Positions 1-64,000 of a stretch of 64,000 nucleotides of DNA are shown here, in pieces (within the stretch, counting starts at the first letter, position 1; each line of letters starts with the position of its first letter). Source of the stretch: Branchipolynoe longqiensis (Eukaryota > Annelida > Polychaeta > Phyllodocida > Polynoidae); contig CM059186.1 of assembly GCA_030323885.1 (NCBI GenBank), positions 173,377,743 through 173,441,742 of the forward strand, written 5' to 3'. Both the position numbers and the translations under genes were made by a program. The notes under the pieces were generated by a model. The model had not been told where the DNA came from and ran no database searches. It saw nothing but the letters and a program-made list of their open reading frames with translations.

Positions 1-570
1 CTTGTTTGAATGCGCCGGCACTGGTCTTTCTTCCCTTGTCGCTGTGTACTGTAACAGAGCATGTCTTGTCTGAATGCGCCGGCACTGGTCCTCCTTCCCT
101 TGTCACTGTATACTGTAACAGAGCATGTCTTGTCTGAATGCGCCGGCACTGGTCTTCCTTCCCTTGTTGCTGTGTACTGTAACAGAGCATGTCTTGTTTG
201 AATGTGCCGGCACTGGTCTTCCTTCCCTTGTCGCTGTATACTGTAACAGAGCATGTCTTGTTTGAATGCGCCGGCACTGGTCTTCCTTCCCTTGTCGCTG
301 TATATGTAACAGAGCATGTCTTGTTTGAATGCGCCGGCACTGGTCTTCCTTCCCTTGTCGCTGTATACTGTAACAGAGCATGTCTTGTTTGAATGTGCCG
401 GCACTGGTCTTCCTTCCCTTGTCGCTGTGTACTGTAACAGAGCATGTCTTGTTTGAATGTGCCGGCACTGGTCTTCCTTCCCTTGTCGCTGTGTACTGTA
501 ACAGAGCATGTCTCGTTTGAATGCGCCGGCACTGGTCTTTCTTCCCTTGTTGCTGTGTACTGTAACAGAG
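1..570. repeat. 63-bp minisatellite, about 9 copies
   Basis: The unit carries the landmark gaatgcgccggcactggtc and recurs about every 63 bp, with mostly single-base differences and one 2-bp deletion near 303. The array runs off the left edge of the window. Because 63 is divisible by three, both strands stay open for long stretches, but the peptides are simply the repeat read in three frames and I do not call a gene. Confidence 0.93.
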
Positions 571-780
571 ACTGAGGGTGTAATGTTATTAGTGATGATC
601 GAGATGGATTGATGGTTGGATTAGTGTGCACCGGTGTTGTTAGAGTGCGTTTTGCAAAGCCGATTTCCGATTGTGATTCATAATAATCTGTTTGGAACAT
701 CTGACAAGACTCGTGTGCCATGCTTGTGTTGGTGATGCACCAAACCGCCGGTGCGCGAAACCGATGTCCCAACTTTTCGG

Positions 781-1043
781 TACACAAAATGTCAAGTCAC
801 AAAATGTCAGATACACGAAATGTCAGATACACAAAATGGCAGATATACAAAATCTCTGACACAAAAAATCTCTGATACACAAATCTCAGATACATAAAAC
901 ATCAGACACATAGAATATCATGTAGACAAAATATCAAGCACACAAATCATCAGATGCACAACACTTGAGATACATAAAACTTGAGTTACATGAAGCTTGA
1001 GATACACAAAACTTGAGATACAAAAACAATTTAGCTACACAAA
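781..1043. repeat. agatacacaaa short tandem array, left half
   Basis: Degenerate 16-19-bp units of the type cagatacacaaaatgtc. The same array on the same strand resumes at 5667, so the Polinton relic between them interrupted one continuous array. Confidence 0.85.
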
Positions 1044-1815
1044 AGTAGTATAGGAGGGTTCTTTTGAGCATACAATTAAGTAATCCTGGCTCTGAGAAGG
1101 TCCATTGACCTTAAATGCCCCCTCTGAGAGAGTCCATTGACCTTAGATGACCCCTTCTGAGAGCGTCCATGGGTGTGTGGGGGGGGGTTGTCCTTAGATG
1201 ACCCGTTTGTCCTTAGATGATCTACTTTAGGTATTGTTATTATGCGATAATGTGTATGATTGTGTGTGTGTGTGTGTGTGTTTTTCTGCCCAGACCCCCC
1301 CCCCCCCCCCCAGTAAAACCCGAAGCGGTGACATGATTGAGTGAGTTGGTGTTGGTAGAGGTCATAGAGTTCATTTATCCTAGCCATCTGTCGTTTTGTG
1401 TGTGGGTGCAAACCCATACAGTGGCGGCAGCGGGTTGGTGATGGAGGTGGTGGTGGATGTTATTGCTAAAAATAGAATGCTTCCCCCCCCCCCCCCGAAA
1501 ACCCGAAGTGGTGACGTCATTGAGCTAGTTGGTAGAGGTCATAGAGTGTATTTATCCTGGCCATCTGTTGTTATTGCTTTTTATGTGTGTGTGTGTGTGT
1601 GCGCACACATGCGCGTGTGTGTATGCATCATTGAGCTGGGTGAGGATGGTGGTGGTTGTTACTGCTAAAAATAGAATCAGGGAGGGAGGGGGTAGACACT
1701 TTCAGCAGTAACATCTGCCACCCCCAGCATTCTTCCCCCCACCCCAAAAAAAAACATACGGTGACGTCATTCAGCGGCGGCGGTGGGTTGGTGATGGTCG
1801 AGATCTAGATGTGCT
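1044..1815. repeat. Polinton left terminal inverted repeat
   Basis: It matches the reverse complement of the 4484-5666 end: the outer 'gggttcttttgagcat' block, two 'tccttagatga' blocks, the 'aggtattgttattatg' block and inner units with poly-C runs and 'gtggtggatgttattgc'. It is shorter than its partner because the inner unit is repeated fewer times. Confidence 0.8.
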
Positions 1816-1895
1816 ACAGCTGTAGAAAATATGTTAGCATTTTATATATCTATGCGAATTGACCCATTGAAAACTGCAATCTCCACCAGGAATAG

Positions 1896-3620
1896 CGCGA
1901 AGATTGCTATTCCACTTCCAGTGCGCCAAAGAGAATGAATGCTTCTTTTCAAGTTTTTGTGAGCGAGATGCGGATCTTTATACCAAGATCAAGACTTGTG
2001 CTTTTGGAGGACCAAGTATAATCTTTAAAAGATTTGCTAAGGTGGGTGAGACGGTTCTATGCAATAATCCTGAGCAACCCTGTCGTTCTATACAAGGTTA
2101 TGACTCTAATGTGATGTAAGTATATTGTCTCTCGCAAAAACTACCTGTTTTGTTTCCTTTTAGACGAAAGTTAGAAAATAACTTTAAACCTCAGTGTACC
2201 TGGAAACATCTTGATATGCATAAATGGATGAATTGGGAATCTCAGACAAATAATATTAGAATTGAACATAAGATCAACACTGGAAAAGAGTTTCAAATTG
2301 GACACCACCTCCACCACCACCACAGAATCAATAGCGAGAGACAAAAAGCAGAAAGAGTCCCATCTTCAGACTTTGGCTAGAGAAAAATACATTCGACAGT
2401 GTGGATTTAATTTGGTGCCGCTTTCTGAATGCGAGTTTAAAAAGCTTTTGCGAGAGGATAACTCCAGAGCACAAGCTGCAAATGAATTTCTCCCACCATT
2501 CTACATTAAACATCCCCACAGCGTTTCTCTAGAAACCATCCTGAAAGCGGTTGAGAGTGGGGAGTTAACAGGTATGGTGGAGGTGGATATTCACGTTCCC
2601 ACTGTATGGCCTAAAGGGAAGGAGCAGGAGATCTCTCCTAAGGAATTCTTTTCAGAAATGTCTCCTATATTTTGTAATGTTGACATTCCATTGAATGAGT
2701 GGAGTCCCCTTATGCGTCAATTTGCATTTAAGAAAGTTTCAAAAGATCCTGTGAATACACGAAGACTTCTGGTGGGTGGAATGCGAGGTGAGCAACTACT
2801 TCTAGCTACTGACCTATTACAATTTAATCTTAGTATGGGTCTTAGTATGGATCAATTCGCTTAGACATCCCAGTGCAACTCGGTTTCTTTGTTTTAAATA
2901 CAACTAAGTTGGTTCTTTTACAATGGTATTACTGCTTTCTAATTAAATTCATTGATAGAAGTGACTTTGAATTAACCCATTGTGATACGGATAGTTTGTA
3001 TATGTCGATTTCTGGGAGAGATCTGATCAATGTTGTGAAACCATCGAGAAAGAAAGAGTTTTTGAGTATGCTTTATGGTCATTGTAATCATTATGGTTAC
3101 TTTAAATGGGAAAATGGATTCTAATTACCTAGAGATTGTTGTCAGAAACATCATGAACATGATAAACATGAGATCGGAATATTTAAGAAAGAGTATACAG
3201 CAACTACTTCCTATTGTTTGAATTCTAAAACATATCTGCTTATAAAGGAAGTTGATGGTGGGGGAGAGAGTGGAGTGAAAACCCATGAAAAGGTGTCTTG
3301 TAAATCCATTAATGTTTAATGAAGAATCGTACTTCTGTAAAGGATTTTATGCAGATGCGTTATTTAGAAGGGAGAGCGGATCGGGTATAAATACAGGATT
3401 CAGAGCTCATCACAATTCGTTTGGACATATAAGGAACGACGAACAGGTTTTACTTTTTTATACATTAAGAGACATGTGATGAAAAATGGGATAGACACAC
3501 TTCCATTGGAAATGTCACTCACACCATGGACAAATTACAACTCCTTCATTATACCTTTAACTAGCTGCTTGTCTAATGATTTTCCACTGAAACTCGACAA
3601 GTTTGGGAAATCCTTTGAAT
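1896..3620 (+). pseudogene. Type B DNA polymerase remnant (Polinton PolB)
   Basis: Conceptual translation across three frames gives ordered pieces of a protein-primed family B polymerase palm. There is a GGPSIIFKRF-type segment and GYDSNVM (motif A region) near 2095, then RRKLENNFKP and the TGKEF block. A cysteine/glutamate-rich ECEFKKLLRED segment follows, then LLLATDLLQF, and finally motif C as HCDTDSLYMSISG around 2980-3018. The C-terminal thumb follows to about 3540 (SGSGINTGFRAHHNS). An in-frame TAA at about 2117 directly follows motif A and is continuous with coding sequence after it, so it is a nonsense mutation rather than an intron. Several frameshifts and stops follow. The N-terminal exonuclease part is missing. 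The gene is non-functional as read. Confidence 0.85.
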
Positions 3621-3649
3621 GACCACTAGACAGCATAGAAGATGTTTGT

Positions 3650-3703
3650 TTGTTGTTGTTTTACGTCCTAGCAACATCTAAGGTCATATCAGAGTGAAGA
3701 TCT
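3650..3703 (-). repeat. SINE-A tail-only fragment
   Basis: On the minus strand it contains gatatgaccttagatgttgc, the aggacgtaaaac segment and a CAAA-type end, with no SINE body. It lies at the 3' end of the PolB remnant. A target duplication is not clear (possible gaagat). Confidence 0.75.
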
Positions 3704-3787
3704 AACGGTCCTCGGTTCAATCCCGGGTCTGGGCAACTTCAGTTTTCTTTACTTACACACACACACGCACACACACACATACTCATT

Positions 3788-4255
3788 TCAGACAGTGATA
3801 TTGTTGTCATTGTTATCATCATCGCTGATATCAATGGATTCCAACATCATAGTTCGCCAACCAAAGAAGGGCCACTTCCAATGCATTCCATATGAAATAA
3901 TCTGAGCATTGTTAAAGACAAATGAAATCTCCTGTAAAGACGCTTCTTTATTCGGAATGAGAATGCAGGAAAAACGCTTCCGTCCATAGACAATAGCGCA
4001 GCAAATTAAATTGTTATATTGAAGACTGTCTGTAAGTTGTGGGAACAATTTCCCACTAGATCTATCAATAACTCCAACACCGGCACAATGAACTATGATA
4101 TGAATACTCACGCTATTCACATACAATTGAAATCTCACAGGATATACTTGTGTTTGGGGTTGTGATGCGTGATATAGAATGATGTAATCAATATCATGAG
4201 TCTGTAACAATTGTTCAAATTCCTGTAATGCTGTAAGCAAGGGTTGAAGTTTCAT
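3788..4255 (-). CDS. Uncharacterised 155-aa ORF inside Polinton
   Basis: This is an intact reading frame on the minus strand, converging on the polymerase. I do not recognise the protein. It begins MKLQPLLTALQEFEQLL, is rich in I, V and aromatic residues, contains YVNSVSIHIIVHCAGVGVID, and ends in a D/N-rich tail. It is not low complexity, unlike most long frames in this window, and it starts 8 nt after the stop of another minus-strand frame, suggesting two neighbouring element genes. It may be a fast-evolving small Polinton protein. Confidence 0.5.
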   Translation of the reverse strand: MKLQPLLTALQEFEQLLQTHDIDYIILYHASQPQTQVYPVRFQLYVNSVSIHIIVHCAGVGVIDRSSGKLFPQLTDSLQYNNLICCAIVYGRKRFSCILIPNKEASLQEISFVFNNAQIISYGMHWKWPFFGWRTMMLESIDISDDDNNDNNITV

Positions 4256-4265
4256 ATTTAATCAA

Positions 4266-4427
4266 TGATGTTTATTCTCCTTCCAAATGGAAATGAAATC
4301 ATGAATATGCTCTTTATCCAAAGGAATATGAATACTCTGAATATTCCTATATCTTTTGAAATCCTCCATCAAAGCGTGTTCACTATCATTGTGCGATATC
4401 TTCCGATATGTCACCCATTCTCACTTG
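4266..4427 (-). pseudogene. C-terminal remnant of a Polinton ORF
   Basis: The minus-strand frame reads EWVTYRKISHNDSEHALMED and onward to WKENKHH before a stop just upstream of the 155-aa ORF. Its 5' end hits a stop codon at about 4428, so only about 53 codons stay open. The composition is that of a real protein rather than a repeat. I do not recognise the family. Confidence 0.4.
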
Positions 4428-4483
4428 CAACAAATCCATCCAAACAGTGACGTCATCGATAGTGCTGAGCGTCATCAACAACC

Positions 4484-5666
4484 CGCCGCCACTCAATGAC
4501 GTCACCGTATGGGTTTTTTGCGGAGGGAATGCTGCAGTGGCGGATGTTACTATGAAAAGTCTCTACCCTCCCCAATTCTATTTTTAGCAATTACATTCAC
4601 CACCTCCATCACCAACCCGCCGATGCTCAATGACGTCGCCATATGGGTTTTTTGGGGGGGAATGCTGGGGTGGCAGATGTTACTGCAAAAAGTCTCTACC
4701 CTCCTCCCTCCCCGATTCTATTTTAGCAATAACATCCACCACCTCCATCACCAACCCACCGCCGCCACTCAATAACGTCACCGTATGTTTTTTTGGGGGG
4801 GGGAATGCTGGGGGTGGCAGATGTTACTGCTGAAAGTGTCTACCCCCTCCCTTCCTAATTCAATTTTTAGCAGTAACAACCACCACCACCACCTCCGTCC
4901 CCGATTCTATTTTTAGCAATAACATCCACCATCACCTCCATCACCAACCCACCGCCGCAGCTCAAAGACATGACTGTATGGGTTTTTGGGGGGGGAATGC
5001 TGGGGGTGGCAGATGTTACTGCTGAAAGTGTCTACCCCCTCCCTCCCTGATTCTATTTTTAGCAGTAACAACCACCACCATCCTCACCCAGCTCAATGAT
5101 GCATACACACACGCGCATGCACACACATACACACAAAAACAATAACAACAGATGGCTAGGATAAATGCACTCTATGACCTCTACCAACTAGCTCAATGAT
5201 GTCACCACTTCAGGTTTTCAGGGGGGTTTTGGGGGGAAGCATTCTATTTTTAGCAATAACACCCACCACCACCTCCATCACCAACCCCCCACCGCTCAAT
5301 GACGTCACCGTATGGGTTTGCACACACGCACACAACGACAGATGGCTAGGATAAATGAACTCTATGACCTCTACCAACACCAACTCACTAAATGACGTCA
5401 CCACTTCGGGTTTTACGGGGGCGTCTGGGCAGAAACACACACACTCAATCATACGCATCATCACATAATAACAATACCTAAAGTAGGTCATCTAAGGACA
5501 AATGGGTCATCTAAGGACAAACCCCCCCCCCCACCCCCATGGACGCTCTCAGAAGGGGTCATCTAAGGTCAATGGACTCTCTCAGAGGGGGGGCATTTAA
5601 GGTCAATGCACTCTTCAGAGCCAGGATTACGTAATTTTATGCTCAAAAGAACCCTCCAATACTACT
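4484..5666. repeat. Polinton right terminal inverted repeat, internally expanded
   Basis: Reverse complement of the left terminal repeat. Its inner part consists of four to five tandem copies of a roughly 130-170-bp unit (tatgggttttttgggggg, ggcagatgttactgc, tctaccctcc, ttctatttttagcaat, ccatcaccaaccc), starting near 4505, 4645, 4785, 4975 and 5225. The left repeat has only two to three such units, so the two ends have evolved unequal lengths. Confidence 0.8.
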
Positions 5667-6290
5667 CACAAAGCATCACATGCAACCATCGAATACACAA
5701 GACATCAGGTACATAAACATCGGGTACATAAATCATCAGATGCACAAAGCATCAAATACGCAAAGCATCAGATACACAAAACAGCATATACACAAAGCAT
5801 CAGATACATAAAACACAAAATACACAAACCACCAAATACACAAAACATCAGATACACAAAGCATCAGATACACAAATCATCAGATACATAAAACACAAAA
5901 CATCAAATACACAAAACATCAGATACATAAAGCATCTGATAGGCCTACACAAAACATCAGATACATAAAACACCAAATACACAAAACACCAAAAACACTA
6001 AACATCAAATACAAAAAAACATTAGATACACAACCCTTGAGATACAAAAACCTTGAGAAATACAAAACATCAGATACAAGCATCAGATACACAAAGCATC
6101 AGACACACGAAACATCATATACAAACATCAGAGATACAAAACATCAGAGATACACAAAACCTCTAACACACAAGTCCTGGTACGCAACACATCCGACATA
6201 AAACCTCTGAAGCACACAACCTCTGACGCACACAACCTCTGATGGCCACAACCTCTGACACATATAACCTCTGGCATGCAACACCTTTGA
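5667..6290. repeat. agatacacaaa short tandem array, right half
   Basis: Continuation of the 781-1043 array, with units such as catcagatacacaaagcatcag, grading near 6170-6290 into a 'aacctctgacacata' variant. No coding potential. Confidence 0.85.
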
Positions 6291-6787
6291 CACGGAACCC
6301 TGGACACATACATCCACATACTACTCCGGATACACAAACCCTTCACCTACTCTTAAAGTGCTACACACAACACCAACAAAAAAGAGGGGAGAAAACCAAA
6401 ATAATAGACCCAAGACGATTATCCTCCGATCTGACAGGCGGCGTCCCACGATTGCATGCAACCATGGTAACTCACGTGACCACGCGGAACGCAGGCCTCG
6501 CCGTCTGCACCCCCATCCCCACACACACACAAACACTCACTCACAAAAAGCCCACCAGAGGGCGACCGGCAACTGCCGCCATTCAATAATTTCCACAAAC
6601 GCGTGGGAATGGAGGTTTAAATATGTTAAACCTCCATTCATTACTACCAAAAAAAGGGAGAAGTGTTTGTTAGTAGAGTAGATAGAACTTAGAAGTATAA
6701 GCGTCCAGATGGTCAGATCCTGCCGCCGAAATGTGTATTGGAAACCTTTGAAGTTTCTCACTCACTCCACCTATAATTGTATAATTA
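6291..6787. other. No feature recognised
   Basis: Unique-looking sequence of about 0.5 kb. Small frames on both strands have no recognisable domains. Nothing assignable seen. Confidence 0.5.
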
Positions 6788-6960
6788 CCTCTCTCTCCCT
6801 CTCTCTCCCTCCTCTTCTCTCCCCCCTCTCTCCCCCCTCTCTCTCTCTCCCCCCCTCTCTCACTACCCTCTCTCCCTCCCTCTCTCCCTCTTTCCCTCCC
6901 TCTGTACCTGTCGCCCTCCCTCTCTACCTCTCGCTCCCTCTCTGCCTTCCTCTCTCCATA
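6788..6960. repeat. CT-rich polypyrimidine tract
   Basis: Continuous cctctctccctc-type sequence, pyrimidine-only over long stretches on the + strand. Frames across it are Ser/Leu/Pro artefacts. Confidence 0.9.
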
Positions 6961-7031
6961 TAACCTGCGCCTAATGCCCTGTAATAACAAGGTGGGTTCT
7001 AGGCAGGGACTAACATACTCAGGACCAGCCT

Positions 7032-7785
7032 GGGCCCGTATGCATGAAGAATTGTTTATTGGCTCCGGTGTTAAGGGCCGGGTCCGGGTTAGCTAACGCC
7101 GGCTTTGGAAATTCGGTCACGGGGTATGTATGGAGCCAAAGCATGGAGGCGTTAGCTAACCTAGAGGTTATTTATAGATTTGGGAAATCCCTCTGTGCCA
7201 GTAGCTTGTTTTGTGTACATTCGTCGTTTTGACAATATTAATATCGTCGCCGTTGTAGCGGCAGCGTTACTTTCGGTTCGTTTTTGCGGTTAATTTGCTC
7301 AAATATCACTTGTACAGTATGTAATTCTGTTAAATATGATCGCATTGAACAGATTTGGGCCTAATATATTGCCACCGATGTGGCGGCGGCGGCGATGTTT
7401 TGTTGATCTTCGACAGTATGGATAGCGACGTCGATGCGGTGATGACGGCGATTTGTTTTGTGTACATTCGTCAATTTGACAATATTAATATCGCCTTCAT
7501 TGTAGCGAAGGCGTTAATATCGGTTCGAATTTAGCGTTAATTTAATTAAATTTCACGATTTGAGTATGTAATTCTGTTAAATATGATCGCATTGAATAGA
7601 TTTGCACCTAATCGGTCCCTAACCCCGACGGTAAACTTGATATGGGTTGGGGTTAGCGTAGACGCCTTTAAACTCGTGGAGTTTCCCTAACCCGGCCACA
7701 TGCATACCGACTTTTCGCCACTAACCCGGAGATCGCCGCTAACCACGGGTTTGGCTCGCTAACACTGCTCCATGCATAAAGGCCC
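7032..7785. mobile_element. Satellite-filled, Harbinger-like non-autonomous element
   Basis: Ends gggcccgtatgcatgaag and the inverted catgcataaaggccc. The interior holds two copies of a roughly 190-bp unit marked by gacaatattaatatcg, a GCC/GGC-rich core and gaatagatttg. It shares structure with 16694-17597 and 31820-32753. The GGGCC...GGCCC ends resemble PIF/Harbinger termini, but no 3-bp target duplication is evident, so the superfamily call is tentative. Confidence 0.65.
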
Positions 7786-7816
7786 AGTTCACAGAATACC
7801 CCGTGCCTATTCCGAG

Positions 7817-7870
7817 TACAGTAAAACCTCTCTAAATCGACTTTAAATGGTCGATTTAGGGAGTTTACAA
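7817..7870. repeat. pogo/Tigger-like MITE end fragment
   Basis: tacagtaaaacctctctaa followed by sequence matching the end of the MITE at 54518-54699 with an internal deletion. Only one end is present. Confidence 0.6.
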
Positions 7871-7887
7871 AAAATTGTTATAAAGAT

Positions 7888-7997
7888 TGTCGTGGGGGTG
7901 ATGAAAATGGGAAATATTGCGCCTAGAGCGGGACTCGAACCCACATCTCTTTGCATTCCGGGCCAGTGTGCTAACCATTACACCACCTAGGCTCCTA
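7888..7997 (-). repeat. tRNA-Gln-like unit, single copy
   Basis: Reads GCCTAGGTGGTGTAATGG (A box) to GGTTCGAGTCC (B box) on the minus strand and ends cacccccacgaca, the same 3' end as the LTRs of the miniature element at 58495-58997. Upstream it differs from those LTRs beyond about 15 nt, so it is a divergent or truncated relative and not a demonstrable solo LTR. Confidence 0.75.
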
Positions 7998-8176
7998 AGA
8001 CAACATCCCCCTCTTGATAAATAGCACATGTAATACAAGGACTATAGAGTAAAGCTCTTATATCAACAATAACAAACAAGAAATAACAAACAAATTAAAT
8101 TAATTTAAGATATCTTTAATATTAGCTAGGCTTCTTTTCATATCTTTATTATTAGCTAGGCTTCTTTTCATATCAC

Positions 8177-8234
8177 CCGTCCTGATATGACCTTAGATGT
8201 TGCTAGGACGTAAAACAACAACAAACAAACAAAC
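8177..8234 (+). mobile_element. 58-bp SINE-A tail-only insertion with target duplication
   Basis: Consists only of ccgtcctgatatgacc, the tail and a CAAA end. It is flanked by a perfect 11-bp direct repeat, tttcatatcac, at 8166-8176 and 8235-8245, so it is a real insertion and not an eroded longer copy. Confidence 0.88.
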
Positions 8235-8608
8235 TTTCATATCACAATCACAATAATAATACATATTTCATCCACAGGCACACACATATAATAATTGCCC
8301 ATTTCAATGTTAAGTACAATTCTCTTGTCACAATTTCATATCAAGTGGACCGGCCACATTAATAGTTCACACTTTGTAATAGTTCATATCATAGCATCTT
8401 GCCAAGGCACAGATCCAGCTTCAAACACGTAATAGGCACCAAGATATTGCCTCTGGTATTTCGCAGCCATTGTCATTCTGTTCTCACATGCGCCATAGAT
8501 TCCGGTGAGAGGATTGTTCAGTCTCCAGGCTCCAGGAACGATGTTGTGATTTAGTGTCCTCCTGGTCCATCTCTGTATTGTGATGAGCTGAGTACTGCAT
8601 CCGCGTCA

Positions 8609-8905
8609 AATTATGTTTGTTTGTTGTTGGTTTACATCCCAGCAACATCCAAGGTCATATCAGGATGGGTACCGACTTGTGACAGTGCGCACTCATGGCG
8701 ACTTTATAGTGCTGTCCCACTGGGAAACCAGGCCGCCGGCACCATGAGCACACCAGTCCTTGCCCTTTCCTAATAATGCCGAGCGCCTGGCTAGGAAGCG
8801 ACAAGTATCAATTTTAAAGTCATTGGTTTGACTCGACTGGGACTCGAACCCACGATCTACCAGCACGGGAGACGGACGCTCTAACTCATTCGGCCATCCC
8901 GTCTG
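8609..8905 (-). mobile_element. SINE-A, near full length, inside Harbinger transposase
   Basis: From the CAAA-type end at 8609 to the tRNA-like head (acgggatggccgaatgagtt on the minus strand) at about 8905. It has the head subtype with a 'gtccgtctcc' anticodon region. It separates the catalytic and C-terminal parts of the transposase. Confidence 0.9.
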
Positions 8906-9454
8906 GTAGGCAGATATATGCCAACACTATCAGCTTCTGTCTCATGGTTGTTAGGAGGCACTGGTAGCTGTGAGCTAGAATCCCGAATGCATTTTTGACA
9001 ATTCGAAGGACCTGGACAGTCGGTAGTTGAAGATTCTTTCCAGAATTGTTAGGTGACACTTGGAGAACGGTTTCATCAACCATGTTCTCAGGGCAAATGC
9101 ATCATCAGCAACTATGAAGTATGGCATATCCCGCTCATCATGTGGTAGTGGTTCTGCAGCTGGTATACCAAGTCGTTTGCCTTCTATGTACTGCTTCAGT
9201 TCTGAACGGTTGAAGACCTGAGCGTCTCCTGCAGAGCCATTGCTCCCAACGTCGACCCAAGAGAATTTGTAGTCACCATCCACTAGAGCCATCAATATGA
9301 TAGAGTGGAATCCCTTGTAGTTGTAGTACTCAGATCCTCCATGGGCTGGGCATTGGATCGGGATATGTTTCCCATCAAGGGCTCCTAGGCAATGCTGAAA
9401 CTGCCATCTTGTTGAGAACTGCTCAGCAATACCTCTCCATTCCGGTGTAGCAGG

Positions 9455-10535
9455 AAATCGCAAACCCTGTAAATCGCAAACCCCCACTTGTGATTTCCTA
9501 GGAAATCGCAAACCCCCATGCCATATATGGGCATGGGGGGTTTGCGATTTCCTAGGAAATCGCATATCCCCCCTGGAGATCGCAAACCCCCTGTCATGGT
9601 ATAAAACCCCTGCCCGATCGCAGCCCCTGCCGTGAAGACAGTTGACTAAGCATTTATTTTTGTAAAATAAATTAAAACACTTTCAGTGGATCGATTAAAA
9701 ATATCTTAATGCGCGATTGAAGAGGAAGATCTGAAGTATTTAATGTAACCTAAGAGCAATTTATGCTGAAAGTATTAAAACCAGAGATAATAGTGAAAGT
9801 TGGGATATTCTGAGTGTCAGTGCAATCTTCATACAGAAAAAGTGAAATATCTATGAAACTTACACCACCTAGACACAAACCGCTTGAAACACATATAGAA
9901 AACATATACAATGAATAGATTATATTAAATTTATATGGTTAGGGTTCTGGATTTCTATTAATCTTTAATAGACACTGGCAGTGTGTATTCGTTCTGCAGC
10001 CGAGCTGAGCTTGTTTACAACCTCTGCGCATGCGCAGAAGCCACGACAGGGGCGGCGATTTGTTTACTTTACGTTCGTCGAATTTAGGGTTAAATTGGTC
10101 AAATTTCACTTATTTGGTTACCAATTTAACCCTAAATTCGAAGCGTTATTAAGGCTAACCGCCGCATTGGCGGCGATATTACTAGTTATTTTTTCGAATC
10201 GATGAACGTAAAGTAAACAAATCGCCACCCCCGCCAGTATGGCAAGGGAGGTCGATGCGGCGGCGGCGATGTGTTTACTTTACGTTCGTCGATTCGAAAA
10301 TATAACTATTAATATCGCCGCCAATGTGGCAGTAGCCTTAAGGAGGGTTCGAATTTAGGGTTAATTTAATGAAATTTCACGATTTGAGTATATAATTCTG
10401 TTAAATATGGTCGCATTGAATAGATTTGGCCCGAATCGGTCCCAAAACACAGGGGGGTTTGCGATTTCCAGGGGGGGTTTGTGATTTCCTAGTAAATCGC
10501 AAACCCCGGGGTGTGCAATTTCCAGGGGTTTGCGA
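9455..10535. mobile_element. Palindrome-rich 1.1-kb insertion
   Basis: Both ends are arrays of an inverted pair: ggaaatcgcaaaccc outward-facing and gggtttgcgatttcc inward-facing, joined at cctagg. The middle holds two inverted arms of the 'taatatcgccgcc' unit (10050-10210 against 10230-10390) that also fills the Harbinger-like elements, and a 170-bp block shared in inverse orientation with 28283-28638. It splits the Harbinger transposase frame. I do not know the family. A foldback-like or composite DNA element is the best description. Confidence 0.7.
9492..9563. repeat. Roughly 72-bp near-perfect palindrome
   Basis: Centred on ccata/tatgg at 9525/9526. The arms read gatttcctaggaaatcgc, then aaacccccatg, with only single-base bulges. 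Extrusion as a cruciform is plausible. Confidence 0.85.
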
Positions 10536-11149
10536 TTTACTGCCACACCGGTTCTGTAGTTGGAGCCTGGATGACCTCTTTGGCATATTCTGCAATTATA
10601 GCTTCACACACATCACAAACGGCGAGCGAGATGGTGTTGTGAGGAACTCGGAAACCATACATGAGTGAATGATAGCTGTCACCAGGAGCTAGGTATCGCA
10701 GTGTGAATGACAGTTTCAATCCAGGTGTTAATGACTTTCTGTAGAAAGTGTCTTGCTTCGTGATTCTGGGAAGAATGTAATGGAGAACCTCCTCGAACAT
10801 AGCCAGATCCATGCAGAGAAAGTTGCTGTATGCATGAACATCTTCGATACGTAACTCTTGCATTAGACTTGTGAACTGGCCAAATTGAATTCTTCTCTCT
10901 CACCATGGATGCACCCACACACTTCTTCTCTGTCTTCTCTTAAGTCTTCTGTGGATCTGCAGAACTTGGAGCATAATCATGTTGTTAACATTCTGTTGTT
11001 GATGTAGCTATAATTGCCAGTTCAGCAGCTGTAGTTGATGCCTCCGCTGCCACACGCATGCATCCATGATATGAACCCTCTGAGAGTCCAGCTGCAAGTG
11101 ATGAATGAAGTGTACTTGCTTCTGCTATATATATACAAAAAGTCCAGGA

Positions 11150-11545
11150 GGGGTCCATGGCTCTGTTGGGGCTTGTCCGGGTTAAACCGTGGCTAAAAAG
11201 TGGCTCATCTGGTTTCAAAATCACCGGACTGTGATGGACGGGACACGGACTACCCCCAGACACCTCCCGGACTACCCGAATGAGTCACGAATTACACCCG
11301 GATGATGCCGGATCGAGCCCGGATTGCAATATTCTCCAGATTGCCCCGGATGTTTTAAGCATTTTAAAACATCCAGGGCTGAAGCCGGATGAGGCCGGAC
11401 CAGCCATGGATCACCAAGGACCAACCATGGATGAGCCACGGATGACACCGGATCACCACAGACCACACCGGGTCGCCACAGACCACACCGGATCACGGGT
11501 CTGGGCCCGTCTGGCCCCGGATCCGGGTAGGTGTGAACTAGGTGA
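11150..11545. mobile_element. Fragment of oligomer-filled MITE (CCGGA type)
   Basis: Repeats of gccggat/gaccacaccgg with an internal 'ttttaagcattttaaaacatcc' segment and the right end 'ccggatccgggtaggtgtga'. It is related to 50390-51136. The left end is diverged or lost. Confidence 0.65.
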
Positions 11546-11549
11546 CGCT

Positions 11550-11752
11550 CAGCATTAATAGGATAGGACTGGTTAGCACGGTGTCAGGATAATGTGACTG
11601 TACGGGATGTCGGGTCATGGCACCGGTGGTCTGATCTCTCAGTGAGGCAGCACTATAAAGTCAGCATGAGTGCACACTGTCACAAGTAGATATATGTCCT
11701 GATATGACCTTAGAGATGTTGCTCGGATGTAAAACAACAACAAACAAACGTG
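11550..11752 (+). mobile_element. SINE-A, 5' truncated
   Basis: Body from 'agcattaataggatagg' through 'gcagcactataaagtc' to a complete tail ending acaacaacaaacaaac at about 11748. The tRNA-like head is missing. Confidence 0.85.
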
Positions 11753-11804
11753 CGTATCCCTGGCGCGCTTCCGCATGGGAAGCCTGCGTCCTGTCGATTT
11801 GACC

Positions 11805-12270
11805 ACCTCTCTCTCTCCCCTCCTCTCCTTCCCTCTCTCCCTTATGTTTCCCTCTCTCTCTCCCTCTCTCTCCCCCTCCCCCCTCTCTCCCTCCCCCCTC
11901 TCTCCATCCCCCCTCTCTCCCTCCCCTCTCTCCATCCCCCCTCTCTCCATCCCCCCTCTCCCTCCCCCCTCTCTCCCTACCCCTCTCTCCCTCCCCCTCT
12001 CTCCACCCCCCCTCTCTCCATCCCCCCTCTCTCCATCCCCCTCTCTCCATCCCCCTCTCTCCATCCCCCCTCTCTCCATCCCCCTCTCTCCATCCCTCCT
12101 CTCTCCATCCCCCCTCTCTCCCCCTATCTCCTCCCTCTCCCTCCCTCTCTTTCTCCATCTCCCTCTCCTCCCTCTCTCTCTCCCCCCTCTCTTCCCCTCT
12201 CTCTCCCCTTCTCTCTTCTCCCCTCTCCCTCTCTCCCCCTCTCTCTCCCTCTCTCCCCCTCTCTCTCTTT
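11805..12270. repeat. Polypyrimidine minisatellite (ctctctccatccccc)
   Basis: About 465 bp of almost uninterrupted pyrimidines on the + strand, with a 10-16-bp variable unit. Open frames on both strands through it are artefacts of the unit. Confidence 0.93.
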
Positions 12271-12640
12271 TGCTGGTTGGTTAGAGAAGCCTGATCTTTT
12301 ATCTTTTTTTTAACGTGAAGACAAAATGTCTCACTTCAGATTTAAAGATAGTGTGTCATGCATTTCTATCCCTGAACGGCATCCTTAACAGTAAAGTAAT
12401 AAATATGTGCGACCAATGCATTATGTGCTCATAAATCTGAGGGGCCTAGCTTCCAAATACGCAGGCAGGTACACAACACAGCTGCATACCTTCTGAGATT
12501 TTGATTTAAAAAAAAAATATATATTAATATATATGATATAAATGCGTGTTATGCTCTAAATACTATAGTTTTTTATTCCGTCGCTGAAAAAGTCTGCGAA
12601 CCACCTTAAGATGTTAAGCAATGCCCCTGCGTCTTCTTTT

Positions 12641-12695
12641 GTTTGTTGGGGTTTTTACATCCTATCAACATCTAAGGTCATATCAGGAGGGGCCT
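12641..12695 (-). repeat. SINE-A tail-only fragment
   Basis: Minus-strand copy of the tail with CAAA end (tttgtttgttggggttttta on the + strand). No body. Confidence 0.75.
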
Positions 12696-12856
12696 TGCAT
12701 CTAGATATGTCTGGGGCTCATTGGCCTCGTATTGCCAGTTCTCCCGCAAACAATATAACAATTTTTTTAAGCACACAAATACAATAAATAAAGTTATTTT
12801 CTATAAAACTGTGTTCTTTTTGTAGATCATACAATTGGGACGGTTTATTTTCTTTA

Positions 12857-13202
12857 GACGGGACCCGGTGGGCGAATCGGTACAGCGCAGACTTCCCGTG
12901 TGGAAGGTCGGGAGTTCGATTCCTGACGGTTGAGTCCAACCAAAGACATACAAAATTGATACTTGTCACTTCCTAGCCTGGCGATCAGCATTACTATAGG
13001 ATAGGGAAATGACTGCTTAGCACAATGTCAGGATAATAATGTGACTTTAGTGGGAAATCTGGTCATGATCCCAACAGCCTGGTCTCCCAGTGGGGCAACA
13101 CCGTATAAAGTCACCATGAGTGTGCACTGTCACAAGTCGGTACATGCCCTGATATGACCTTAGATGTTACCAGGACTTACAACTCCAACAACAAACAAAT
13201 AA
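12857..13202 (+). mobile_element. SINE-A, full length
   Basis: Head gacgggacccggtgggcgaatc with B box ggagttcgattcc, complete body (aatgtgactttag, gcaacaccgtataaagtc) and tail ending ccaacaacaaacaaat. It represents the Ser/Leu-tRNA-like head subtype. Confidence 0.9.
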
Positions 13203-13584
13203 ATAAACTTAGTTTCTATATTTTTGTTGTTGTGAATCAGACAACAGTGACGGTTCTTTTCTTTAAATAGCACCTTCTTGTTATTGCATCGATGGCTGCA
13301 TTGGGTCCATATCCATACCCCATATGAGATATGGATTTAGACTTGTGTGGCTCCGATTTGTGGTTATTGACGGCAGTGTCACCCCGCTCCTGAAGTGCCC
13401 ATTAAACAGTCTTTCTGTGCCACGTCGTCAATCCAGCCCGTGGATCTGTATCAATAAACATGGCCGCCGCCAGCCGTGTTGGCATATCTTCCCACCAGAG
13501 GGCGCCTCTAACGCTACACTCAATAGAGCACTCATCAATCAATCAATATGGTACAGCTATAATAGGCCTTGGACCTGTTAGCCG
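13203..13584. other. No feature recognised
   Basis: About 380 bp of unassigned sequence. No convincing ORF, repeat or RNA seen. Confidence 0.5.
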
Positions 13585-14195
13585 CTCTTAATTAATAGAA
13601 ATCGAGACAGTTCTTCAGATGTGGTGGATTGTACCAACTGTCACTGGCCCCAAGATATACGTAATGCTTGACCAGTATGCATCCAGTCGGGACTTGAAAC
13701 AGTTCACCGACTCTGCTGCTACGACACTCTCTGGCAAGCCATTCCACAGGTCAACCATCCTAAAGCCAAAATAGTTGTGTCACAGGTCCAGTCTGGAGTA
13801 CCGCTTCCTCAGCTTCAGGGATTGTCCTCTGATCCTGTTGGAGTCTCTGATAAGGGGGCTGCCTGTCTTGTAGATACCATGGAGATATTTGAATACTTAA
13901 ATCATATCCCTCTGAGCCCGTCTGTAGTACATGCTTGGGATCTTCAAATGACGCATACGTTGTTTGTAGGGTATTTCATCGAATCCATGTACAAGCTTCG
14001 TTGTCCTTTGGAACTTCTCAAATGACTTCCTGTAGAGTGGTGACCACACAACATTTCCATATTCCAAAAGTGGACGTGCAGGGGATGTGTACAGTCTGCG
14101 CACAACATCCTCATCTAGGTATGTGTACAATATTTGAATGATGGCCAGTATTCCATGAGCTTTGTTGGCGGCTTCCTGGATGTGGTCACTGAATG
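13585..14195 (-). pseudogene. CR1/L2-like LINE, 3' end of ORF2
   Basis: Minus-strand translation gives the post-RT region typical of CR1/L2/jockey-type ORF2: YTYLDEDVVRRLYTS, LLEYGNVVWSPLYRK, MRHLKIPSMYYRRAQRDM, then VFKYLHGIYKTGSPLI and a final NYFGFRMVDLWNGLPESVV. An in-frame TGA precedes HNYFGF near 13780. Endonuclease and catalytic RT are absent, consistent with a 5'-truncated dead copy. Confidence 0.85.
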
Positions 14196-14590
14196 CTTGC
14201 TTCGGGGTACAGCATAATGGCGGACGTAGCTCACAGCTAGCAGGGACCAGCGTGGTGGGTGCACAGTGGATGCTTGCTTCGGGGTACAGCATAATGGCAG
14301 ACGTAGCTCACAGCCAGCAGGGACCAGGTGGGTGCATTGGGGATGCTTGCTTCGGGGTATCACATACTGACATACAACTCATATCATAAATCTATTCTTT
14401 ATGTCTCTGCTCACAGCAAAATCTATGAGGAACCAGTGTGATAGATGCACCTGAAATGCTTGCTTCGGGGTATGGCATATTGACTCAGGATTGTAGATAC
14501 AGAAGCCACACAGCTCAAAGCTCACAGCTAGGAGGGACCAGTCTGAATAGGTACACCTGGAATGCTTGCTTCGGGGTATGATATATTGAC
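14190..14590. repeat. Degenerate 75-115-bp repeat (gcttgcttcggggta)
   Basis: The motif gcttgcttcggggta recurs at about 14192, 14271, 14345, 14458 and 14563, followed by 'acagcataatgg' and 'ctcacagc..agggaccag'. A further diverged copy lies at about 15397. Spacing is irregular. Minus-strand frames across it are repeat artefacts. Confidence 0.8.
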
Positions 14591-14756
14591 TCGGGTATTT
14601 TGGATGAATAAAGCCATGATTCAATATATGCGGTATGAGAATGTGACATAAAATGGAAAACATGTAAATAGAATACAAATGATTGACCAACTGTGAATGC
14701 GATGTGTGTAGATGGCAAACTGGATCACTCCATGTAGCGATTGGTGCGAATGCATA

Positions 14757-15236
14757 TGTCATGGGGGTGTTGAAAATGGGAAATATTACACCAAGAGCGG
14801 GACTCGAACCCACATCTCTTTGCATTCCGGGCCAGTGTGCTAACCATTACACCACCTAGGCTCCTGACATCACCACACTACCAACGCCTACCTGTCTATG
14901 TAGTTACTTGCCTGAGAGGTCAGTGGAGACTACTACACTCATCCCCCTGGAATTGTAAGTCTTTTAATGCTTACAATTACAAATGCACTAACACATACAT
15001 ACACAGGGTAGGTTCAACAACCATACAGCGCATAACTTGTACAGCATCATGGTCATGGCAACCAGTGTCATGGGGGTGATGAAAATTGGAAATATTGCGC
15101 CTAGAGCAGGACTCGAACCCACATCTCTTTGCATTCCGGGCCAGCGAGCTAACCATTACACCACCTAGGCTCCCTGAGATCACCACACTACCCACACCTA
15201 CCTGTCTATGTGGTCACTTGCGTGCAGACTACTACA
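14757..15236 (-). mobile_element. Miniature LTR element with tRNA-like LTRs (copy 2)
   Basis: Minus-strand element flanked by a perfect 4-bp duplication CATA (14753-14756 and 15237-15240). LTRs are 15066-15236 (5', 171 bp, with a roughly 10-bp deletion) and 14757-14937 (3', 181 bp). Both start tgtagtagtct and end catgaca, and both contain the tRNA-Gln-like segment with A and B boxes. The internal 128 bp begins ctggttgccatgacc after the 5' LTR and ends in the purine-rich ccagggggatgag before the 3' LTR. The LTRs differ at about 15 sites, so this copy is older than the one at 58495-58997. There is no coding capacity. Confidence 0.85.
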
Positions 15237-15240
15237 CATA

Positions 15241-16690
15241 TATACAAAATCAGATGGACTGACTGAAAATGCATAGGTAATCATATTTATGGGAACACAC
15301 AAATCGCATACTTTGTTTGCATTCGCGTACTGCATACCGCATAATTGTAATCCTAACTTAACACATAGCTGACAAAATTATTGGTACACCTGGAATGCCT
15401 GCTTCGGGGTGCAGCATATTTGACTCAGGTTTGAGGATGTAGCTCACAACAAAAAACGTGATAGATATCACTCTCCAAACGCATGTTTAGTTAAAAATAA
15501 TATAAACTGGAAAGATCTGCTGGAGAGTGTTTGGCTATCCGACCAGATTTGAGAAGCTTTATGAATGGTGAAATAACAACAGGTTGGCAATAGAGTCCGC
15601 GCAATCATGGAAAGGAAATGGGACACTTCATAAAGAATTCCATTATTCTGAACGCCCTTCTGCTGAGTATTGCTCCATTCTCCAGACGCTCAACGCTCAA
15701 CTCTGCTCAACGTTGCCCTCTTGTCGTCTGCTCCGGGTAAATGTCATCTGCTGTCAGTGAAATTCACTAAGTTGTGCTGGTGCGTGTGCGCATGCGCGTA
15801 TATATGTGGCGCCACCTGGCCCAACTGTGAAAAGGGATCACCCATGAAGTAATACACAACATATGGGTGATCATACAGGTAACATTCCCTTTCGCGCCTT
15901 TATACATGCATAATTCCTATACATCACACACACACATATATATATATAGCCTGTATACACGCCTGTATGCACCTGTAAAGCACGGAGGGATCCGGCTACA
16001 CTTTCTGCCCCGTTGACACTATGGGTTCCCGGGTTCGACACCAGGTGGGCTTGCAGCGCTGCTGGCACCCCGGTCGCTTCCCCAATGCGCCAAGCGGTTC
16101 ATTCGGGTTCCAGCTGCGCTTGAAGCGACTGCTCAGTCTTGGTTGTTTTTTAGGGTTTTTCCACGGTAGGGTGGTTGGCCCAGCCAGATATCACTCTCAC
16201 CCTATTAACGTTGATAATGCTAATTGTGAGACTTTACGATGTTAAGTGTTCATCCTTGATATCCTACTATTATCCTGATTGTTCATCAGGCTGTTGATTA
16301 TGCCAATTGCATTGTTTATCCTTGTTATGCATTCGAGGATGCTAAGTTGATTATCACAAATCTGCAATTGTGAATAAATTGATATCGCCAACTCATTACT
16401 ATGTTCGTCGCCTCCTCTTGCTTACATATATATTTATATATTTATATATATATATATATATATCACTGATTTTTGTGTGTGCTTCACTGCTCATGCACGA
16501 CATATTGTCTGCCCTGGCAGCAGACGGTATTTGGTGGTTAGCTGCAGGTCAGGGCGGGAAAGCGCATAGGTACCGTAGCACTTACAGACACACACATACT
16601 CACTCACGCACACATACACTCACACTCACACAACCAGGACAACTAGCAAAGCCACCAACACTCACACATACACAAAACCTCCCTGAGAAC
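15241..16690. other. No gene recognised
   Basis: Contains a diverged 'cttcggggtgcagcatattt' unit near 15397, short AT microsatellites (15937-15948, 16428-16462) and a CA-rich stretch at 16580-16680. The 16370-16759 frame spans microsatellites and is not convincing. Confidence 0.55.
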
Positions 16691-16693
16691 AAC

Positions 16694-17597
16694 TGGGCCT
16701 GTATGCATGGAGCAGTGTTAGCGGCGTGTGGTGTTAACCGCCTAACACCAGGTAGCTAACACCGGTTATCGGCGGCATCGAGAACTATGTCACGCCGTAT
16801 GCATGGGCGCTTAAACAGTGAGTGTTAGCTAAACGTGAATGTATTTATAGATTTGGGAAATCCCTCGATTCGACAATATTAATATCGCTGCCGATGTGGC
16901 GGCAGCGTTAATATAGCCTCGATTTTAGGGTTAATTTCATGAAATTTCACTTATTGCGTATGTAATTCTGCTACATATGATAGCATTGAATAGATTTGGG
17001 CCTAATATATATTCGGCGGTGGCGGCGGCGGCGATTTGTTTACTTTACATTCATCGATTCGACAATATTAATATCGCCGCCTCTGCGCCGGCAGCGTTAA
17101 TATTGCTTCGAATTTATGGTTAATTTGCTGAAATGTCACTTATTGCATATGTAATTCTGTTAAATGTGATAGCATTGAACAGATTTGGGCCTAATATATT
17201 GCTGCCAATGCGGCGGAGTGGACAGTATGGATAGCGACGTCAATGCGGCGGTGATTTGTTTACTTTACATTCGCCGATTCGACAATATTAATATCACCGC
17301 CAATGCGGCGCAGCGTTAATATCGCTTCGTTTTTAGGGTTAATTTGATTAAATTTCACTTATTGCGTATTTAATTCTGTTAAATATGATAGCATTGAATA
17401 GATTTGGGCTCCATCCTGACACTAACCTAACACTAACACCGCTGTAAACCTGCTATGGGCTGGGGTTAGAATCTCCGAGTTTAAACCCGCGGTGTTTGCC
17501 TAACACTGCTCCATGCATAGCGACTTTTCAGTGCTAAACCAGAAATCCCGCCCTAACCGCGGTTTGGCTCGCTAACACCGTCCCATGCATACGGCCC
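16694..17597. mobile_element. Satellite-filled, Harbinger-like non-autonomous element
   Basis: Ends gggcctgtatgcatggagc and catgcatacggccc. The subterminal regions (gtgttagcggcg.. and ..ctcgctaacaccg) are inverted. The interior holds three units of about 190 bp (gacaatattaatatcgc, ttagggttaattt, gaatagatttggg). Same family as 7032-7785 and 31820-32753. Confidence 0.75.
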
Positions 17598-17609
17598 AGA
17601 ACGTGAAAA

Positions 17610-17735
17610 CAGACCCCACCCACACACACACACTCTCACATACACACACTCACATACACACACTCACATACACACACTCACATACACACACTCACTCACA
17701 CACACGCACACACACACTCACACTCTCCCAGCCAG
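17610..17735. repeat. CA-rich tandem repeat (cacacactcacata)
   Basis: Repeats of cacacactcacata, a 14-bp variant of CA dinucleotide sequence. Confidence 0.85.
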
Positions 17736-18032
17736 AGGCGAACATGCGCGCTCCCAATTAGCATTTTCTTCTCACGGCAAGTTTCCCATGTTGGTGGTTC
17801 ATGTTTCAACACGCTCTGTTTCACGACTAGCTTTGTTTACGAGTGGTGATTAGAATAGCTGTAGTCGAGTGTACCTCCGGGCCCACCTACCCTCGTGAAT
17901 GCTCAACTACCATTCCGCCATTTCAAGACCTGTTAACCCGACTTAGCCTCGTCTATTTTCGTCTCTTTGTATTAGAACAATCAAATTAGCCCGATGAGAC
18001 AATTTTCTCGCAATACTTACGTGTAAACAGTC

Positions 18033-18292
18033 CAGACGCGGTGGCCGGACGCGGTGGCCGAATCGGTAGAGCACAGGGCTTCCCGTGTGGAAGGTCGGGA
18101 GTTCGAATCCCAACAATGACTTATGAAAATGATACTTTTCGCTACCTAGCCTGGCGCTCGGCATTAATAGGATGGGACAAGGACTGGTTAGCTCAGTGTC
18201 AGGATAATGTGACTGGGTGGGAAATTGGGTCAGGGTGCTCGGAGCCTGGTCTCCCAATGGGGCAGCACTATAAAGTCGCCATGAGTGTGCAC
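18033..18292 (+). mobile_element. SINE-A, 3' truncated
   Basis: Head tggccgaatcggtagagcac with B box gagttcgaatccc, then body up to 'catgagtgtgcac'. The tail is missing and SINE-B sequence follows within a few bases. The first 14 bp (gacgcggtggccg) are duplicated at the 5' end. Confidence 0.88.
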
Positions 18293-18303
18293 AGAATGAA
18301 ATG

Positions 18304-18640
18304 TAAAGTAAAGCTTTTATTTATTTAATGACGCCTCTAGAGTACATTGATTTCTATCATCGGCTATTGAATGTCAAACATATGGTCATTCTGACATTTT
18401 TGGAGCGGAAACCTGCTGCCACCACATAGGCTACTCTTTCTTATAAGCAACAAGGGGTCTTTTATATGTACTTTCTCACAAACAGGACAGCACATACAAC
18501 AGCACTTGATGAACCAGTTGTGGACCACTGGTTGAAACGGGGAAAAAACCAAAGCTTGGTCCACTGGGTAGTATTGATCTGGCACCTTCAGAGGTGGACA
18601 CTCTACCGCCTGAGCTACGTCCTGCTCCCCAGTGCGCAGA
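18304..18640 (-). mobile_element. SINE-B, full length
   Basis: Minus strand. The head gctcaggcggtagagtgtcc is tRNA-like with an A box. The body includes 'caaccagtggtccacaa' and 'agagtagcctatgtgg', and the 3' end is 'gacgcctctag..attaaataaataaaagc'. I know this body type from mollusc SINEs. Confidence 0.88.
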
Positions 18641-18824
18641 ATGTATCTAACACAATTTAATGCTCATGAATTATATTCGCGTTTGAATTCCCTTACCCCC
18701 AGACAAGGGTGGTCCTACAAATATAGATATATAGCGAATGGTAGACAGGAAGTGTGAACACTTATTTGTCTCTCTTTTTTTTTTTGTACATTAGTTGTCC
18801 CAAGCAGGGGAAATCCCAGTCACA

Positions 18825-19062
18825 AATGATAGAAAGCCCGAGCCTACACTTTTACCGACCCAAGGGATTTTTAACCTCCCACACCACATAGACATGGTAT
18901 GAGAGCAACCGGCCTTTGATGACGCTGTAAGTTATTTATACACAGCGGTGGAAATCCAAATTGGCAGAGCTGGGGACACGGGGAATCGAACCGCCGACCC
19001 TCAGATTAGGAGTCTGACCTAGAAAAAAGTCAGACACTCTAACCACTCCACCACAGAGAACG
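18825..19062 (-). mobile_element. SINE-D copy
   Basis: Minus strand. The head tctgtggtggagtggttaga and B box cggttcgattccc are tRNA-like, with an inserted tttttt run between two 'gtctgac'/'gtcagac' repeats. The body includes 'caccgctgtgtataa' and 'ccatgtctatgtggtgtgg'. A second copy is at 43580-43808. Confidence 0.8.
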
Positions 19063-19294
19063 AATGGCTGTAGCAATCTGCTTTTTAGGGGGGTAAATGT
19101 TATTCATCTGAATAATTATTTTTCGGTGCCATGGCACTAATCTTCCAGCTGTTAATATAGTTATTTAAATAAATAGTTGTTAATGGATATATCATTTAGA
19201 GGGCAACCCCACCCCCAACATATTACCGCATTACATGTTATTATAATCGTTATTTTTGTCAAATAATAAATAATAATTAGGCCCTAGATTCAAC

Positions 19295-19651
19295 TTAAAG
19301 TTGCATAGTCCTATGGTTTTGAATTTCTGTATTTATTTCTGAGATAAATATATTAGATCGATCACTAGTACCTACTTTACATTAGTTTGAAGTTACTTTT
19401 ATTTTAAATGGTAAACTTTTGAGATATTTTGAGTGCAAACATAGAAAATTAATTTTGGCAACCTTGCCTAAACTCTGACACCATTGAGTTTTGGAATATC
19501 AGGTTCTGTTAAATTGACCCAGTATTTTCCTTCTACGCAGAAACAAATGCTTAATAAGTGCATCAGTATCTAAGGTAGATATGGAAAGTAAAATCTAGAA
19601 AATTGGTTTGGTTTTGAAAATTTGATATTTCATCGGACCGTGCAGCTTTAA
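19295..19651. mobile_element. TTAA-flanked MITE (piggyBac-like ends)
   Basis: Starts ttaaagttgcatagtccta and ends atcggaccgtgcagctttaa. TTAA lies at both boundaries. The AT-rich interior is shared with five other copies in the window. TTAA duplication suggests piggyBac-type mobilisation, but no transposase of that type is present. Confidence 0.82.
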
Positions 19652-19743
19652 TGTGAGCTCTACTATCTGGCAAACTCACACACGGCCCATTTGCTTCATC
19701 TCAGTTCGTTGCAGTTGTTGGACCCATTCCCATTTCATGAGCT

Positions 19744-19955
19744 TTTGTGTTTGTTAGAGTTTTACATCCTAGCAACATCTCAGGTCATATCAGGACGGGT
19801 ACCGACTTGTGACAGTGGCACTCATGGTGACTTCATAGTGCTGTCCCATTGGGAGACCAGGCTGTCTGAACCATGACCCAATTTCCCACTAAGTGACATT
19901 ATCCTAATACTGAGCTAACCAGTCCTTGCCCTGTCGTAGTAGTAATGCCCCAGAC
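19744..19955 (-). mobile_element. SINE-A, partial, first arm of inverted pair
   Basis: Runs from CAAA-type tail to the middle of the body ('ccttgccctgtcgtagtagt') and then meets an oppositely oriented copy head to head. Confidence 0.85.
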
Positions 19956-20150
19956 CTCAGCATCAATAGGATAATGCAAGGACTAGGTAGCTCAGTGTCA
20001 GGATATTGCGTCATGGTGCCGGCAGTCTGATTTCCCAGTGGGGTAGCACTATAAAGTTGCCATGAATGTGCATTGTCACAAGTCGGTACCCCTCCTAATA
20101 TGACCCTAAGTGTTGCTAGGACGTAAAATTCCTCCAACCAACCATCCAGT
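19956..20150 (+). mobile_element. SINE-A, partial, second arm of inverted pair
   Basis: Body from 'cagcatcaataggataatgc' to the tail ending aattcctccaaccaacca. With 19744-19955 it forms an imperfect palindrome of about 400 bp. Confidence 0.85.
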
Positions 20151-20170
20151 TCTTCCCAGGTTTGAATCAA

Positions 20171-20605
20171 TGCTATAGAACCCCTAGATAAAAGATTCAC
20201 CCGGTACTTGTAGTACACCGGTGAAGGACAACGTAGCGTAAAGACAGGCGAAAATAGCTTTAGTATGGAACAGTAACTAGAAACTGTGACTCCAGTATCA
20301 AATGTCTACCTATATAGGCACAGAGTTGGTGAAATGGGCGAGAATGCAAAAAGACAAGATGGTGGCGCTAGAACGCCGTCGATTTCACTTCTAAATCTTA
20401 TTAAACTAGATATTTTATTATATTTTCCAACTCAAAGGTAGCGGGTATGTATGAAGACATCTACAAAGAATAAATGTTGCTTCTTAGATTGTGAAATTAG
20501 GCTCTCATTTCATTAACCCGCTTTTTCGACCGTTTTTATATAGGGCTGTTATTCACCCGTGTATAGAGAGTACAGGGTGAATCCTTTATCTACAGAACCC
20601 CCTGC
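20171..20605. mobile_element. Putative non-autonomous element with 18-bp inverted repeats
   Basis: tagataaaagattcaccc at 20185-20202 is the near-complement of gggtgaatcctttatcta at 20575-20592. The interior segment 'gcacagagttggtgaaatgg' and 'gcaaaaagacaagatgg' recurs at about 33570-33620, supporting a dispersed element. The superfamily is unknown. Confidence 0.5.
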
Positions 20606-20607
20606 AA

Positions 20608-20668
20608 TGCATAGTCCTGATATGACCTTAGATGTTGCGAGGACTTAAAACTCCAACAACCAACCAAC
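20608..20668 (+). repeat. SINE-A tail-only fragment
   Basis: tagtcctgatatgacc through the tail to accaaccaacc. No SINE body upstream. Confidence 0.75.
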
Positions 20669-20829
20669 CCTGCTATACTTCCTACTGTGGCGTGCTTCCA
20701 GCTCGTTCGATCCTGAGCCTGCATGTTTGGTAACCCGGTCCAACACAAGAGCAGGATATAATGATTACTTACGGGTAGCTCTTAGGTCGGCTACTCGACT
20801 TTAAATTATGGCGGGGCTGTATCCAAGGC

Positions 20830-21165
20830 AGATTTAGTAGATGGACCTGTGAAAGGGAGGAATATTATCCCCCAAAATAGTTTTTTCCCCCTGACGATAT
20901 TATCCCAGAATAAACCTGCTCGTTGGAGATGGAGGCAGTGTTATACATACATGTATAAATGGGCCTTCCTGTTATGACATTCCCCCTGTGAATTCTGGGA
21001 GTACACGGCATGACACGTAAGACCCCCACTCTCCACTGCTCTCATGTGACATGTTTCGGTTAGAATTTATGATGGGATATTATTTCACCGAGGGGTAAGG
21101 TACTACATCTTCCTCTACAACCCTAACACTCTCCATGCAGATATTTGGTTATAATTTTGTTCGCT
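20830..21165. repeat. Duplicated 330-bp block, copy 1 (empty SINE site)
   Basis: Matches 24330-25005 in the same orientation (aatattatcccccaaaatag, cccagaataaacctgct, gaattctgggagtacac, gttagaatttatgatggga). This copy keeps an uninterrupted site 'cctgttatgaca' where copy 2 holds a SINE-A. The function of the block is unknown. Confidence 0.85.
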
Positions 21166-21899
21166 TAAGTTTGTATATATCATGGGCAGAGTGAGTGAGC
21201 ACCACTAGACAAGTTACAGAGTTTGAAGGCAGGGGGCGACACAATCGGCCTGGGTTGCATAATAGATGAACAATTTAATAACAGATCAGTATAGTAGATG
21301 ACTTACAATATAATAAGGTATGAAGGATTTTGATTAATTATACTTGTATAATGCTTATACATCACATATGTGATGTATAACGCATTATGCGAGCATAAAG
21401 GCGCAGAAGGGAATTAACTTGTTGTTTTTATTATCATGTGCTAATTATTATCAATATTGCACTATATACTGTACTGCCTCCTCCATGTTCGCGACTGGTG
21501 GCGCCACCCCCGGCGCTACCCGGTACCTGCCTCCCCTAAATACATCATTCGCGTTGGGGAATTTTTCTTATGCATACATATATATATATATTTTTTGTGT
21601 GATGTGAGTTCATGCTGTCCATAGCATATAAGCTCGAGTGTTCGGGCTTGTTTTCAATGCTGGGCAGTTATTGTGTTGTGATTCTTATTGTTATATTTTG
21701 TGGTTAGTAATCTATGTTACTTTTTTGGGGTTTTCTTGATAATATTTTTTGTTCTACTCTTAATTCTAGACTAGACTATTCTATTTACATGTCATAGGCC
21801 TGTACATAATTGGGAAGTGCAGTTATCTGGCTAGTGTGGGCTAGGTTCCCTCCCATGGGCTGTCCTGCTGGTGGGCCTTGACATATCACATGCCCCTTT
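21166..21899. other. LINE 3' flank and unassigned sequence
   Basis: 21350-21420 has a small palindrome around tacatcacatatgtgatgta. 21700-21900 is probably the 3' untranslated part of the minus-strand LINE that follows. No gene seen. Confidence 0.4.
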
Positions 21900-22560
21900 G
21901 CAGTGTAGCTTAGGGAGGCTTTCCTAGTTTTCTTTTGCACAGATATTTTTTGTATGTTTTTAGGTCAGGAATTTGTTGTTCCTTCACCGTTTGGGCATTC
22001 CATACCTTCGCAGCCATTTCCAGTGTGCTTCTTTCATGAGCTTTGATTTGGCTTCTGGTTTGCCTTAGCAGTGGTGGATTGTTTGCTCTAGTGTTCCTTT
22101 GTGGTTGTGTTAGGAGTGTAATATCTTCACTATATCCATACGCTAATGTTTTTAGGTGAATTATCCTCCTGTTTTCTAGCAGTTTCACTTTAGTTCTTTT
22201 GTGTATGTCATAGGTGGGGTGCAGTTTGTCCACTTTCAGGCAGGTCTTCAGGGCTCTGTTTTACAATATTTGCAGCTTTTTCAGCAGTTCTTTCTTCGCG
22301 CCCATGTATATTACATCCCCATAGTCAAAGTAGGGGAGCACCATGCCCTTGAAGATTTTTATTGACATTTCTTGTGTCATGTAGTCTCTTAGCTTTGCAA
22401 ATAGCCATAGTTTGTGGTTTATTTTTTGTATGATTTTTATTATATATAGGTTGTAGTTTAGCCGGCTGTCCAGCTGTAGGCCTAGGTATTTATAGTGGTC
22501 TACATTTTCTAGTATTTGATTTCCTAGCTTGCAGTGTAGGTTTCTTTCCGGCAATAATTT
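21900..22560 (-). pseudogene. LINE ORF2 C-terminal fragment
   Basis: Minus-strand translation: CKLGNQILENVDHYKYLGLQ, LPYFDYGDVIYMGA, an in-frame TAA at about 22261, then NRALKTCLKVDKLHPTYDIH, a stretch rich in basic residues, and TYKKYLCKRKLGKPP before the stop. This is the RT thumb and C-terminal region of a non-LTR retrotransposon (CR1/L2-type organisation). The 5' part, including the catalytic RT, is absent. Confidence 0.82.
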
Positions 22561-22835
22561 ATGCGAAAAGAGTACTGTTTAATATATATATATCTAAATC
22601 TGTCTATGTTAAATAGAAAACAGAGACAACCAGGTAATCGGTTTCGCCACTCGGTCGCTGGGGAAGGACTGGAGCTGCGACCCGGCGTGTCTGCATGACC
22701 GGGAGTGGGGTGTTCGTGGCTGTGACATGGCTTTCCCCGCCCCACCTAACCCTGTCCTTCACAATAGACGCCATACTTTGGAACTCACTCTATTTGAGCC
22801 CACAAACAAATGGTTCCTCGTGAGCAAACTTAGTA

Positions 22836-22951
22836 GGATTATGATGGTAATCAGGCCACGAGGGCCAGCCGCTACTGGATGTCGAGAGCTCGACCGACGC
22901 GACATCCAGTACCCGCTGGCCCCCGTGGCTTCTATCTTATCATAATAATCC
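22836..22951. repeat. Imperfect 116-bp hairpin
   Basis: Left arm ggattatgatgg..ggccacgagggccag..tactggatgtcg pairs with right arm cgacatccagta..ctggcccccgtggc..cataataatcc around a 14-nt loop. About 50 bp per arm with small bulges. It may be a tiny foldback MITE. Confidence 0.75.
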
Positions 22952-23018
22952 TTATTCTGCTGCATAAATTAGCAGAATTATATATTCTCGCGTGATATTT
23001 GGTTCTCTGTTATTAACT

Positions 23019-23346
23019 GGTTGGTTGTTGAACTTTTACACCCTGGCAACATCTAAGGTCATATCAGGACCGGTACCGACTTGTGGCAGTGCACATTCAT
23101 GGTACTTTATATTGCTGCCCCACTGGGAGACCAGGCACCATGACCTGATATCCCACTCAGTCACATTATCCTGATGCTGAGCCAACCAGTCCTTGCCCTA
23201 TCCTAATAATCGCAAGCTCCTGGCTAGGAAGCAACAAGTTTCAATTCTTAAAGTCATTGGTTTGACTCGACCAGGTTTCGAACCCGAATCCCATGATCTC
23301 CCAACACGGGACACGGACGCTCAACTCATGCGGCTATCCCGTCTGG
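23019..23346 (-). mobile_element. SINE-A, full length
   Basis: From ggttggttgttgaact at the tail end to the minus-strand head at about 23346 (gtctggcc on the + strand), with the 'gtccgtgtcc' head subtype. Confidence 0.9.
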
Positions 23347-23418
23347 CCCCTGTTACTAACTAGTAACTGTGTTAGATTGCAGTGAAATTGTGCCAACAGT
23401 TTTTGTATACAAGACTTA

Positions 23419-24106
23419 AGGCCCTGTCACATTACGGCGTATGGCGGGAGCATATTGAAAACCTACGTAAGACCTGCGCGTGCCGACCTATCATGACCTT
23501 TGGTGACCTCTCGGGTGGTTTTGAGCGTATGTGGAACCTATGAGGAGCGTATGGGAGCGTACTGTGACATTTTTTGACGGTTTTGATTGGCATGTGGAGC
23601 ATATGAGGAGTGTATGAGGAGCGTATGATTATTTCAGGAGCGTATATACCGAGACCATAGGTCGGGCAATGCTGCCATACGCTACTCAAACGCTTTGCAT
23701 ACCCTACGAATACGCTCCCATACGCAACTCGTAGGTTCTGCATACGCTGTATATGCCCGAGATACGCGAGAGATACGCCCGTGATGCAAGTTGAACGTAT
23801 GAGTAGCATACAACGGCATACCCCTAGCATATGCCGGCGTACCCCCAGTGTACGAGGAGCATATGCCTGCATATGAGTAGCGTATGAACCATACCCCCAT
23901 GTAGGTCAAGATTTTTTTAGCATGCACAAACAAATTTGGACGGATGGACGGGAGAAAGCGTATGGCGGCGTACAGTGGCATAGGCTGGCATAAGCCGGCA
24001 CATGACGGCGTGTGCGGAGCATATGACGGTGTATGCCGACGTATATGACATAGCGCGCCTATGCCGCCGTACGCTCCCCCCCCAAAAACCTAATGTGACA
24101 GCCCCT
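23419..24106. mobile_element. Oligomer-filled MITE, GCGTATG type
   Basis: Terminal inverted repeat aggccctgtcacatta against taatgtgacagcccct. The interior is largely degenerate repeats of gcgtatg/catacgc in both orientations. Related in design to 46861-47386, 48779-49293, 50390-51136 and 53936-54205. Frames through it are repeat artefacts. Confidence 0.8.
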
Positions 24107-24329
24107 GAAAAGCCACGCGAATTTTAAAGCTTGTTCCTGTGGAGGGTTCCATAGGCCTTCCACCCATATAACTAATATGTTTAATGATTGCACCAGGGTG
24201 ATGGTTGGATGTGCAGGGTTAAACCTAAGTAAGTGTTTGGGCTTTGAGAATGTGATGTTTTCATCGTACTAAGCAGCTTTAGTGGGCGATGTTTGGTCCA
24301 CCCTTAGAGAGTTACCTCACCGTGGCCGA

Positions 24330-25005
24330 GGACCCGTGAAAAGGAAGAATATTATCCCCCAAAATAGTTTTGCCCCCTGGCGATGTTATCCCAGAATAAA
24401 CCTGCTGGTGGGAGAGGGGTCATCCTTATACATGTATAAATGGGCCTCGCTGATATAACAGACCAGACGGGATGGGCGAATGAATTAAGCATCGGTCTCC
24501 CGTTTTGGTAGATCATGGAATTCGAACCCATGGGTTCGAACTCTGGTCGAGGCAAATCAATGACTTAAAACTGTATACTTATTGCTTCCTATCCTGGCAC
24601 TAGGCATTATTAGGATAGGGAGATGACTGGTTAGCTCAGTGTCAGGATAATGTGACTGAGTGAAACATCAGGTCATGGAGCTGGCAGCCTGGTCTCCCAG
24701 TGGGGCAGCACTATAAAGTCACCATGAGCGTGCACTGTCACAAGTCGGTACCTGTATTGATATCACCTGAGATGTTGCCAGGACGTAAAACTCCAGCAAC
24801 CAACCAACCCTGATGTAACATCGCCCTATGAATTCTGGGAGTACATGGCATGACACACAAGACCTCACTCTCCACTGCTCTCCTGTGACATGTTTTGGTT
24901 AGAATTTGTGATGGGAGATTATTTCACTGAAGGCTAAGGTACTACACCCTCCTCTACAACCCTAACATTTTCCATGCACATATTTGGTTATAATTTAGTT
25001 TGTCG
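24330..25005. repeat. Duplicated 330-bp block, copy 2 (SINE-filled)
   Basis: Same sequence as 20830-21165, interrupted at 24462-24812 by a full SINE-A flanked by ctgatataaca and ctgatgtaaca. The filled and empty sites together define the SINE boundaries. Confidence 0.88.
24462..24812 (+). mobile_element. SINE-A, full length, boundaries defined
   Basis: Begins gaccagacgggatgggcgaa and ends ctccagcaaccaaccaaccc. It interrupts a block whose uninterrupted version is at 20830-21165. About 350 bp with a roughly 11-bp target duplication, as expected for LINE-mobilised SINEs. Confidence 0.93.
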
Positions 25006-25189
25006 GAGTTTTACGTCCGGACGACATTTGTGGTCACATCCGGACGGTATTTGTCTATGTAAGTAAGCAAAGTTGTGCTTGGAGAGTAGGTGAGTCTAAG
25101 AAACAAAGAATGGCCATTTCATTGCTAATAGTAATACTGGCATTATCTTGCCCCTAGGGGCAGCCTTATTCTAGTATATCTTTACTCCC

Positions 25190-25740
25190 CCCACCTCCAC
25201 TCACCCCCCCCCCCCCGAAAGTTTGTTCCAGTGCATTGTTTCCCGGAGGGGGTGAGGGTGGCGAGGGGAAGGGCGGGGATCAGAGGGGGCTGTTTTATAC
25301 CTCCACACCGGGGTTATCAAGGATAAAGGCTGAGGACAAAGGCACTCAAATAAATAAACTAATTGAATTTGTAACAAATAATTCTTTTTTTGTGTGGTTT
25401 TTGTTGTTTGTTTGTTTAATGACCCCCCCCCCCCCCCCCCCCCCCCCCCCCAGCACCAGAAGTAGACATGGGCTATTGGGGGTAACAAATAATTCATTTA
25501 CCCCTCTCCGCCCCCTCCCCCCCCCCCCCAAACACTCCTTCCCCCCTCCTCCCACAAAGCGAGTGTAGACACCCCCCACCCCCCACCCCCCACCCCCACC
25601 CCCAGAGAATAGCTGACTGGTAACATCAAGGGTATGCTCCTTTAATTTTCAACTGTGATAATTTATTAACAAGTTACAAGGTAGCCAGAACGTCATACAT
25701 GTTCTTAGTAACCTCCCCCCCCCCCCCCCCCCAAACAAAA
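25190..25740. repeat. Poly-C / C-rich tracts
   Basis: Long C runs at 25206-25216, 25423-25451 (about 30 C), 25519-25530, 25569-25605 and 25716-25732, within low-complexity sequence. G-quadruplex or i-motif formation is plausible. Glycine- or proline-rich frames here are artefacts, and run lengths in assemblies are unreliable. Confidence 0.9.
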
Positions 25741-25960
25741 ACAAAAAACGAAAAAAAACCGAAAAAACCGCCCGCCCGACCCTGATTTGTGTGATCAAAA
25801 GACGATTATCATTTTATTTCTTTATTTGGATTCATGTTGGAGTTTTCTGGAACATTGCCAACTATCCAACAGCCACGTGACCGAGTAGAAGGCCGACACG
25901 GAAGGAAGTGTTTAATTGGTGTTAGGAGGTTGTGCCAGCAAAAAGCACTCAATAAATAAA

Positions 25961-26080
25961 GGCTGGACCGAATCAGTAGCGCGCAGCCTTCTCGTGTGGA
26001 AGGCCGGGAGTTCGAATCCCAACCAAGTCAAACCAGAAACATATAAAAGTGATACTTGTCGCAGCTGCTAGGCGCTGTGT
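25961..26080 (+). mobile_element. SINE-A, head only
   Basis: tRNA-like head ggctggaccgaatcagtagc with B box gagttcgaatccc and the first part of the body, ending where the TTAA MITE begins. Confidence 0.85.
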
Positions 26081-26088
26081 GTGTGTCC

Positions 26089-26797
26089 TTAAAGTGGCAT
26101 AGTCCGATCAAACATCAAATTTTCAAAACAAAAACAATTATCTAGATTTGATTCTACATATCTAATTTAGATACTGATGTATTTACTAAGCATTTGTTGT
26201 CACATATCGGGAATACTTAGTCAATTTAATAGAACCTAGTACTGCAGAAGCATATGAGCGGGATGTAGCTCAGGCGGTAGAGTGTCCACCTGTAATGGTG
26301 TCGGTCATCCTATCGATCCTGCTCAGTGGACCCATTTGCAGTTTGGGTTATTTTCCTTTCCAACCAGTGGTCCACAATTGGTTCATCAAAGGCTGTGGTT
26401 TGTGTTGTCCTGTCTGTCGGATAGTGCATATAAAAGACCTCTTGCTGCTTATTGGAAAGAGTAGCCTATGTGGCGGCAGCAGGTTTCCTCCAAAGAAATA
26501 TGTCAGAATGACCATATGCTTGACGTCCAATAGCCGACGATAAAAATCAATGTGCTCTAGAGGCGTCATTAAATAAAACAAGCTTTACTTTTTTTCAAAA
26601 GCCTATGGGATCAGAGTGTTGGGATGCTTGCCGAAATTAATTGTACATGCTTAAAACTTCAAATATCTCAAAAGTTTGCCATTTTAAATAAAAAGCTGCT
26701 CCAGATTAAAGTACGGTAGATAATAGGAATCAATTTGATTTATTTATCTCAGAAAAACTGCAGAAACTCAAACCCATCGCACTTTGCAACTTTGAAA
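26089..26797. mobile_element. TTAA-flanked MITE interrupted by SINE-B
   Basis: Left end ttaaagtggcatagtccgat, right end eroded (cgcactttgcaactttgaa). The two halves, 26089-26256 and 26597-26797, together equal one MITE of the 53050-53405 type. The SINE-B is therefore the younger insertion. Confidence 0.82.
26257..26596 (+). mobile_element. SINE-B, full length
   Basis: Head gggatgtagctcaggcggta, body with 'ctgtctgtcggatagtgca' and 'agagtagcctatgtggc', and 3' end 'gcgtcattaaataaaacaag'. Flanked by imperfect duplications agaagcatatgag and aaaagcctatggg inside the MITE. Confidence 0.92.
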
Positions 26798-27072
26798 CTG
26801 CAGAACTCTTCCGCTAACTGATACCTATTTCATTAAACGCACTGTGCCATCTGGGTTAAAAATACCAGATTCAGACTTTGTAAAAAAGCATAGATGCGGT
26901 TTGACATCTGCAAGCATCCGTGGACACCGCTTCAGGGCTTGTTACAGGAGATGGTTCGATGTCCCTCAACACAAGCCCTGCGATCAACACCCACATCGAA
27001 GACCGTCAGCCAAACCCACCTACTGGCCAAGAGCGGGACTTGTCTCCGCTAGTCTTCCTCTTGTGATCATTA

Positions 27073-27410
27073 AAGGGCTCGGGACGCGGTGGCAGACTCG
27101 GCAGAGCGCAGGCTTCCCATGCGAAGGTCGGGAATTTGAATCCCAGTCAAGTCAAACCAATCACTTATACAAATTGATGCTTGTCGCTACCTAGCCAGGT
27201 ACTCGGCATTATTAGGATATGGCAAGGACTGGTTAGCTCAGTATCAGGATAATGTGACTGAGTGGGCTATCAGATCATGGAGCTGATGGCCTGGTCTCCC
27301 AGTGGGACAGCACTATAAAGTTGCCATGAGTGTGCACTGTCACAAGTCCGTGTCTGTCCTGATATGACCTTAGATGTTGCCGGGATGTAACACTCCAACA
27401 ACCAACCAAC
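27073..27410 (+). mobile_element. SINE-A, full length
   Basis: Head gggacgcggtggcagactcg, B box slightly mutated (gaatttgaatccc), complete body and tail ending aacaaccaaccaacc. Confidence 0.9.
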
Positions 27411-27560
27411 CTGAGTGGTTATTGTGCCAGCTGCCTGGTTTCCCAGTGGGGCAGCACTATAAAGTTACCATGAGTGTACACTGTTGCACATCTGTGCCCG
27501 TCCCTTTTTTTTAAACATTAGATGTTGCTAGGACGTAAGGCCCCAACAAACAAACCATTA
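27411..27560 (+). mobile_element. SINE-A, 5' truncated, tandem to previous
   Basis: Body from 'tgagtggttattgtgccagc' to the tail variant 'aggacgtaaggccccaacaa'. A T8 run replaces the 'ctgatatgacc' segment. It directly follows the previous copy. Confidence 0.85.
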
Positions 27561-27589
27561 AAGAGATGATCTAACCAGTGCTTTACTGT

Positions 27590-27925
27590 TACCTTAAGGT
27601 CATCATCATCATCATGCTGTCGGTCGTGATGCGACAAAGACTGCTTTCATTACTTGACTGCCGCTCTCCCATTTCATGAAAGCTGCCTGCAAAAGTGTTG
27701 AAGTGCTGCTGGCTTTTGCAAGTTACCAGTGGCACTCTCTTGGGGAGCAAATAGAGGTTTCACACCGGCAAGAACATGTCCAGACAGGCGCAAAACTATT
27801 TGTCCCTGCAGTGGCTGGTCGCGAGATGTTGGGAGTTCCATACATCACCCGCCCTTGATGCTGTCAAGAACCTGTACCATAAGGCAGTGGTTTACAACTC
27901 TGCAGGTCACGGGCATCAAACTCCC
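27590..27925. repeat. Unclassified dispersed repeat, copy 1
   Basis: Matches the reverse complement of 52640-53025 (tgctgtcggtcgtgatgcga, tgaagtgctgctggcttttg, gaggtttcacaccggcaag, gcgagatgttgggagttcc). Stops in all frames of the second copy argue against a conserved host exon. Family unknown. Confidence 0.7.
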
Positions 27926-28282
27926 TGATGTATTGCAATACCTGCAATACCTGTATACCTTATGGTAACCATCGATTTCACCCAAAACACGTTAAAACCG
28001 TGGTTCGACACTCCCCTCCCTGCCTTCAAACCCAACTGGTTTCTGCGTCACCCCCCACTTCTAAAAAAATGTACAACTGGGTGAAACTAAACTAGTACCA
28101 TCTCTAAAGGACTTACCATACGAAGAAGGTTTGCTGAAACTCAGGCCTTTACTTCCGCAGATCCTGCGGAGACATGATGAAGTTTTATAAGAGTGTCAAT
28201 AAATATGTAGGGCCTACTCGGTTGAAGCCAGCTACGGTAAAAGGGACGAAGCTGTGTCAAACAACTTAATAACGGATCATAA

Positions 28283-28638
28283 ATATAGACCCCTTTCAAT
28301 GTTTATAAACATTGTGTATGCGCGCACAGTGGCTGCAGAATGAAGGCACACTGCCATTGAGTTTTCCGGTACACGGAGTGCAAGACGTCTATTTTATTCG
28401 AAATTAATAGAAATGCAGAACCCTAACCTTTTAAATTTAAGATAATCTGTTCATTGAATATGTTTTCTATATGTGCTCCAAGCAGTTTATGTCTAGGTGG
28501 TGTGGTTTTAGAGATATTTCACTTTTTCTGTATGATGATTGCTCATAGCCATTGAGTTTGCAGTGTGACAGTGTGTCGTCCCGCAGCCAAAAGGCTGCCT
28601 ATGATACCTATGCTGACGTCATATGAAATAGGTCTATA
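28283..28638. mobile_element. MITE with TATAGACC ends
   Basis: Terminal inverted repeats tatagacccctttca and tgaaataggtctata. A roughly 170-bp internal segment (agaaccctaaccttttaaat, tgtctaggtggtgtg) is shared, inverted, with 9800-9970 in the palindrome-rich insertion. It lies within a LINE fragment. Confidence 0.72.
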
Positions 28639-28730
28639 AGCTAAGAAACAGGGGCAAATAGGAAACAGAGTGAGATGTTCCTGACATTCCATGTGGCAAA
28701 TTACTGGAATATGTTACCAAGTGATGTAGT

Positions 28731-28787
28731 TTGTTTTGTTTGTTGTTTGTTGTTGTTTTACGTCCTAGCAACATCTAAGGTCATATC
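28731..28787 (-). mobile_element. 57-bp SINE-A tail-only insertion with target duplication
   Basis: Minus-strand tail with CAAA end, flanked by agtgatgtagt at 28720-28730 and 28788-28798. It sits in LINE coding sequence that reads through when the insert is removed (SDVV continuing to the next segment). Confidence 0.88.
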
Positions 28788-28989
28788 AGTGATGTAGTAG
28801 AATCGCCCAGTGTTAACGCTTTTAAATCTAGGTTAGACCTGATTGTGGCGACAATACCGAAACAGTCAGAAACCGATACATGAGTATTTTAGCTCCAAAA
28901 GTCACAGAGACGAAAGGTCATACAAACTGCTAACAGGCTATTAGCCGACCTATGGCAGATGAGGATAACGCAAAGTAAAGCAAATGGAA

Positions 28990-29885
28990 ATTACCCTAGA
29001 ACAACCTGGGCATCCATCCTGACAGTAGTATTATGTGTTTATGAACATTCAATACATACATAATAGCTATATGTTTAGAAATAGGATGCTGATTAATGAA
29101 TAGAAAACAGGACTACGCAATTCCAATTACAATAGCGCAAACCAGTAGAGCTAATGATTGGCAGGTCAGTCACCATAGCAACTGTCGATTTGGTGCTTAT
29201 GAATAGCCACAACGTGGCCAGAAACCACATAGTGCCACTTAGAAAGTGCCGTGATTGGTGGGCACCGGAGAATGCCATGAAAATTAACACCGGAGGCAGT
29301 ACCACATGACCTCCTGAAATAAGACACCCGCGCGTAATAAGGGTTGGGGACGGCCAAGGTCTTAATTGGCAACTGACCGGTGCACCCTGCCGCTGAGAGT
29401 GAGACTGCAGCCTTGAAGTTGAAGCTGACTGATCTCTCTCTACAACTGGCTGGCACATAAGCAAAGGTGAACTTACTTACTGACATAACTTCTATTTGTT
29501 GAGCCACACACAAAATACATGAAGGAAAAAACACTCCAAGAAACATAAGCGAAAAAAACATTGAAAAAAAACTAAAACAAGACAAGAAATATAAATATGA
29601 GAAAAAAACCCGAAAAAAACGGGAAAACATTTTAAGAAAAAAAGGATTTTAATGGAAAAAAAAAAGGATTTTAAGAAAAGACACATTTTAGAGAAAAATG
29701 TGAGAATAAAAACCAGAAAAAAAACTTTAATTATATAAGAGAAAAAATATGGTGACCAAAGGCAGGCTACAGCACTAACCAATGCCTCATCAGGTAGGCT
29801 GTGCTTTAGTGATGCCCAATTTGGCCGACCTGACCTTGAGCTCAGCTCCATCGTGCCCCCCCTCCCCCCTTAGCACCACCCACCC
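28990..29885. other. No gene recognised
   Basis: 29093-29470 holds frames on the minus strand without recognisable domains. 29520-29750 is A-rich with 'gaaaaaaa' runs, so the F-rich minus-strand peptide is an artefact. Confidence 0.5.
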
Positions 29886-29887
29886 AC

Positions 29888-30211
29888 CAGACGCGGTGGT
29901 CGAATCGGTTGAACGCAGGCCTCCCATGCGGGAGATTGGGAGTTCAATTCCCGGTTGAGTCAAACCAATGACTTACAAAATTGATACTTTGCACTTACTA
30001 ACTTGGCGGTCGGCATTAATAGGATAGGGCAAGGACCGGTTAGCTCAGTGTCAGGATAATGTGACTGAGTGGGATATCGGGTCATGGTGCCAGCAGCCTG
30101 ATTTCCCAGTGAGGCAGCAATATAAAGTCACCATGAGTGTCACTAGTCGGTACCCATCCTGATATGACCTTAGATGTTGCCAGGATGTAAAAGTCCAACC
30201 ACCAAGCAACC
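29888..30211 (+). mobile_element. SINE-A, full length
   Basis: Head ccagacgcggtggtcgaatc, B box gagttcaattccc, body and tail ending aaccaccaagcaacc. Confidence 0.9.
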
Positions 30212-30234
30212 AGCACCATCCACCTTGTCTTGAC

Positions 30235-30425
30235 TCTCCCCCCCCCCTCCTCTCACCCCACAGAACACCCCCCCCCACCCCACAGAACACCCGCACCCCA
30301 CAGAACACCCCCCACCCCACAGAACACCCCCCACCCCACAGAACACCCCCACCCCACAGAACACCCCCCCCCACCCGACAGAACACCCCCCACCTCACAA
30401 AACAACCCATAAAACACCCCCACCC
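30235..30425. repeat. 15-16-bp minisatellite (ccccaccccacagaacac)
   Basis: About ten copies with variable C-run length. Gly/Val/Cys-rich minus-strand frames are artefacts. Confidence 0.92.
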
Positions 30426-30773
30426 TATGAGGCAAACAAGGAGTGTTAGCGATGGGTGTGCGTGTGGGGGGTGGGGGGCGGGGGTTACTAACAAATAACT
30501 TCGCTATATCAAAAAGCAACTGTTCAAACAAATGACATACTGTCAAAATGACATGTTTTAATTGACAGCAAGAGTAGCCTCAGCACAGTCGGCACAGCGC
30601 GTCTGTCTAATTACCAAGCATCGTTCGTGAGCTCCTGTTGCAGTCCTCATATTACGTCACTCCCGGTGTCCTCCCGGCGTCTCCCAATCAGGTCCCACTA
30701 GACTTCCTAATGACAGGAAGGATGGGCGATATAAGGGGAATGCCGAGGTGGGTTCACATAATATCCCGTTTTG

Positions 30774-31111
30774 TTAAAGTGGCATAGTCCGATGGTTTTG
30801 ACTATCTGGGTTTTTTTAATATAAATATATTAGATTGATCATTATGATCTACTTTACTTTAGTTTGAAATAACTTTTATTTTGAATGACTAACTTTTAAA
30901 TCTGTAGAATTAATTTTGGCAAGCATGCCAAAACTTTGACAACATAGGCTTTTGCGGAAGCAGGTTCTATTAAATTGACTCCGTATTCCCTTCTATATAG
31001 CAACAAATGTTTTATAAGTGTATCGGTATTTAAGTTAGATATGTAGAATTCGATTGAGATAATTGCTTTGATTTTGATAAATTGATGCTTCATCGGACAA
31101 TGTAGCTTTAA
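30774..31111. mobile_element. TTAA-flanked MITE
   Basis: ttaaagtggcatagtccgat at the left, atcggacaatgtagctttaa at the right, TTAA at both borders. Same family as 19295-19651. Confidence 0.82.
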
Positions 31112-31510
31112 TTACTATGGTAGACCCTGGATTGGCGCAATGGCTTTACACCCAAAAGAAACAGTCAAGTATTTGTGGCAACGTGCTGGTTTTTTTATGC
31201 AGAATAAAACCACAATAGCCGTAGCTAGGGTTTGTTGTTTGCGGTGAGATAAATTCTTGGAACAGACGAGTGCCCGAAGGCGCGAGACACCAAAGAGGTT
31301 CCCATGGAATCTTTTAATCTAAATGCTCTGAAATGTCATTTCCAGTAATTTCAGGGAGGTTACATATTGGAGTGCTTTTTTCGTCTATGTTTTTGGGAGG
31401 GCAAGGGGTTGGCGGGATGGGGGGCGGGGGTCCACACTCCCCCCCCCTCTAGCTACGGCCATACAAACTGTACCTCAGTGTAAAACACTTTAAATTTAAG
31501 TAGGCCCCGT
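31112..31510. other. No feature recognised
   Basis: Unassigned sequence including a short G-rich run at 31396-31430. Confidence 0.5.
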
Positions 31511-31523
31511 GCTTATTGGATAT

Positions 31524-31580
31524 ACCGTCCTGATATGACCTTAGATGTTGCTAGGACGTAAAACCGCAACCAATAACAAC
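31524..31580 (+). mobile_element. SINE-A tail-only insertion with probable target duplication
   Basis: ccgtcctgatatgacc to 'aggacgtaaaaccgcaacc'. Flanks tattggatat (31514-31523) and tattggttat (31581-31590) match at 9 of 10 positions. Confidence 0.75.
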
Positions 31581-31819
31581 TATTGGTTATGCGCAACCAA
31601 TAGCAGCAGTGAGTCGGGAACCGGCGGTGAGAGATAGTCACGTGACGGCCCCCTAACGGCGAAATAACATCGGGGAACCAGTAGTCTGGCGGGTCCCCTG
31701 GCCTCCGGGCGTCTGGGCGCATCGCTCACATGCCCGCTGGTGCCAAGGTCCATTCCACGCACACGCGGGACCCACATCACAGGCTCGGGGACCAGGAGAA
31801 CCTGCCCCGTAACCAGTCA

Positions 31820-32753
31820 GGGCCCGTATGCATGGAGCGGTGTTAGCGGCGTGTGGTGTTAATCCTGTAACACTGGGTAGTTATCACCAGTTATCGCCGG
31901 CGTCAAGAACTATGTCACGCCGTATGCATGGGGGCGTAAACGGTGAGTGTTAGCTAAACGTGAATGTATTTATAGATTTGGGAAATCCCTCGATTAAACA
32001 ATATGAATAACGCCGCCAATGCGGCGGCATTGTTAATATCGGTTCGAATTTAGGGTTAAATTGATCAAAGTTCACTTATGACGCACGTAATTATGTTAAA
32101 TATGACAGCATTGAATAGATTTGGGCCTAATATATAGCCGCCGATTCGGCGGCGGTGGCGGCGGCGGCGATTTGTTTACTTTACAATCACATTCGTCGAT
32201 TTGACAATATGAATAACGCCGCCAATGCAGCGGCGGTGTTAAGATCGGTTCGAATTTAGGGTTAAATTGATAAAATTTCACTTATGGCGTATGTAATTAT
32301 GTTAAATATGACAGCATTGAATAGATTTGGGCATAATATATAGCCGCCGATTCGGCAGCGGCGGCTTGGGGACAGTATGGATATCGACGTCCGGCGGTAG
32401 TGCCGGCGATTTGTTTACTTTACACTCGTCGATTCGAAAATATTAATATCTCCGCCAATGTAGCGGCAGCATGAATTTCGCTTCGGATTTAGGGTTAATT
32501 TGATCAAATTTCACTTATTGCTTATTTAATTCGGTCAAATATGATAGCATTGAATAGATTTGGGCTCCATCCTCACACTAACCTAACACTAACACCGCTG
32601 TAAACCTGCTATGAGCAGAGTTAGAATTTCCGAGTTTAAACGTGCGGTGTTAGGCCTAACACTGCTCCATGCATACCAACTTTTCGGCGCTAAACCAGAA
32701 ATCCCGCCATAAACGCGTTTTGGGTCTCTAACACCGCTCCATGCATACGGCCC
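31820..32753. mobile_element. Satellite-filled, Harbinger-like non-autonomous element
   Basis: gggcccgtatgcatggagcg at the left and ccgctccatgcatacggccc at the right are perfect complements over most of 19 bp. Three internal units of about 190 bp (gccgccaatgcggcgg, aatttagggttaa, gaatagatttggg). Best-preserved copy of the family in the window. Confidence 0.8.
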
Positions 32754-33329
32754 CTGGAGCGCGTCAGTAAATTGCGCACAAAACTAGGCATGCAGCTGCT
32801 GCCGCTGGCGGCGGATTTCCTCATTGTTTTTTGTTTACTTTTTCTTCTTAATAAACTAATTTGGCACCCAATAGCGAAAGGTTGTTGTAACTTAGCTGTA
32901 TCCACTGTATCCTTAAATCGAAACAAAAATTAAGTGTTTTTGATTATTTAGCAACTATTTTGGATGAAAATATATCATTACAAATGGCCATGTCTCACCA
33001 GTGGAACTGCTAGATTGTTTTGTTTGTTGGAGTTGGATGTCCTAGACGAGTGGGCGATAATGGGGAGAGTACAACTGATACCACACACACAAATAACCAT
33101 CGCAAATTTGAAATGTTCTGAGTGCTGGACAATACTGGAGTGTTTTTGTGTGTGGGTGCATTGTTTTTTTGTTTTTTTAATTTGTAATATTTTTATTTCC
33201 TCTACGCAATATTATGTTGCTTCTAGAAGAACCCACTATACCACAACACAGCCATTGTGTCTTTCCACAATGATAGATCTACTATGAATATATATATATG
33301 TCCTCGATGTCGGATAGATCAAATATCCT
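32754..33329. other. No gene recognised
   Basis: The 32964-33287 plus-strand frame has no recognisable domain and crosses a T-rich tract. Nothing assignable seen. Confidence 0.5.
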
Positions 33330-33340
33330 CCTACCCACAG

Positions 33341-33395
33341 CCCCGTCCTGATATGACCTTAGATGTTGCTAGGACGTAAAACAACAACAAACAAA
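33341..33395 (+). mobile_element. 55-bp SINE-A tail-only insertion with target duplication
   Basis: ccccgtcctgatatgacc to acaacaacaaacaaa. A perfect 11-bp duplication cctacccacag lies at 33330-33340 and 33396-33406. Confidence 0.9.
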
Positions 33396-33488
33396 CCTAC
33401 CCACAGTAGAGATGAATGACAATCATGTCTAAATTCGAGCAAAACTGCTTTAGTATAAAAACATGTGGAGCCCCTGGTTCCGGTGTTC

Positions 33489-33537
33489 CCGTCCGGATAT
33501 GACCTTAGATGTTGCTAGGACGTAAAACAACAAAAAA
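33489..33537 (+). mobile_element. 49-bp SINE-A tail-only insertion
   Basis: ccgtccggatatgacc to cgtaaaacaacaaaaaa. Imperfect flanks ggttccggtgttc and ggttcaagtgtcc (10 of 13). Confidence 0.75.
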
Positions 33538-33800
33538 GGTTCAAGTGTCCAGTTTTTTGTTATCTATATTGGCACAGAGTTGGTGAAATGGGAGAGAATG
33601 CAAAAAGACAAGATGGCGGAAACAGAAGGCTCTTGATTCGATTTTAAAGGTGCATTAATCTTCATGATTTGATAAATATGTCGTTCTCAAACAGCGGGCT
33701 GTGATAAACACACATTTGACCTATATATTTAATATGTAGGACAATGCATATGTAGTATCTTGATTTTTAAAATTTGATACTTTTCATAGTATTATACAAA

Positions 33801-34085
33801 TTAAAAGTTGCATAGTCCGATGTTTTGACTTTCTGTAATTATTCTGAGATAATATATTAAGTTCATTGTTATAATCTACCATACTTTAGTTTGAAGTAAC
33901 TTATTTTAAATGGCAAACTTTTTAGTTATTTTAAGTGCAAGCATGTACAATTCTGACACCACAGGCTTCTGTATTTCTTTCTATGTGGTAACAAATGCTT
34001 AATCAAGTTTAGTTAGATATGTAGAATCAAATCTATATAGTTGTTTTGGTTTTGAAAATTTGTTATTTAATGTGGACTCGCAGTT
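33801..34085. mobile_element. TTAA-flanked MITE, right end eroded
   Basis: Left end ttaaaagttgcatagtccga. Interior matches the family (gtttgaagtaact, acaaatgcttaat). The right terminal repeat is diverged (tatttaatgtggactcgcag). Confidence 0.72.
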
Positions 34086-34249
34086 GGACGCCAGATGCGT
34101 TTACCCCAGATAACTAATGCCAGATGTAAGAAGTATGCCAGATGCATAAATGTAGCCCTGCAGCACGACCCCCCCCCCCCCCCACCTCCCTCCTGCATTT
34201 ATGTGTACAGAAACAATTTCCATATTACACGTATAAAACAATCTTTGGT

Positions 34250-34577
34250 GGGTTGGTTCTTGGAGTTTTACGTTGTGGCATCATCTAAGGTCATATCAGG
34301 ACAGGTACCGACTTGTGACAGTGCTCACTCATGGCGACTTGATAGTGCTGCCCCACTGGGAGACCAGGCCACCAGCACCATGAACTGATATCCTACTCAG
34401 TCAAATTATCCTGACACTGAGCCAACCAGTCCTTCCCCTATCCTAATAATGCCGAGCACCTGGCTAGGAAGCGATAAGTATAAATTTGTAAGTCATTGGT
34501 TTGACTCAACCAGGGTTCGAACCCCACGATCTACCAAAACTGGAGACGGACGCTCAACACATTCGGATCCAGTCTGG
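34250..34577 (-). mobile_element. SINE-A, full length
   Basis: Tail end ggtgggttggttcttggagt, complete body, head ending gatccagtctggtc on the + strand ('gtccgtctcc' subtype). Confidence 0.9.
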
Positions 34578-34691
34578 TCTAAACCTTTAGAAATAAGTTA
34601 CCGCAACCTAAATTAAAGTAGATTATAAAATCAGTTTAGTATATTTGTCTATAATAAATGTGGCGGAGACTCGAAATCCTCTTCCATATGC

Positions 34692-35633
34692 GGGCCGTTT
34701 CATGGTAAATAGGGCCAATGTATTTTCCTGTATGTAATGGTCAAAAACAATTATGGAAAGAGTAGAGAAGGTATTTTCTTTATAGAATTGGTATTCTTAC
34801 ACTTTGGAGGGATAGATATGAACAAATTAAGGCCTAATGTGACATAGTAAAAAAAAAAGCCAACATTTTCATTCCAAAGATATGGTGTTTTAAAGGCATC
34901 AATTAGTTACACGGAGAATGCGGACTGTTCTACAGCCTAGTAGACCTTTATTTTGCTTAGAATATTAGCTGTTAGTCAATGAAATAATAAAAGGAGACAC
35001 TTACTTCAAATGAATGTTCATTTTGCATGCATATATATATTTTTTTATCTAATATTCCATGGTGATTAAACTGGTTCTGGATGCAACTGTTGTGTCCTCT
35101 GCTTATTTCCTGATTGTTTTGTCAGGGACTATGCTATTCTGTGAATACCAGAGCTTCAAGAAGAAAACTCTTGGTATTATGTAAACATTTTTTGGAGTAC
35201 CATGTCTAGTAATATAATTTTCCTACTAAGCTGTATGAAAAAAAATTGAAATTGAAGTCTCATATTATTTTTGGTGTCCCCTTCTATTCTGTTAGGTCCA
35301 CAACTCAAAATTGGGAAGAAGATAATCTTTACAGTGCATTTCAATACTTAGGAGATCGCAACATAAAAATTAATTGTTTCATGCAATAAATTTTCTTTAA
35401 TAATTATTTTGATTAATAAATCCACACTTGTTGATTAATCAATCCACACTTGGGGATGGTTACTCAATTAGTTCTTGTTTTTCGGACAAAATGGTAACCT
35501 CAACTATCTTTTCCTTCACGTTGCCAGTGTATATGGACAAGAGTTGGCTACTCAGCGAAAAAATTAGGAAATACACAATATCTATTTTTGACCCTCATGT
35601 CACACTTTGGCCCCATTTACCATGAAACGACCA
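34692..35633. mobile_element. AT-rich element with roughly 28-bp terminal inverted repeats
   Basis: Left gggccgtttcatggtaaata and right catttaccatgaaacgacc are complementary, continuing into 'agggccaatgt' against 'ctttggcccc'. About 940 bp, AT-rich interior, no ORF with recognisable domains. Superfamily unassigned. Confidence 0.6.
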
Positions 35634-35689
35634 GTGCGCATGCGTGGAATGCGTGGCTGATGGCTGACTAGGTGAGACTTGTGCATTGT

Positions 35690-36592
35690 TAGGTAATGGT
35701 CATGTGATGGAGTGAGGGGCAGGTGATGGGATGCGTGTGGTGGGTGATGGGGGTGAGGGGCAGGTGATGGGGTGAGAGGCAGGTGATGGGGTGAGAGGCA
35801 GGTGATGGAGTGATGGGAGTGAGAGGCAGGTGATGAGGTGAGGGGCCAGTGATGGGGTGAGGGGCAGGTGATCGGGGTGAGGGGCCGGTAGTGGGGGTCA
35901 GAGGCATGTGATGGGGGTTAGAAGCATGTGATGGGGGTTAGAGGCAGGTGATGGGGGATGGAAGCAGATGATGGGGTGAGGGGCCGGTGATGGGGTATGG
36001 GGCAGGTGGTGGGTTTAGGGGCCGATGATGGGGGTGAGAGGCAGGTGACGGGGGTGAGGGGCCGATGATGGGGGTGAGAGGGGGTGAGGGGCAGGTGATG
36101 GGGTAGGAGGTAGCTGATGGGGTGAGGAGCGGGTGATGGGGTGAGGAGCGGGTGATGGGGTGAGGAGCGGGTGATGGGGTGAGGAGCGGGTGATGGGGTA
36201 TGGGGCAGGTGATGCGGTGAGGGGAAGGTGATGGGGTGAGGGGCAGGTGATGGGATGAGGGGCAGGTGATGGGGTGAAGGGTAGGGTTATGGGGTGAGGG
36301 GCAGGTTATGGGGTGAGGGGCAGGTGATGGGGATTAGAGGCAGGTGATGGGGTGAGGGGCAAGTGATGGTGTGACGGTCAGGTGAGGGGTAGGAGATGGG
36401 GGTGAGGGGCAGGTGGTGGGGCGAGAGGCAGGTAATGGAGTGAGGAGCGGTTGATGGGATGAGGGGTGGGTGAGGAGGTGAGGGGGAGGTGATTGGGTGA
36501 GGGACAGCTGATGGGGGTGAGGGGCAGGTGAGGGGGTGAGGGGCAGGTGATGGGGTGAGGGGAGGGTGAAGGGGTGCCGGGTGAAGGAAAGC
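35690..36592. repeat. 20-bp minisatellite (ggtgatggggtgaggggca)
   Basis: Roughly 45 degenerate copies over 0.9 kb. Strong strand asymmetry (G-rich on +). Minus-strand Pro/Ser/His frames are artefacts. Confidence 0.93.
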
Positions 36593-37059
36593 ACTTGTTT
36601 TGGTGTTTTGACTTGGCGCTGCCTGGCGTGCCCGCCTGACCCCGATACTGGCCGGCCAACCTGAGCAGCTCACGCGCCGACAACCAGGGCCGTAGCTAGC
36701 GTGTGTGGGGGATGTTAGAGATTTCCAACAGAAGAAATCCCCCCCCCCCTCCCCCAACCCCAAAACAACAGCAAAAACACAACAAAATCCACACACGTAT
36801 ATCCACCCAATATGTAGCCTTCCTTAAATGGCTGGAAATTACATTTCAAAGACTCTAGATTAAAAGATATCCTAGGGCGGGGGGTGGGGGGGGGGGGCAG
36901 GATCCCACCAAATCCGCCTCCCCTTAGTATCTCACACCTTCGGCAGTCGTTTGTTCCAAGAATTTATCTGCACACACACACCCAAACAAATCTAACACTC
37001 CAAACACAACTTCCTAGCTATGGCTGGCTAACACACACCTTTTTCTGCCTTATGTTCCC

Positions 37060-37690
37060 TTCCCGTTCTACTCCTCCTCCTTCTCCTCTTCCTCCCTCCT
37101 CTTCCTCATCTCTATTCTCCTCCCCTTCCTCACCGCCTCTTCCTCCCTCTTCTTCCACCCATATCTACTCTGTCTCTCCTCCTACCCTCTGCCTTTCCCT
37201 ATTCCCTCCCCATTCCTATTCCACCTTCATTTATAGACACACCTCCTCTCTCCTCTCTCCTCCCTCCTTCCTTTCTCTTTCCTTCTCCCTCCTCCCTCCT
37301 CTGTCCTCCCTCCCTCCTCCTCCCTCCCTCTCCCTCCTCTCTCCTCCTCCCTCCTCCTCCCTCCCTCCTCCCTCCCTCTTTCCTTCCTCCTCCCTCCTCT
37401 CTCCTCCCTCCTCTCTCCTCCCTCCCCTTCTCCCGCTCACTCTTCCCTCCCTCCTCCCTCCTTCCTCCCTCCTTCCTTCCTCCTCCCTCCTCTCTCCCTC
37501 CTTCCTTCCTCCCTCCCTCCCTCCTCCCTCCTCTCTCCCTCCTGACCTTTTCTCCCCCTCCCTCCTCCTTCCCCCTCCCACCTCCCTCCTCCAACCTCCA
37601 CCTTCCTCCTCCCACCTCCCTCTTCCCACCTCCCTCCTCCCACCTCCCTCCACCTCCCCCTCCCACTCCCCCGCTCCGCCTCCACTCTGA
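37060..37690. repeat. 630-bp polypyrimidine tract (ctccctcctcc)
   Basis: Almost purely C/T on the + strand. Mirror-symmetric stretches could form triplex DNA. It gives spurious long frames on both strands. Confidence 0.93.
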
Positions 37691-37739
37691 CCTCCACATA
37701 TACCCCTAAATCCCAGTGCACCTGAACTTCAACTCAACC

Positions 37740-38260
37740 CTTCGTCCTCAGCCCGATGCGTCCGAAGAAACGCCCCAAGCGGCGAGATCCAGAACTAAGA
37801 TCGGCTCCCCCACCCGCACCCGCAACCCCAACCCCGACCCCCGCCATTCACTCCTCCACACCCTCCAAGGCCGCACGCTCCTCACGCGCGCCGCGAGATT
37901 CCTCTGGCAGGCGGCCGCCCTCCGCCCTCCCTCCTCCCCCGTCAGCCCCGCCTCCCTCTGCCCGCCGTGGGCTTCTGGGAAGGGAAGGCCGCCCAGCTAA
38001 CTCAGCGCCAAGTCACTTCCCGGCACTCGGCACTCGGCAGCCGGGCAGCATGCGTCGCAGGTCAGTCGGGGTTGTGCATGGGTTGTGGCGGGGAGGGCGG
38101 GGCGGGCGGGGCGGGCGGGGCGGGGCGGGCTGGGCGGGCTGGGCGGCCCCGAGCCGCCGGGCCGTGCGTAGGGGAAGGCGGGGAGGGCGGGGCGTTCGGC
38201 CCCGGTCTGTGCACGGGGGTGTGGCGGCCCGGGCGGGGCAGGTACCGTGTGAGCAGCTGC
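37740..38260. promoter_or_regulatory. CpG-rich block, possible promoter
   Basis: Very rich in C, G and CpG, in contrast to its AT-rich and simple-sequence surroundings. It includes an ATGCGTCGCAG|GTCAGT segment at 38050, which could be a short first exon with a splice donor, and ggcgggg boxes at 38090-38130. Pro/Ala/Arg-rich frames of up to 190 aa lack domains. Either an unmethylated gene start or simply a GC-rich repeat, and the downstream exons are not visible. Confidence 0.4.
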
Positions 38261-38389
38261 TGCTATGTGGGGTTGCTACTAACACTTTACTTGTATGCTA
38301 CACCTGCCCACACTACGTTTGGCAGTAATTGTTGTTACATACAGATACGGCTAAATGCGATATGTACGTTTACTTCTAGGCCTAAGTGT

Positions 38390-38990
38390 GTGGATGGGTG
38401 TGTGAGTGTGTGTGTGAGTGTGTGTGAGTGCGTGTGAGGAGACACGGGTGAGTGAGTTACATAAGTGTGTAAACTCTATGCTCACCTGGGTGTATCCTGC
38501 CTTGTCTGTGTAATGTGTTTGTGTGTGTGTGAGTGTGTGTGAGTGTGTGTGTGTTGGTGTGTGTGTGTGGGTGTGTGTGGAGACATGGGTGAGTGAGTTA
38601 GATACGTGTGTGTAAACTCTATGCTCACCTGGGTGTATCCTGTCTTGTATGTGTAATGTGTTGGTGTGTGTGAGTGTGTGTGAGAGTGTGTGTGTGTGTG
38701 TGAGTGCATGTGAGGAGACACGGGTGAGTGAGTTACATACGTGTGTGTAAACTCTATGCTCACCTGGGTGTATCCTGCCTTGTATGTGTAATGTGTTGGT
38801 GTGTGTGAGTGAGTGTGTGTGTGTGTTGGTGTGTGTGAGTGTGTGTGTGTGAGTGTGTCAGGAGACACGGGTGAGTGAGTTACATATGTGTGTGTAAACT
38901 CTATGCTCACCTGGGTGTATCCTGCCTTGTATGTGTAATGTGTTGGTGTTTGTGAGTGTGTGTGTGTGTGTTGGTGTGTGTGAATTTGTA
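38390..38990. repeat. Roughly 140-bp compound minisatellite, 4 copies
   Basis: GT-rich microsatellite alternating with a conserved segment (acacgggtgagtgagtta, taaactctatgctcacctg). Conserved segments begin near 38435, 38580, 38715 and 38860. Confidence 0.92.
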
Positions 38991-39189
38991 TCTACGTGTA
39001 AGTTTACTTCTATGTTACAGTGTCTTTTTTCATCTGTAGCGGATATTTGTAGGCTGATTTGTGTGTGTTCGTGTGTGAGCATATTGTTCAACCATATGTA
39101 TTTAGGGTCCATGTATGTATGAATGATCGAACGAATGTAGACCTGTGTGTACGGCATATACGGACCTATGCATGTATGCGTGTTTGTAT

Positions 39190-40090
39190 GGAGGGCCTGT
39201 GTATATATGTAGGGCTTATGTATGTATGTATGTATGTATGTGTGTATGTGTGTATGTATGTGTGCAGGTGTGTAGGGCCTATGTAAGTATATAGGGTTTA
39301 TGTACGTATAAATGAATGCATCTAGATATGGAAGACCTGTATGTAGGGCCTATGTATGTAGGGCCTATGTATGTAGGGCCTATGTATGTAGGGCATATGT
39401 ATGTAGGGCATATGTATGTAGGGACTATGTATGTAGAGTCGGTGTATGTACACATGAATATCTACATATGTAGGGTTTATTATGTATATATGGCTTATGT
39501 ATTTGGGGCCTATGTAAGTATGAATAAATATATCTGGATATGTAAGACCTGTATCTAGGGTATATGTATGTATACATGGATGTAGGGCATATATGTGTGA
39601 CGAACCTATGTATGTATAAATGGATGTAGGGCATATATATATATATATGTCGAGCCTATATATGTATAAATGGATGTATCTATATATGTAGGGCATATGT
39701 GTATGTGTAGCCTATGTATGTATAAATGGATGTACCTATATATGTAGGGCCTATGTATGTGGAGCCTATGTATAAATTGATGTATGTATATATGTAAGTC
39801 CTATGTATGTGGAGCTTATGTATGCATGAATGGATGTACCGATATATGTAGGGCATATATGTATGTGGAGCCTATGTATGTATAAATGGATGTAAAATAT
39901 ATGTAGGGCCTATATGTATGTGTAGCATATGTATGTATAAATGGATGTACCTATATATGTAGGGCATATGTGTATGTGGAGCCTATGTATGTATACATGG
40001 ATGTACCAATATATGTAGGGCCTATATGTATGTGTAGCATATGTATGTATAAATGGATGTACCTATATATGTAGGGCCTACATGTATTGT
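39190..40090. repeat. Left arm of inverted minisatellite pair (tatgtagggcctatgta)
   Basis: Units of about 12-60 bp with tatgtagggcctatg and tataaatggatgtacc. The reverse complement of these units makes up 42610-43435. Confidence 0.9.
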
Positions 40091-40159
40091 GTATTATGTA
40101 TCTTATTCGGATGGATGTAGCTAAATAAATAGAAAATTACATCACTAATTTGTGACATT

Positions 40160-40455
40160 GGTCGTAATGCGAAGCATTACGTTTGATGCGAGGAGAGGAA
40201 GAGACCCTCCCCCGCCCCGCGCTGTCGCGCTGCCTTCTCACCTCGGCCGACGCCGCCGCGCGCCGCCTCCTCCCCCTGCCGCGCAGCATTCGCGCCTCAC
40301 CCGACGCCCGCTGCTTGCCACCTCTCGCCCTCCCCCGGGCCGGCACCATTCACACCTCACCTGCTGTCGCCCGTCCCTTTCCCTTATAAGGTCGCCCGCT
40401 GGCCTCCCTCAGGCACTCGCCCTCCTGCCGCCTTCCAGCTCTCTCCCCTTTTTCC
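40160..40455 (+). repeat. 5' direct terminal repeat of GC-rich element
   Basis: Starts with the perfect hairpin CGTAATGC-GAA-GCATTACG preceded by GGT, and is followed 20 nt later by gaggaagagacc, whose GACC can pair with the initial GGTC. Ends cagctctctcccctttttcc. Contains a 'cccttataaggtcg' TATA-like site at 40380. It differs from the 3' repeat at a few bases plus a 9-bp indel. Confidence 0.85.
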
Positions 40456-40507
40456 TGTTTGGGCTTCCGTCTCCACCTCGGATTGCTGCTTCACCTCAAG
40501 CTACACC

Positions 40508-41335
40508 ATGCCTCAAGGAAAAGGAAAGGGACGCAAGGGCTCCCGGGCCGCCGCCCCCCGCACCCCGGGGCCATCCTCAACGCCCCGGCGGGACGAGTCT
40601 CCGGCTTCAGCCCCGGCGTCTCCCGCGGCGCCCTCGGACCGGTCCTCGGGCGCCGAGACCTCGGCGATTCTGGAAGCCCTCCAGCGCCTCCAGCTTGATC
40701 AGCGCCAGACTGCCGCCGAGGTGCGCCAGACTGCCGCGGACATTAACACCATGATGGACGCCCTGGAGGCCGGGGAGGCCCGGCCCACGCCAGAGGCGCC
40801 CTCACCTGCCCCAAGACGCCAGGCCGCCTGCCCTACCCCAGAGCCTCGGGCGCGCGCCGCCGCCGGAGCCCGGCCCCCGCCCCCGCCTCAGGCAACCCTG
40901 CCCGGGGCGGCTCACCCAGAGTACGAGAGGTCTCGCCACACAAGCCGCACCAGCCATGTCTGCCCCGTAGCGGCCTGGCTTGGCGCCGTCGCCCTCTGCC
41001 CCGCTGCTCCGGATGCCCCCGCCTTCATGATGCCCTCCGGCCGCCCCCTCGACCCGCGCTCCCTTACCGCACTGCTGCGAGGGGCCCTGTTGGCCCAAGG
41101 AGTGCCAGCGCCCGAGGCTTTCACCCTGCACAGCCTCCGCCGAGGGGCCGCCCAGGCTTGCCAGCGCGCCGGGGTTCCCCTCCCCGAGATCATGGCGCAA
41201 GGCACCTGGACCTCCGAGACGGTCCACGCATACGTGCCCCACCTCGCCCCCTCGGGCGCGCCTCGAGCCCTCTCCGCCGTCTTGGTGGAGGGCTCCTCGG
41301 CACCCCCTCATTCATCTACTGACACTCGACTATAA
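40508..41335 (+). CDS. 275-aa ORF: basic/Pro-rich N-terminus plus C-terminal half of a tyrosine recombinase
   Basis: The N-terminus is basic and Ala/Pro-rich (MPQGKGKGRKGSRA), then a short heptad-like stretch (about residues 54-85, ILEALQRLQLDQRQTAAEV) that could form a coiled coil, as in gag-like or DNA-binding N-termini. From about residue 160 it matches the second half of a tyrosine recombinase catalytic domain: LHSLRRG (His208, Arg211), GTWTS (Trp234) and HAYVP (Tyr242). The first catalytic Arg and adjoining core helices are missing, so it should not be catalytically competent alone. It looks like a recombinase with an internal deletion, of the DIRS/Ngaro/Crypton-type group. The frame is intact, with strong GC bias at third positions. 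Confidence 0.72.
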   Translation: MPQGKGKGRKGSRAAAPRTPGPSSTPRRDESPASAPASPAAPSDRSSGAETSAILEALQRLQLDQRQTAAEVRQTAADINTMMDALEAGEARPTPEAPSPAPRRQAACPTPEPRARAAAGARPPPPPQATLPGAAHPEYERSRHTSRTSHVCPVAAWLGAVALCPAAPDAPAFMMPSGRPLDPRSLTALLRGALLAQGVPAPEAFTLHSLRRGAAQACQRAGVPLPEIMAQGTWTSETVHAYVPHLAPSGAPRALSAVLVEGSSAPPHSSTDTRL

Positions 41336-41474
41336 ACTGAACTTTAATTACCCTGTACATTGCTCCTCATGAGCCTTTTTACTTCTTCCATTTATTTTAC
41401 TTCTTACATTACACTGTTGCTCCTTATGAGCTTTTTTACTGTTGCTCCTCATGAGCCTCTCTCATTTCTCTGTA

Positions 41475-41520
41475 TACTCTGTCTGTCTGAGGCGTAAATA
41501 AACGCCTTATTTCCACCCCC
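41475..41520 (+). terminator. Poly(A) signal within a hairpin
   Basis: aggcgtaaataaacgcct: a 6-bp stem enclosing an AATAAA in the loop, 50 bp before the 3' repeat. Likely the 3'-end processing signal of the element transcript. Confidence 0.5.
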
Positions 41521-41547
41521 GCCTTGTCTTCTTCCTTTTCGCGCATC

Positions 41548-41852
41548 GGTCGTAATGCGAAGCATTACGTTTGATGCGAGGAGAGGAAGAGACCCTCTCC
41601 CGCCCCGCGCTGTCACGCTGCCTTCTCAACTCGGCCGACGCCGCCGCGCGCCGCCTCCTCCCCTCGCCCCCCTGCCGCGCAGCATTCGCGCCTCACCCGA
41701 CGCTCGCTGCTCGCCACCTCTCGCCCTCCCCCGGGCCGGCAGCATTCACACCTCACCTGCTGTCGCCCGTCCCTTTCCCTTATAAGGTCGCCCGCTGGCC
41801 TCCCTCAGGCACTCGCCCTCCTGCCGCCTTCCAGCTCTCTCCCCTTTTTCCC
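41548..41852 (+). repeat. 3' direct terminal repeat of GC-rich element
   Basis: Near-identical to 40160-40455, with the same hairpin start and TATA-like site (41780). It includes the extra 9 bp near 41670. Followed by the 15-bp target duplication. Confidence 0.85.
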
Positions 41853-41867
41853 CTAATTTGTGACATT

Positions 41868-42605
41868 GTCAACAGCATTGAAAATAAATTGTCACAAACT
41901 TAATGAAAACCTCTGAACAACAGCACATTTCTCTTCAAATGATTCATATACAATGTCTTCATTAACTTGAAAACATTTATTTCTATAAAAAAATTTTTTT
42001 TAAATGAAATAGTTAACCTTTTCTGGCGTCATTAACATCGTAACATTTCGTTTCCACTTGCAAATACTATGAAACTCTGTATCAAACACTGAGTACAGAT
42101 ACAGTACAGGAACTATTTTCACCATTTGACACTCTATGCATTGACCCAGTTATAGTATAGTTAAAGATAAATCCTGAAATTGCCCCTAAACATTGAAATT
42201 TGAGCCGAACATTTGTGTAAAATTGTTGATTCCACTTGGACTGTTAACTTGCTAATATTTTTCTGCTTTTCTCTTTAATCATCACAAATAAGACAACACC
42301 ATAGCAATGAGGTTTCAAATTATTATTATTGCTGTTTATAAAGCAAGTGGCATGTGAAATGTCCTAAAAATGTCAAGCTTTATGTGGAAAATATTTGATT
42401 TTGGGGTCAGATTGGTTTCCATGCTATACTGCTATTTATTGGGTGGGAGTATCATTTGACCTACTTAAAAGTGTCAGAATATGTATATATTAAATTATTC
42501 AGATGCAAGAGGACATACACATTGAGGAAGCCTGTATATAGGACTTTGACAGCATTTTGAATGTGTGGTACTGATGTCACAGTATTGGTACACAACTTCT
42601 GAGAA
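41868..42605. other. Spacer of the inverted arms, no gene recognised
   Basis: AT-rich sequence without convincing ORFs. A decayed 30-bp segment near 42583 (ggtacacaacttctgagaat) recurs at 43463, on the far side of the right minisatellite arm. Confidence 0.5.
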
Positions 42606-43440
42606 TGACCCACTATACATATATACATACAGATACATACATATCCATACATATACATACATATACATATATACATACACACATACATGCATACAGTGTG
42701 ATACACACATACATGCACACATACATATACACATACATGTATACACATACATAATTACACATAATTACACATAATTACACACATATCCTCTACATACAGG
42801 TCCTACATTCCAAGATACATTTATTGATTCATACATACATATCTACATACATGCATAGGCCCTGCATACATATGACAGATTTACATACGTAGGTCCTCCA
42901 TACATAGGCCATATGCATATGTATAAATATATATGCCCTACACACATATATCCTAATTACATAAATAGGCCATACGCATATATGCATAAACATACATACA
43001 TACGACCTACATACCCAGGCCCTACATATGCATAGGTCATATGCATATGCATAGACATGCATACAATTATCCTTTATACATATATAGACCCTACATATAT
43101 AGGTACATCCATTTATACATACATATGCTACACATACATATAGGCCCTACATATATAGGTACAACCATTTATACATACATAGGCTCCACATACATATATG
43201 CCCTACATATATAGGTACATCCATTTATACATACATAGGCTCCACATACATATATGCCCTACATATATAGGTACATCCATTTATACATACATATGCTACA
43301 CATACATAAGGCCCTACATTTATACATACATACATAGGCTACACATACATATAGGCCCTACATATATAGGTACATCCATTTATACATACATATGCTACAC
43401 ATACATATGGGCCCTACATATATTGGTTTCTTTTAAATAT
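42606..43440. repeat. Right arm of inverted minisatellite pair
   Basis: Units cctacatatataggtacatcc and atttatacatacatatgc are exact reverse complements of those in 39190-40090. Bounded by similar 30-bp flanks at 42583 and 43463. Confidence 0.9.
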
Positions 43441-43579
43441 GCATTTCAAGTAGACTACCTCAAGTGGTACACCATTTCTAAGAACGACCCATGATGTATT
43501 TTTTTGTTGTTGAAGATTTATACTGCCTATCATGGATAAGTCTGAATAGACTTGTTTTCACCATTAGACAGTTTGTCGA

Positions 43580-43808
43580 TAGAAAGCCAGAGCCTACACT
43601 TTTACCGACCCAAGGGATTTTTAACCCCCCACACCACATAGACATGGTATGAGAGCAACTGGCCTTTGATGACGCTGTAAGTTCTACACAGCGGTGGAAA
43701 TCCAAAGGGGCAGAGGTGGGGGCACGGGGAATTGAACCACTGACCTTCAGATTAGGAGTCAGACCTAGAAAAAAAAGTCAGACACTCTAACCACTCCGCC
43801 ACAGAGAA
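43580..43808 (-). mobile_element. SINE-D copy
   Basis: Same element as 18825-19062. The head ctgtggcggagtggttagag on the minus strand carries an internal T8 run between two gtctgac repeats. Confidence 0.82.
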
Positions 43809-43975
43809 CACCACAATATGTATGTGTGTACATGTGTATGTATATATGTATGTCTATTCATGTATGTATGTATGTATATATGTATGTGTATGCATGTATG
43901 TATGTATATATGTATGTGTATGCATGTATGTATGTATATGTGTGCATATCCGTATGTATATATTATGTATATATG
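43805..43975. repeat. tatgtatg microsatellite
   Basis: Degenerate tatgtatgtatatatgtatg. Short frames through it are artefacts. Confidence 0.9.
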
Positions 43976-43977
43976 TA

Positions 43978-44070
43978 TACAGTATACCCCCATTAAACCA
44001 AATTTGAAGGGACCATAGAAATTTGTTTGGATTAACCGCTCATTGGTTTAACCAAGCTTTGGCTTCAACT
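43978..44070. repeat. pogo/Tigger-like MITE end fragment
   Basis: tacagtatacccccattaaa and about 90 bp of subterminal sequence. No matching right end of its own. Confidence 0.6.
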
Positions 44071-44147
44071 TAGACTTTGAGTAAGCATGTATTGCACATG
44101 TAATATACAATGTATGTGAACACTTTGATTATTGTTTTCTATGTATA

Positions 44148-44423
44148 TACAGTATAACCCCATTAAACCAAGTTCGGTTAAACCAAATGATCGGTTAATC
44201 CAAACTTTTGTTGGCGGCCTGGCAAAATACTACCATTTATCATATAAAAAAGTTGGTGGGGTCTCAGATGACCTTATAACCACATGAAAGGTTGGTTTAA
44301 CCATTCCGGAAGTGGCCTGGGGTCCAACAATTTTATTTGGATTAACCAATAATTTGGATTCACCTACTTTGGTTTAAGCGACTTTTGTGTTAACCGAGCT
44401 TAGTTTAACGGGGTTATACTGTA
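44148..44423. mobile_element. pogo/Tigger-like MITE, 276 bp
   Basis: TA-flanked cagtataaccccattaaacc at the left and its complement gtttaacggggttatactg at the right. Subterminal 'ggttaaacc' motifs are repeated. A TA duplication and CAGT... ends are typical of the Tc1/mariner-pogo group. Confidence 0.82.
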
Positions 44424-44459
44424 TATGTAAATAGGGCTACGTATATATAAACCCTATGG

Positions 44460-45420
44460 GTGTATGTTGTTAAGTATACACACCCATTCGACGGTGTGCT
44501 GTGTGGGGTGTGGTGCGGGGTGAGATGTGTGGCGTATGTGGTGGCGTGTGCGGCATGTGCGGCGTGTGCGGCGTGTGGGTGGCGTGTGGGTGGCGTGTGG
44601 GTGGCATGTGTGGTGTATGTGGTGGTGTGTGCGATGTGTGGTGTGTGCGATGTGTGTGGTATTGTGGTGTGTGTGGCATATGTGGTGGTGTGTGTGGTGT
44701 TGTGGTGTGTGCGGCATGTGTGGTGTATGTGGTGGTGTGTGCGGCGTGTGTGGTGTATGTGGTGTATGTGGTGGTGTGGGTGGTGTGTGCGGCGTATGTG
44801 GTGGCATGTGCGGCGATGTGGTGTGTGTGGTGGCGTTTGCGGCGTATGTGGTGGCTTGTGTGGTGTATGTGGTGGCGTGTGTGGTGTATGTGGCATGTGT
44901 GGTGTATGTGGTGGCGTGTGCAGTGTGTGTGGTGTGGTGTATGTGGTAGCATTTGTGGTGTGTGCGGTGTGTGTGGTGTGTGCAGCATGCATGTGTGGTG
45001 TATGTGACATGTGCAGTGTGTGTGGAGTGTGTGGTGTATGTGGTGGTGTGTGCAGCGTGTGTGGTGTATGTGGTGGTGTGTGTGTGGCATATGCGGTGTG
45101 TACGGTGTGTGTGGTATGTGCGGTGTGTGTGGGGTGCGCAGCGTGTGTGGCATATACAGTGTGTGTGGCATGTGTGGCATGCGTGGTGGGTGTGCGGCAT
45201 GTGCGGTGCATGTGTGGTGTATATGGTGGTGTGTGTGGCATGTGTGGTGTATGTGCTGGCATGTGCAGTGTGTGTGGCGTGTGTGGTGAATGTGGTGGCG
45301 TGTGCGGCGTGTGCGATGTTATGGTGTGTGTGGCGTGTGTGGCGTGTGCGATGTTATGGTGTGTGCGGTGTGTGTGGCATGTGCGGTGTGTGTGGCGTGT
45401 GCGGCGTGTGCGTCATTCAC
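44460..45420. repeat. GT-rich minisatellite (gtgtgtggtgtatgtggtg)
   Basis: 960 bp of degenerate 9-18-bp units, nearly free of stop codons on both strands, producing frames of up to 387 aa rich in Cys/Val/Gly or His/Thr/Pro. These are not genes. Confidence 0.93.
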
Positions 45421-45639
45421 CTGCGTGTAGCCTACTGGCGGTGCGTGCGTACCGTGGGAACGGGCAGCAGGGGGCGGAGGGCGCCGAATGGAGGCGGGGA
45501 CTGGGTGAGGGTGGGTGTGGGTGTGGGCGGGCGGGGTGAGGGTGCGTGTGGGTGTGGAGGGCGGGCGGGATCAGAAGTTGGAACAGATCTTAAACGCTCC
45601 CTTCACCTACACCCGGGTTACCGTCAGTCACGGGCGGAG

Positions 45640-46060
45640 TACTACAGAAGTGTGGGCCGCCACCCGCTACCCTGCCACCCTGTCACCCGCCACCGGCCAC
45701 CCGCCACCACCTGCCACCACCCACCACCCGCTACCCTGCCACCCGCCACACACCGCCCGCCACCACCCACCACCACCCGCTACCCTGCCACCCGCCGCCA
45801 CCCGCTACCCTGTCACCTGCCACCACACGCTACCACACGCCACCCGCCGCCACCCGCTACCCTGCCACCCGCTACCTTCTACCCGCTACCTGCCACCCGC
45901 CACCCTGCCACACTCCACCCGCCACCCGCCACCATACACCAACCATCCACCGCCCGCCACCATCCGCCACCCGCCATCCATAGGCCATCCGCCACACGCC
46001 ACACGCCACACGCCACACGCCACACGCCACACGCCACCCGCCACCCACCACAGCCAGTCA
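45640..46060. repeat. cacccgctaccctgcc minisatellite
   Basis: C-rich degenerate units, ending in cgccacacgccaca repeats around 46000. No coding call. Confidence 0.92.
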
Positions 46061-46344
46061 TTGCAGCAACAAATGGAGAAGACTGGGCGGTGCCATTTCT
46101 CTACTCCGACAACTGATCCCCAGCAGATCTTTGTTGGCGCTGCTTCCCCGTTTTACATAGCCAAACATGTGTTGGGAGAGTGATCGCTAGCACAAAGGTA
46201 GGGTTGCGGTTCAGGTTAGCTGGTTTTGGGGCTCATCGTTGCTGCGCAGTGTGCAAATACAAATCAACTAGGGTTCCTCTGGAGAAATGTTTGGAAAAGG
46301 AAATTTGATGCAGAATAGAACACAGTATATATTTGGGTTCTGCT

Positions 46345-46668
46345 GGTTGTTGGAGTTTTACATCCTGGCAACATCTATGGTCATATCAGGACGGGTACCG
46401 ACTTGTGACAGTACACACTCTTGACCACTTTTTAGTGCTGCTTCAGTGGGAAATCAGGCTGCTGGCACCATGATCCGATATCCCACTCAGTCACATTATC
46501 CTGACACTGAGCTAACCAGTCCTTGTCCTATCCTATTAATGCTGAGCATCAGGCTAGGGAGCGACACGTATATCAATGTTGTAAGTCATTGATTTGACTC
46601 GACCAGGAACCGAACTCCCGACCTTCCACACATGAGGCCCACGCTCTACCGATTAGACCACTGGGCCT
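46345..46668 (-). mobile_element. SINE-A, full length
   Basis: Tail end gttgttggagttttacatcc, complete body, head near 46668 (ctctaccgattagaccactg on the + strand). Confidence 0.9.
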
Positions 46669-46674
46669 GGTGGA

Positions 46675-46770
46675 AGCCTAGGTGGTGTAATGGTTAGCAC
46701 ACTGGCCCAGAATGCAAGAGATGTGGGTTCGATTCCCGCTCTAGGCGCAATATTTCCCGTGTTCATCACC
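46675..46770 (+). repeat. tRNA-Gln-like unit, single copy
   Basis: gcctaggtggtgtaatggtt with B box ggttcgattcc and 3' end 'cgcaatatttcccgtgttca'. Lacks the upstream LTR sequence of the miniature element and directly follows a SINE-A. Confidence 0.75.
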
Positions 46771-46860
46771 CCCAGGACACACAAGGGAAACTGGCAACGC
46801 TAGTCCATATTCAGTGCCTTTAAGCTAAGTTTAAGTTTAAGGCTTGTTGCCGAGAAGGGT

Positions 46861-47386
46861 AAAGTGCCTGTCACACTATGGCGGATTGAGCAACGGACAG
46901 AACCGGACAAAGAATATTCTAGTCCGGTGTTATTCGGACTTGAAATGTATCGATTATGTAACAGACGGGTAACGGATGGGTAACGGACAGGTAACGGATG
47001 GGTAACGGACGGGTAACGGACGGGTAACGGATGGTAATGGTTGATAATGTATCTAATGATCAACGGACAATTCAGAATACAAAAGGAACTATAACGAACG
47101 GCAACGGACGTGTAATGGATATGTAACGGACGGGAACAGATGGCAACGGACCGGGAATGGACAGTAACGGATAATAACTGCATAGGTCAGTCCAGCACAA
47201 TCCGTTACAAGTTTTGTGCATGCTCAAAACTTGTGACGGATCAGGCCGGATATCAACAGATATCAATAGATATCAATGGATATACAACAGATATGCAACA
47301 GACACAAACTGGACTTTGCCGGATATCAACGGACTTTGTTCGGTTTCTTTCCTTTTCCCCAATCCGGTGATGTGTGACAGAGCCTT
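46861..47386. mobile_element. Oligomer-filled MITE, AACGGAC type
   Basis: Ends gcctgtcacactatggcgga and ccggtgatgtgtgacagagc. The interior is mostly taacggacgggtaacgg and its complement. Interior segments match 48779-49293 in inverse orientation. Confidence 0.82.
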
Positions 47387-47399
47387 AAACAGCGAAGAA

Positions 47400-47880
47400 A
47401 GAGGAGACCCGGGGCACTACTGAACCGACTAATGGGCACCTTCATTGAACATACAGTTAAGCTAGTGACATCTAATCTATCGGCAGAATCTGGAACCACT
47501 CTATTCGGGTACTTTCCCCGAGCGCCTGTGATTTCACATGCTATATCTCTGTAAAGAATGCATGGAAAAATAATAAAATGCCTGATTATATTCAGATATT
47601 CATATCGCAACAGGCATCAGCATTTATCCTAGTTATATTGTATTTTCCCCCTGGGTTTCACCGCCGCTCTCTTCACGTGTATTAAACCCCACCAGTTAAG
47701 CCAGTGACATCTTTCCAGCTTAACTGGCGTGTTCTGTTGTACGGTAATTCCCGCATTCTTCACACTACTGCTATGGTCTGATTTAAACATAGGTGGAAGC
47801 TATAATAGTATAATTCCAGTTCTCCTTCCCCTGTCTGGTGTCACAGAATACTACAAATAACCATGGGTTACTGACAGATT
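47400..47880. other. No feature recognised
   Basis: Unassigned sequence. No ORF with domains, and no repeat seen beyond short AT runs. Confidence 0.5.
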
Positions 47881-47882
47881 AG

Positions 47883-48170
47883 GTTGGTTGATTGGTTGGT
47901 GGAGTTTTAGGTCCTGGCAACATCTAAAGTCATACCAGGACATGTACCGACTTGTGACTGTGCGCACTCATGGCGACTGTATAGTGCTGCCCCACTGAGA
48001 AATCAGGCCATCAGCACCATGACCTGACATCCCACTCAGTCACATTATCCTGTGACTGAGCTAACCAGTCCTTGCCCTATCCTATTGTTATAGTAGTAAT
48101 GCTGAGTGCCGAGCTAGGAAAGCGACAAGTATCAATCTTATAAATCATTGGTTTGGCTCGACAGGGAAAT
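47883..48170 (-). mobile_element. SINE-A, head truncated
   Basis: Tail end ggttggttgattggttggtg, complete body, stops shortly after 'tttggctcgacagggaaatg' before the head. Confidence 0.85.
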
Positions 48171-48298
48171 GAACAGTAACAGCTAAGATGACTAGGCTAC
48201 TACCAAATTGAGACTATTGCTGTTCAGCGATGAAAACAAGCCGTGATGCGACTTACTCGTTATGGACAGAGTAAATAAACCATCACCAAAATAACCCA

Positions 48299-48344
48299 GA
48301 TGTAGCCAGGACGTAAAACTCCAACAATCAACCAACAACAACCT
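48299..48344 (+). repeat. SINE-A tail fragment
   Basis: agatgtagccaggacgtaaa to aacaatcaaccaaca. Shorter than other tail-only copies and lacking the 'ctgatatgacc' segment. Confidence 0.65.
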
Positions 48345-48521
48345 GTCCATGTAGTGAATTTACACATACACGCATAATGTAATCTCACCAACATGTGGTG
48401 CATCCTGGTCATGGCACCAGTCCCAGGTGTGCTGCAATCATGTGGAACATCACCCCTAAAGTAGGAGTCAGAAGCCACAATTCTGCCATTCCGTAGTGAG
48501 GATTCCTATAACTGAGAGCTA

Positions 48522-48564
48522 GATGTTGCCAGGACGTAAAACTCCAACAACCAACCAACCTATA
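48522..48564 (+). repeat. SINE-A tail fragment
   Basis: agatgttgccaggacgtaaa to caaccaaccaacc only. Confidence 0.7.
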
Positions 48565-48778
48565 ACCTGATAACTGAGCAGCCCTAGATATTCTGAAACA
48601 GCCGACAGATGGCGTGTGTTGTCTGCGTCCGTGGTACCCTCATAATTCAACTACACAGACCTATGGGTCAACAGGAAGCGCACAGGAAACGCCCGGGAAA
48701 CGCACAGGAAACGCCCGGGAAATGCACAGGAAACGCACAGGAAACGCACGGCGCACATTTCGTCCATTGTGAACGGCA

Positions 48779-49293
48779 CTAAAGGCTCTGTCACACTTTA
48801 CTGGATTGAGGAAACGGATTGAAACGGTACAAAGTCCATTGATATCCGGCAAAGTCCGGTTTGTGTCCAGTACATATCCGTTGATATCCATTGATATGCG
48901 TCCTGATCTGTTACAAATTTTGAGCATGCACAAAACTTGTAACGGATTGTACCAGACTGACGTATGCGGTTATTATCCGTTACCGTCCGTTCCCCGTCCG
49001 TTTTTCATCCGTTCCCGTCTGTTACCCATCCGTTCCCATCCATTACCATCCGATCCCATCTGTTACATATCCATTACACGTCCGCTGCCGTTGATTATAG
49101 TTCTTTTTGTATACTGAATTGTCCGTTGATCGTTAGATACGTTATCAACCATTACCGTCCGTTACCGTCTGTTACCTGTCAGTTACTGTCTGTTACATAA
49201 TTGATACATTTCAAGTCTGAATCACACCGGATTAGAATATTTTTGTCTGGGTCTGTCCGTATCCTTGATCCGGTAAAGTGTGACAGGGCCTTT
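48779..49293. mobile_element. Oligomer-filled MITE, AACGGAC type, second copy
   Basis: Terminal repeats aaaggctctgtcacacttta and taaagtgtgacagggccttt. The interior is ccgttaccgtccgttccc repeats. Confidence 0.85.
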
Positions 49294-49396
49294 AGAAGTG
49301 ACACTTGAGCTCCGAGAGGAGGTTGATGGCAGCGAGCGCCTCCTCTCACCGGGTGAGGCGCATTCAGTGTTCAGGAAACGCCGGAAGTAGGAACCG

Positions 49397-49718
49397 GGCA
49401 CGGTGGCCGAATCGCTAGAGCGTTGGCCTCCCGTTCGGGAGATCAGGAGTTTGGTTTGCGGTCGAGTCAAACCAGTGACTTATAAAATTGAATACTTGCC
49501 GCTTCCTCGCCTGGCACTCGGCATTAATAGGATAGCACAAGGACTGGTTAGCTCAGTATCAGGACAATGTGATTGTGTGGGATATTGTGTCATGGTGCTG
49601 GCAGCATGATTTCTCAGTGGGGCAACACTATAGAGTTGCCATGAGTACACACTGTCACATGTCGGTACCCGTCCTAATATGACCTTAGATGCTGCTAGGA
49701 CTAAAACAACAAACAAAC
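49397..49718 (+). mobile_element. SINE-A, full length, tail to tail with next copy
   Basis: Head cgggcacggtggccgaatcg, complete body, tail ending actaaaacaacaaacaaac. Immediately followed by an inverted copy. Confidence 0.9.
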
Positions 49719-50002
49719 ATATCAGGATGGGCACCGACTTGTGACAGTGGGCACTCATGGCAGCTTTATAGTGCTGCCCCACTGGAAGACCAGGCTGCCA
49801 GTACCACAACCTCATATCCCACGCACTCACATTATAGTGACACTGAGCAAACCAGTCCTTGCCCTATTGTAATATTGTCAAGCGCCAGGCTAGGTAGGAA
49901 CAAGTATCGATTTTATGTCAGCGGCTTGGCTTAACGGGAATTCAAACTCCTGACATTCCGCACAGGAAGCCTGCGCTCTACCGATTCGGCCACCACGTCT
50001 GG
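49719..50002 (-). mobile_element. SINE-A, inverted partner
   Basis: Starts in the tail (atatcaggatgggcaccgac) and runs to the head at about 50002. With the preceding copy it makes a 600-bp inverted pair. Also the inverted counterpart of 54825-55088. Confidence 0.88.
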
Positions 50003-50040
50003 TATATATAGATATAGTTAAATAGACCAGTGAATAGCAG

Positions 50041-50094
50041 TTGGTTGGTTGCTGGTGTGTTACATCCTGGCAACATCTAAGGTCATATCAGGAC
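50041..50094 (-). repeat. SINE-A tail-only copy, part of inverted duplication
   Basis: ggttggttgctggtgtgtta to tcatatcaggacag. Flanks on both sides match those of 54727-54781 in inverse orientation. Confidence 0.85.
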
Positions 50095-50129
50095 AGGAGT
50101 GTATATGAGTGTAGACATGTGTGTATACA

Positions 50130-50180
50130 GTAAAACCTCTCTAGATAGACCGACCTTGGGACCGACTTTATGTGGTACAA
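50130..50180. repeat. pogo/Tigger-like MITE end fragment
   Basis: tacagtaaaacctctctaga and 30 bp of subterminal sequence, corresponding to the right end of 54518-54699. Cut off by SINE-A sequence. Confidence 0.75.
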
Positions 50181-50183
50181 ATT

Positions 50184-50274
50184 TTGCAAGTCATTGGTTT
50201 GACTCGACCGGGAACCAAACTCCTGACCTTCCGCACACGAGGCCGGCGCTCTACCAATTCGGCTACGACGCCCG
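50184..50274 (-). mobile_element. SINE-A, head only
   Basis: tcattggtttgactcgaccg through B box and A box (ccaattcggctacgacgccc) on the + strand. Confidence 0.82.
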
Positions 50275-50389
50275 GTTTGTGTCTAGATTATAAATCATTG
50301 TCAATGCCAGTATCCTATTTAGATTTTTACAAAGGACAGATTATGCCATTAAAGCCTTTCAATGGCGCCCTGCACTGACCGAAGCTGCT

Positions 50390-51136
50390 TAAGCCCCAGT
50401 CACACATAGCCGGACGAGCCCCGCATTTTGAGCCGGACCACCCACGGACCAACGGCCCGGACTGTCCCGGACCACCACGGATAAAATCACTGTTTTCACC
50501 GATTTTTGCCTCGCAGTCACACTTTCCCGAACGAGCCCCGGACCAAAGGCCGGACCAAAGGCCGGACCGCCCCTGGAACGGCCCCGGACGAGCCCCGGAC
50601 GAGACCGGACTGGTGGCCCCTGACTAACCCGGACGAGGCCGGACCACCCCCGGACTGCCCCGAACCACCCCCGGACTATCCCGGACCACCCCTGGACCAC
50701 CCCCAGCTGTCCGGGAGTGGTCCGTGGCTAGGCCGGGGGTAGTCTGGCACAGTCCGGGGATGGTCTGGGGATGGTCCGAGTCAAACCGTGGCTCAAGATG
50801 ACCCCGAACCACCCCTGACAGGCCTGGTCCACCCTGGACCACCCCGGGAATAGCCGGATCACCCCCGGACCACCCCCGGATCAAGCCACACCAGGCCAGA
50901 TTGAGCCCGGATTGCAAAATCCCCCGGACCGCCCCGGATGTTTTAAACATTTAAAAACATCCGGGGCCAAGCCCGGACGGCGCCGGACGAGCCACGGATC
51001 AGGCCGGATCAGGGGGTGTCGCCATGGACGAGCCACGGACGAGCCACAGATCACCCCGGATCGCCCTGGACCACCCCGGATGGCGGTCCGGGGCTCGTCC
51101 GGCCCCTGATCCGGGTATGTGTGACTGGGGCTTAAA
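50390..51136. mobile_element. Oligomer-filled MITE, CCGGAC type
   Basis: Terminal repeats ttaagccccagtcacacata and tatgtgtgactggggcttaa (perfect over 20 bp, so TTAA may be the duplication). The interior is repeats of ccggaccacccc/gacgagccccgg with a central ttttaaacatttaaaaac hairpin. High GC. Confidence 0.88.
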
Positions 51137-51341
51137 AGGTGCCCCCTGCCCCTTATTGCTGACGCAGCATCAATCAGATTATGGAGATTGAGATTGCGAT
51201 GGCAGCATTTTGTTTCAACAGTGTTACTGTGTCAACAGTGTGTCAAAGGACATCTCACGTGACAGCCTCAGCTTCGTGCGGGTTGGCGGGGAAAACACGA
51301 ACAGCACCTGACCTTATGAGGCGGATAACTTCCCGCCCCTG

Positions 51342-51650
51342 GTTGTTGGTTGTTGGAGTTTTACGTCCTGCAACATCTAAGGTCATGTCAGGGCGGGTAC
51401 TGACTTGTGAAGGTGCGCACTCATGGCGACTTTATAGTGCTGCCCCACTGGGAGACCCGGCTGCCAGCACCATGACCTGATATCCAACTCAAGTCACATT
51501 ATCCTGACACTGAGCCAACCAGTCCTTGTCCTAGCCTAATAATGCCAAGCGCCTGGTTAGGAAGCGACAAGTATCGATTTTGTATGTCATTGGTTTGACC
51601 TGACCAGGGTTCGAACCTATGGGTTCGAATCCCACGATCTACCAAAACGG
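51342..51650 (-). mobile_element. SINE-A, near full length
   Basis: Tail end ggttgttggttgttggagtt, complete body, head cut at 'gatctaccaaaacggg' and containing a 14-bp duplication around 'acctatgggttcgaat'. Confidence 0.88.
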
Positions 51651-51724
51651 GCTTTTGTTTTTATAATTAGGGTATGGGTTTTTATCAATTGGGGTTCGAT
51701 GGAAGCGGGGCGTATTTGGGCGGG

Positions 51725-52038
51725 ACAGGGTCCACCTGTGAAGCTGTTGGTCATCGGATCGATCCTTCTCAGTGGATCCATTCGCAGTTTGGTCTATTTT
51801 CTATTCGAAGCAGTGGTCCACAACTGGTTCATTAAAGGCTGTGGTATGTGCTATCCTGTCTGTGGGAAAGTGCATAAAAAAGACCCATTGCTGCTTATTG
51901 GAAAGAGTAGCCTATGTGGCAGCAGTGGGTTCCCTCAAAAGAAATATGTCAGAATGACCGTATGTTTGAGGTCCAATAGCCGATGATAAAAATCAATATG
52001 CGCTCAAGGCGTCGTTAAATAAAACAAGCTTTACTTTG
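51725..52038 (+). mobile_element. SINE-B, 5' truncated
   Basis: Body from ggtccacctgtgaagctgtt to the 3' end gcgtcgttaaataaaacaag. The tRNA-like A box is missing. Confidence 0.88.
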
Positions 52039-52039
52039 T

Positions 52040-52495
52040 GCTGTGTATTGGTGTCAACAACAATGGCATGCAATTTGCGGGGGGGGGGGGGGGGGCGTAT
52101 GGAGCCAGCTTTCCAAGTTCCGTTGCCAGATGGTGTTTACACTCCTTTATCATATAGCATGCTAAGCGCAACTTTGAAGTACTTTTGTGCCATGATTGGA
52201 TCATTCACTATTTTCAAGTCACTCATTAATTATGAGGGGTAGGGGGGAGATGTAGAAACCTTTCTGTCCTACCAAGGTGCTCCTAATACTATTGAAGAAG
52301 TCCGAATTAGCATCGTTTGGGTTTTGGACTGAATGTTTAAATATATCCTATGGCGCCTTGGTGAGTTTATTTTGGCAGGCATGAGTGAGGGTAGCAACAG
52401 TCCTTTCGGGTTTTATTGCACCTGGTTTGGCTGGGGTCTGCAACCTTGGCATCGTCAGCTCAGCCAGACAATGAAATTGTAGCCGAACCAAGTTC
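52040..52495. other. No gene recognised
   Basis: Includes a G17 run at 52080-52096. No convincing ORF. Confidence 0.5.
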
Positions 52496-52496
52496 G

Positions 52497-52565
52497 GCTT
52501 GGTTGGTTGGTTGTTGGATTTTTACGTCCTGGCAACATCTAAGTCATATCAGGACGGGTACTGAT
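52497..52565 (-). repeat. SINE-A tail-only copy
   Basis: ttggttggttggttgttgga to catatcaggacgggtactga. Slightly longer than the other tail-only copies. Confidence 0.75.
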
Positions 52566-52639
52566 TATGCATCACTTACATACCTGGCGGGTATGCGGGT
52601 AATGCAGTACCTATCTGCTAAAATACCTCAGGGTGTTTG

Positions 52640-53025
52640 ACGCCCCTGCCTTGCAAAGTTATAAACCACTGCCTTGTGGTATAGGTTCTTGATAGAATCA
52701 ACGGCTAAGGGAGCAAACCCTAACAGAAAACCATGCTTCCGTGGCAGCATTAAGGGCGGTGATGAAGGGAACTCCCAACATCTCCCGGCCAGCTACTGCA
52801 GGGACAAATAGTTTGCACCTGTCTTGACGTGTTCTTGCCGGTGTGAAACCTCTATTTGCTCCCCGAGAGAGTGCTGCTAGTAACTTGCAAAAGCCAGCAG
52901 CACTTCAACACTTTGCAAGCAGCTTTTATGAAATGCACAACCGCACAGAACAGCGGCGGTTAAGAAATAAAAGCAGTCTTTGTCGCATTGCGACCGACAG
53001 CATGATGATGATGACATACCTGGCA
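52640..53025. repeat. Unclassified dispersed repeat, copy 2 (inverted)
   Basis: Reverse-complement counterpart of 27590-27925. Landmarks are ctatttgctccccgagagag and cattgcgaccgacagcatga. Confidence 0.7.
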
Positions 53026-53049
53026 GCCGACGCGAGTGGGGAGTTTGCC

Positions 53050-53405
53050 TTAAAGCTGCATAGTCCGATGAAATATCAAATTTTCAAAACCAAACCAATT
53101 ATCTAGATTAGAGTCTACATATCTAACTTAGATACGGATGCACTTATTAAGCATTTGTTTCTGCGTAGAAGGCAAAGCTGAATCAATTTAACAGAACCTG
53201 TTACTGCAGAAGTCTAATGGTGTCAGAGTTTTGGCAAGCTTGCCAAAACTAATTTTCCATGTTTACACTCAAAATATCTAAAAAGTTTACCATTTAAAAT
53301 AAAAGTAACTTTGGACTAATGTAGAGTAGACACTAGTGATCGATCTAATCTATTTATCTCAGAAAAAATACAGAAATTCAAAACCATCGGATTATGCAAC
53401 TTTAA
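53050..53405. mobile_element. TTAA-flanked MITE
   Basis: ttaaagctgcatagtccgat and atcggattatgcaactttaa with TTAA at both ends. Well-preserved reference copy of the family. Confidence 0.85.
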
Positions 53406-53935
53406 TCAATGAACATTCCTGAACTTTTAAGACCCACTGTCTGGTAATACATCACCTGTTAATAACGTATATATGTGTGTGTGTATATATATATACGCGA
53501 CGTCCTCCCCCCCCCCCCCCCCCCGTGCCTACTGCGTTCTGGTTCCTAACACCTCCGCTCGGGAAGAGCAAAGACCCTATAATACTAAGACGTCTCACTC
53601 AGCCTGTACTGTGCAATCAAAATGATCAAACCCACCACTTGGTGCGCTGGCTGTTCTCTTGTTTAAACAGTTGCTATATTATATGTATAAATGTATATAT
53701 GAATGTGAAAGATGTGTGATGATGGTGAAGATGATGATGATGATGCTGATGATGATGTGTATTTGTTCATAGCAATTTCATATTGATGTGTATTCATACT
53801 TACCTATCTCATGCATAATCTAATTGTATGTCTTTACATGTGAAACAGCAACCAGCAGCCGGGCTGATCAAACCCACCACAAGGTGGCACTGCGGAATTT
53901 ACATTACCATGGGAGAGATAGGGAGTGAGCCGTCT
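53406..53935. other. No gene recognised
   Basis: Contains a C17 run at 53508-53524 and a gatgat microsatellite at 53720-53760. Confidence 0.5.
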
Positions 53936-54205
53936 TATGCCAGGTACACACATAGCGTATAGGATTCGCGCACTAAAACTCCCGATCCGCTTAAAACTGA
54001 AATCGGGCCGATTCATTTTTCGAATCGGGAATCGCAATCGTAATCCTAGCGCACACCTACCGTTTTAGCCCTAAAAATCGGGAATCGCAATCGGTAGGTG
54101 TGCTAGGGGAGTGCACACCTCACGATTTTGGGGCAGTTTTAGGTCGTATACGCTAGGTGGGTGCGGGAAAACGATCATATACGCTAGGTGTGTACCGGGC
54201 ATTAG
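53936..54205. mobile_element. Oligomer-filled MITE, AATCGGG type
   Basis: Terminal repeats atgccaggtacacacatagc and gctaggtgtgtaccgggcat. The interior is aatcgggaatcgcaatcg in both orientations. Confidence 0.78.
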
Positions 54206-54517
54206 TATTATAGGGTATTTGGGGAGAGGTGGCGCTTCTATCATCGATTCCTCGGTAAATGTGTCCGCTACCTCGCTCCGTTAGCCAGAACGAGTGAGAC
54301 AAATTGAACCGCGGTTGATCCTCATAGGATGCTATTTTTGTCAGATATATATTGATTTTCTTTGATGGGCGTATCCCAGTCAGATAATTTACGGAGTAAA
54401 GATTAGTGTCCACCATTTGTATCAATTAACTCTGGAGCTTATATTTACTTGTTATAGAAATAAATAGATTTGTCCTTATTTACTAACCGATGCCAGAATC
54501 GGTTATATATATATACA

Positions 54518-54699
54518 TACAGTAAAACCTCTCTAACCGACCACTTCCACAAACCGACCAGTCCCCTATATCGATCGGTTTATTTGTGTCCAAACAATAC
54601 AATTGTAACCATATTCTAACTCTCTAAGCCGACCACCTCCCTAAATGGACCACATAAAGTTGGTCCAAAGGTCGGTCGATTTAGAGAGGTTTTACTGTA
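54518..54699. mobile_element. pogo/Tigger-like MITE, 182 bp
   Basis: TA-flanked cagtaaaacctctctaa at the left and ttagagaggttttactg at the right, with repeated 'cgaccacctcc' subterminal motifs. Confidence 0.85.
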
Positions 54700-54726
54700 T
54701 ACACACATGCCTACACTCATATACAC

Positions 54727-54781
54727 TCCCATCCTGATATGACCTTAGATGTTGCCAGGATGTAAAACTCCAGCAACCAAC
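54727..54781 (+). repeat. SINE-A tail-only copy, part of inverted duplication
   Basis: cccatcctgatatgacc to cagcaaccaaccaac. Inverted counterpart of 50041-50094, including the flanking 'ctattcactggtctattt'. Confidence 0.85.
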
Positions 54782-54824
54782 CAACTGCTATTCACTGGTC
54801 TATTTAACTATATCTATATATACC

Positions 54825-55088
54825 GGATGTGGTATCTGAATCGGTAGAGCGCAGGCTTCCTGTGCGGAATGTCAGGAGTTTGAATTCCCGTTAAGCAAAG
54901 CCACTGACATAAAATCGATACTTGTCGCTACCTAGTCTGGCGCTCGGCATTAATAGGTTATGACAAGGACTGGTTAGCTCAGTATCGGGATAATGTGACT
55001 GAGTTGGAAATTGGATAATGTTGCCTGCAGCACTATAAACTCGCCATGAGTTCCCACAGTGACTAGTGTGTACCCGTCCTGATATGAC
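54825..55088 (+). mobile_element. SINE-A, near full length
   Basis: Head ccggatgtggtatctgaatc, body with an internal deletion after 'gataatgttgcctgcagcac', and tail starting at 55077 and breaking into the next inverted copy. Confidence 0.85.
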
Positions 55089-55094
55089 CTTACG

Positions 55095-55396
55095 TTGGTT
55101 GGTTGTTGGAGTTTTATGTCCTGACAACATCTAAAAGGTCATATCAGGATGAGTACCGACTTGTGACAGTGCACACTCACAGTGACTTTATAGTGCTGTC
55201 CCACTGGGAAATCAGGCCACCAGCACCATGACCCAATATTCCACTCACTCACATTATCCTGACACTGAGCTAACAAGTCCTTGCCACATCCTATTAATGC
55301 AGAGTACAACGCTACGAAGGGACATGTATCAATTTTATAAGTCATTGGTTTGACTCGACCGGGAACCGAACTCTCGATTCGGCCACCACGCCCGGT
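55095..55396 (-). mobile_element. SINE-A, tail to tail with previous copy
   Basis: Tail end ggttggttgttggagttttatg, complete body, head shortened by a deletion (accgaactctcgattcggcc). Confidence 0.87.
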
Positions 55397-55417
55397 GTGT
55401 CATTAATGTGCACAAAA

Positions 55418-55537
55418 GTAAAGATTGTTGGACGTCAAACATATGGTGATTCTGACATATTTCTTTGGAGGAAATCCGCTGCCGCCACATAGGCTACTCT
55501 TTCCGATAGGTAGCAAGGGGTATTTTATATTGAACAA
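55418..55537 (-). mobile_element. SINE-B fragment
   Basis: Minus-strand 3' portion: ttggacgtcaaacatatggt, tgccgccacataggctactc, ending at ttttatattgaac. Confidence 0.82.
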
Positions 55538-55620
55538 GACGGGATGGCTGAATGAGTTGAGCGTCCGTCTCTCGTTCTGGTAGATCGTGGGATCATGGAT
55601 TCGACTCGGATCAACCAAGC
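55538..55620 (+). mobile_element. SINE-A, head only
   Basis: acgggatggctgaatgagtt with 'gtccgtctctcg' and a disrupted B box (ggattcgactcgg). Confidence 0.8.
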
Positions 55621-55689
55621 CACTTTTTGGCGCATGCGCAAATCCTACAAACTCAGGTCGAATAATCGAATACACTTCTCCACGCGCTG

Positions 55690-56185
55690 GGTGGAAAAAA
55701 TGGTGGCTTAATCCAAAACTTTTTTTTTTTTAGTAACCGATAAAACTACAGCAAAATAACTTTAAAAGTATTTTGTGATTGCATAGTTTAGTTATATTTC
55801 CATTTCATTAATCTAGGTTATTACCCCCAAAAAAACATGTATGACTGGTACTGGTCGCTGTTATCCTGTAGGATGGTACCAGCCCAAATGTGACGTCATC
55901 GCTCGTAGCTGCTCCCAGCCAAGAGTGGGTTACTGGGGTCGGGTCATTTTGCACACGGCACGTGTATTTGTCAACTCCACTCACGGTGTTCGATTTGAAA
56001 TTCTGACGACTCGCATGACCCAAGTTGCCCGGGTCGTGTTAATCTATTACGGCCGATGTCAGCTGAGCTAGTACCCGCCGGTACCTACACGCATGGCTGC
56101 GTCCCGTGTGTGGCGGCTCCTAACGTGGTCGTGGGAAGGTAACCCTTCACTGCGTCACATAACTGGTGTGTTTTGACGCTAAGTT
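55690..56185. other. No gene recognised
   Basis: A 76-aa plus-strand frame at 55841-56071 is not low complexity but has no recognisable domain, splice context or conserved partner. Confidence 0.4.
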
Positions 56186-56190
56186 TCTAT

Positions 56191-56474
56191 TGGTTGTTGG
56201 AGTTTTACGTCCTGGCAACATCTAAGGTGATATCAGGATGGGTACCGACTTGTGACAGTGTGTGCTCATGGCTACTTCATAGTGCTGCCCCACAGGGAAA
56301 TCAGGCCACCAGAACCATGACCCGATATCTCACTCAGTCACATTATCCTGACATTGAGCTAACCAGTCCTTGCCCTATCCTATTTATGCTGAGCACCAGG
56401 CTAGGAAGTGACAAGTATCAATTTGATAAGGCATTGGTTTGACTCGACCGGGAACCGAACTCCCGATCTCCCAG
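56191..56474 (-). mobile_element. SINE-A, head truncated
   Basis: Tail end ttggttgttggagttttacg, complete body, ending ggaaccgaactcccgatctc. Head to head with the next copy about 50 bp away. Confidence 0.87.
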
Positions 56475-56527
56475 CTTAGTGCTTTAGTTTTTGTTTTACT
56501 CTTGACTAACTGTAACGTGCCTATAAC

Positions 56528-56682
56528 GGTGCACGGTGGCCGAATCGGTAGAGCGCAGGCCTCCCGTGCGGGAGATCGGGAGTTCGGTCCCCGGTCGAGT
56601 CAAATCAATTATTTACAAAATTCATAGTTGTAGCTTCATAGCTTGGCACTAGGGATTATTAGGATAGGACATGGACTTGTAA
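56528..56682 (+). mobile_element. SINE-A, 5' half
   Basis: Head cggtgcacggtggccgaatc, B box ggagttcggtccc, body up to 'aggataggacatggactt'. Confidence 0.87.
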
Positions 56683-56689
56683 AATATTC

Positions 56690-57383
56690 TGATAAAATGC
56701 ATTAGTGAGGGAATGCAAATGGTCTATAATGGTAAATGGTATATAGTGCCAGGTGCATGAATGTATTTATGTAGTTGCTGGTGATCCTTTACTCATGGTT
56801 AATAGTCATTATGTATTAAGTAGATAGTGTGAAAGAGGCACTAGGAGATAGTGTGTAAGGGGCACTTGGAGCTCTACTCACTACCCCTCCCCCCTCTGTT
56901 AGTCACGGATCACCACACACTCAGCTCAGGCAGGTGGTGGCCAAGTAGCCACACCGCATGGTGGTGGTGGGCAGGTCATGGTAGCCATGGTGACACAGGA
57001 ATGCTTGATGTTCATTGGTGGAACTGTAAATGCTTGATTCTCATTGGAGAACATGGTCAGGTGGTATGCCATACCAGATCCATGTACCACTATAAATAAT
57101 AAACCTGAGGGCAATGGAGGCATTCATCTGGGACCTTTCTATCCGCAAGATTTACGGATGGAGCGGATGGAGCCACAACACACATTTGATTCATCGGTAT
57201 AGAAACCCACTTCCGGTCCCAGTCGAATAGGAATTTGTAAAGAAATATTTTGATATGCGAATATAGAGGCACAGTCGAATATGTCCATTGTCTCTCTCTA
57301 CTTTCATTCTTTATACTCTTCCTTTCTCTTCTTGCCTATGTTGATTTCATTATAGCCGGCCTACACAACCACAGATTCCAGCT
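56690..57383. other. No gene recognised
   Basis: Unassigned sequence. Small frames around 56851-57123 on both strands lack domains. Confidence 0.5.
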
Positions 57384-57577
57384 GAGGACTTTACAGACTG
57401 GTTGGCTCGGTGTCAGGATAATGTGACTGAGTGGGACATCAGGTTATGGTGGCAGCCACCTGATCTCCCAGTGGGGCAGCACTATAAAGTCGTCATGAGT
57501 GCGCACTGTCACAAGTTGGTGCCCGTCGTGATATGACCTTAGATGTTGTCAGGACATAAAACTCCAACAACCAACCA
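57384..57577 (+). mobile_element. SINE-A, 5' truncated
   Basis: From 'gaggactttacagactggtt' to the tail ending ccaacaaccaaccaac. Confidence 0.87.
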
Positions 57578-57689
57578 ACATAATATTGCTACAAACAACA
57601 CGTCACTGCTGTAGTGAACACATTGTTTCAACAGTCAACACATTACTGCTCAGGTGAACATGTGCCTGTGTCAGCTGACACATTTCTGT

Positions 57690-58042
57690 TTAAAGTTGCA
57701 TAATCCGATAGTTTTGAATTTCTGTATTTTTCTGAGATAAATATATTAGATCGATCACTAGTATCTACTTTACATTAGATCAAAGTTACTTTTATTTTAA
57801 ATGGTAAACCTTTTAGATATTTTGAGTGCAAACATGGAAAATTAGTTTCGGCAAACTTGCCAAAACTCTGACACCATAGACTTCTGCAGTAACAGGTTCT
57901 GTTAAATTGACTCAGTATTGCCTTCTACGCATAAACAAATGCTTAATAAGTGCATCAGTATCTAAGTTAGATATGTAAAATCAAACCTAGTTAATTGGTT
58001 TGGTTTTGAAAATTGATATTTCATCGGACTACGCAGCTTTAA
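57690..58042. mobile_element. TTAA-flanked MITE
   Basis: ttaaagttgcataatccgat and atcggactacgcagctttaa with TTAA at both ends. The interior is closest to 53050-53405, inverted. Confidence 0.85.
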
Positions 58043-58336
58043 CACATCACTTCTGAAGACAACACAATCTGTTCAGTCAGCATAGTTCTGTGTCAGTCAA
58101 AATGCTGCTGCTTTGGTCTGGCTGTTATTGTTTTAGTAAAAAAACACGCCATTGATGTCCATAATGTCGCTTGATGACACATCTTGAGACATGGGTGACA
58201 GGGGGGTGCGAAGGGCACAGACGACATTTGGAAAGAGCAGACAAAATTTGATGAAAGTATATGGTATTAGAAAGGACACGTTCAATCATAGGAAGCAACA
58301 TTCACTGAGTGAATATGTGTGTATATGTATATATAT

Positions 58337-58409
58337 ATTTTACCTCGGTACACAGCCTCAGGCTAGCCTCAGGCTAGGGAGAAGGAAGCACGTGAGGTAC
58401 CAGCAATTA
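58337..58409 (+). repeat. DIRS left inverted terminal repeat
   Basis: attttacctcggtacacagc with two 'cctcaggctag' repeats, then gggagaaggaagcacgtgag. The outer part pairs with 62808-62852 and the inner part with 63048-63083. Confidence 0.85.
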
Positions 58410-58494
58410 GCATATACAACTCACGACTGGATTACGTGTCGTTGGGTTGCTCCGGCAAATTTAGTCTACATACAAGCTAATACGCAGTAAGTAT

Positions 58495-58676
58495 TGTAGT
58501 GGTCTGCACTGACCTCTCAGGCAAGTAACCACATAGACAGGTAGGCGTGGGGAGTGTATTGATATCAGGGAGCCTAGGTGGTGTAATGGTTAGCACACTG
58601 GCCCGGAATGCAAAGAGATGTGGGTTTGAGTCCCGCTCTAGGCGCAGTATTTCCCATTTTCATCACCCCCACGACA
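58495..58676 (+). repeat. 5' LTR of miniature element
   Basis: 182 bp. U3-like first 77 bp (cactgacctctcaggcaagt, gacaggtaggcgtgggga), then the tRNA-Gln-like segment, then cgcagtatttcccattttca and cccccacgaca. Confidence 0.88.
58572..58643 (+). ncRNA. tRNA-Gln-like segment inside 5' LTR
   Basis: 72 nt. Acceptor GCCTAGG pairs with TCTAGGC (one G-T). The D-arm is GTG/CAC around an A box tggtgtaatgg. The T-arm GTGGG/CCCGC encloses a B box ggtttgagtcc (the 3' LTR keeps the canonical ggttcgagtcc). The D-arm and following bases resemble tRNA-Gln. The anticodon stem does not pair, so it is not a functional tRNA, but an internal Pol III promoter is plausible. Confidence 0.75.
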
Positions 58677-58815
58677 CTGGTTGCCGTGACCAGGATCCTG
58701 TACAAGCTTTGCGCTGTATGGTTGTTGAACCTACCCTGTGTATGTATGTGTTAGTGCATTGCCTGTATGTATGTAATTGTAAGCATTACAAGACTTACAA
58801 TTCCAGGGGGACGAG

Positions 58816-58997
58816 TGTAGTGGTCTGCACTGACCTCTCAGGCAAGTAACCACATAGACAGGTAGGCGTGGGGAGTGTATTGATATCAGGGAGCCTAGGT
58901 GGTGTAATGGTTAGCACACTGGCCCGGAATGCAAAGAGATGTGGGTTCGAGTCCCGCTCTAGGCGCAGTATTTCCCATTTTCATCACCCCCACGACA
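58816..58997 (+). repeat. 3' LTR of miniature element
   Basis: Identical to the 5' LTR except C for T in the B box. The tRNA-like segment is 58893-58964. Preceded by the polypurine tract. Confidence 0.88.
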
Positions 58998-59586
58998 GTA
59001 TCATAAAAACTGTGGTTAGCTTAATCATGATGCATTAGAGCATCATTATGGAAAGTTTAGACTTTCTTTGGTCCATTTTGGACGAGTTATTTGGTTATAA
59101 AAAACCAAGGATAGAATTCCTTCTCGAAGGATTGAAACCGATTATTAGCGGTTCTGTCAACACCCGAGTCACCGTGTGATTATGGGTAGAGATGTGGGCT
59201 CTGCCTCGTCTCCTGTGGAAATTCTCTCGTACTCTAATAGAGAGTAATGTTGGAGATGCTCCTGGGTTTCTTTTATAGACTCCCCACAAACTTTTTCAGG
59301 CGTTTCTCCGAGTTTCGTAGCATTTTCTCCAACTTGTTGATGTAGTAGTCACAGGTGGGAGAAGTGTGCGGAACAGAGGGATGGGCGGGCCGATACACTG
59401 GTCCCGACCCCGCGTAAGGTTTGGGCTTGACCCACAACCCACGCACAAATTTAGCTTATTACGCCTGTGTTATAACGGTATAAACACGTTCTCTAACACC
59501 AATAGATGTCCAAATGAGTTTGAAACAACCATATTGTGACATATATATATACCGGGACTGACCAAAAATCTTTGTTTCAGCTCCCG
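58998..59586 (+). other. DIRS 5' region
   Basis: Untranslated or leader region of the DIRS element before gag. The only frames are short. A microsatellite tatatatat lies at 59542. Confidence 0.5.
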
Positions 59587-60947
59587 ATGGCCACGAAGCG
59601 GAGTAAGCGTGGTGCAGCAGCAGCCGAGGGGCATGTTCCGAGTCGAGGGGACGAGGAGTACGACTCCTCACCCGTGTTGTCGGCAGGGCCTTCGACACAG
59701 CCCGGGGCGCATATTCTCTCCGAGGAGGACATAGTGCCTGACGGCGCCGCGGCTCAAAATTGGGAGACGCGGTTTGCGGCGATGGAGAGTCATATAATGG
59801 CTCTCAAACCACCGGTGTCTCGTAAACGGCGAATGCCGAGTGTTCAAGAGGAGTCTTCTTTGGAGGATTTCTCGGAGACAGACTCAGAGATGGAGCTTAG
59901 GGCTCCTCCTCCTTCTCCTAAACGGAGGAAGAAGAAGAAACATATCGTTTCTTCTGGTGATGATTTCACCAAGGAAAGGGGGAAGACTGGACTTCGCAAA
60001 AAGCGCAAGACCAAGTCCAAGAAGAAGAAGAAGAAGAGGAAAGATTCTTCTTCTTCCGATTCGTCCACAGATTCCACTTCCACGGATTCGGACTCAGACA
60101 CGCGATATGAAGGTGTCTATGCTGCCATTGGGGGCAAAGTGGCTAAGAAAGTGAAGCCAAGGGCTAAGCGTGTGAAAACCACTACGCTTATGCGTGAGAA
60201 CATTAATGGCCATTTCCGCACGTTTAAACCGGCGGAGATTATTTCTAAGTTATCAGATGAGTTAACAGGCATTAAAGGTGTTCCCAACTCCATCATTAAG
60301 GAGATGGATCGAGATGTCAATATGACAGAGGACCGTAAGAGATTTGAGGGTGTGTTGCACACAGTGCACAGGTGCATAAGGCGGTGCTTGGTACCCTAAC
60401 AGCTATTGCTCCTGTAGCAAACAGAATGCAACGAGAAAATAAGTTCTCGTCTTTGGCTAAGACGATGGACAAAGGCATTGCATTGTTGGCGGCGGCAGGT
60501 AATTACCTGTCGTATCGAAGATATGAAAATGTCTTCAAGTCGGTTTGCACAGATGGTGGCAAAGAAGTGGCTCGCTCAAAGAAGGTTACCGATAATGATG
60601 GGAAAGAGTTTATGCTCTTTCTTGCTCCAGAGCCGATTAAAGGGAAACCTTTAGATAACACGAAAATGTTTGGCGGTCAACTACAATACCTCTATAAGGA
60701 GGTAGAAACTGCAGCCAAGAGTGGCAAAAACATGGATGGTAAGAAGAAACAGGAAACTCCTCGTTTCAAAAGGTCACGAGGGGATTTTCGTCCACGGCGG
60801 TTCACCAGGGGAACCAGACCGGGCTCAAACTTCGGTCAAGCTTTTCGGGGCCGGGGCGCTCGCTCAGGCTGGACCGACAACACTGCACGGCCACTGGGCC
60901 GAGGAGTCAACTCGCCGAGACCCTTCCCCAGGGGCGGGTCCAAGTAG
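59587..60947 (+). CDS. DIRS gag-like protein, with one frameshift
   Basis: Start chosen at ATGGCCACGAAGCGG (59587). The N-terminal half is acidic/serine-rich, then strongly basic (KKRKTKSKKKKKKRKDSSSS near residues 140-160) with an SDSSTDSTSTDSDSDTRYEG stretch. The middle has FRTFKPAEIISKLSDEL and GVPNSIIKEMDRDVNMTED. At about 60366-60375 the frame shifts: the first frame ends at 60399, and the protein continues in another frame with LGTLTAIAPVANRMQRENKF, LLAAAGNYLSYRRYENV and an RG-rich C-terminus (FRPRRFTRGTRPGSNF). The conserved second half shows this is one gag broken by a 1-nt indel. It is presumably RNA-binding and particle-forming. Confidence 0.8.
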
Positions 60948-60970
60948 CAAGTTCACCAAATCCAATCCGC

Positions 60971-61675
60971 ATGGCGGAACCTAATACGGTAATTACTACT
61001 GATGCTTCGTTAGAAGGTTGGGGAGCTCATCGAGATGGGGTCACAACAGGAGGTAGATGGCTTGATGATGAGAAATCAGACCATATTGATGCGCTAGAAT
61101 TGCGTGCTATTTATCTGGGCTTATGTAGTTTAGTAAAGATACATAAATCACAAGTTAGAATACTAACTGATAATACTACTGCCATGGCATATATTCGTAA
61201 CATGGGTGGAACCAAATCAAAGCCTTGCAATCAGTTGTCTAAACTGATTTGGAACTGGGCACAGGCTCAACAAGTCTGGCTGACTGTAGCGCATATTCCA
61301 GGGTCACAAAATACACCTGCAGACCATAAAAGTAGAAGTTTCCATGACCATTTAGAATGGTCTCTCTCTACACCTTTGTTTAACTTCATTTGTGAAAAAT
61401 GGGGTACACCTAAAGTTGACTTGTTTGCATCACGAAATAATAACAAATTACCTTGTTATGTTTCTTGGCATCCTGAACCGGAGGCTTGGAAAGTAGATGC
61501 ATTTGCTATTATCTGGGAAAATAATTATTTTTATATTTTCCCACCGTTTAGCATTATCAGCCGAGTTGTCAGGAAAATCGGTTTGGAAAGGACACATGCT
61601 ATACTGGTGGTGCCCGATTGGGACACGCAACCTTGGCTGCCAGCTGTTTCACAACTGGCAAAAGAACATATATGA
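60971..61675 (+). CDS. DIRS RNase H domain protein, RT missing
   Basis: 234 aa. RNase H active-site acids are in place: Asp11 (TTDASLEGWG), Glu43 (DALELRAIY), Asp67 (RILTDNTTAM) and Asp118 (PGSQNTPADHKSR). Downstream comes the domain usual for metazoan DIRS pol C-termini (GTPKVDLFASRNNNKLPCYV, then IFPPFSIISRVVRKI and VVPDWDTQPWLP). Sequence before MAEPNTVITTDAS belongs to a broken junction with gag, and no YxDD-containing RT precedes it. The stop TGA overlaps the ATG of the recombinase (ATGA at 61672-61675), suggesting coupled translation. Confidence 0.85.
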   Translation: MAEPNTVITTDASLEGWGAHRDGVTTGGRWLDDEKSDHIDALELRAIYLGLCSLVKIHKSQVRILTDNTTAMAYIRNMGGTKSKPCNQLSKLIWNWAQAQQVWLTVAHIPGSQNTPADHKSRSFHDHLEWSLSTPLFNFICEKWGTPKVDLFASRNNNKLPCYVSWHPEPEAWKVDAFAIIWENNYFYIFPPFSIISRVVRKIGLERTHAILVVPDWDTQPWLPAVSQLAKEHI

Positions 61676-62727
61676 TTCCCAAGAAAACTCGGGAATCTGA
61701 CACACCACGGACCGCTAGGGGTTCACGGCGACGTGTCAACGACGCCCCTATTGGCATTCCTTTTCTAAGGAAACAGCTGCAGCAATTTGGATTGGACAAA
61801 ATTACTGAGAATAGGATAGTATCTGATGCCTGGAGGCCAGGAACTGTCAAAATGTACACATCCTATTTAAAGAAATGGGGTGTACATTGTTTGTTAATGA
61901 AAGTTAAGCCAACAAATCCAACAATTTCACAAGTAGCTCGTTTTCTTCGTTCTCTAGAGGATGAAGGACTATCCTTTGGGTCGATCAGTGCGGCAAGATG
62001 TGCGTTATCAATCATATTACCGAGAATTGATGGCGAAACAGTTGGAAAACATTATGTTCTTTGTTATCTACTTCGTTCAATTTATCAAAGGAATCCTCCA
62101 AAACCAAAGTATAGTCGGTTTTGGGATGTGTCTATAGTATTTAAGTTGTTTCAGGCTTGGCCTCACAACTCGTGGTTAGATATAAAACAATTAGGTTTTA
62201 AGGTCGCGGTCCTGTTATTATTAGTAACCGGACACAGAGGACAGACGATTGTTGCTTTATCTTTAACTGGATTAGAAATAGACAAGAAACAAGCTACGTT
62301 TGATTTAGCACAATTGCTTAAATCGAACACGTTAGGTGACCCTTTATCTACGGTTCACTTAGACTGTTTTCCGAGTGATCGGAAATTATGTGTTGTGTCA
62401 GCCATACGGGCTTATATATCTAAGACAAAGGATTTACGTGCATCACAACAACTATTAGTGAGCTTTATAAAGCCACATAAGGCAATTTCACGAGACACCC
62501 TTGCCAGATGGACAATTACGGTGTTGAAATTGGCTGGAGTGGATACGGGCAAATACTCATCCCACTCAACTAGAGGTGCCATGGTCTCCAAGGCACGGTT
62601 GCTAGGTATTTCTGTGAAAAGAATACTAGCGCATGCAGGCTGGAAGATGGCTAAGTCGTTTGCAAAACATTACAACAAGCGACTAGAAAAGCCTACCGGC
62701 ATTGCAAAGCGCCTGCTCGCCAACTAA
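61672..62727 (+). CDS. DIRS tyrosine recombinase (integrase)
   Basis: 351 aa from the ATGA overlap. A longer in-frame start exists at 61618 but lies inside the RNase H domain. The N-terminal SAM-like region (LRKQLQQFGLDKITENRIVS to MYTSYLKKWGVHC) precedes the catalytic domain. The catalytic residues are Arg189 (TGHRGQ), His298 and Arg301 (SSHSTRGA), Trp324 (HAGWKMAKS) and nucleophile Tyr334 (AKHYNKR). The frame is intact. It would integrate circular cDNA by strand exchange in the nucleus. Confidence 0.9.
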   Translation: MIPKKTRESDTPRTARGSRRRVNDAPIGIPFLRKQLQQFGLDKITENRIVSDAWRPGTVKMYTSYLKKWGVHCLLMKVKPTNPTISQVARFLRSLEDEGLSFGSISAARCALSIILPRIDGETVGKHYVLCYLLRSIYQRNPPKPKYSRFWDVSIVFKLFQAWPHNSWLDIKQLGFKVAVLLLLVTGHRGQTIVALSLTGLEIDKKQATFDLAQLLKSNTLGDPLSTVHLDCFPSDRKLCVVSAIRAYISKTKDLRASQQLLVSFIKPHKAISRDTLARWTITVLKLAGVDTGKYSSHSTRGAMVSKARLLGISVKRILAHAGWKMAKSFAKHYNKRLEKPTGIAKRLLAN

Positions 62728-62807
62728 CAAGAATAGGTGAGAACAAAAACGTTGAATATTATATAAGAATGGATGATATTAAGGATAAAAATGAATTATG
62801 TGAAGGT

Positions 62808-62852
62808 CTCCCTAGCCTGAGGCTAGCCTGAGGCTGTATACCGAGGTAAAAT
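62808..62852 (+). repeat. DIRS right inverted terminal repeat
   Basis: tctccctagcctgaggctag to taccgaggtaaaat, complement of 58337-58382 with one mismatch. Confidence 0.85.
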
Positions 62853-63167
62853 AGTATAGTTATACGAATCTTACCTGGGTATAGATGATGGATAACTGTT
62901 GTTTTCCCGAGGTAGAAGCCTCGGGTAGACGTGGGCTAGGGCCCGCCCACCACACCCTACCACGTCTATCCCGTTGGTGTACCGTTACGGGAAAATCATA
63001 GTACCCATTGTATTGAAAGATCATTTTTATCCTGAATAAGTAGGTTAAAATTGCTCGTACCTCACGTGCTTCCTTCTCCCTAGCCCACGTCTACCCGAGG
63101 CTTCTACCTCGGGAAAACAACAGTTATCCATCATCTATACCCAGGTAAGATTCGTATAACTATACTA
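62852..63167. repeat. Perfect 90-bp inverted repeat, 136-bp loop
   Basis: 62852-62941 (tagtatagttatacgaatct to acgtgggctaggg) is the exact complement of 63078-63167. Each arm includes its own small hairpin cccgagg-tagaag-cctcggg. The loop contains the second copy of the left-end sequence (63048-63083), matching the internal complementary region of DIRS. Confidence 0.92.
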
Positions 63168-64000
63168 TATATATGTATATATATATATCTATATATATAT
63201 ATATATCTATATATATACATATAAGGACCCATATGTATGGGCACCTACAGGTATTTATATCTAGTTACTATAGATGCATATATAAGTTTGTAGTTGTATG
63301 CATAGGTATGCATAGGAACGCGTATTATGTATATGTATGCATATATTGATGTGATGTATACAGTATTATTTGAGTATAAAGATATGGAAGGGAACATTAC
63401 TTATTATTATTGTTATACTCCATAAGACACAACACTGTACTGGTGGTGCCACCTCAGCTCACCTCACCTCCACCAGATAGATCTGTAATAGATGTTGACC
63501 AGTGTCAGTCGCACTGGAGGATTTTTTATAAGGCCGTGGTACTTTCTGTTGTGTCGAATGGAACTCGTGCCATGCAAAGTAGTTCCATTTCCAAATATTT
63601 AAATGATGTAGATGTTGCGAGAATGCAAAGCCCCCAACAAACAAACAAAATTTATTTCCCAAATGCAGAGCTACCTTACTACCTGTTGTGGAACTGTTAT
63701 CTGGTGACTTTGTACGGCACTAGTGCCATTCCGCAGAGTAGAAAGCACCCCTGAACACATATTAGTATAATGTGTGTAACATGTTTCTATATATATATAT
63801 GTATATACTTGGGTCAATATGGTGTAGGTAGGTGGACAGAGGTTGGTGTCAACTGGTTGCCTGTGGAGCAGCAAGTTGGTCAGGGATCTGTAATCCATAT
63901 TACATGTAATATATTATGTATATATATATTTGTATGTAGTTATATATATTTATATGTATTTTTCCACCTACCTTTCCATGTACCCAAGTACATTGTATAT
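63168..64000. other. AT-rich simple sequence and unassigned DNA
   Basis: tatatatatc microsatellites at 63165-63225 and 63785-63810. A diverged SINE-A-like tail (gatgttgcgagaatgcaaag with caacaaacaaacaaa) lies at about 63611-63650. No gene recognised. Confidence 0.5.

Follow-up and report, generated by a model that had tools for sequence, protein, structure and literature searches.

A 64,000-nucleotide stretch of Branchipolynoe longqiensis DNA (the window) contains, at positions 58495-58997, a 503-bp element (element A) that we interpret, at a probability of about 0.93, as a miniature LTR retroelement (TRIM) with a tRNA-derived and presumably Pol III promoter in its LTRs, moved in the manner of an LTR retrotransposon. 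The family it represents is abundant and probably recently active, and is of the Helenus kind described in 2024: a striking further example and not a new class. The first-pass annotation of this DNA had proposed a miniature LTR retroelement with one tRNA-like unit per LTR, a proposal now strongly supported by 4-bp target-site duplications, a primer-binding site matching tRNA-His, a purine-rich tract and solo LTRs.

Element A and related copies in the window

Element A consists of two LTRs around a 139-bp interior (Table 1). Comparison within the window confirmed the earlier description of two 182-bp repeats with TG...CA ends, identical at 181 of 182 positions; the sole difference is a C/T change that falls in the B box of the 5' LTR. 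The perfect 4-bp duplication GTAT was likewise found on both sides of the element, against a chance background in which 0.6% of window positions show an abutting 4-bp match at the same spacing. The claimed purine-rich tract and primer-site-like sequence lie where they had been placed, immediately before the 3' LTR and immediately after the 5' LTR, respectively, and the reported lack of an ORF holds in that the element is overlapped by none of the window's stop-to-stop frames of 150 aa or longer. Both 9-bp arms of the inverted repeat in the interior are present in copy B too.

Table 1. Positions of element A, its parts and the other copies of the family in the window.
Feature	Position	Strand	Remarks
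Target-site duplication GTAT, left	58491..58494	.	
5' LTR of element A, 182 bp	58495..58676	+	
tRNA-like unit in 5' LTR	58572..58645	+	A box 58579-58589; B box 58623-58633, C to T change
TTTT in 5' LTR, possible leaky Pol III terminator (putative role)	58657..58660	+	LTR 163-166
Primer-binding site CTGGTTGCCGTGACCAGGAT, directly after 5' LTR	58677..58696	+	complement of host tRNA-His 3' end, one extra T
Internal region of element A, 139 bp, non-coding	58677..58815	+	
9-bp inverted repeat AATTGTAAG/CTTACAATT, just 5' of purine tract	58775..58802	+	
Purine-rich tract AGGGGGACGAG, adjoins 3' LTR	58805..58815	+	one pyrimidine
3' LTR of element A, 182 bp	58816..58997	+	
tRNA-like unit in 3' LTR	58893..58966	+	A box 58900-58910; B box 58944-58954
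TTTT in 3' LTR	58978..58981	+	
Target-site duplication GTAT, right	58998..59001	.	
Copy B, second full-length element, 480 bp	14757..15236	-	5' LTR 15236-15066, internal 15065-14938, 3' LTR 14937-14757
Partial copy C	7888..7995	-	108 bp, confined to LTR 75-182 (R-U5-like); matches 3' LTR of A at 107/108 positions; lacks an abutting duplication
Partial copy D	46672..46779	+	108 bp, LTR from about 74 to 3' end, adjoins head of antisense SINE (46344-46671)

Although only one element had been listed previously, and element A is real, the window also holds a second full-length element, copy B, and two 108-bp partial copies. In copy B the LTRs measure 171 and 181 bp and enclose an interior of 128 bp, whose purine tract (AGGGGGATGAG) again includes one pyrimidine; an exact 4-bp duplication, TATG, flanks the copy at 15237-15240 and 14753-14756. 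A 155-aa stop-to-stop frame (14379-14846, minus strand) overlaps its end and lies mostly in the flank. The similarity between A and B stops at the element ends, beyond which the flanks are unrelated and the duplications differ, so the two are separate insertions.

The tRNA-like units of element A match the Rfam tRNA model at 44.5 and 47.1 bits, and all six such units in the window do so at 36.7-51.8 bits (gathering score 29). At the gathering score only tRNA was matched in the window, with no 5S rRNA unit in the LTRs. What had been called a tRNA-Gln-like segment with A and B boxes is thus a tRNA-like unit, but the isotype label is less secure: ARAGORN, from the anticodon position, names the units tRNA-Ser (GGA), whereas in an approximate comparison with 20 human tRNA sequences, tRNA-Gln had the top alignment score and the third-best identity, behind Trp and Arg. 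All six tRNA genes called by ARAGORN in the window lie inside copies of the element, which implies that automatic tRNA counts are inflated in such genomes.

Other mobile sequences share the window. A segment at 59524-62727 (plus strand), which we take to be a piece of a DIRS-like tyrosine-recombinase retroelement, contains a gag-like frame, an RNase H-like and Dam-methylase-like stretch and a recombinase frame, set too close together to accommodate a reverse transcriptase; its Pfam matches are below the cut-offs. A second tyrosine-recombinase-like frame lies at 40187-41335 (plus strand; PF00589, below cut-off), and a HARBI-type DDE transposase frame at 8978-9682 (minus strand) has its best named relative in a sea urchin (77% identity over 63% of the query). 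Named relatives of the window transposases include sea urchin and molluscs. Positions 1-570 are a tandem repeat with a period of about 64 bp.

Copy number, target-site duplications and primer-binding site

A pattern search of the genome (1,850,408,144 bases, 1.85 Gb) returned 27,538 exact matches to a 28-bp core of the tRNA-like unit. A 77-base pattern of the same unit gave 26,697 matches at up to three mismatches, and its reversed control none. The copies are dispersed over many contigs, with different flanks and duplications. For scoring we took loci L001-L070, drawn from the exact 77-base matches at the head of the list for contig 1, a sample biased to well-preserved copies; among its 64 rows, four cut by an edge were dropped, ten were missing a complete LTR end and 50 had both outer ends complete. 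Exact 4-bp duplications bordered 40 of these 50 complete chains, compared with 11 of 2,496 randomly placed controls. In simple elements with an LTR-interior-LTR structure the duplication was exact in 29 of 34 and off by one base in the remaining five; the paired LTRs of these 34 are 92.1%-100% identical (median 98.8%), five pairs being identical. Solo LTRs carried an exact duplication in two of three cases in the sample, and further examples are L103 and L105. The additional copies, 4-bp duplications and solo LTRs that the first-pass annotation had pointed to as worth seeking were found.

Tandem arrays account for 13 of the 50 complete chains. They comprise 3-7 LTRs and have an exact outer 4-bp duplication in nine cases, with three more off by one base. 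In L014, L042 and L049, arrays of five to seven LTRs with interiors between them have exact 4-bp outer duplications, and in L114 three repeats of LTR 1-99 precede an LTR, with the outer duplication ACAG. Arrays of up to seven LTRs are what a segmental or tandem duplication artefact of the assembly could produce without any transposition, the least credible of the readings considered here, which is excluded by the dispersal of copies over many contigs with differing flanks and duplications.

The family could also be read as a tRNA-derived SINE, moved by LINE machinery, whose tandem dimers mimic an LTR element, and the frequent tandem arrays, the tRNA-like unit with A and B boxes and the existence of single 108-bp units (C and the R-U5-only loci below) would agree with such an origin. 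The duplications of complete copies are of 4 bp, however, and not of 8-15 bp; the outer ends are TG...CA, and the interior opens with a tRNA-His-complementary site and closes with a purine tract. In addition, the single R-U5 units lack abutting duplications, and a tRNA-headed SINE family in the window (about 330 bp; 46344-46671, minus strand, and about 20 other places) looks different. SINEs headed by a tRNA (SINE2) have long duplications and no LTRs or primer-binding site, whereas the family here has LTRs, a site matching tRNA-His and 4-bp duplications. We consider a SINE origin very improbable. The copies that would have told against an LTR element, namely a majority of tandem SINE arrays lacking 4-bp duplications or having 8-15-bp ones, are not what the sample holds, its exact 4-bp duplications being in the great majority as counted above.

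Clusters with one core were considered separately. The first 100 core places listed form 60 clusters, 30 of them with a single core; the 20 singles that were fetched comprise solo LTRs, copies that have been truncated or rearranged, and elements with divergence in the other LTR; eight have an exact 4-bp duplication.

Comparison of the internal start with host tRNA 3' ends, the check envisaged at the outset, identified tRNA-His as complementary. A tRNA-His pattern has 19 matches in the genome. Of three that were retrieved, two were confirmed as tRNA-His by ARAGORN; in one of these the 3' end plus CCA is exactly complementary to TGGTGCCGTGACCAGGAT, and in the other it is off by one base. Across 76 distinct interior starts sampled, the TGGTGCCGTGACCAGGAT site is exact in six, carries one extra T, as in element A, in seven, and has the extra T and one further change in 36, so that a perfect match to tRNA-His is absent from most sampled copies. 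Since the host tRNA-His 3' end is complementary to the site at the interior start, tRNA-His is the likely primer, a conclusion drawn from sequence complementarity. A search for the full tRNA-His site followed by non-family sequence, aimed at an autonomous partner, identified none and gave two candidate places in the genome.

The presumed promoter and copies lacking U3

Use of Pol III is read off the A and B boxes, and the tRNA-like unit is accordingly only a presumed promoter. The A box is exact in 118 and the B box in 112 of 120 sampled LTRs, although this sample was chosen by match to that very stretch and is biased towards conservation of the boxes. The number of TTTT runs is unremarkable (two observed, 1.07 expected in shuffles); 1.8% of shuffles have a lone TTTT within the final 25 bp of the LTR, but this measure was picked after seeing it.

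Copies that begin at the presumed transcription start bear on the same question. Two patterns that exclude U3 gave 28 matches each, all of which were examined, and 11 R-U5-only copies were assembled from nine of the 28 matches of one pattern, L128 (longer stretch L141) and copy C. All 11 start at LTR 74-77, just upstream of the tRNA-like unit, and no U3 was found in the 529-1,507 bases upstream of them; both patterns require an intact AGCC with non-U3 bases upstream and so favour starts at 74-77. Eight of the 11 extend beyond the TTTT at 163-166 to the final base of the LTR (182), the exceptions being L073, which ends in GACA after a 2-base difference, L080, which aligns to 180, and L084, which aligns to 174. 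None has an abutting duplication of at least 4 bp, and in three (C, L089 and L090) a 4-bp word lies near both ends at small offsets, L090 being one base off an exact ATAT duplication. L126 (start at 74, 85% identical, aligned to 177) was excluded from the 11 as ambiguous, and in L088 part of U3 is deleted internally. Seven matches were obtained with a control pattern placed within the tRNA-like unit. The class is estimated at about 70 of the 27,538 cores (from nine matches at 1 in 8 and four at 1 in 16, with random flanks assumed), a figure that would make the presence of C in this one window unlikely and is itself doubtful for that reason; among the 20 single-core clusters fetched, none was R-U5-only.

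It is conceivable that the TRIM is instead transcribed by Pol II from U3, the tRNA-like unit being a passenger left by a past SINE insertion into the LTR. SINEs do land in these LTRs (L139 and L140), and when the four complete LTRs of the window are compared, conservation of the tRNA-like part does not significantly exceed that of U3 (variable columns 7/74 and 11/74, respectively; p = 0.45). We nonetheless regard transcription from U3 as unlikely, given that most of the 120 LTRs of the biased sample retain intact A and B boxes and that the R-U5-only pieces start where Pol III would be expected to, 1-4 bases before the tRNA-like unit, although the patterns that found 10 of the 11 favour such starts.

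Copy D was initially a candidate for this class and was dropped, as it adjoins the head of an antisense SINE and a SINE of this kind occurs inside the LTR in L139 and L140. There U3 lies on the far side of the SINE, and LTR 74-85 or 74-86 is duplicated (12-13 bp). The tRNA-headed SINE thus enters the TRIM LTR in antisense orientation at one and the same spot, LTR 74-86, in two or more loci, D perhaps being a third, and adjoins LTR 74 in L139, L140 and D. The best account of D is that the SINE split an LTR; the 2,000 bases upstream of D were found to contain no U3, which on this reading must since have been lost.

With a Pol III promoter in the LTR, the life cycle of the element might run as follows. 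Pol III would initiate in the 5' LTR, a few bases before the tRNA-like unit, read past the 5' LTR TTTT, which is where the terminator would need to be leaky, and stop in the 3' LTR, giving an RNA of the form R-U5-interior-U3-R. This RNA may be packaged by the proteins of an autonomous LTR retrotransposon, of the Gypsy type by analogy with the animal Helenus elements of Kojima. Reverse transcription would be primed from tRNA-His and the second strand made from the purine tract, after which a foreign integrase would insert the product with a 4-bp stagger.

The R-U5-only copies, C and ten others, may tentatively be seen as captured minus-strand strong-stop cDNA, running from the Pol III start to the LTR end beside the primer-binding site, an origin that we rate as possible and on balance doubtful. 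It is favoured over LINE-mediated copying because a short Pol III transcript terminated at the TTTT should, if copied by a LINE, stop near 166, and strong-stop cDNA exactly at 182. The bias of the patterns towards this start region, the offset 4-bp words in three of the 11 and the small estimated size of the class count against it. Four further loci (L074, L079, L134 and L137) start at 74-77 and continue into the interior, with about 100 bases upstream seen for L134 and L137, and would fit incomplete cDNA. L074 and L079 have the structure R-U5-interior-LTR, without the U3 of the 5' LTR, and L074 also lacks part of the interior. If the strong-stop origin were true, the R-U5-only copies would record both a Pol III start and tRNA-primed reverse transcription in genomic DNA, and a TRIM would yield single units resembling SINEs, in the opposite direction to the route proposed from SINE into LTR. 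The pieces constitute an independent DNA-level prediction of the transcription start, and the size of the family makes Pol III dependence testable by RNA mapping.

Relationship to Helenus and other TRIMs

The earlier suggestion that no family of this type had been described was wrong: Kojima (2024) defined Helenus as TRIMs with tRNA-derived sequence in their LTRs, from six animal phyla, and proposed the term TRIMp3 (PMC10886601). Helenus elements are non-coding, 311-1263 bp long, have 4-bp duplications in animals, where they are mobilised by a Gypsy-type element, and include bivalve families with tRNA-His among the listed primers; the 2024 paper does not demonstrate their transcription by Pol III (PMC10886601). 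A 2026 meeting report mentions Helenus-type elements again (PMC12859917). Among the features of Helenus that were tested, six are found here, namely TRIM size without coding capacity, a tRNA-derived unit with boxes in both LTRs, 4-bp duplications, a tRNA primer-binding site, a purine tract and solo LTRs, and the two also share tRNA-His; this likeness is drawn from the main-text description (PMC10886601). Tandem arrays are common to both, having been reported for LTR-11_DR, and the 27,538 exact 28-bp cores exceed the 5,575 LTRs of zebrafish LTR-11_DR, the largest count in the main text, with the reservation that the methods differ (PMC10886601). Nothing closer than Helenus appeared among the matches listed for related and later literature. 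Five sequence strings had no occurrence in a literature text search, and an exact 39-base pattern had no match in viral contigs.

The notable parts of the present family are its very high copy number, the tandem LTR arrays that keep their outer duplications and the R-U5-only copies. The duplications, the host-matched tRNA-His site and the tandem arrays were tested directly here, and the family, whose LTR units number in the tens of thousands in this genome, supports what has recently been claimed, namely that LTR elements are able to take up promoters of the tRNA type.

Other TRIMs share parts of this organization. Cassandra of plants is also a TRIM whose LTRs each include a small-RNA gene unit of the Pol III type, and it too forms tandem arrays; it differs in that its LTRs carry 5S rRNA (PMC7215508), whereas only tRNA was matched in Rfam at the gathering score here. 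Ajax of nemerteans likewise has a small-RNA promoter unit, but one derived from 5S rRNA, and has 5-bp duplications in place of the 4-bp duplications and tRNA seen here (PMC10886601). The biv-TRIM of bivalves resembles the family as an animal TRIM with inverted repeats in its interior and with tandem copies; its terminal repeats are of 202-218 bp and its interior of 77-80 bp, with no clear primer-binding site, compared with 182 bp, 139 bp and a tRNA-His site in element A (PMC6934838).
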